Part shown: piece after piece, positions 1-27,005 of the stretch
Numbering within the stretch: the stretch's first letter is position 1
Layout of the letters: each line of letters starts with the position of its first letter
IMG/VR virus record: IMGVR_UViG_3300035034_001038
Location: 1-27,005 of that record
DNA from: a virus
DNA length: 27,005 nucleotides
Reading direction: 5' to 3' (one strand)
Made by a program: the position numbers and the translations under genes
The notes under the pieces: generated by a model
What the model was told of the DNA's origin: nothing
Database searches by the model: none
The model's input: only the letters and a program-made list of their open reading frames with translations

Positions 1-28
1 GTTGTTTTGTATCAGTTTCAGTATCCAT
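1..28 (-). CDS. Start of an unidentified gene, cut by the window edge
   Basis: An ATG at 28-26 on the minus strand opens a frame that stays open to the window edge (M-D-T-E-T-D-T-K-Q). The bases upstream are purine rich (GAAAGAGAAAT), a weak ribosome-binding context. Nine residues are too few to identify the product. It is called because gene packing here leaves few long gaps and the frame follows the preceding small membrane-protein gene at a normal distance. Confidence 0.4.
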
Positions 29-61
29 ATTTCTCTTTCGTTTTGAGGTTAAATTCGTATC

Positions 62-86
62 GGCTCAGTCATCGACTAGGCTCAGT
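62..86. repeat. Short direct repeat GGCTCAGT x2 in the leader of the gene at the left edge
   Basis: GGCTCAGT occurs at 62-69 and again at 79-86, spaced 17 nt start to start, in the only noncoding stretch at this end of the window. Between the copies lies a small inverted repeat (AGTC-ATC-GACT). Placement upstream of the ATG at 28 would suit an operator or a leader structure, but the repeat is short enough to be chance. Confidence 0.3.
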
Positions 87-88
87 GT

Positions 89-342
89 TCAGCGAATTGA
101 TTTCCTCGCCGTTTCGGTTTCGGCGCTAGTGTCACCGAGCGCAAACATCCAAGCCACAATCACCAGAACAGGGTTTGAGTCCCAGTAAGGAAGCGCAAGT
201 ATCGCGACTAGAAGGTGTGGCGCGAATATCCAGCCAAGCCACAACAGCCACCTGTTGCGAATGACGCAATGAGCAGTGTGAGCCTCGGGAAGAATGCTAA
301 GAAGATAAGAACGGCGGTGCCGTGTTGATTAAAGAAGTCCAT
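89..342 (-). pseudogene. Small membrane protein, broken by a one-base frameshift
   Basis: From the ATG at 342 the frame encodes a short polar start and then a hydrophobic segment (AVLIFLAFFPRLTLLIASFA), but it soon runs to a stop near 210. The frame one base earlier then takes over near 250 with W-L-L-W-L-G-W-I-F-A-P-H-L-L-V-A-I-L-A, a second hydrophobic segment, and a polar tail ending at the TGA at 89-91. Together they make a coherent two-segment membrane protein of about 83 residues. I recall a small phage/plasmid membrane-protein family with FPRLTLLF, a GG turn, LLWWLG and a DTNPVLVVIAW-type stretch in this order, so one base missing in the GGTGGCTG run best explains the break. It may be a real mutation or a sequence error. 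No classical slippery heptamer is present. Function unknown. Confidence 0.6.
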
Positions 343-382
343 AATTTCGTTATATTTTAGTCATAATTTTAGTTTTTGGCCG

Positions 383-1588
383 CTATTCGTAATCACGAAT
401 AGCTGTAATGTAAGGAATCTGCGGGATCCCATATTCAGAGAGATTTTGATACCTAATAGTAACAGTCTTACCAACTATCTTTTCAGGGTTCTCCCAAAGA
501 TCTTTCAGGTATACCTGGTTGCCCTCAATGTTACTGGCAAAGGTACCGTCATGGTCCTTGTAATGTTTAGCTGCAATCACAGCCAAATCAGGTGGGAGCT
601 TACAGACGACACGTTTTACGTAGCCTTCCCAGTTTCCCTTACCCTGCTCAGCCCTAACAACTTCAAACTCAGCGTCTTCGAAGTTCTTCAACTTCAACAG
701 GTTACTGGACCGCTTGTGCTCATACTCTCCATCAAGGATTCGTACGATAGCTCCTTCATGTTTTTGCTCAACCATATCATCAAGATAGTCAAGCACGTCG
801 TCAAATGATTGTGCTGTCTTATAGACTACTGGCACGATTGTTTCAATGTCAAGCGTGGTGGTAGCTGCAAGGTGGCTCAGTAATGCGACAAGCGCGGCAC
901 GCCGTTCAACGAATGGTGTGGTTGCTTTAATTAACTTTCCAGTTACAGGCTCTTTGAAATTATAAGCATCATAAATATGGTACTGTACAATCTTTTCACT
1001 AGCCAACAACTCTTCAGTAGTAGGGTTGGTGCGCGCGACACTCACGAGCTTTGTGATGCGGTTGAGGTGCTCACGAGACTCGTTGTTAAAGAACTCGCCA
1101 TCAAGTTGAATACCTTTTGGCATTAACTCGTCTAGGTGTTCAATGATATGCGGCACGGTGTGGAATTCCTCATTCTTACGGCTCACCACCTTACCACGCT
1201 CTCGATAGAGCGCTCGAACACCGTTAAGCTTACACTCAACAGCAACCGGATACTCTATCTTGTCTTTTCTATCGAGAAACTTTTTGGCTAGCATTGGTTC
1301 TTTAAACCCTTTGTCTATGTCCTCTTTGTTCTCGAAGTAACTCTCCTTCAACTTCTTATCATATTTGGCCTCGGCCTCTTTGATAGCTTGGTCTTCAGGA
1401 GTTGTTTCGTTGGCTTTGCCGAGATTCTTACCCATACAGGTAGTAGGGTTGTTCACAGTAAGTTTGGCGATAGGATCGTCCAGCCCCTGTTCAGTATGGA
1501 AATGGTCATCGTTTACAACGACGCGCCACTTTCTTACTTTTCCCTTTGTGTCTCTTTTGTAAAGCCACTTGTTTATCTTTTTGTTCAT
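383..1588 (-). CDS. ATP-dependent DNA ligase
   Basis: This 401-residue protein seals nicks in duplex DNA using ATP, probably in phage replication and repair. Nucleotidyltransferase motifs appear in order: motif I CKLNGVR with the adenylated lysine at K120 (Asn replaces the usual Asp of KxDG), motif III LDGE at 162-165, motif IV HEGAIVR at 277-283 and motif V LLKLK at 297-301. A C-terminal OB-fold follows, ending in a VTIRYQNL..GIPQIP..AIRDYE-like segment typical of phage ligases. The first 85 residues form the N-terminal extension (LYKRDTKGKVRKW...ANETTPEDQAI..AE) found in many phage ligases; this fixes the start even though the gene overlaps its upstream neighbour by 83 nt. No Shine-Dalgarno sequence is visible. 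It is the last large gene of the left cluster and lies close to thyX. Confidence 0.95.
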   Translation of the reverse strand: MNKKINKWLYKRDTKGKVRKWRVVVNDDHFHTEQGLDDPIAKLTVNNPTTCMGKNLGKANETTPEDQAIKEAEAKYDKKLKESYFENKEDIDKGFKEPMLAKKFLDRKDKIEYPVAVECKLNGVRALYRERGKVVSRKNEEFHTVPHIIEHLDELMPKGIQLDGEFFNNESREHLNRITKLVSVARTNPTTEELLASEKIVQYHIYDAYNFKEPVTGKLIKATTPFVERRAALVALLSHLAATTTLDIETIVPVVYKTAQSFDDVLDYLDDMVEQKHEGAIVRILDGEYEHKRSSNLLKLKNFEDAEFEVVRAEQGKGNWEGYVKRVVCKLPPDLAVIAAKHYKDHDGTFASNIEGNQVYLKDLWENPEKIVGKTVTIRYQNLSEYGIPQIPYITAIRDYE

Positions 1589-1850
1589 AGTCTTTTTCCG
1601 GTTCCGCAGAGCGAAACACGGGTTTTGATTGTTTGACTGGGCGCATTTCCTTTAGCTGATTTTCCAACTCCTCACGTAATTTATTTACGTTGGCCATGGT
1701 AGCCTTGAAACGTTTCTTTCCCATCATTAATATTACATAGTCTCTAACTCGCTCAGCGCGGTATGTGGCCGAACCATGTCCAGATGAGAGAGAGTCAAGC
1801 ATACCAAGCTGCGAACGAATGTCATCTACCTCGGTAAGTGCTGCCCTCAT
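1506..1850 (-). CDS. Small basic protein of unknown function
   Basis: The frame encodes 114 residues. The ATG overlaps the thyX stop as TAATG (1852-1848), supporting a real, translationally coupled gene. The N-terminal 85 residues are mixed and probably helical, with a short amphipathic stretch (ANVNKLREELENQLKEM). The last 35 residues are strongly basic and polar (KDKQVALQKRHKGKSKKVARR), compatible with nucleic-acid binding. That tail is encoded inside the region overlapping the ligase gene (1506-1588) in another frame, so its composition may partly be imposed by the ligase sequence. I do not recognise a family. Confidence 0.65.
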   Translation of the reverse strand: MRAALTEVDDIRSQLGMLDSLSSGHGSATYRAERVRDYVILMMGKKRFKATMANVNKLREELENQLKEMRPVKQSKPVFRSAEPEKDYEQKDKQVALQKRHKGKSKKVARRCKR

Positions 1851-2821
1851 TACAACTCTAGGGTTATATATGCGTCAGTGTCTTTTTCATGTGTCATTTT
1901 GTGTGCGCTAAACTGCACATCTTTTACACGTTTGTCCTTGGCGTCTTCATCTGCAAAGAACTTTCTGTACTGCCTGAATCCAGAGAAGTTACCCATCTCA
2001 AATCTAAGGTATGGGCTGTCTGCTGAACACTGCGCCACATGCTCTGCAGGACTAAGGTGTCTAGGAACACTGCCGAACAGTCGTTCACAGATCTTAACGT
2101 CAGCATCGTAGTCATCCTTACCCTCAAAATTCAGATAGCTAACCCGTGCACAACGCGCAACAGCAATGCGTAACATCACCTGGGCTCGTGCCTCAAGTTG
2201 TGTTGTTCCGCTGTTGACCATCTCCTTGTACAGATCCATTTCCATGACTCTGTCCTTGTTAAACTTATCACCAAACGGAACATGCCATGCACCATACTGT
2301 AGGTGCCTTGGTTCAGATTCGTTTATTGCATTTAACATCTTGTATGCAAGGTTCTGAAACTCTGGTTGTGCATCCTCGTGTGCACGAAGAGCAAAGAAGT
2401 TCTCCCAGTTTGTCGCACTAACAATTGTGCGGGTAATCATCCAAGGCTCAAGAATGCGGTTGGCAATTTGCTTGTGTAGCCCAACTGAGCGTAATTCCTC
2501 AGCATGGTCTAAGTTGTCATGCATAGCCTCTATCCAGATGTCTTTAGCGCAAGTTAATTCCTTACCTTCAAGCTCCGCACTGGCTTGCATACCTGCTTGA
2601 TTAGCCCCCCAAAACATAGGTTGTGCTGGGTTGTCTCTTATGGACTGTATCATCTTGTTCACGGGGATAGCTCGTGAGCTGGATGTGTTACGGCTTAATG
2701 CTCTGTGAGTGTTAATCTCCGCAAGGATAAACCTTGGGTACTCGATCACAAACGTAGTAAGACGTTTGTTGTGTGGTCCGATTGAATCGGCCACTATTTC
2801 TGCTTTAATGAAGTCACTCAT
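1850..2821 (-). CDS. thyX: Flavin-dependent thymidylate synthase ThyX
   Basis: ThyX makes dTMP from dUMP using methylenetetrahydrofolate and reduced FAD, supplying thymidine for phage DNA synthesis. The signature is clear: INTHRALSRNTSSSRAIP at residues 37-53 matches the ThyX motif RHRxxSxNxxSxR, with THR replacing the first RHR. Downstream are LSPAEHVAQ and FSGFRQYRKF, which fit the C-terminal substrate-binding half. At 323 residues it is longer than the usual 220-250, as phage ThyX proteins often are. Both ends are TAATG overlaps with neighbours (2821 upstream, 1850 downstream), indicating coupled translation. The FAD- and dUMP-binding arginines of the signature are retained, so it should be active. 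Confidence 0.95.
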   Translation of the reverse strand: MSDFIKAEIVADSIGPHNKRLTTFVIEYPRFILAEINTHRALSRNTSSSRAIPVNKMIQSIRDNPAQPMFWGANQAGMQASAELEGKELTCAKDIWIEAMHDNLDHAEELRSVGLHKQIANRILEPWMITRTIVSATNWENFFALRAHEDAQPEFQNLAYKMLNAINESEPRHLQYGAWHVPFGDKFNKDRVMEMDLYKEMVNSGTTQLEARAQVMLRIAVARCARVSYLNFEGKDDYDADVKICERLFGSVPRHLSPAEHVAQCSADSPYLRFEMGNFSGFRQYRKFFADEDAKDKRVKDVQFSAHKMTHEKDTDAYITLEL

Positions 2822-3153
2822 TACTTGACATCAAGCCCGTGGTATTCCACTTGCTGCTGGGCATAGTTCAGCTTTGAATTGAGGAATGCGATAATCTCGT
2901 CGATTTGTTTTACACCATATCCGTCCACTGGGGAGTTTTCAACGGTACCAAAGCAGAACTCAACTGTGATACAGTTCTGTCCACAGTTTAGAGTCACTAC
3001 GTCAGTGATGTATTGCATTGGTGCGAAGACCTCACGGGTATCTACGTACCCTTGTGCTTTTAGTCGGTCTCTTTCTCGCTGTACAACAGTTAGTGTGTTT
3101 GTAAAGCGTTGAATATCAAACTTCAAGAATTTTTGGAAGCGTTTGTTAACCAT
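2821..3153 (-). CDS. Hypothetical protein, 110 aa
   Basis: The gene runs from an ATG at 3153 to a TAA that overlaps the thyX ATG, so it heads a coupled group with thyX. The N-terminus is basic (VNKRFQKFLKFDIQRF), followed by a helical charged stretch (VVQRERDRLKAQG) and a mixed domain with three cysteines. No family was recognised. The bases upstream are very AT-rich with TATAAT-like strings and no Shine-Dalgarno sequence. With the hairpin at 3181-3196 this suggests that a transcription unit may begin here. Confidence 0.7.
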   Translation of the reverse strand: MVNKRFQKFLKFDIQRFTNTLTVVQRERDRLKAQGYVDTREVFAPMQYITDVVTLNCGQNCITVEFCFGTVENSPVDGYGVKQIDEIIAFLNSKLNYAQQQVEYHGLDVK

Positions 3154-3180
3154 TATAATTATAATTTAAAATTAGTAGTT

Positions 3181-3196
3181 GAGTATGGTTGTACTC
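3181..3196 (-). promoter_or_regulatory. Small hairpin in the AT-rich gap upstream of the thyX group
   Basis: GAGTA and TACTC (3181-3185 and 3192-3196) can form a 5-bp stem with a 6-nt loop. It lies 14 nt beyond the stop of the nuclease gene and is followed in the direction of transcription by AT-rich sequence with a short T run. It may be a weak terminator of the virion cluster or part of the leader of the next gene. The stem is short, so confidence is low. Confidence 0.3.
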
Positions 3197-3209
3197 TCCT
3201 ACGTTTAGT

Positions 3210-3833
3210 TTATTTTGTGGAACCTAGTTCACCGCGTTCTGCCTTGTCCTGGAACGTGTCCACGAACTTGTAGGCTTTCTTCGGGGTCTTAGTTTTTCGG
3301 TTTTTCATCCACTTTAATGCGCAAGGAACAACTCCTATGCGCTTGAAAAACTCCTGAGGCACAACTTTATTAACAATCTCTCCGTTAATGTGCCACATGA
3401 GTTTTTGGTGTATAGGTAATAACCTATCTCCACCATGCAAGTTCCAACCACCTTTTACATCAATCAAGCAACTGCAAGGATTGGTGTGCGGTGGTTCGTC
3501 AATTGCTTTTTCTTTTTTCGTTTCGTCGACCACAAATAGTTTATGCTTCGGAAACACCTCAAAGAAACTTGGTGCGAATATAACATGCCAGTCTGGTGTA
3601 TACACGTGCGATTGAAAGAGCGTCTTCTGCTCTACTCGATCAGGCTTTGTTTTAAAGTGCTTTGTAACACTTCGGTATGCCTTTGGTGCAAGTGTGTAAG
3701 TTCCTGGCTGGTATTTTTGTGAGAGTATTAATCCGTAACTCTCCGCTTCGTTCAGAAATATCTGAAATTCAATCTCCTCTTGCGAGTCGTATTCCCTACT
3801 TTCGTAGGTTGGCTTAGTTGCCTTCTTTGGCAC
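3210..3833 (-). CDS. PD-(D/E)XK family endonuclease
   Basis: This 207-residue protein carries the core of the PD-(D/E)XK nuclease fold: acidic residues in the first helix (SQEEIEFQIFLNEA, E19-E22), then YTPDWHV with D81, then CLIDVKGGW with D125 and K127. This arrangement resembles the small phage nucleases grouped as DUF1064 or Holliday-junction-resolvase-like proteins, so a role in resolving branched DNA before or during packaging is likely but inferred. A basic C-terminus (KWMKNRKTKTPKKAYK) would suit DNA binding. The start is a GTG at 3833, four bases from the stop of the upstream gene, without a Shine-Dalgarno sequence. A TnsA- or Vsr-like activity cannot be excluded. Confidence 0.8.
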   Translation of the reverse strand: MPKKATKPTYESREYDSQEEIEFQIFLNEAESYGLILSQKYQPGTYTLAPKAYRSVTKHFKTKPDRVEQKTLFQSHVYTPDWHVIFAPSFFEVFPKHKLFVVDETKKEKAIDEPPHTNPCSCLIDVKGGWNLHGGDRLLPIHQKLMWHINGEIVNKVVPQEFFKRIGVVPCALKWMKNRKTKTPKKAYKFVDTFQDKAERGELGSTK

Positions 3834-3836
3834 TGC

Positions 3837-5219
3837 TTATTTTTTTATAGCAAACAACCGATCTCTTACTTCCTGAGTGTCTGCTGACGCCTCTTTCTGT
3901 AATGATGCTGGTGTTAGTATGCTGTTAAGCCTTTCGGCGTATTCAGTAAGCTCTACGGCGCCACGTTCGGACGCCTGTTTAATTGATCCTTCACCAAATA
4001 GTCTTTCCTCAGCATCAAGAGTTTCTGCCTTGGCAAAAGCCAAGCAGTAATTTGCAAACTCTGGACGTAGTGTGGATGCAGACTTAACGCTTGTTGGGAA
4101 CTGCTCAAAAAACTCTGCACTCAGTAATGGCATTGCCATCGAGCGAAGTCTGTAATCAGCGCCTACAAGGTCTGTGGCAAGGTGTCTTGATGCATCTGTA
4201 GAAGGTGTATCGGGGTTTTCAGAGGCTGTCTTTATTGCATGCTCTACAAACCCGTCAAGGTCACGCTCTGCTGCAAGGTTGATAAGTCTAGACGCTCCTT
4301 CGACCTCGATTGTTCGAATGATGTCAGGGAGCACTGTAGAATTTGCCTGCTTGGTGTTCCCAAGAAGCGTACGATACAGGTGGGCTGTATTAAAGGCTTT
4401 CTCTGAGGCAGGGGCAAGGCTTGCAGCTTTACCGATACCATCAAACATTTTAAGGTCGTATTCATTGTCTTCTTCTTTTTCTTCTTCGTTAGGTTTTACG
4501 CGAATCCGTCCGATTTGCGATCTTGGGTCTTTAGTTGAGTCGGCGGATGGTTGTTTTGTACCTGGCATTGTTTCATCCATGTACTGTTTGACAATGTAAG
4601 CTGTGCTTAGAGGTATGCCAAATGCTGCTAAGGACATCAGCATACTTAAAGTCTTTGCCCCAGGCTTATCTCCCTCCGCTTGTTTTGTCATTTGCTCTAC
4701 ATTTGCCATCTTTTTACGCTCAATAGGCGCATACTCAGATGCGGCATCCGTCTCACCTTTACCCGAACTCTCAAGTAAACGTGCGTAGTAGTACTCGCGA
4801 AGACGTTCGGTGTCTTTCTTCGTTTGACGCTTTTGAAGTTCGTCAAATACTTCAGATGTTCCGTATGCGCCTATACCTAGCGCACCAAGTATGGCAGCGT
4901 TTTCAGCAAAGTTTTCACCAGCCACGTCCACGCCTTTTTCAGTAAGCCCGCCAAGCAGGTTACCAACAAAATCTACACCTCTGCCCAAAGTTCTCTTTGT
5001 AGCGTCCCAGGTTGTGGATGAGTCCTTTTGAAATCCTGCGTCCTCCTCTTTTTTCTTTTCGAGAACTATTTCTTTCAAGGTTTGCTCACTTTGCTTGTCC
5101 TTGTTTATTCTGCGTAGAAACTTGATCGCCTCAAGTGCACTCATAAGAGCAGTACCTGCAAGAAGTCCCTGACCAATATTTGTTCCTAAGTTGGCTTGTT
5201 TTGTATTTTTTGAAGACAT
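3837..5219 (-). CDS. Probable virion-associated protein with hydrophobic segments
   Basis: A 460-residue protein with no recognised family. Hydrophobic Gly/Ala-rich stretches lie near residues 14-30, 104-122 and 190-212, with charged helical segments between them and an acidic patch at 244-254. Short Lys-x-Ala sites recur (residues 7-9, 179-181, 264-266, 290-292, 330-332, 379-381, 414-416, 442-444), often as TKQAN, IKQAS or VKSAS; they may mark cleavage or interaction sites. The ATG overlaps the upstream stop as TAATG. It is the fourth gene after the portal gene, with three similarly odd proteins between, so a minor capsid, internal or DNA-ejection protein is my inference. Confidence 0.7.
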   Translation of the reverse strand: MSSKNTKQANLGTNIGQGLLAGTALMSALEAIKFLRRINKDKQSEQTLKEIVLEKKKEEDAGFQKDSSTTWDATKRTLGRGVDFVGNLLGGLTEKGVDVAGENFAENAAILGALGIGAYGTSEVFDELQKRQTKKDTERLREYYYARLLESSGKGETDAASEYAPIERKKMANVEQMTKQAEGDKPGAKTLSMLMSLAAFGIPLSTAYIVKQYMDETMPGTKQPSADSTKDPRSQIGRIRVKPNEEEKEEDNEYDLKMFDGIGKAASLAPASEKAFNTAHLYRTLLGNTKQANSTVLPDIIRTIEVEGASRLINLAAERDLDGFVEHAIKTASENPDTPSTDASRHLATDLVGADYRLRSMAMPLLSAEFFEQFPTSVKSASTLRPEFANYCLAFAKAETLDAEERLFGEGSIKQASERGAVELTEYAERLNSILTPASLQKEASADTQEVRDRLFAIKK

Positions 5220-5632
5220 TATGCTATTGGTAAAAATTTGTAATGATTAAGCTCCAACATCACTTTCCAGTTGTCAGATTTATCGTTGTACTGTATATCC
5301 TCGTAAATCAAAGTCAAACCCAAATTAGGGTCCATTGCTTCAGTCTTAACCCTCGCATACTCTTCTACATCCTCCTTCATACCAAGGTTTAACACAAGCA
5401 CTTGTACACGATCAAACTTTACAGTTTCTGGGTAGTTCTCAGCCTGGTTGTCCAGGTATGCTTTGTTGGATGCCTTTCCAGACTCCAGCATATCTCGTAC
5501 TTTTGATGCTGGTGTTTTCTCTTCTACAGGTTCTTCAGCTTTTGGTTCTTCTTTCTTTTCAACCTCGCCGTAGGCTTCTCCCTCATCCGGCAAGATGTCT
5601 TTTTCGTCTATGTTCTCCGGTTGGATACTCAT
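5219..5632 (-). CDS. Hypothetical protein with an acidic N-terminus
   Basis: The protein has 137 residues. The first 45 are dominated by Glu, Lys and Pro (GEVEKKEEPKAEEPVEEK) and look disordered. Residues 70-137 look like a compact alpha/beta domain (VKFDRVQVLVLNLGMKEDVEEYARV...LTLIYEDIQY). It is coupled to both neighbours: a 6-nt gap upstream and a TAATG overlap downstream. The tail-plus-domain layout suits a minor structural or scaffold protein, but no family was recognised. Confidence 0.7.
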   Translation of the reverse strand: MSIQPENIDEKDILPDEGEAYGEVEKKEEPKAEEPVEEKTPASKVRDMLESGKASNKAYLDNQAENYPETVKFDRVQVLVLNLGMKEDVEEYARVKTEAMDPNLGLTLIYEDIQYNDKSDNWKVMLELNHYKFLPIA

Positions 5633-5638
5633 TATATA

Positions 5639-6187
5639 CTAGATCCGTAATTTTCTTGCAGTAATTTTTCTGTCAATCTCATTGGCGAGTCGCGTGTACT
5701 CGTTTTGGACTGCTCGTTCTTTTTCTATTTCCAAGTCATCCTCGTCAGTGTGCTTACCCATATAGTGTGCTCCAGCACCACCAATACCACCAGTTAGCAT
5801 AGCTAGCGTTACAAGCGCAGTGGGCCCAAGCTCTGCTAAACTTGCAAATAAAGTTCCAGCGCTGGCTTGTTTCTGATGCACGCTCTCAGCATCTAATAAC
5901 ACTTCATACGCGTCACGAATAAACACGTCATACTGGCTATGCCAGTCTGCGCTCTTACTCATTATATCCATTATATTGTGGGCAAATTTACCCTTTGTGC
6001 TAGACGTGTTACCTAGTAAATTCGCAACCAAACCTGCTGCCTTTCGCATAACAGGACCTCGGTTTTCATTTTGGTATAATCTCTCAACATTCTTTGCAAC
6101 ATCTACAAATCCCTGTGGGTCAATGTTGTATTCTTTTAGTGTTGTTAGCGCACCGAGTGTTGTGGCATCAAGTTGTTCTGTATTCAT
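5639..6187 (-). CDS. Hypothetical protein with one hydrophobic segment
   Basis: The protein has 182 residues. The ATG at 6187 is preferred over an in-frame start at 6226 because the latter would lie inside the preceding gene; the chosen ATG is 14 nt past that gene's stop and is preceded by a weak ACGGA. Residues 1-105 look helical. A Gly/Ala/Leu-rich segment at about 109-143 could cross or insert into a membrane, and a charged helix ends the protein. Lys-x-Ala sites occur at 49-51, 78-80 and 106-108. Its place in the run after the portal gene suggests a virion or ejection role. No family recognised. Confidence 0.7.
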   Translation of the reverse strand: MNTEQLDATTLGALTTLKEYNIDPQGFVDVAKNVERLYQNENRGPVMRKAAGLVANLLGNTSSTKGKFAHNIMDIMSKSADWHSQYDVFIRDAYEVLLDAESVHQKQASAGTLFASLAELGPTALVTLAMLTGGIGGAGAHYMGKHTDEDDLEIEKERAVQNEYTRLANEIDRKITARKLRI

Positions 6188-6200
6188 AATTCCGTAAAGA

Positions 6201-7052
6201 TTAAAAGGGACGGCCGAAAAAATCAACAGAATTATTCACGCCCCCAGCTGATGGTGTAGGTTGTGTACCTATTCTGGATCCAATAAATGCACCGAGTAAA
6301 CCTCCGCCAACAGTGCCGACTAAGCCCATATTGGAGATGTATCTTGCAGCGGCAGCACCAATACCAGCGCCCACTAGACCAAGTAATATTTGGGCAAGAC
6401 CGAACTGTTTAGTTTGGCTCATACCTGAGACTGTGTTTATCATAACTTGTTGCTGCACAGACGTTAACGTATTATCGCTCAGGATTTTTGATTGGATTAA
6501 AGTTAATGGGTCTGCGCCCATAAACGAACCCTTTTTCATCAGTGTAAGTCCAGCAACTCCCGATAACAGTCCTGCAACAATTGTTTGGTTGCGCTGTCTA
6601 CGCTTGTCTTCTTCGGTAGGTCTACCTTCACCAGATAACCAGTTTTTAACACCAATTACACCTTTTGCTAAGCCCGCACCAGCCAAGCCATAACCAAGGG
6701 AGGCTGTGAATGGGTTGCTAAGAACTGCCTTATTCGCGGCAGCGACCGGTGCTGCATATGGCATAATCATATCCATACCTGAGCGGCTGTATCTACTTAT
6801 CTCGTCCGCCTTAGCCTTTTCTAGCAGCTGCTCTTCAGTTAACGCACGTTTAACAATAGGCCCGCCTGTTCCTGTAATATGGCCTTCTCGCAAGTTCTCA
6901 CCCATTCCATTTTGAAGTGTGTGCGCGTCGATAGAGTCTACAGCAGAGTCCGCATTGAGTGCGCTATCAGGAAGATCTCCTGAAGATTCATCCTCTGACA
7001 ATCCCTTAGCGATCTCAAGGATTCTCTCTAATGTTTTCTCATACTTACTCAT
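6201..7052 (-). CDS. Glycine-rich multi-segment hydrophobic protein, probably virion-associated
   Basis: The protein has 283 residues. The N-terminal 90 are polar and acidic. Four hydrophobic Gly/Ala-rich segments follow at about 115-134, 157-172, 218-238 and 242-258, the last two packed with GxxxG-like spacing (LLGLVGAGIGAAAA; GTVGGGLLGAFIG), then a short polar tail. This resembles glycine-zipper segments of phage internal proteins that insert into the host envelope during DNA entry, but that is an inference from composition only. It lies directly downstream of the portal gene with a 37-nt gap. No Shine-Dalgarno sequence is seen. Confidence 0.75.
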   Translation of the reverse strand: MSKYEKTLERILEIAKGLSEDESSGDLPDSALNADSAVDSIDAHTLQNGMGENLREGHITGTGGPIVKRALTEEQLLEKAKADEISRYSRSGMDMIMPYAAPVAAANKAVLSNPFTASLGYGLAGAGLAKGVIGVKNWLSGEGRPTEEDKRRQRNQTIVAGLLSGVAGLTLMKKGSFMGADPLTLIQSKILSDNTLTSVQQQVMINTVSGMSQTKQFGLAQILLGLVGAGIGAAAARYISNMGLVGTVGGGLLGAFIGSRIGTQPTPSAGGVNNSVDFFGRPF

Positions 7053-7089
7053 TGTCGTTTACACTATAATCTTCCCGCCCAGTAGTCAA

Positions 7090-8865
7090 TTACATTGGTG
7101 GTTGTTGTTGAGCCTGTTGCTCTACAGCCTGTCTACCATCACTCGCGCCTGCGCTACGCATTTCTTCCATAACCTGTTTGGCCATGGAATATAGCTGGAA
7201 GTCTTGCGCCTTAGCTGCGTTCATTGCCTTGGTACGTTCACCATCAGAGGGAATTTGTAGCCACTCTTGCGCTTTTTGCATTGCTCGCTGCTCCATATCC
7301 ATAGGAGTAGTACCAGGTTGCTCACCACCTGGGTCAGCTCCTGGATCCGCTGCAGCAGCAAGGGAGGCCTCTGCATCCATTTCTTTCTGCATCTTTTCCT
7401 CTGTTTCCTTTTGAATCTTGGCGAAGTTTGCATCCTCTTCTTGACGTTCACGGAACGCTTGAACAGGGTCATCAATACCAAATTCACGGAATACAGCACT
7501 TCGGGGAAGCTCGCCCTGAGAAACAAGTTGGAGAAGTATGTTCTGCTTATCAATGTTGTCAGCCATACTTGGTGGTTGAAGTGAAATATCAATTCTCTGG
7601 TTGTTTAAATAGGTATTAATTTTACTTAACACCCAACGGCAGAAGTTATTGTAATTCTCATGAATGAACCAAAAAGACTGCTCGAATAATCTTATAGCGC
7701 TTGGAATCTGACCTGTCTGAAGACTCATGGTGTAGAGTTCAGCAGGGTAGCCCATAGCGTTCAGCATATTGTTGGTTTGATACTCGATTAAGTCTTTGGG
7801 AGCCAACGACTTACCTTCTCCGCCAAATTCCTGGTAGTTTACAGGTACGGGTACCGCAAACATTGCAGTCTTGTCTTTACGACGCGCCTCTACAATCTTT
7901 TTCATCTCTTGCTTCCAACGTACACCGTCTATCTTTTGAGCCGCGCCGTTACCCTTTTGGTTGTCTAGTGATAGAATTCGAAACGGTAGCATGTAATCCA
8001 GACCGACCTGTTCATCAATCTTCTTATACACCTGTAGTTGGTGTAGTAGACGGAAGTTTGTAATGAGTTCAGGAATACCCCAATCACTGTCACTGATGCC
8101 TGACGTGGTGGGAGCGCGGAAGTGGAACATCTCGTTGTTTGAGAACAAGAAGTTCTTACCATCCCGAATTGCGGTAAGCATTTTCTTACTCAAGTTGTTA
8201 ATCTGGAAGATGTTGTTGTTACTTACATCTGAAATAACGGGTGCAGGAATACGGTACAAGTATCTACTTTTCTTGGTGTACTGCGAGTGTATGATATCAA
8301 TCGTGCGCGGGTCGTACTTTACCAAGGTGATTGCATCTTTATTCTTCTGTCTAATATCAACAAAATCAAATTTTTCCTGCTTGTTTGTGCTAGGGTCAAT
8401 CGCTAGGTACTGCATGTCCCTAAGGTTAAATCGCATTTGGTCTATCGGGAATGCATTTGCATCATAATAGATACGCTTACCGCTCTCGGTACTTCGGGTA
8501 AGCATTCTTTTAAACGGGAAGTGAACACGATAGAAAGCATTACCGAATGCTGCCCAATCATCGCCCATTTCCATCATGGCGTGACGCAGGCCAAGCTTGT
8601 AATCAAGGTAGTCCTCAATCTCAGCTTTCTCTGTGTCCGACTCAACCTCAGTAATCTTGTAATTTGTTATAAAGTGACGTGTTACACGCTGCGAAGCACG
8701 TCTGTATTCGGGGTTATTCAAATACAAAAATCGACAGAAGTCAAAAGCCTCCTGCATGTTTGTGGGCATGTACTCAGAACTAGGTAGAAGGAATGGATCA
8801 TCAAACCTAGCCTTTACACCGTTACCTCCGGAGTTAGCTCCGTAACCTTCGCAAAATGTAGCCAT
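7090..8865 (-). CDS. Portal protein
   Basis: The 591-residue protein fits a dodecameric portal, the channel at one capsid vertex through which DNA is packaged and released. Evidence: portal-like length; an N-terminal helical region (MQEAFDFCRFLYLNNPEYRRASQRVTRHF) followed by WAAFGNAFYRVHFPF at 104-118, the usual GNxF strand; a central region with MLPFRILSLDN and VPVPVNYQEFGGEGKSL; and a long helix with ELYTMSLQTGQIPSAIRLFEQ leading to the clip/crown part. The last 100 residues are Gln/Ala/Glu-rich and probably form a coiled or disordered crown. It follows the upstream 67-residue gene after a 2-nt gap. The terminase and capsid genes expected nearby are outside the window or not recognisable. 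Confidence 0.85.
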   Translation of the reverse strand: MATFCEGYGANSGGNGVKARFDDPFLLPSSEYMPTNMQEAFDFCRFLYLNNPEYRRASQRVTRHFITNYKITEVESDTEKAEIEDYLDYKLGLRHAMMEMGDDWAAFGNAFYRVHFPFKRMLTRSTESGKRIYYDANAFPIDQMRFNLRDMQYLAIDPSTNKQEKFDFVDIRQKNKDAITLVKYDPRTIDIIHSQYTKKSRYLYRIPAPVISDVSNNNIFQINNLSKKMLTAIRDGKNFLFSNNEMFHFRAPTTSGISDSDWGIPELITNFRLLHQLQVYKKIDEQVGLDYMLPFRILSLDNQKGNGAAQKIDGVRWKQEMKKIVEARRKDKTAMFAVPVPVNYQEFGGEGKSLAPKDLIEYQTNNMLNAMGYPAELYTMSLQTGQIPSAIRLFEQSFWFIHENYNNFCRWVLSKINTYLNNQRIDISLQPPSMADNIDKQNILLQLVSQGELPRSAVFREFGIDDPVQAFRERQEEDANFAKIQKETEEKMQKEMDAEASLAAAADPGADPGGEQPGTTPMDMEQRAMQKAQEWLQIPSDGERTKAMNAAKAQDFQLYSMAKQVMEEMRSAGASDGRQAVEQQAQQQPPM

Positions 8866-8867
8866 AT

Positions 8868-9071
8868 TTAGTTAGTCTTAGTCTCTTTGCTCTTCTCGTC
8901 AAGCTCTTTAAAGTTTGCACTCTTACTCATTGTTTCCGGAGTCTCGTCTAGATTCTTTTCTTCATCCACGCACACGCTTTCTCCATAAACGTCGTGCGTT
9001 CCTCGACGTCCGGAAACGATACTGGGAGTGTCTTCAGTGACCATTGCATTTTTTATCATGGTAGCGATCAT
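8868..9071 (-). CDS. Small hypothetical protein upstream of the portal gene
   Basis: The frame encodes 67 polar residues ending in a Lys/Glu-rich tail (FKELDEKSKETKTN), with a Lys-Ser-Ala site at 50-52 like those in the post-portal proteins. The TAA is 2 nt before the portal ATG, so translation is probably coupled. Two starts are possible: ATG at 9071, or ATG at 9059 (MIKNAM). The second lies just after a promoter-like TATGAT box that overlaps the first ATG, which would make a leaderless message starting at 9059. No family recognised. Confidence 0.55.
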   Translation of the reverse strand: MIATMIKNAMVTEDTPSIVSGRRGTHDVYGESVCVDEEKNLDETPETMSKSANFKELDEKSKETKTN

Positions 9072-9094
9072 ACAAAATAAAGTCCTTAGGTCAA
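9067..9094 (-). promoter_or_regulatory. Putative sigma70-type promoter ahead of the portal operon
   Basis: TTGACC (9094-9089) and TATGAT (9072-9067) match the -35 and -10 consensus in 5 of 6 positions each with a 16-nt spacer, in the short gap between two genes. The predicted start of transcription lies at about 9060, next to the ATG at 9059, so the message would be nearly leaderless. Recognition by host sigma factor or by the phage's own RNA polymerase is not known. Confidence 0.4.
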
Positions 9095-9098
9095 GAGC

Positions 9099-9533
9099 TT
9101 AGTCAGTCTTCAATAGAACCAATAACTTGATTCCTGTCTGCTTAAACTCTACTGGCGAGCCAATATATGTAACCCTTTGTCTTGTTACATCTTCGCACTC
9201 AAGAACAAAGTCCATGGTGTTTTTTGGCTTAACTCCAAGCTTTGTGTCCTCTGGTAAAGAAAATAACACGCTGAACTCTGTGTCAGCACAATCAATGTAG
9301 GGCACATCAATGTCCAGCAACTCTCCTGACAGTCTTGCTGTCTTTACGTGTAGTTTAGGTTTGCGTGATGGCTGCTGTAACTCATCAGTATAGTATGGAA
9401 CCTCGATGGGCTTTTGTTCAGCAACCTCTTCAGGTTTAGGGCCTCCACCGAGTACCCTTTTCTTTAACTCCTCCGACTCTCGTACAGAGGCTGGTGGTGT
9501 ACCTCTCGGTATTGATACTCCTTCTTTAGCCAT
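9099..9533 (-). CDS. Hypothetical protein, 144 aa
   Basis: The N-terminal 55 residues are rich in Pro, Glu and Lys and look disordered. Residues 58-144 look like a beta-rich domain of alternating hydrophobic strands (LHVKTARLSGELLDIDVPYIDC...EFSVLFSLPEDTKL...MDFVLECEDVTRQRVTYIGSPVEF). A GGAG sequence 9 nt before the ATG is one of only two clear Shine-Dalgarno sites in the window; the start overlaps the upstream gene's end by 8 nt. The beta-strand pattern could suit a PilZ-like or decoration-type fold, but I do not claim a family. Confidence 0.7.
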   Translation of the reverse strand: MAKEGVSIPRGTPPASVRESEELKKRVLGGGPKPEEVAEQKPIEVPYYTDELQQPSRKPKLHVKTARLSGELLDIDVPYIDCADTEFSVLFSLPEDTKLGVKPKNTMDFVLECEDVTRQRVTYIGSPVEFKQTGIKLLVLLKTD

Positions 9534-10131
9534 ATTTTTCGTCTCCTAACTTCTGACACAAGTTGTGTAAAAACTTGTCAGTTAGCAAGCTTTTTCCTAG
9601 AGCGTCTTCAACATCTCTGTACGTGTGCGCTATATGAAACCTACGAAGGTGGTCATAACTAAGCACATACGTAATACCTTCCTTTACCCCAGATGTCACA
9701 GGTATCAGAGCTTGTGCTGGATGTATTAGCAGTTGTGCTCCGCAAAAGGGTGCTATAGATCCTAATACATGACCAGCAGCCATGTGAAAAAACTTTGGTG
9801 TACCGGTTGTCCGGAATCGTGTTTGTAATGTAAATATATCGGGCGCAGTGTTCGCAATAAAATTTGATTCAACAGGTAGTGTATGGTCGGCAAAGTACTC
9901 TAGACTTAAACCAAACCTCTTACAGAACCTAGCTATACGGTGGAGGGGAGGCCCCTGTAGGTATCGCTTGGTATCACCAGTAAGAATGTTGTATATAAAG
10001 TAAGGGTCTTCTTGCGAGGCCTCTGCTATCTGTCGGAACGTCTTCATCTTGTAGTTCCGCATGACCCATTTACACGCATATCGAAACTTCTTTCTGAACA
10101 CTTGCCTTGGTGTTAGTGGTGCTTTAGGCAT
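9526..10131 (-). CDS. Helix-turn-helix protein, putative transcription regulator
   Basis: The protein has 201 residues. The ATG at 10131 is chosen because an earlier in-frame ATG at 10146 lies inside the arm of a terminator hairpin. Residues about 25-80 look like an XRE/Cro-type helix-turn-helix: FRQIAEASQEDPYFIYNILTG, then PPLHRIARFCKRFGLSLEYFAD, with the classic pattern of a recognition helix followed by the scaffold helices. The C-terminal 120 residues contain two His-rich hydrophobic stretches and may be a sensory or dimerisation domain. It could control the portal operon downstream or the short gene upstream; both are bounded by regulatory sequences. The function is inferred. Confidence 0.65.
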   Translation of the reverse strand: MPKAPLTPRQVFRKKFRYACKWVMRNYKMKTFRQIAEASQEDPYFIYNILTGDTKRYLQGPPLHRIARFCKRFGLSLEYFADHTLPVESNFIANTAPDIFTLQTRFRTTGTPKFFHMAAGHVLGSIAPFCGAQLLIHPAQALIPVTSGVKEGITYVLSYDHLRRFHIAHTYRDVEDALGKSLLTDKFLHNLCQKLGDEKYG

Positions 10132-10164
10132 AAAAAAGCCGGACATGCATTAACATGTCCGGCT
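10132..10164 (-). terminator. Strong rho-independent terminator
   Basis: On the minus strand, AGCCGGACATG pairs perfectly with CATGTCCGGCT (11 bp, 6-nt loop, 10137-10164) and is followed at once by a run of Ts (10137-10132). This is a textbook intrinsic terminator. It lies about 25 nt past the stop of the 82-residue gene. The T run directly abuts the ATG of the next gene, so transcripts that read through carry a hairpin at that start codon. Confidence 0.9.
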
Positions 10165-10189
10165 GTTTGTTAAGGTTAAACGAAGTGGA

Positions 10190-10438
10190 TTAGTCTTCCT
10201 TCTTCGCGTCAGCTGTCTCCAAGATTACAGCAGAGATATCAGAAGCGCGCTTCTCAAGTCGTTCTGCTGTTTCAGGCTCTACAAGCGCCTCACGGCGTGT
10301 AGTGGCTTGTTTAGCCATAGAAGTAATTACTTCTGGCTCTGTGCCCTCTTGCTGGAGAGTACTTGCGAAACCGCGAACATATGCGCGCTTGCTCATTGCG
10401 ATTTCTTCTTTTTCAGTTAATTTAGTTTTTTCTGCCAT
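10190..10438 (-). CDS. Small hypothetical protein in its own transcription unit
   Basis: The 82-residue protein is charged and mostly helical (MAEKTKLTEKEEIAMSKRAY...), with Lys-x-Ala sites (SKRAY, AKQAT, EKRAS). The ATG at 10438 is preferred to an in-frame GTG at 10450, which overlaps the -10 box. A promoter-like TTGACA/TACTGT pair lies just upstream and a strong terminator just downstream, so the gene appears to be monocistronic and probably well expressed. That suits an abundant virion or regulatory protein, but sequence alone does not show which. Confidence 0.7.
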   Translation of the reverse strand: MAEKTKLTEKEEIAMSKRAYVRGFASTLQQEGTEPEVITSMAKQATTRREALVEPETAERLEKRASDISAVILETADAKKED

Positions 10439-10448
10439 AGCGGAAATC

Positions 10449-10476
10449 ACAGTAGAGATAGGTTAGCCCTTGTCAA
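10449..10476 (-). promoter_or_regulatory. Putative sigma70-type promoter of the 82-residue gene
   Basis: A perfect TTGACA (10476-10471) is followed after 16 nt by TACTGT (10454-10449), a weak -10 box. Transcription would begin at about 10442, only a few bases before the ATG at 10438, so the message would be nearly leaderless. The -35 element lies in a decamer, CACTTGACAA, that is repeated exactly at 21436-21445. Confidence 0.45.
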
Positions 10477-10483
10477 GTGAATT

Positions 10484-10834
10484 TTAAAAGCACCCATAGA
10501 ATTGTACAATCGCTGTCTCCGGTGTGAGTTTATCCAAAATAGATTTTATCTCCGTATACTCCTCAGCGGTTAACAGGTTCATTGCAAGTCTTAGGTAATC
10601 TATATTAGGCCCGTTACAACCTATTAGGCTGTAAGCACGGTACCCAGGATTCTGGGAAAGTCTGTGCAAGGGCTTTAACTCAATAGGACTATCTTCTCTA
10701 ACGCTGACTCGTTTGATAAACTTTCCACAGAAACCATCTCCTACAAGACGTAGGTCGATGATTCCTGTTTCATCAGCTATAAGCAAAAACACTTCCTGCT
10801 CATTTTCTGGAATAGGTGTAGGTATTTTATTCAT
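10484..10834 (-). CDS. Hypothetical protein, 116 aa
   Basis: I choose the ATG at 10834, 11 nt after the stop of the upstream phosphoesterase gene; the longer frame from a TTG at 10870 would overlap that gene. The protein opens with a proline-rich stretch (MNKIPTPIPENEQE) and continues as an alpha/beta domain (VFLLIADETGIIDLRLVGDGFCGKFIKRVSV). No motif was recognised. It may share the upstream phosphoesterase transcript. Confidence 0.65.
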   Translation of the reverse strand: MNKIPTPIPENEQEVFLLIADETGIIDLRLVGDGFCGKFIKRVSVREDSPIELKPLHRLSQNPGYRAYSLIGCNGPNIDYLRLAMNLLTAEEYTEIKSILDKLTPETAIVQFYGCF

Positions 10835-10845
10835 AGATTTTATTT

Positions 10846-12228
10846 TTAAGCTCTGAATGAGAACTGACAAGCTATACCACTCTCATCGATACCTAGAACC
10901 GTTTGTGTTGGTTTTGATCGATAGCCGTTTGCGAGGGCATATTCATTTGGGTTAACGAGCGCACCATTACGGACGTAGGTAAAACCATTAGTCTCGTAGA
11001 ATTCTTGTGAGTGAAGGTCACCACACATGAACACACGGTTCTCATCTGGACCAGTCCTAGCGGTAGGGTCTGCAGCAATGTATGATAGTATGTAAGCTTC
11101 ACGCGGTTTCTTCTGTGTTGGTACTCGTGCAAACCTGTACTTCGGGGAATAACCATGCTCATAGAGTAGGTAGGTTCCGCGTACGTCTGTAGACGCAAGC
11201 TGTGATTTGTCTACGTGTACGTTCTCTTCAAGAAGGCGTCCGGAGCCGATAAGTGGAAGCGTAGCAGCAGTTATAACACTGAGGTCTGCTACCGAGTCGT
11301 GGTTACCTCCTACAGCGTAGATGTGCACCTCGTCAAACGCATCAGTGATACGTGTGAGGAATTCGCTGAATACCTGTAAGGAGATCTTGAACAGATCACT
11401 TCCACGCGTACCAGAACCAAGCTGTGTACCTTTGTCTGTAAGTCCAGAAAGAGAGTCAATAAGATCTCCAAGGAAGAATAGGTGACAGGTGTTTGTGTTG
11501 AATGCGCCGCTTGCCGCCTTGTCCACGATAAACTCAGCATACTTGAGTAATCTATCGCAAACCAGATCAATGTCGAACTCTTGACCAGTGAATGTCTCAC
11601 CTGCTTTAAGAGCGTCACCAAGGTGGACGTCTGAAATCATTGCTACAGCGTCTGGTAGGGCTGGGTCGTTGTTTAAAAGCTTACGCTTGATAGGTCGGTG
11701 CTCTATAGGTTCAAGAGCCTCAAAGGCATCCAGGAATGGGTTAACAGCATCAGCTTGCAGCAGACGCCATTTCTCTGCGTCCTGCTTCTCCGAGTGTGCC
11801 ACCCCTTTAGAAATCTTTGCCTTTATCTGTGCGCGCTTGCTGTGTAATTCAACAGCTTGTTTGATTGCACTATTGATTTTGTCTTCCTCGTCTCCATCGC
11901 CTTCACACTCTGCAAGGATACGATCAACGTCTCTTGCGCCGAGAACGTCAGCATGTGTTACTTGGAGAGATTTTAAAATCCTCTTAATAATTTCTTGAGT
12001 GCACTCAAGGTGGTTGGCAATCTTGTTTACCGACCACCCATAGTTACCTCTTGCTGAGTACAGAGTAATGATCATTTGAACAAACTCTTCAGGTATTTCT
12101 AGGTTCTGTCCAATTCGTGGATCGTCTTGGAACAGAAACACATATGTCTTTTCTTCAGCAGAGTAGACATGGTCTTTCGTGTAAACAATATTTACTGTTT
12201 CCTGGTCATCTTGTGTATTTTGGGTCAT
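10846..12228 (-). CDS. Metallophosphoesterase with N-terminal helix-turn-helix
   Basis: The 460-residue protein has calcineurin-type phosphoesterase motifs in order: ISDVHLG at 198-204, LGDLIDS at 253-259, GGNHDS at 307-312, a conserved histidine in LYEHGYS, and CGDLHSQ near residue 400. These bind the two catalytic metal ions. Residues 61-90 (NYGWSVNKIANHLECTQEIIKRILKSL) look like a helix-turn-helix, followed by a long charged helical linker. Related folds act in DNA processing (Mre11/SbcD, the small subunit of archaeal DNA polymerase D) and in nucleotide phosphodiesterases; the DNA-binding N-terminus favours a nucleic-acid substrate, but this is inference. It directly follows the RNA polymerase fragments. 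Confidence 0.85.
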   Translation of the reverse strand: MTQNTQDDQETVNIVYTKDHVYSAEEKTYVFLFQDDPRIGQNLEIPEEFVQMIITLYSARGNYGWSVNKIANHLECTQEIIKRILKSLQVTHADVLGARDVDRILAECEGDGDEEDKINSAIKQAVELHSKRAQIKAKISKGVAHSEKQDAEKWRLLQADAVNPFLDAFEALEPIEHRPIKRKLLNNDPALPDAVAMISDVHLGDALKAGETFTGQEFDIDLVCDRLLKYAEFIVDKAASGAFNTNTCHLFFLGDLIDSLSGLTDKGTQLGSGTRGSDLFKISLQVFSEFLTRITDAFDEVHIYAVGGNHDSVADLSVITAATLPLIGSGRLLEENVHVDKSQLASTDVRGTYLLYEHGYSPKYRFARVPTQKKPREAYILSYIAADPTARTGPDENRVFMCGDLHSQEFYETNGFTYVRNGALVNPNEYALANGYRSKPTQTVLGIDESGIACQFSFRA

Positions 12229-12237
12229 AATTATGTT

Positions 12238-12265
12238 TGGCTTTCGCCAGTCGTTTATTAACGAC
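12238..12265 (-). promoter_or_regulatory. Two tandem hairpins after the RNA polymerase beta fragment
   Basis: In RNA sense, GTCGTT-AATA-AACGAC (12265-12250) is followed without a gap by TGGC-GAAA-GCCA (12249-12238), the latter closed by a GNRA-type GAAA loop. The first stem starts at the last base-pair of the beta-fragment stop codon. No T run follows, so this is more likely an RNA-processing or stability element, or a translational control, than an intrinsic terminator. The next ATG is 10 nt away. Confidence 0.5.
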
Positions 12266-14010
12266 TAATCGTTGAAGGCTAACGACTTGCCTTGTAAGTC
12301 CTTAGCGCTAAGCCACTCGTACTGTTTCAAACGAGGGTTGTAAAATTTCTGGTAGATGCGTCCATCTGAACCGAGTCTGCTGTTATGCGTCGCTCGTACA
12401 TCAATACCAGCTTTCTCAGAGTTTCCTGACCAGTATCCTATGCCCGATTTACCTCTAACAAATAAGAGTCCGGATTTAACTGTAGCACAGTATACTAGTC
12501 CATTATAGTTTTCTTTCTTGTGGTGATGTGGTAAAACCACACGTTTATTGTGCTTATGTATGGAAACGATATAGACGTCTTTGTAGTGAGGTTCTCTATT
12601 ATCTTTTTCAATGGATCTATTTACGGCAAGCCCAAGCCCAATACAAAGCCGTTCCACATCATCCGCCAGCTGCCTTGATGTTGCAGTGTAAGCATAGTGA
12701 CTTGCATTAATACGCCCATCACCAAGCATTAGCGTATTGAGTAAAGCTGCACGCGCCCTCACAGAAGTTTTAAATAGTTCTTCAGGTATAGACTTATCGC
12801 AACATAGTCCAAATTGCTTGCAGTATAACGTTAAAGCTTTACCACCGATAGCAAATTCGCCTGACTTTTCGTGGTAGCTCCACACAAACCCACACGCATT
12901 TAAAACACTTTCTATGTGCGCACAGACATCTGGGTTTACACTTTTAGATTGGCTTATCTTTACCATGTAGTGCTTTTTCTTGGTATTTATATGAGTACTA
13001 CCCTCTGATAAGTAGTAACCCAAAAACTCCGCAAAGTCTACCATATCAATCGGTTTATGGTTTTTAACACCGCCACATTTTAATCCTTGGTGATCTTTTG
13101 ATCTCTCCACTAATGGTATTTGGAATTTTTCTACAGGGTTTTTACTTTCTAAACACACACCTATTCCTGTTAACAGGTTGAACTGCGAAACTCCGTATAG
13201 GTCCATCGCTTGTTCAAATTTGTAACCTGTTTTCCAGCTATTTCTACTATAAAACACTCTATGGTTTGGTGTTACCATTTGGTCAATAAACTTAGTTGTA
13301 AAACCATATAGAGTACCGCTATAGTGTTCAACTATTAGCCTAGAAGGTTGTTCAAAAGTTAAACAACTTGGGTCCTGAGAATTATCCGTGGTTAACAGTT
13401 TATCTTGTTCTGTTACATCCAGCCATTTTTTCCACCCACTATCTGTGTATACGTACGAGTCCGGTTTAAAACATTCAGGCCCAGCAATTACGTCCAAGAA
13501 CCCGAACTCACTTGGGTTCACATTTTGCATTTCTTCGGTAATAGCACTACTTGTACCAATACCACCTGGGCCCATCTGTGTGATTCTAAACTGCTGTTCG
13601 TTTAACAGGATTGGGTTTGTTTCTTCGCCTGGAGTACTGAGTGGGTTACCCACCAGCTGACCTTCGGTATAGTCTGAAAGGAAATTTCCAGGAAGATACT
13701 TTAAAGACTTCTTCTTGGACAGTTTTCGCATAAGATTGCGGGCAGTCTTTCCTGCATCAATCTTGATTCGCTCAGCAATTAAATCACCAGTTGAATAAAT
13801 CTTTTTAAACTGAAGGGCATCCCGGTCGTCCGGTTCTGCCTCTCCCCTGTTGATTGCAAGGAGCTTGTTACTGCCTTGAAGAATGTTATCCACACTAAGG
13901 AATTGCTCATCATCGTGTTCAATGGATGCAGCAGCTAGTTTTTTAAATTGCTTGGCTGACTTCTTTTTTGCATCGATTTTTGCTCTTATCTTTTGCGCTA
14001 TCTTATTCAT
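12265..14010 (-). CDS. RNA polymerase beta subunit, central fragment, interrupted by an intein
   Basis: The 581-residue precursor yields a beta-like protein of about 230 residues after removal of the intein (residues 180-530). Extein residues 60-179 align with bacterial RpoB from DDIDHLGNRRIRSVGE to the rifampicin region: NPILLNEQQFRITQMGPGGI (132-151) matches E. coli [20 protein letters not shown] without gaps. VNPSEFGFLDVIAGPE (164-179) matches VHPTHYGRVCPIETPE, and the C-extein SEKAGI matches GPNIGL. The product stops soon after (WLSAKDLQGKSLAFND), so the beta C-terminal half must be encoded elsewhere. Its ATG overlaps the upstream fragment's stop (TAATG), with a strong GGAGG 9 nt before it, which favours coupled, balanced synthesis. 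It is probably part of a phage-encoded multisubunit polymerase. Confidence 0.9.
   Translation of the reverse strand: MNKIAQKIRAKIDAKKKSAKQFKKLAAASIEHDDEQFLSVDNILQGSNKLLAINRGEAEPDDRDALQFKKIYSTGDLIAERIKIDAGKTARNLMRKLSKKKSLKYLPGNFLSDYTEGQLVGNPLSTPGEETNPILLNEQQFRITQMGPGGIGTSSAITEEMQNVNPSEFGFLDVIAGPECFKPDSYVYTDSGWKKWLDVTEQDKLLTTDNSQDPSCLTFEQPSRLIVEHYSGTLYGFTTKFIDQMVTPNHRVFYSRNSWKTGYKFEQAMDLYGVSQFNLLTGIGVCLESKNPVEKFQIPLVERSKDHQGLKCGGVKNHKPIDMVDFAEFLGYYLSEGSTHINTKKKHYMVKISQSKSVNPDVCAHIESVLNACGFVWSYHEKSGEFAIGGKALTLYCKQFGLCCDKSIPEELFKTSVRARAALLNTLMLGDGRINASHYAYTATSRQLADDVERLCIGLGLAVNRSIEKDNREPHYKDVYIVSIHKHNKRVVLPHHHKKENYNGLVYCATVKSGLLFVRGKSGIGYWSGNSEKAGIDVRATHNSRLGSDGRIYQKFYNPRLKQYEWLSAKDLQGKSLAFND
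12421..13473 (-). mobile_element. Intein with LAGLIDADG homing endonuclease
   Basis: The 351-residue intervening segment (precursor residues 180-530) begins with Cys180 (CFKPDSYVYTDSGWKKW, block A). It has TPNHRVFY at 247-254 (block B with the catalytic His). Two LAGLIDADG-like helices are present, EFLGYYLSEGS (328-338) and LLNTLMLGDGR (423-433), each with an acidic residue for metal binding. It ends with LVYCATVKSGLLFVRG and GYWSGN (blocks F and G). Asn530 is the terminal residue and Ser531 the +1 nucleophile; the penultimate residue is Gly rather than the usual His, seen in some other active inteins. It excises itself from the protein; the endonuclease would spread the element to intein-free beta genes. 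Confidence 0.93.
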
Positions 14011-14795
14011 TAAGCGTTGCCTCCTAGTGTTGATCTCATTGTACTACCAAGAACAATGTTGTTCTCGATGGCTTCCCGTATCTTTTCCATACGCTGTTGT
14101 TCGTCATACTCCTCTTTATCGTATGGGTGAAGCTTTGTGAAAAGTTTGTTGATGTCACGACGATCATACTTCTCGGCATTAATTCTGTAAACCTCGTCTC
14201 CCCAGTTCTCGCGAATCGTTGAGTCTGGGACACCCATAGCTTTGAGTACTGAGTAAAGCTTCAAACTACTACCGCCAATCTCCATGCGGAACAGTGATGT
14301 TTCAGGCTCAAAGTTTACACGGAATGCTCTACCGCTTCCGGGTTTAACGTTGTAGTGAACCTCTAACTGACCGTTGTTCTTGCGGCGAGAGTATGCGCCA
14401 GGTAGTAGCCTAGCCTGGCGCATACTGGTATAGTTTGAGCCGTTGTGCACAAATGTACCACGATCCGTAAGATAGGGTACACTCATGATGGTTTTGTTTT
14501 CAGACCTGTCTAACTCTTCACCCGTCTCTCTGTCTTTCAAGATTACAGTACCTTTAAGTGGGGTACTTAATTTACCCTTACCCATTCGTGCTGCTTTCTC
14601 ATCCTTGGGACCAAAGAACTTGTCGCTATACTTTAGATCGCTTAGCTCCATTCGGACAGTTCCATACTCGCGTGGAAAAGATTTCTCCACACTTTGCAGT
14701 GTCTTATCAAAGATATCTTTGCGCCAGTGTCCCATGTCAGTGAACTCATGCAGTTCTACATCAGTGGGTAAAACTTCTTTAGGTGTTTCGGGCAT
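14010..14795 (-). CDS. RNA polymerase beta subunit, N-terminal (protrusion) fragment
   Basis: The 261-residue protein matches the first part of bacterial RpoB. IMSVPYLTDRGTFVHNG corresponds to E. coli GEIPLMTDNGTFVINGTE, and RQARLLPGAYSRR to QLHRSPGVFFD. RAFRVNFEPETSLFRMEIGG followed by LYSVLKAMGVPDSTI corresponds to the strand-and-helix segment DFEFDPKDNLFVRIDRR...ILRALNYTTEQI. The large beta lobe that follows in bacteria is missing; the next gene resumes near the DDIDHLGNRR region. So the split falls where the lobe would be inserted. The end overlaps the next gene as TAATG. Upstream there is a hairpin at 14814-14835 and no Shine-Dalgarno sequence. It probably assembles with the central fragment and other subunits outside the window. 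Confidence 0.88.
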   Translation of the reverse strand: MPETPKEVLPTDVELHEFTDMGHWRKDIFDKTLQSVEKSFPREYGTVRMELSDLKYSDKFFGPKDEKAARMGKGKLSTPLKGTVILKDRETGEELDRSENKTIMSVPYLTDRGTFVHNGSNYTSMRQARLLPGAYSRRKNNGQLEVHYNVKPGSGRAFRVNFEPETSLFRMEIGGSSLKLYSVLKAMGVPDSTIRENWGDEVYRINAEKYDRRDINKLFTKLHPYDKEEYDEQQRMEKIREAIENNIVLGSTMRSTLGGNA

Positions 14796-14813
14796 TGTGT
14801 ATGGTTAGCAGAA

Positions 14814-14835
14814 AGGTCTTACTTTGGCAAGACCT
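14814..14835 (-). terminator. Possible terminator or attenuator before the RNA polymerase genes
   Basis: AGGTCTT and AAGACCT (7 bp, 8-nt loop) form an inverted repeat overlapping the stop codon of the upstream gene. In the transcript the second arm is followed by TTCTG, a poor T tract. It may therefore attenuate rather than stop transcription, lowering expression of the RNA polymerase genes relative to those upstream, or act in RNA processing. Confidence 0.4.
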
Positions 14836-15343
14836 AGTTCATTTCCACATAAATGTGGCGGCCATCCTCTCGGATGTCGAACACAAAATATGCTTCTTTA
14901 ATGATATCAAAGGCCTTAAGCTCTTTTTCATCTTTGATACGGTCCTGAATCGCGTCGCGAATTGCAGCAGCTGTATCAGCAGCTAGACCACGGTTGGACT
15001 TGATTGTAATATCATCAGATTTATTTCTTTGTAGGATAACAAATTGCTGAGCTGTTTGCTGCTGGTCAGACCGATCTTCTTCGATTGGTAGGTTCGTGTT
15101 CTTTGGCTCTTTGTCCAAATCATGAACAATATCACTCTCGTCAAAGAACAAGATGTGGTAGTTGGAGTAATCCCGTATTAATTTCTGAGACTCAATACGA
15201 CTAGCTACGCTTCGGTTTACCTGAATACGCTGGGTCTTACTAAGCTCGTTGATAACGTTGACAAATATTTTGCCCTCGTCCTGTGTACCATCCTTACCAA
15301 AGGTGATACTTTCGATTTTTTTAACTTTTTGTTTTTTTGCCAT
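14834..15343 (-). CDS. Hypothetical protein, 169 aa
   Basis: The protein starts with a lysine-rich stretch (MAKKQKVKKIESITFGKDG), followed by mixed alpha/beta sequence with an acidic, Gln-rich middle (SDIVHDLDKEPKN; RSDQQQTAQQF) and a charged helix near the end. It overlaps the small membrane-protein gene upstream by 23 nt and ends 38 nt before the RNA polymerase fragment. The leader is A-rich (TAAAATAAACAAAC) with no Shine-Dalgarno sequence. No family recognised; its position suggests, but does not show, a role with transcription or replication. Confidence 0.7.
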   Translation of the reverse strand: MAKKQKVKKIESITFGKDGTQDEGKIFVNVINELSKTQRIQVNRSVASRIESQKLIRDYSNYHILFFDESDIVHDLDKEPKNTNLPIEEDRSDQQQTAQQFVILQRNKSDDITIKSNRGLAADTAAAIRDAIQDRIKDEKELKAFDIIKEAYFVFDIREDGRHIYVEMN

Positions 15344-15512
15344 GTTTGTTTATTTTACTTTTTAAAAATTCTTTTGTGGACCTTCCGGCCTTACATAACT
15401 GGCACCATATAAAATATACGGTATCGTCAATTGCTTTATCTACTGGTTTGGCATATCGAACGATTAAACGGCCAACACACAATCCCAATAGGAAAAATAT
15501 AAGATTTATCAT
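15321..15512 (-). CDS. Small single-pass membrane protein
   Basis: The protein has 63 residues. Residues 2-18 (INLIFFLLGLCVGRLIV) form a likely N-terminal membrane anchor, followed by a short amphipathic region with two cysteines (WCQLC) and a strongly basic tail (FLKSKINKHGKKTKS). It begins 11 nt after the zinc-ribbon gene's stop and overlaps the next gene by 23 nt. That overlap and the coherent topology support a real gene. Function unknown; small anchored basic proteins of phages often act on the host envelope or tether phage proteins there. Confidence 0.6.
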   Translation of the reverse strand: MINLIFFLLGLCVGRLIVRYAKPVDKAIDDTVYFIWCQLCKAGRSTKEFLKSKINKHGKKTKS

Positions 15513-15523
15513 AGTGTCAATCT

Positions 15524-15979
15524 TTATTTATACTGTCGCCATAGTTGCTTTTCAACCAACTCGGTAACAACTTCCTTGCCGTCGAACTGTTCAGGTTCAC
15601 ACTGAGGGCAGAACTTGATGTGATAGAGTTTACCCTTTTCACGGACAAACCCATCATCGTCTTTACCAGGTGCTAACCAACTTACAACCTCACGACATTG
15701 GATACAGACAATAGGACACATACCTTTGACTGTCTTTCGAAGCTTTGGGTGTAGCAGGTTTTTAACCGTGCCAATTTGATCTTGTAGGATTTCAATCTCA
15801 GTAGCTGAGTATTCCTCGTCACACTGCGGGCAGCGTACACTGGCCTCGGCATCAACTGATTTCTCTGCGAGATCTTTTCCCCGATCACTTAGTGGAAGGT
15901 TTTTTGCGACCTCCAAGAACTTGAGAATGAGTTTCTCAACTGCTGGAGGTAGTGGTATTGTTTCATTATTTTCCGTCAT
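15524..15979 (-). CDS. Zinc-ribbon protein of unknown function
   Basis: The 151-residue protein has three cysteine clusters: CPQC at 50-53, CPIVCIQC at 88-95 and CPQC at 124-127. The spacing suits one or two zinc ribbons. The N-terminal 45 residues look helical. Such small zinc-ribbon proteins in phages can bind nucleic acid or bridge proteins such as RNA polymerase; neither is shown here. Its ATG lies within the last codons of the RecQ-like gene (14-nt overlap), so it is co-translated with that helicase. Confidence 0.75.
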   Translation of the reverse strand: MTENNETIPLPPAVEKLILKFLEVAKNLPLSDRGKDLAEKSVDAEASVRCPQCDEEYSATEIEILQDQIGTVKNLLHPKLRKTVKGMCPIVCIQCREVVSWLAPGKDDDGFVREKGKLYHIKFCPQCEPEQFDGKEVVTELVEKQLWRQYK

Positions 15980-17606
15980 TTTTAAAGTATTCGGTTAAGT
16001 ATGGGTGTTTGCCTGAGTCGTCTAGCCTGTAGAATTCTGCCACCTGTTTTAATCTTGTAAACGCGTCTGCACGCCTTTGGTCAAGCTTTTTAAAGTCAAC
16101 CGCGTGTAGCTCTTTTACAGGTTTTAATGACGCTGTATTACCAGGATCCTCCAATAATATGCACTGCTGTTTTTCTAAGTTCTTTAGGTTTCTACTCAGT
16201 GTGCCCACGTTGACTCCCAACTGGTCTGCAAGAAAGTCTTTGTCGATTTCATAGAAACCATCTGACTCATTTCTTACTCCTAGGTCAACAAGGCTACGCA
16301 TTGTTTTTTGCGTGGCACCTGTCTTGGCCTCTTTTACAGGTTTAACACGTAGAGGTTTCTCCAACTTTACACGCTCCAAGACACCCTCACCCATAAGTAT
16401 GGCACTAACTGCCTGGCTGTACATCGGATTAATGTTTGCCACATAACACAGATCGCCAAGCCTTAGGTCGCAAAGACCATCAGAATTTAGACGCGACTTA
16501 ACAGCATTGTAAAATGCTGATACATTCACTCTCGAAGGAAAGCCGATCTCGATGAAAAACTTTTGGGTATCAAGAGTGGCTTCGTTCCAGAAAAATATAC
16601 ACTTACAATCTTTACCATCGCGACCACCACGTCCAAAACCTTGCGACAGCTCTTCAATAGAGCCAGGAATGTCCGCGTATATAACAGACCTTATATTCTC
16701 TTTATCAACACCCATACCAAAGCTATTGGTAGCAAATACTACTTTAACAGAGCCATCCATAAACATGTTTTGGTTTGTGTCTTTTATACCTTTGGATAGG
16801 CGCCCATGGAAAATACAAGCATTTCCTTTTATCTGTTTACCAATACTTCTGTATACATATTCTAGGTGGTTAACTGTAGAGAAGTACACAATGGTACTTC
16901 CTTCAGTTTTATTTAGCTCGGCCAAGAGATCATAATCGGATCTCCAAGGTCGGCTCTCCATCTTTAAATTGGTTCTTGAGTAATAGGAAACTGTTTTGAT
17001 TGTGTCCTGTGCATTAAAGATAAGACGCAAATCCCCCTCAACATTTTCAGGCATTGTTGCTGTAAGACCCAGGAAAACTTTTGGGTTTAGCTCACAGATG
17101 AATGGTGCAATCTTTCTATATGATGGTCGGAAGTTGAAGGCGTGCTCACTAGCTACGTGGATTTCATCAACCACAACACAGTCAGGTGCTTGCGTTCTCA
17201 TTGCACGAAGAAACGCCTCATTCTCTAATCGCTCAGGAGCAACAAGCAGAAAGTCTAGCTCACCCATACTCCAATCTCTTAGAGCACGAGCATTCTCACC
17301 ATCTTCATAGAGTGTACTTATAGCTGCTGCACGGCATCCCTTTTTAAGTAGACTCTCCAATTGGTCTTTAATCAAAGCGACGAGTGGGGAGAATATAAGG
17401 GTATGAAACTCACAGCACAGTGTTGGCACTATGTAAACTAATGACTTCCCTCCTCCAGTGGGTAGTACTACGAACTGGTCTTGCTCTTGAATCGAGCGTT
17501 GAATCGGGGTAGCCTGGTGATCCCTTAATTTACTGAAGCCTAGGTCCGCTAGTACTCCAGGTATCTTTCCGATACGTTTAATAGTTGTCTGGTCGATAGG
17601 TCTCAA
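15966..17606 (-). CDS. RecQ-like superfamily 2 DNA helicase
   Basis: A 546-residue ATP-dependent helicase expected to unwind duplex or branched DNA 3' to 5' in recombination or repair. Motifs: LRDHQATPIQ at 27-36 (motif 0), LPTGGGKS at 48-55 (Walker A), VVVDEIH at 144-150 (motif II, DEIH instead of DEAH/DECH), LGLTATMP at 179-186 (III), FATNSFGMGVDK at 291-302 (V) and QGFGRGGRDGK at 322-332 (VI). A winged-helix-like region lies near 425-480 (ADQLGVNVGTLSRNLKNLEK). The four-cysteine zinc site typical of RecQ is not evident. The start is a TTG at 17606 inside the end of the upstream gene; no ATG lies between it and Walker A. Confidence 0.9.
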   Translation of the reverse strand: MRPIDQTTIKRIGKIPGVLADLGFSKLRDHQATPIQRSIQEQDQFVVLPTGGGKSLVYIVPTLCCEFHTLIFSPLVALIKDQLESLLKKGCRAAAISTLYEDGENARALRDWSMGELDFLLVAPERLENEAFLRAMRTQAPDCVVVDEIHVASEHAFNFRPSYRKIAPFICELNPKVFLGLTATMPENVEGDLRLIFNAQDTIKTVSYYSRTNLKMESRPWRSDYDLLAELNKTEGSTIVYFSTVNHLEYVYRSIGKQIKGNACIFHGRLSKGIKDTNQNMFMDGSVKVVFATNSFGMGVDKENIRSVIYADIPGSIEELSQGFGRGGRDGKDCKCIFFWNEATLDTQKFFIEIGFPSRVNVSAFYNAVKSRLNSDGLCDLRLGDLCYVANINPMYSQAVSAILMGEGVLERVKLEKPLRVKPVKEAKTGATQKTMRSLVDLGVRNESDGFYEIDKDFLADQLGVNVGTLSRNLKNLEKQQCILLEDPGNTASLKPVKELHAVDFKKLDQRRADAFTRLKQVAEFYRLDDSGKHPYLTEYFKNDGK

Positions 17607-18099
17607 TTAGGTCTGGGATTAAATCTTGTCCACGAATCTCTCCGTGAAGTGTTATCGCATAAAAGCGATCTCCCACAGGTCGTGGGAACAGAGTTAAACT
17701 CTTGTTATCTCTGCATGAAATCGCCGCCTTTTTCCAGTCCTCTTTATTGAGTTGTGGAATAAGAAAGAAGATGGTTCTTCTTGACGGGTTCTTATATGTA
17801 GCAAGCAAAATATCTTGAGCTTTTATTTGTCTTGGTGGTGCTACGAGCACGGTTTCGTCTCCTACATCTCCTCCCACCTGTTTGTCCAGGTGTTTGAAAA
17901 TATGCTCCGTCTTATCAAATTCCGTTAGCGGGAATGTTGTGTTGAACGGGCAGTAGTAGTCTTCAAACGTAAACTCTTTCGCAATGTTTGACATATCACT
18001 CGGGTTGATATCTAAAAGAGGCACTTCTTCGTCGCGATACAGCACGGTCAATAGTCCGTGCAGAGAATCGTTGTTTTTTGGCTTCTTTTTAGATTTCAC
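17578..18099 (-). CDS. Hypothetical protein, 173 aa
   Basis: The frame starts at a GTG (18099) with a lysine-rich opening (MKSKKKPKNN) and encodes an alpha/beta protein containing TVLVAPPRQIKAQDILLATY and RTIFFLIPQLNKEDWKKAA. It ends inside the start of the RecQ-like gene (29-nt overlap). I do not recognise the family. Its place between the recombinase and helicase genes suggests a role in DNA metabolism. Confidence 0.65.
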   Translation of the reverse strand: MKSKKKPKNNDSLHGLLTVLYRDEEVPLLDINPSDMSNIAKEFTFEDYYCPFNTTFPLTEFDKTEHIFKHLDKQVGGDVGDETVLVAPPRQIKAQDILLATYKNPSRRTIFFLIPQLNKEDWKKAAISCRDNKSLTLFPRPVGDRFYAITLHGEIRGQDLIPDLIETYRPDNY

Positions 18100-18145
18100 G
18101 TTCTTCGTTTTCTTTTGGTATTTTGCTGTTTATTTTCAAACTATA

Positions 18146-18607
18146 TTAGTCTTCGGGAAGAATGAAAGCGGTTAAAGGCGCTACACCAATAACACTTCCA
18201 TCTTCTTGAAAGCTGGAACACATGGGTATTCCAGACTTTGGCACTCTGCGACGTTGCATTGTTGATACAATATCGCAGTAGTGGTTAGTATCATCTGCGC
18301 GAAACGCACAGAAGACACTGTTCTTACCAGAGAAAGACGTACTCTGCTCTAACCCAATCAACGTACACTGATCCATCTGATCTAGGAATAAATGAACGTG
18401 TGATTTGTGTCGGTTTAATAATACAGCTTCAATAAAGCTGCACCGCTGGTCAAGTATATAAAACGAGTCAAACGGAAATCTGGCCGACTCCATGGTTTCA
18501 TTGACTCTCTCCAGGTATGCGACGACAGACTCGCCGTACACCATTTTAATCCTGGTTAGTTGTTGAATGTACTTGCCCAGCGTTTGCTCAGTTACTTTTT
18601 GTCCCAT
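18146..18607 (-). CDS. Hypothetical protein, 153 aa
   Basis: The protein has a helical N-terminal third (LGKYIQQLTRIKMVYGESVVAYLERVNETMES) followed by a mixed domain with four cysteines and several histidines (CSFIEAVLLNRHKSHVHLFLDQMDQC). The cysteines and histidines are too scattered for a recognisable metal site. It begins 21 nt after the recombinase stop without a Shine-Dalgarno sequence. No family recognised. Confidence 0.65.
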   Translation of the reverse strand: MGQKVTEQTLGKYIQQLTRIKMVYGESVVAYLERVNETMESARFPFDSFYILDQRCSFIEAVLLNRHKSHVHLFLDQMDQCTLIGLEQSTSFSGKNSVFCAFRADDTNHYCDIVSTMQRRRVPKSGIPMCSSFQEDGSVIGVAPLTAFILPED

Positions 18608-18628
18608 TTTAACTTCGTAACAAGGTGC

Positions 18629-19906
18629 TTAATCATCCGTCTTTTCCTCACCTTCTAGCGAGGCATCTTCAATCCATTCATCAGAGAGGTAACCATCGAT
18701 ACCGAGTGCAACACCTACTGCATTCTTTAGGTCAGGACGCTCATTGAAAGCCCTTACAAACTCACTCGCTGTAACACCTTCAACACCTAGTGGTTCACTG
18801 GTGTAGCGTTTACGAGCTACCTTTGTACTGAGAAGCCTTTGTTCTGCGAACATGTTTGCCAGACCTTCAGAGAAATCCAGAGCAGGTTCCTGATAGTCAG
18901 GTGGCATGTCTTCGGTGTGTTTTGTCTTCAGTATATAGTCCAAGATGTTGTTGTCAGCTCCAACAGAACTTTTTACAACACGCATCTGAATCTTGTGCCC
19001 TTGTACCTCTTGCGCAGAGTTCTTGTAGAAGCCTGTACGCTTAAGGGTGATCTGCATTGCTGCGTTCTGGTCAAGTGCTTTACCGCCGCGCTTGGTCTTA
19101 TTGTAACCCGCACTAACATCGGCACTCATTGTTGCACCAAAGCCACCCATATCAATCTTCTGATTCTGATGACTCACGGAAATGAGCAATACATTATACT
19201 CGTCAAGAATGAACGGAAGCCTACGACACCAAGCGTGCATCAGCTTACTAAACTCAAGATTACTCGATTCACCAAGACCTTTAGCCTTTGCCGACTTCTT
19301 TGTATCAGAGTCAAGCAGCCCGACAGCTTCGCCAGGACTCATAAGCTTACTCAGGGTATCAATTGCTATCACGATGGGCACTTCTTGCCCTCCATTGTCG
19401 TTTAGGAACTCGCGAGTAGTCTTGATCCAGTCCTCGATGAAGTCCGCTGTCTCGCGAAGCTCACGGCCTGTATCAAGCTCAAGTACATTGTACATACGCT
19501 CTGCCATCTTGGGATCATCATCCAAACAACGTTGAATACGTTTTGCGTTTGGAAGCTTATTCTCCCCCTCCGTGTTTACGAATAAGCACGGAGCATTTGA
19601 TGAGCGCATTAGAGCGCCAAGCAGTGTGAATACCAGAGTTGTTTTACCAATACCTTCCTGCGCAATCATCTCGAATATTGTGCGGCCGCGAAGGCCTCGT
19701 AAACCGAGTGTTGCCTGAAGAGCAAAGTTGTCCAACTCAAGTATGTATGACGAAATGTCTGACATACTCTTAAGAGTCAGTGGTCCTTTCTTTTTCTTAG
19801 CTCTTAGTGTACTCAACGCCTCTTGGGTGTGAGAAACAATGTTACTATCGAAAAGATTAAACCCAGCTGGTTTCTCTATCGTTTTTGTAGTCTTTTTCTT
19901 TGGCAT
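18629..19906 (-). CDS. RecA/UvsX-like recombinase
   Basis: A 425-residue RecA-superfamily ATPase expected to form filaments on single-stranded DNA and drive strand exchange in recombination-dependent replication. AQEGIGKTTLVFTLL at 82-96 is the Walker A motif, LFVNTEGE at 108-115 carries the acidic residue that follows it, and PIVIAIDTLSKL at 177-188 is Walker B. LLISVSHQNQ fits the L1-proximal strand, and a long Gly-rich region (MGGFGATMSADVSAGYNKTKRGG) follows like the DNA-binding loops. The ATG at 19906 is preferred to an in-frame one at 19942, which lies in a terminator hairpin. It is downstream of the probable ssDNA-binding protein, its natural partner, and ends in an acidic tail. Confidence 0.88.
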   Translation of the reverse strand: MPKKKTTKTIEKPAGFNLFDSNIVSHTQEALSTLRAKKKKGPLTLKSMSDISSYILELDNFALQATLGLRGLRGRTIFEMIAQEGIGKTTLVFTLLGALMRSSNAPCLFVNTEGENKLPNAKRIQRCLDDDPKMAERMYNVLELDTGRELRETADFIEDWIKTTREFLNDNGGQEVPIVIAIDTLSKLMSPGEAVGLLDSDTKKSAKAKGLGESSNLEFSKLMHAWCRRLPFILDEYNVLLISVSHQNQKIDMGGFGATMSADVSAGYNKTKRGGKALDQNAAMQITLKRTGFYKNSAQEVQGHKIQMRVVKSSVGADNNILDYILKTKHTEDMPPDYQEPALDFSEGLANMFAEQRLLSTKVARKRYTSEPLGVEGVTASEFVRAFNERPDLKNAVGVALGIDGYLSDEWIEDASLEGEEKTDD

Positions 19907-19950
19907 AAAAATTGTGAGTGCAGGGGCATGTGAATACCACACCCCTGCAC
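19907..19950 (-). terminator. Intrinsic terminator after the ssDNA-binding protein gene
   Basis: On the minus strand GTGCAGGGG pairs with CCCCTGCAC (9 bp, 19918-19950), with a possible inner TGTG/CACA extension. It is followed by TCACAATTTTT, and the T run ends at the ATG of the recombinase gene. It begins 18 nt past the upstream stop. The T run is a few bases from the stem, so termination may be partial, which would let some transcription reach the recombinase. Confidence 0.75.
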
Positions 19951-19967
19951 AACACGGGTATTACATT

Positions 19968-21344
19968 TTATCCTGCGTACTTGGACAGACCTGCAAGTTC
20001 TGTCAATTCGTCAGGTGATAGTGCCGACTCCTTCATCTTGTTCTGAAGCTCAAGGAAACGCGCACGTTCCTTTTCTTCAGCACCAGATGGTTTGGTTGTT
20101 TCGGCAGATTTAACTTCCTTCTTCTCAGGAGGAGTAGGGCTTATGGCCACTTCCTCATTTACTGGATCTTCTGCATCCTCAAGAGTATCACTCTTATCGG
20201 ACGTCTTTTGAAGCGAGGCCACTGCGGGTGCAGTTCCGCTCATGGCTGTATTAGAAGCCTTTGTTTGAGGAGGTGCTGCAACCATAGTAGGTCTGTTGAC
20301 CTCGTTTGCACCAATGATAGGCTCATCACCATCAAACCAGCTGTTGTTAGACATGCGGAGAGAGGCGTCTACCTTACCAAACTTACCACAAGCGGCTTCC
20401 AGGATGTCAAGCGGTACGACACCGTCCTCAACAAGATAGTCAAGAAGGGTTTGATACTGCTCTTCCTTTGGTGGAAGGTTTGTGACAGTGTTTGTATCAA
20501 AGATACGGTAACGACCGGCAAGCTCCTCGTCAGTGACAGGGCGCTGTTGGATGTTGTGTGTATCTGGGTTGTTTGGTGCTTGGTCGAGGAAGAAACCACA
20601 AGTACGAACACTGTTGTTTCCAATCGCGATATACTTCTCTTGAACCCGTGCGATGGCACCAGCGCGTGGGTCGGTGATGTCGCCAAGGTAGTAGTCTTCC
20701 CACTCCTTAGTAACGACAACATCGTCGGAACGTTTAGTTTGTACACTAAGTTGATCCTTCAAGTCACGCAGGGTTGTCTGACTGCACACAAGCACAGCGT
20801 TTTCCCACTTGCCCGTATTGTCAGGGTCAGCAAGCACATTCATGAGACAGAAGCGACGTGGCGTCTTGCTCAAGTAACCAGCCAGCTTTTTCTCGCGGCC
20901 AGATAAAGTGTCTTGAATAGTCTTACCATGGGCAAGTGTTTTAATACGCGGATCATTGACGTGCTTGTCAATGTAAACATACGCGTCACGAACAGGGTCA
21001 TGTCCAGGAGGGAAATAGGCCACTCCTGTAAGTGGTGATAAGAATTGCTTCTTACCGAGGCCGAAGTAGGTATAACCTTCAACGCACCAGAACCAAGCAT
21101 TGAATGCTTCAGTCTGTGTGTCCTCGTCTACCTCATCACCACGTGAACGATAACTCAGAAATCCTTTATCGAACTCTGCATCTTCGAGACTCATGCTGTC
21201 GTCAAACGCAGGAAGTACTCGAACATCTTGGGATTTCTTTGGAGAAGCGTAAACTGTTTTTACGCCTGGTCGTGTGAATGAGCCGAACTGGGCTCCGCTT
21301 TCGTTTTCACTTTGCTGCATTCCTGCAGTGCCACCTTTTAACAT
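19968..21344 (-). CDS. Probable single-stranded-DNA-binding protein
   Basis: A 458-residue protein with no catalytic motif. Residues about 25-190 look like an OB-type core: VRVLPAFDD, the aromatic run NAWFWCVEGYTYFGLGKKQF, and RRFCLMNVLADPDNTGKWENAVLV, which resembles the NVL-DP-N-GKV segment of T4 gp32-like proteins. The C-terminal 110 residues are Pro/Ser/Glu/Lys-rich and acidic overall, like the flexible tails such proteins use to contact partners. It lies just upstream of the recombinase and has its own AT-rich leader and terminator, implying high expression as expected for a coating protein. The family assignment rests on weak similarity and context. Confidence 0.6.
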   Translation of the reverse strand: MLKGGTAGMQQSENESGAQFGSFTRPGVKTVYASPKKSQDVRVLPAFDDSMSLEDAEFDKGFLSYRSRGDEVDEDTQTEAFNAWFWCVEGYTYFGLGKKQFLSPLTGVAYFPPGHDPVRDAYVYIDKHVNDPRIKTLAHGKTIQDTLSGREKKLAGYLSKTPRRFCLMNVLADPDNTGKWENAVLVCSQTTLRDLKDQLSVQTKRSDDVVVTKEWEDYYLGDITDPRAGAIARVQEKYIAIGNNSVRTCGFFLDQAPNNPDTHNIQQRPVTDEELAGRYRIFDTNTVTNLPPKEEQYQTLLDYLVEDGVVPLDILEAACGKFGKVDASLRMSNNSWFDGDEPIIGANEVNRPTMVAAPPQTKASNTAMSGTAPAVASLQKTSDKSDTLEDAEDPVNEEVAISPTPPEKKEVKSAETTKPSGAEEKERARFLELQNKMKESALSPDELTELAGLSKYAG

Positions 21345-21461
21345 ATTTGTTGTATTATATTATAGTTATTTTGATCAAATTTTGAGACGCATCTCTTAGC
21401 TTGATAAGGCTTTGAGCGTGCGATTATTGTTTGGTTTGTCAAGTGTTTTAGTTGCATGTAT
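21345..21461 (-). promoter_or_regulatory. Leader/promoter region of the ssDNA-binding protein gene
   Basis: This 117-nt gap is one of the longer noncoding stretches. It contains CACTTGACAA (21445-21436), identical to a decamer upstream of the 82-residue gene, but no good -10 box at the expected distance. Further down are GAGA-TGCG-TCTC (a small hairpin at 21395-21384), the palindrome TTGATCAA (21378-21371) and overlapping TATAAT boxes (21364-21354) 9 nt before the ATG. A promoter and possibly an operator are likely; exact elements are uncertain. Confidence 0.45.
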
Positions 21462-21761
21462 TTACAACTCAGAAATAATTCGTAAGTGACTGGCTAGCAA
21501 CCACATACCACCTTGACATTCTGGTCTTTTTAATCCTGTGTAGTCTTTTATTTCGACTTTACACCATACTCTTCCTCGTTCGGTTAAGTGTGATGCTTTT
21601 GGTAGCTTTAAACAGTGCCACCCAGGTCTTTCCGCAAGACGTTTTGGTTTGTGGTTCTTCGCAGAGTACCACTCTCCATGTTCAAGTTTAGCGGAAGCAT
21701 TTACAAAGAGGCTTCCTAGTGATCCGTCTTTTCTTTTACGGAATAGTTTGTATGCAATCAT
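21462..21761 (-). CDS. Small conserved phage protein of unknown function
   Basis: A 99-residue protein with the pattern MIAYKLFRKRKDGSLGSLFV, GEWYSAKNHKP, RPGWHCLKLPKASHL, RVWCKVEIKDY and QGGMWLLASHLRI. I recall small phage proteins with the same order of features (an N-terminal AYKLFR..KDG, then RPGWH and VWLKVEI.DY), so it is probably a conserved family, but no function is known to me. Its ATG follows the Pif1-like gene's stop directly (TAAATG). Confidence 0.75.
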   Translation of the reverse strand: MIAYKLFRKRKDGSLGSLFVNASAKLEHGEWYSAKNHKPKRLAERPGWHCLKLPKASHLTERGRVWCKVEIKDYTGLKRPECQGGMWLLASHLRIISEL

Positions 21762-23114
21762 TTATCTCGGTCTTAGGAGTAATCCTTTGGCACCCTTGCT
21801 CCTTACAAGCTGATGAAATTGCGATGCACGCAAGCTTATATGTATTGAGTCCTCACTGAAGTTGTACAGGTGAATACTTTCCGGGCCCTTGGCGCGGCTT
21901 AATGCTACGTAGGCCTGACCATCAGAAAAGCACTGACTAATGTCAGATAGATACTTTTCTAGAGTCATGCCTTGACTCTTGTGGATAGTTATAGCCCAAG
22001 CAAGAATTAGCGGGTACTGCTTTCGTTGCGCAATAATCTTATCCCCACGCGTCATCTCCCATATAGCTCGTTTGATGTCGTCTTTGATTCCAATACTATC
22101 GAAATTGACAACCATACTTCCCTGACCGATGCGTTCGTAGTCACCGAGGTAACCATTAATCATACCCTCCTGGTTTCTGATGGACATAACACGACAACCT
22201 TTACGTAGTTTCAGTATGGATGGTGCAATGCAGTTCTTTTCCATGAGTTGAGCCTTTGGTCCACTATCAATCGAAAAGAAGGTCTCCTCTTTTTCGTCAA
22301 TTTTGCCAAGCATTCTCTCGTTGAGATTGTCCGCTTGATACCGGTGGGTCATTAGTTTGATTACATCATCCTCGTCCTCAGGCAACCGTACAAACTGTTT
22401 GAAGTATTTGATTGTACTGTCAGTAATCTTTCCCAGCCTCAAGTCATTCAAGTTAACAATAAGCTCTTCGTCATCTTGTCGAAAGATCTTTGTTAACTCA
22501 AAAGTCCGAATTCGGGCATCCCTCCATGCATCGCTATCAAACGCGTAGTTTGTTTTCTTACCAGGCTCTACAGGTGGTAGCTGCATAAAGTCTCCAAAGA
22601 GAATTATCTGCGCACCGCCGAACGGCTGGTCTACTTGTTTAACACTGCGTAGTAGGAAATCTACCAGGTCGAGAAACTTTGCACTAATCATCGAAACTTC
22701 ATCAATGATTAGTGCTGTGCATTGCTCGACCCTACGCTTTGTTTTTGGGTCCCTAATACATGTAGCCAACAGCTTGTCTTCGTTGTATTCCGAGAATCCG
22801 CCCAGGCCGAAGAATGCGTGTAGCGTACAACCGCCGACATTGATGGCAGCTATACCTGTACTTGCTGTGACAAACGCGTGCTCGATTCTTGACTCTACCT
22901 CTCGTAAGAGGCAGGACTTTCCAACACCGCCGGAGCCAGTTACACATACGTTCCCACCAGCGAGAATACGTTCCATGATAGCTTCTTGCTCTTCCGACAA
23001 CACAATCTGAGGCTTTTCGGATAATTCTGCATCAGGAATGTCATCGAAGTCAAAGTCCTCAAACTCGTCCTCATCCTCTTTTTGGATTTGGTTTTTTTTC
23101 AATTTAGATGCCAA
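21762..23114 (-). CDS. Pif1/RecD-like superfamily 1 DNA helicase
   Basis: A 450-residue 5'-3' type helicase, probably acting at the replication fork or in recombination as Dda does in T4. Motifs: VTGSGGVGKSCLL at 58-70 (Walker A), TASTGIAAINVGGCTLHAFFG at 83-103 (Ia, Pif1 type), LIIDEVSM at 135-142 (II), LFGDFMQLPPVEP at 172-184 (III), AITIHKSQGMTLEK and AYVALSRAK near the C-terminus (V and VI). The acidic N-terminus (EDEDEFEDFDFDD) is probably a protein contact. The start is a TTG at 23114, inside the polymerase gene's end (11-nt overlap); the next ATG would remove too much of the protein. Confidence 0.93.
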   Translation of the reverse strand: MASKLKKNQIQKEDEDEFEDFDFDDIPDAELSEKPQIVLSEEQEAIMERILAGGNVCVTGSGGVGKSCLLREVESRIEHAFVTASTGIAAINVGGCTLHAFFGLGGFSEYNEDKLLATCIRDPKTKRRVEQCTALIIDEVSMISAKFLDLVDFLLRSVKQVDQPFGGAQIILFGDFMQLPPVEPGKKTNYAFDSDAWRDARIRTFELTKIFRQDDEELIVNLNDLRLGKITDSTIKYFKQFVRLPEDEDDVIKLMTHRYQADNLNERMLGKIDEKEETFFSIDSGPKAQLMEKNCIAPSILKLRKGCRVMSIRNQEGMINGYLGDYERIGQGSMVVNFDSIGIKDDIKRAIWEMTRGDKIIAQRKQYPLILAWAITIHKSQGMTLEKYLSDISQCFSDGQAYVALSRAKGPESIHLYNFSEDSIHISLRASQFHQLVRSKGAKGLLLRPR

Positions 23115-24289
23115 GTTTTTCTTTCTCTTCGTCGGTTGGACTAACGGACCACCGCTTGGTGATACTACAGTCTAGGTTGAACTTGAGCCTACCACCAGGT
23201 AGGTCTACATAGTTTCGTTCTCGCAAGCACTCTTCCATAAGGCGCTTTGCTTCATCACGTTCTTCAATTGGGGCGTGTATATACAACGCATCATACAGAG
23301 GCGCCACCACTGTAGCCCTCATCCCTCGTTGTCGGAACTCGTCTACTAACATTACGACAGCCTTGGCCAAGTAATCGGCCACAAGAGACTGCATTGGGAA
23401 GTTGCTTGCTTGACGTTTTAACCCACTAAGGATTGATTTCTTACGCCAACTACTTACCTCACTACCCCTATGTACGTGAAAGTGCCTCTTAGCGCCTGTA
23501 GGGGATATGTAGCATCCTTGCTCTACAACGTCGTCCATTACACGGGTTAGAAAGTCCCAAGCCTCCGGATTGGATTGGCTATACACATCAATCAAGTTCT
23601 GACCGGTCTCCTTTGCAGGCTTTTCACCGGTCGCAATCTCGATTAACATATTCAATAGTCCTGGGGACGATTGATACGGTATTTGGAAATTGCCCACCTT
23701 CCCAGCTGCACGTTCCTTGGCCTTGGACATCTTCTCACGAGGCTTATTCATGAACAACTCGTGTTCACACATCTCCCAGTGAACGTCACGCTTCGGCCGC
23801 TTTGGACTTCCATCATCATTACGAACAATGACGTCCTCAATCTCCTCTATTGGTGTGACAAGCTCTGGGTCCCACTCGCTCTTCGCGTAAGGTGTCACCC
23901 CTTCTACATAACCAACGCGTACTTCAGATTCCTTACCAGTCTCTGGGTCTGCTACAATAACAAACTGTGGGTCTGGTTCAGTTAGTCGCGCTATTAGGTT
24001 CTTGTCGTTTGAGAGGTACGCAATAGAGAACACCTCGGCCGTCGCATAGTCCATATCAACAAAGCACCAGTCTTCGAATGCTTTAAAGCACCATCGAATG
24101 GGTACAGGGTCTTCAATCTTATCTGGTAGCTCTTCACGCTCTTCCTCTGTCTTTGTATCTAGGAAACGTTCGTAAGCCTCATCAATAGCGTCCGTGCCAT
24201 AAACCTTTTTAAGGAAATCTTTTGCACGTTCAAAACCACCGGTCACCCGTTTAGACAGATAAGCCGGTAGATTAAGAATATTAGGTTTT
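23104..24289 (-). CDS. DNA polymerase family A, exon 2 (fingers and palm)
   Basis: The C-terminal part (spliced residues 678-1072) carries the polymerase active site. Motif A is DMDYATAEVFSIAYLS with catalytic D758 and conserved E763. Motif B is R871-x3-K875-x3-F879-x3-Y883 (ERAAGKVGNFQIPYQ), and RQASNFPMQSLVADYLAKA matches the R-A-N-P-Q helix. Motif C is APLYDALYIHAP with catalytic D1011, where the usual H-D-E reads Y-D-A. Before the first in-frame start-like codon (GTG at 24246) the frame continues upstream through VKPNILNLPAYLSKR, the polymerase PNLQNIP segment, to the predicted 3' splice site at 24290/24289. So this is an exon, not a separate gene. It overlaps the Pif1-like gene by 11 nt. 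Confidence 0.9.
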
Positions 24290-24612
24290 CATTTTATGTT
24301 ACGTAATACCAAGGTTTGTACTACTCTGCATGTTGCCATGCAGTTCAGATCATATCTTCGGCTTTCGCCGCCACCCGTTTCGAACCACCAATTTCCTTTT
24401 GTGGCCCTACGTCTTTCGACTGATCGTTGAACGTTCCTCTTTTGAGGCTTCGCTGCTAGTTGTCTCAAAGAGAGTTTCCAGCAATTAGAGTGATTTTAAA
24501 TCGGCAATTTACCTAATTCTTCTTTTAAGAAGTTCTTTATTTCTTTAAACGTTGGCAAGGCATACAACAGAAACTAACCGACCAAATACTTTTGTAAAGT
24601 ATTGTTTTGTTT
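24290..24612 (-). ncRNA. Group I self-splicing intron in the DNA polymerase gene
   Basis: This 323-nt stretch interrupts the polymerase frame. The 5' exon end GAUCGGU pairs with GUCGGUU (24582-24576) as P1, with the required U.G at the splice site, and an extra 8-bp hairpin (AAUACUUU/AAAGUAUU) fills the P1 loop. The core has AAUUGCUGGAAAC (24486-24474, P/P4), R-like GUUCAACGAUCAGU and S-like AAGAUAUGAUCUGA; GAUCA (24425-24421) pairs with UGAUC (24352-24348) as P7, replacing the common GACUA/UAGUC. P9 is a 7-bp stem with a GCAA loop (24343-24326). The intron ends in G (24290). Excision restores frame: TCG GT|A AAA CCT. No homing-endonuclease ORF is present. Confidence 0.9.
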
Positions 24613-26645
24613 ACCGATCTAGGTCGGCCAGTTTCCGTCATTAGGAAGTTGGTGTGAACCTTACCATCTGAGCGTATATGCTTCTCAAGGCCTTGACCGT
24701 CCGTTTTCAGAAAAGTCTTAACTACTTGATATACAGCAAGATACTCAAGCAACAGCTTTACATCTTCATCATTTTCACCAAGGATCGCAAGCACATCTTT
24801 ATCTGTCGAAGGGGTATAGTTCCGACGTTGTGCCTCTGGTAGGGCTTCTACCTTTTCCCAGTCCACGGATGGGCCGTCTGTTCCTGTGCTCTTAATTGGA
24901 GTCATACCCTTAAACTCAAACAGCCAACGCATCTTGTGTGCGGATGAGTTTGGGTTAAAGTTCCGTGCATCCTCCCAGTGTTTCAGTGTTTCAAACTTTT
25001 CTGCAAACACCTTTGCACCGAGATGATTCTTCAGGTCTTTTACACCTATGTCGCCTAGTGTTAGTTGATTGCAAACCTTTACAGGGTCAGTTGCGTGCTG
25101 ATGAATCAGCATTTGAACAGCGAAGTCCGCCTTTTCTCGTACGCGAGCCTTAAATGTTTCACGCATCAACTCAGACACCATGGTAAAGTTCTTACGAACC
25201 TTGCGTGTGTCTTCACGGTCAAGTGGTATACCGGCTTCGCTCATATGCGCATAACCGTCAGTTACATACGGAAGACGTATACCATAGAAGTAGTTGTATG
25301 TTCCATCATTCATTAGGAGCTTGGTCAGCTTGGGCCAAGCTCGGAACGGAACATCAACGTCAGCACAACTGTATGGGAATAGTATCTTTGTGGGTATAGC
25401 CCCGTAACCACCATCAGACATCTTTGCTTTGTTCTTCTTTTTCCAGATCGCAAGTGGGATATCATATCGACCCATTGTTGTGAATCGAATAGATAGTCGC
25501 TCAAGCTTCAAGTCGTAGGACTCGTCTACACAGTGCATACCATACATCGTATCAAAGATACATCGTTTGTATGGGTCTACACCCAACCAGTGCTTTAGCC
25601 AAACATAGTCCGCCACAAAGTTGTGACCAATGAACCGTACCTCTGGCTGGTTCATCACGGTTTGGAAGTGCTTTAGTACTTGCTTGTAACCCTCATCAGT
25701 AAACGTTCTCTTGCCTGTCTCATCAAAGAACTGCAAGCACATGGCTTGCCCAGGTTGCCAACATGCTTGTACACTTCGAAGATCACCAGAAAGGTAATCC
25801 TCACCAGCCCACTCGCAGTCAACAGAGAACACCTTGTATTTACCAGCCATCATTTCAGCAGCCCAAGCGGCCACCCTTTCAACAGTGTCCAATAGCTTAT
25901 AGTTCTGCTTGATTATCTTGTCCTCTCCACCACTGTCAGAGAAGTCCAAGTGTCGCCTTACTTCAAGAAGGTCGAATAGTTGACCCTCAAGTACTTCCGG
26001 CTTTACCACAGCAATACGAGGAGGTTGCATAACAAACAGTTTGAAGTCTCGGTAACACTCGAATTCTTGCATCTCCTGTTCCTCAACCTCTTCTCCATTA
26101 ACGGTCTTTGTTACCCACTCTCCAGTTGGTACTTTAATTCTGTGTTCGGGCGCTTCAAACCAGCCACCCATAATCTCCTTCTCTTTGAACTTCAAGTCAT
26201 AGAAGTAGTCAAAGACTGCTTTACCAAGGCACACAACAACCTTTGGTTTGCGCTGCTTGAGTTCTTTCTCAAACAGAGGAGCGCACCGTTTTAAGTCCTG
26301 AGCATCGGGCTTTAGCTTTCGAGCACGCGGAAGGCAATACTTACACAGGGTTGTGTAGTAGTGGTCTTTCATGTCTATACCAGCCCGCATTGAAGAGCGC
26401 CCCAGGAGTGCACCTGGGGAACCCTTTAATAACATTGCAGGTGAAAACTTATCATCCAACTCTTCTTCTAGTGGACACGTTGATACAAACATAATATCTG
26501 GCTTGGTACGATTACCACGGCCGATAAAATATGTTCCCCCGTCTTGATGCTCAAAGGTGTGTGTCGAATCAGAGTGACCCAACACGGTTTTTGGTGCGAC
26601 TACGTCGTAATCGATTTCAGGTATTTCTACTTGCTTGAATGCCAT
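24613..26645 (-). CDS. DNA polymerase family A, exon 1 (UDG-like and 3'-5' exonuclease domains)
   Basis: Residues 1-677 of the phage replicative DNA polymerase. Residues about 38-210 resemble family 4 uracil-DNA glycosylase: IMFVSTCPLEEE, GALLGRSSMRAGI, YTTLCKYCLP, LKRCAPLFEKEL and VVVCLGKAVFDY, as in SPO1-type polymerases. Residues 270-440 form a DEDDy proofreading exonuclease: VFSVDCEWA (D276, E278), FIGHNFVADYVWL (D346) and YSCADVDV (Y425, D429). After the thumb, SDGKVHTNFLMTETGRPRS reaches the TGR segment and the 5' splice site at 24613/24612. Unspliced, the frame would run 25 codons into the intron and stop at 24537, giving an inactive product. Spliced, the protein has 1072 residues. The ATG at 26645 lies 40 nt past the upstream stop. 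Confidence 0.9.
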
Positions 26646-26685
26646 GTTGGTTCAGTTGGAGTTGGTGAAACGTTAACATCACCTC

Positions 26686-27005
26686 TTAAACTGTGATTTT
26701 AAGGTCTACACCCATTAACCCATAAGTACGGCGCAAGAAATCCTTATCAGCTTCATCACGCAAGAACTCAACAGCTTGCGACTTACCACAACGACGCGGT
26801 TGCTCCACAATCGTGAAGTCGCAGCCCACGGAACTAGGACGATCAAACACGTAACCCTCGCAGATTTCGCCGATTTCTTTTGAAAGCTTTTCAAACGCGT
26901 CCCCTTTAGCCTTTTCAAGTACTTTATTAAACGCGTTAGAGCGCTCGATGAAGTCGTTGTGCTTGTCTATAATGCCGTACGGTACTTCAAACGGGTGAGC
27001 AGGTA
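26686..27005 (-). CDS. C-terminal part of an unidentified gene, cut by the window edge
   Basis: An open frame enters from the right edge and runs 106 codons to the TAA at 26688-26686. The translated part has a helical charged segment (DKHNDFIERSNAFNKVLEKA), then CEGYVFDRPSSVGCDFTIVE and a final alpha region (KSQAVEFLRDEADKDFLRRT). It ends 40 nt before the polymerase start, in the same direction. Its composition looks coding, unlike the other frames here. The family is not recognised; as a neighbour of the polymerase it may belong to the replication group. Confidence 0.7.
   Translation of the reverse strand, partial: PAHPFEVPYGIIDKHNDFIERSNAFNKVLEKAKGDAFEKLSKEIGEICEGYVFDRPSSVGCDFTIVEQPRRCGKSQAVEFLRDEADKDFLRRTYGLMGVDLKITV

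What the first reader, a model, noticed from the sequence alone, without database searches (positions are those of the whole stretch)
24290..24612. ORF-less group I intron splits the DNA polymerase gene at a catalytic motif
Seen: polymerase homology breaks off after TETGRPRS and resumes with KPNILNLP. Between them is 323 nt with group I core elements, a P1 with U.G at the splice site, P7 GAUCA/UGAUC (a compensatory variant of the common GACUA/UAGUC) and a terminal G. Joining 24613 to 24289 keeps frame and gives the canonical TGRxxS-x-KPN order. Known: SPO1-type phages carry a group I intron with an HNH endonuclease in a similar UDG-containing polymerase. Here the endonuclease is absent, so the intron is either degenerate as a mobile element or mobilised by an enzyme encoded elsewhere. 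Gene callers would report two truncated polymerases.
Basis: partly seen in the sequence, partly recalled or inferred. Interest (0 to 1): 0.85.

Follow-up and report, generated by a model that had tools for sequence, protein, structure and literature searches.

The report
Small self-splicing intron in phage polymerase
A phage's DNA-copying enzyme gene is interrupted by a small RNA segment that should cut itself out; such introns are well known, but this one sits at a position not described before and carries a stretch that pairs strongly with the gene just upstream, which may make its removal depend on ribosomes.

Summary
Window 24290-24612 (minus strand) is a 323-nt group I intron (RF00028, 60 bits, E 4e-13). 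Removing it joins UDG, exonuclease and family-A polymerase domains into one 1072-aa protein, with the same TGRxxSxxPNxxNxP spacing as four intron-free relatives and Taq polymerase. Independently, intron nt 96-116 complement the ligated exon junction (9-bp P1 with U·G, plus P10; 0/2000 shuffles as good), which supports both splice sites. The site (Pol I codon 672, phase 2) is 7 nt upstream of SPO1's and matches none of the three published sites (674, 676, 881). No homing endonuclease is in the intron or this 27-kb fragment, except a LAGLIDADG intein elsewhere. ORF-less introns in this gene family are already known. The unusual part is the 5' domain: P2 is missing, the guide sequence sits 107 nt from the splice site, and nt 30-60 pair with exon 1 over 29 bp (-42.5 kcal/mol, z about -6.6), competing with P1. 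A ribosome covering exon 1 would release P1, so I propose translation-gated splicing (probability about 0.35). Splicing itself is untested.

The parts
24613..26645 (-). Exon 1 of the DNA polymerase: UDG domain, 3'-5' exonuclease, thumb up to TGRPRSV
24290..24612 (-). Group I intron, 323 nt, no ORF of note; ends in G
23104..24289 (-). Exon 2: KPNILNLP and the polymerase palm and fingers (DNA_pol_A), stop codon included
24613..24621 (-). Exon 1 strand of P1 (UAGAUCGGU), U.G at the 5' splice site
24497..24517 (-). Internal guide sequence, intron nt 96-116: P10 strand (96-107) and P1 strand (108-116)
24553..24583 (-). Antisense element in the P1 loop, intron nt 30-60
24622..24641 (-). Exon 1 partner (-29 to -10), 20 contiguous pairs with intron nt 30-49
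24658..24666 (-). Exon 1 partner (-54 to -46), 9 pairs with intron nt 52-60
24585..24603 (-). Local hairpin in the P1 loop, intron nt 10-28
24537..24539 (-). First stop codon in the exon 1 frame if unspliced (intron nt 74-76)
24488..24492 (-). P3 5' strand
24372..24376 (-). P3 3' strand
24421..24425 (-). P7 5' strand, GAUCA
24348..24352 (-). P7 3' strand, UGAUC, after J8/7 AAGAUA
24326..24343 (-). P9 hairpin with GCAA loop
24303..24324 (-). P9.1 hairpin

Best explanation
This is a functional, self-splicing, ORF-less group I intron of the phage IA kind. It is inserted in codon 672 (E. coli Pol I numbering), phase 2, of a UDG-exonuclease-polymerase gene, and splicing restores the only full polymerase frame. 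The guide sequence at nt 96-116 aligns both exons through P1 and P10. The 5' domain also carries a 31-nt element antisense to exon 1. My further inference, at lower confidence (about 0.35), is that this makes splicing wait for translation: the exon-intron helix keeps P1 from forming until a ribosome reading exon 1 opens it, then stops at nt 74-76 and leaves the guide sequence and core free to fold. Shown by computation: the intron, its boundaries, the core and the extra helix. Inferred: splicing activity and the translation gate.
For: RF00028 match over the whole model. Spliced frame and three domains. Same motif spacing in four intron-free relatives and in Taq polymerase. Guide sequence complementary to the ligated junction, 0/2000 shuffles as good, best 24-mers of the gene are those at the junction. 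Core helices covary with 22 related introns. For the gate: exon-intron helix -42.5 kcal/mol against -18.4 +/- 3.7, 20 contiguous pairs against at most 13 in 58 related introns, fold switches to P1 when exon nt -60 to -11 are masked; translation of the upstream exon is reported to aid splicing of bacterial group I introns (PMC3073962).
Against: No transcript data. No relative carries the same intron, so the extra helix has no evolutionary support. The nested fold favours the extra helix over P1 by about 15 kcal/mol, which could also mean poor splicing. With only nt 59-89 masked (ribosome at the stop) the extra helix is predicted to re-form. The late stop codon is not significant by itself (14% of shuffles).
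Confidence: 0.88

Rival explanations
1. The intron splices normally and the exon-antisense helix has no function: a chance or historical pairing that translation keeps open, or remains of a lost insert in the P1 loop.
For: No relatives to show conservation. The P1 loop has no match in the loci held or in phages. Other introns of this kind splice without such a helix.
Against: The helix is far outside chance and depends on G.U pairs, with a Watson-Crick run no longer than chance, which speaks for RNA-level pairing and against a recent DNA inverted duplication.
Confidence: 0.45
2. The intron is mobile through an endonuclease encoded elsewhere in the phage (collaborative homing). This is compatible with the main explanation.
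For: ORF-less introns moved by free-standing endonucleases are known in phages (PMC3984707). The contig is a fragment, so a gene could lie outside it.
Against: No HNH or GIY-YIG family in the ORFs scanned; the one LAGLIDADG domain belongs to an intein in another gene.
Confidence: 0.15
3. The intron no longer splices, and the phage makes two separate polymerase fragments.
For: Both halves are open frames. The predicted favoured nested fold prevents P1.
Against: Core, guide sequence and both splice sites are intact. The second ORF starts at a GTG only after the conserved KPNILNLP. Relatives are single-chain.
Confidence: 0.05

Closest known systems
SPO1 / SP82 / Bastille / Pf-WMP3 DNA-polymerase introns (IA2, site 674)
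   Same: Group I intron in the same TGR motif of a family-A phage polymerase; SPO1's polymerase was retrieved as a relative of this one
   Different: Site is 7 nt upstream; no HNH endonuclease; no P2; 107 nt between 5' splice site and guide strand
phiL7 polymerase intron (site 676) and phiI / W31 introns (site 881)
   Same: Group I introns in family-A phage polymerases (PMC3428280)
   Different: Other sites; both kinds encode HNH endonucleases
Bastillevirinae polymerase introns of the same PHROG 17 family (PMC11878797)
   Same: Same polymerase family; 13 of 45 introns in that survey are not counted as disrupted by a nuclease loop
   Different: Exact sites not all mapped here, so an identical site cannot be fully excluded
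phiNIT1 nrdE intron (AP013029)
   Same: Closest annotated intron by sequence, 73% over 181 nt of the core
   Different: Other host gene; has a P2 hairpin where this intron has its guide strand
Engineered trans-splicing ribozymes with an extended guide sequence (PMC6155759)
   Same: An antisense stretch in addition to P1 that pairs with the substrate RNA
   Different: Designed, acts in trans and pairs on the other side of the splice site; here it is natural, in cis and upstream

Membership tests
Group I intron | Covariance-model match to RF00028 | tested here: met
   60 bits against gathering 50, full model
Group I intron | Conserved core P3-P9 with covariation | tested here: met
   Both-side changes without breaks in P7, and covariation in P3, P5, P9
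[quoted passage not shown]
Group I intron | Guanosine-initiated self-splicing | not testable with these tools
   No RNA experiment possible
Subgroup IA (IA2) | Extra helices P7.1 and P7.2 between P7 and P3 | tested here: inconclusive
   Both hairpins can be drawn and relatives share the core, but no IA2-specific model was run
SPO1-type polymerase intron | Insertion at Pol I site 674 | tested here: not met
   Codon 672 phase 2 by alignment
SPO1-type polymerase intron | Intron-encoded HNH endonuclease | tested here: not met
   323 nt, no such ORF
UDG-exonuclease-PolA phage polymerase (PHROG 17) | UDG, 3'-5' exonuclease and PolA domains in one chain | tested here: met
   After splicing, all three above cut-off; PHROG 17 on both halves

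The most novel reading that the evidence does not exclude
The intron encodes its own translation gate: a 29-bp helix between exon 1 and the P1 loop keeps the 5' splice site from pairing with the guide sequence until a ribosome reading exon 1 opens it, so polymerase mRNA matures only while it is being translated. The excised intron would also stay complementary to the mature mRNA in stretches between about -54 and +10.
Probability: 0.35. Interest if true: 0.65.

Novelty: new variant of a known kind. Interest (0 to 1): 0.45.

Why it matters
It adds a site, beside the three published ones, at which group I introns interrupt family-A phage polymerases, in a phage with no close relative in the collections searched. 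If the exon-antisense helix works as proposed, it would be a compact natural case of splicing gated by translation, directly testable by breaking and restoring one helix. Annotation pipelines would report this polymerase as two broken genes.

Tried and rejected
Endonuclease remnant in the P1 loop: the 25-aa open stretch has no match in phages; its resemblance to exon 2 is reached by 7/1000 shuffles against exon 2 but 21/300 against the whole protein, so it is not claimed. Guide strand at nt 31 (7 bp with several G.U): rejected for the 9-bp strand at nt 108 with P10. DNA inverted duplication as origin of the antisense element: Watson-Crick run of 6 equals chance. P7 variant as a unique marker: rejected, other viral introns carry it. 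Searches for sister phages by polymerase, helicase, ThyX and RNA polymerase found no close relative with this polymerase. None of 92 intron cores matching the pattern in the loci held, nor of 38 stretches with the same J8/7-P7', lies beside PolA homology. Plasmids: one weak hit. The P6 row used a wrong register and is ignored. Two literature queries failed on punctuation.

Full report
Observation. The window is a 27,005-base linear virus record. On the minus strand, polymerase homology runs from 26645 to 24613 and resumes at 24289. RF00028 matches 24540-24326 over the whole model, 60 bits, E 4.2e-13; it is the only RNA family above threshold. No tRNA was found.

The join. Removing 24290-24612 gives a single frame of 1072 aa with Pfam UDG, 3'-5' exonuclease and DNA_pol_A, each above its cut-off. 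Four intron-free IMG/VR relatives read TGRLASRDPNLLNIP or close variants at the motif, the same length as TGRPRSVKPNILNLP here, and Taq polymerase aligns across the join without a gap. Exon 2 holds the palm and fingers, so neither half alone is a polymerase (inference from the fold of family-A enzymes).

Splice sites. Intron nt 96-116 pair with the ligated exons: P1 of 9 bp ending in the U.G at the 5' site, and P10 of 2+7 bp. The duplex energy is -20.9 kcal/mol; 0 of 2000 dinucleotide shuffles of nt 1-120 and 2 of 2000 of the whole intron are as good, and among 3195 24-mers of the gene the best are those overlapping the junction. This supports both boundaries without relying on protein homology.

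Core. P3 to P9.1 are in place, with P7.1 and P7.2. Against 22 related introns, P7 shows 44 both-side changes and none broken; P3, P5 and P9 also covary (its P6 row used a wrong register and is ignored). GAUCA/UGAUC is rare among introns found by the core pattern (2 of 73) but recurs in other viral introns. P2 is absent: most related introns have a hairpin between P1 and P3, a minority do not (read by eye); a review states that P2 is missing in some group I introns (PMC3984707).

Site. Published polymerase sites are 674 (SPO1, SP82, Bastille, Pf-WMP3), 676 (phiL7) and 881 (phiI, W31) in E. coli numbering (PMC3428280). By alignment this one is in codon 672, phase 2, 7 nt upstream of SPO1's. I did not map every Bastillevirinae polymerase intron, so an unmapped match remains possible.

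Endonuclease. None in the intron, and no HNH or GIY-YIG family among the window ORFs scanned. A LAGLIDADG intein lies in the RNA polymerase beta fragment at 12265-14010. ORF-less introns in this gene family are known (PMC11878797), and such introns can be moved by separate endonucleases (PMC3984707).

The 5' domain. The guide strand lies 107 nt from the 5' site. Within that loop, nt 30-60 pair with exon 1 nt -29 to -10 (20 bp, 5 of them G.U) and -54 to -46 (9 bp). The duplex is -42.5 kcal/mol (with 4 further pairs) against a null of -18.4 +/- 3.7, 0 of 1000 shuffles; apart from its own complement, the best partner of that stretch in 27 kb on either strand is this exon. Shuffles reach at most 15-16 contiguous pairs; 58 related introns have at most 13 and 16 with the same P7 at most 14. 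Watson-Crick pairs alone give a run of 6, no longer than chance, so the complementarity is at the RNA level. Nested folding favours this helix over P1 by about 15 kcal/mol, and masking exon nt -60 to -11 switches the fold to P1; a pseudoknot with both helices was not modelled. The first in-frame stop is at nt 74-76, after the antisense element and before the guide sequence, though 14% of shuffles have a stop that late. Translation of the upstream exon is reported as necessary for efficient splicing in a number of bacterial group I introns, and the stop codon usually lies just after the 5' junction (PMC3073962). I infer a translation gate, probability about 0.35; a functionless pairing is the main rival.

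Verdict. A new member of a well-known kind, at a site not among those published, with an unusual 5' domain: a new variant of a known kind.

Noticed in passing
12265-14010 (-): An RNA polymerase beta-like fragment with an in-frame intein (about FGFLDVIAGPE^C...GN^SEKAGID) carrying a LAGLIDADG_3 domain.
   Followed up: partly
14010-14795 (-): A separate ORF matches the N-terminal part of RNA polymerase beta, so the phage appears to split this subunit over several genes.
   Followed up: partly
383-23114 (-): Replication-type gene set: PIF1/Dda helicase, UvsX-like recombinase, DEAD helicase, SbcD-like exonuclease, ThyX, ATP-dependent ligase. Only ThyX has relatives above 50% identity in IMG/VR.
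   Followed up: partly
L145:2685-6020 (Bacillus phage fHSPT3): A single long ORF annotated as hypothetical holds two polymerase pieces about 1.2 kb apart just before the TGR motif; this could be an intein at nearly the same place.
   Followed up: no
L071:910-2013 (-) and L025:586-1689 (+): Introns with the closest core (88% over 86 nt) lie in two large viral contigs beside an HNH endonuclease ORF with the same family scores, near an RNA polymerase match in L071.
   Followed up: partly
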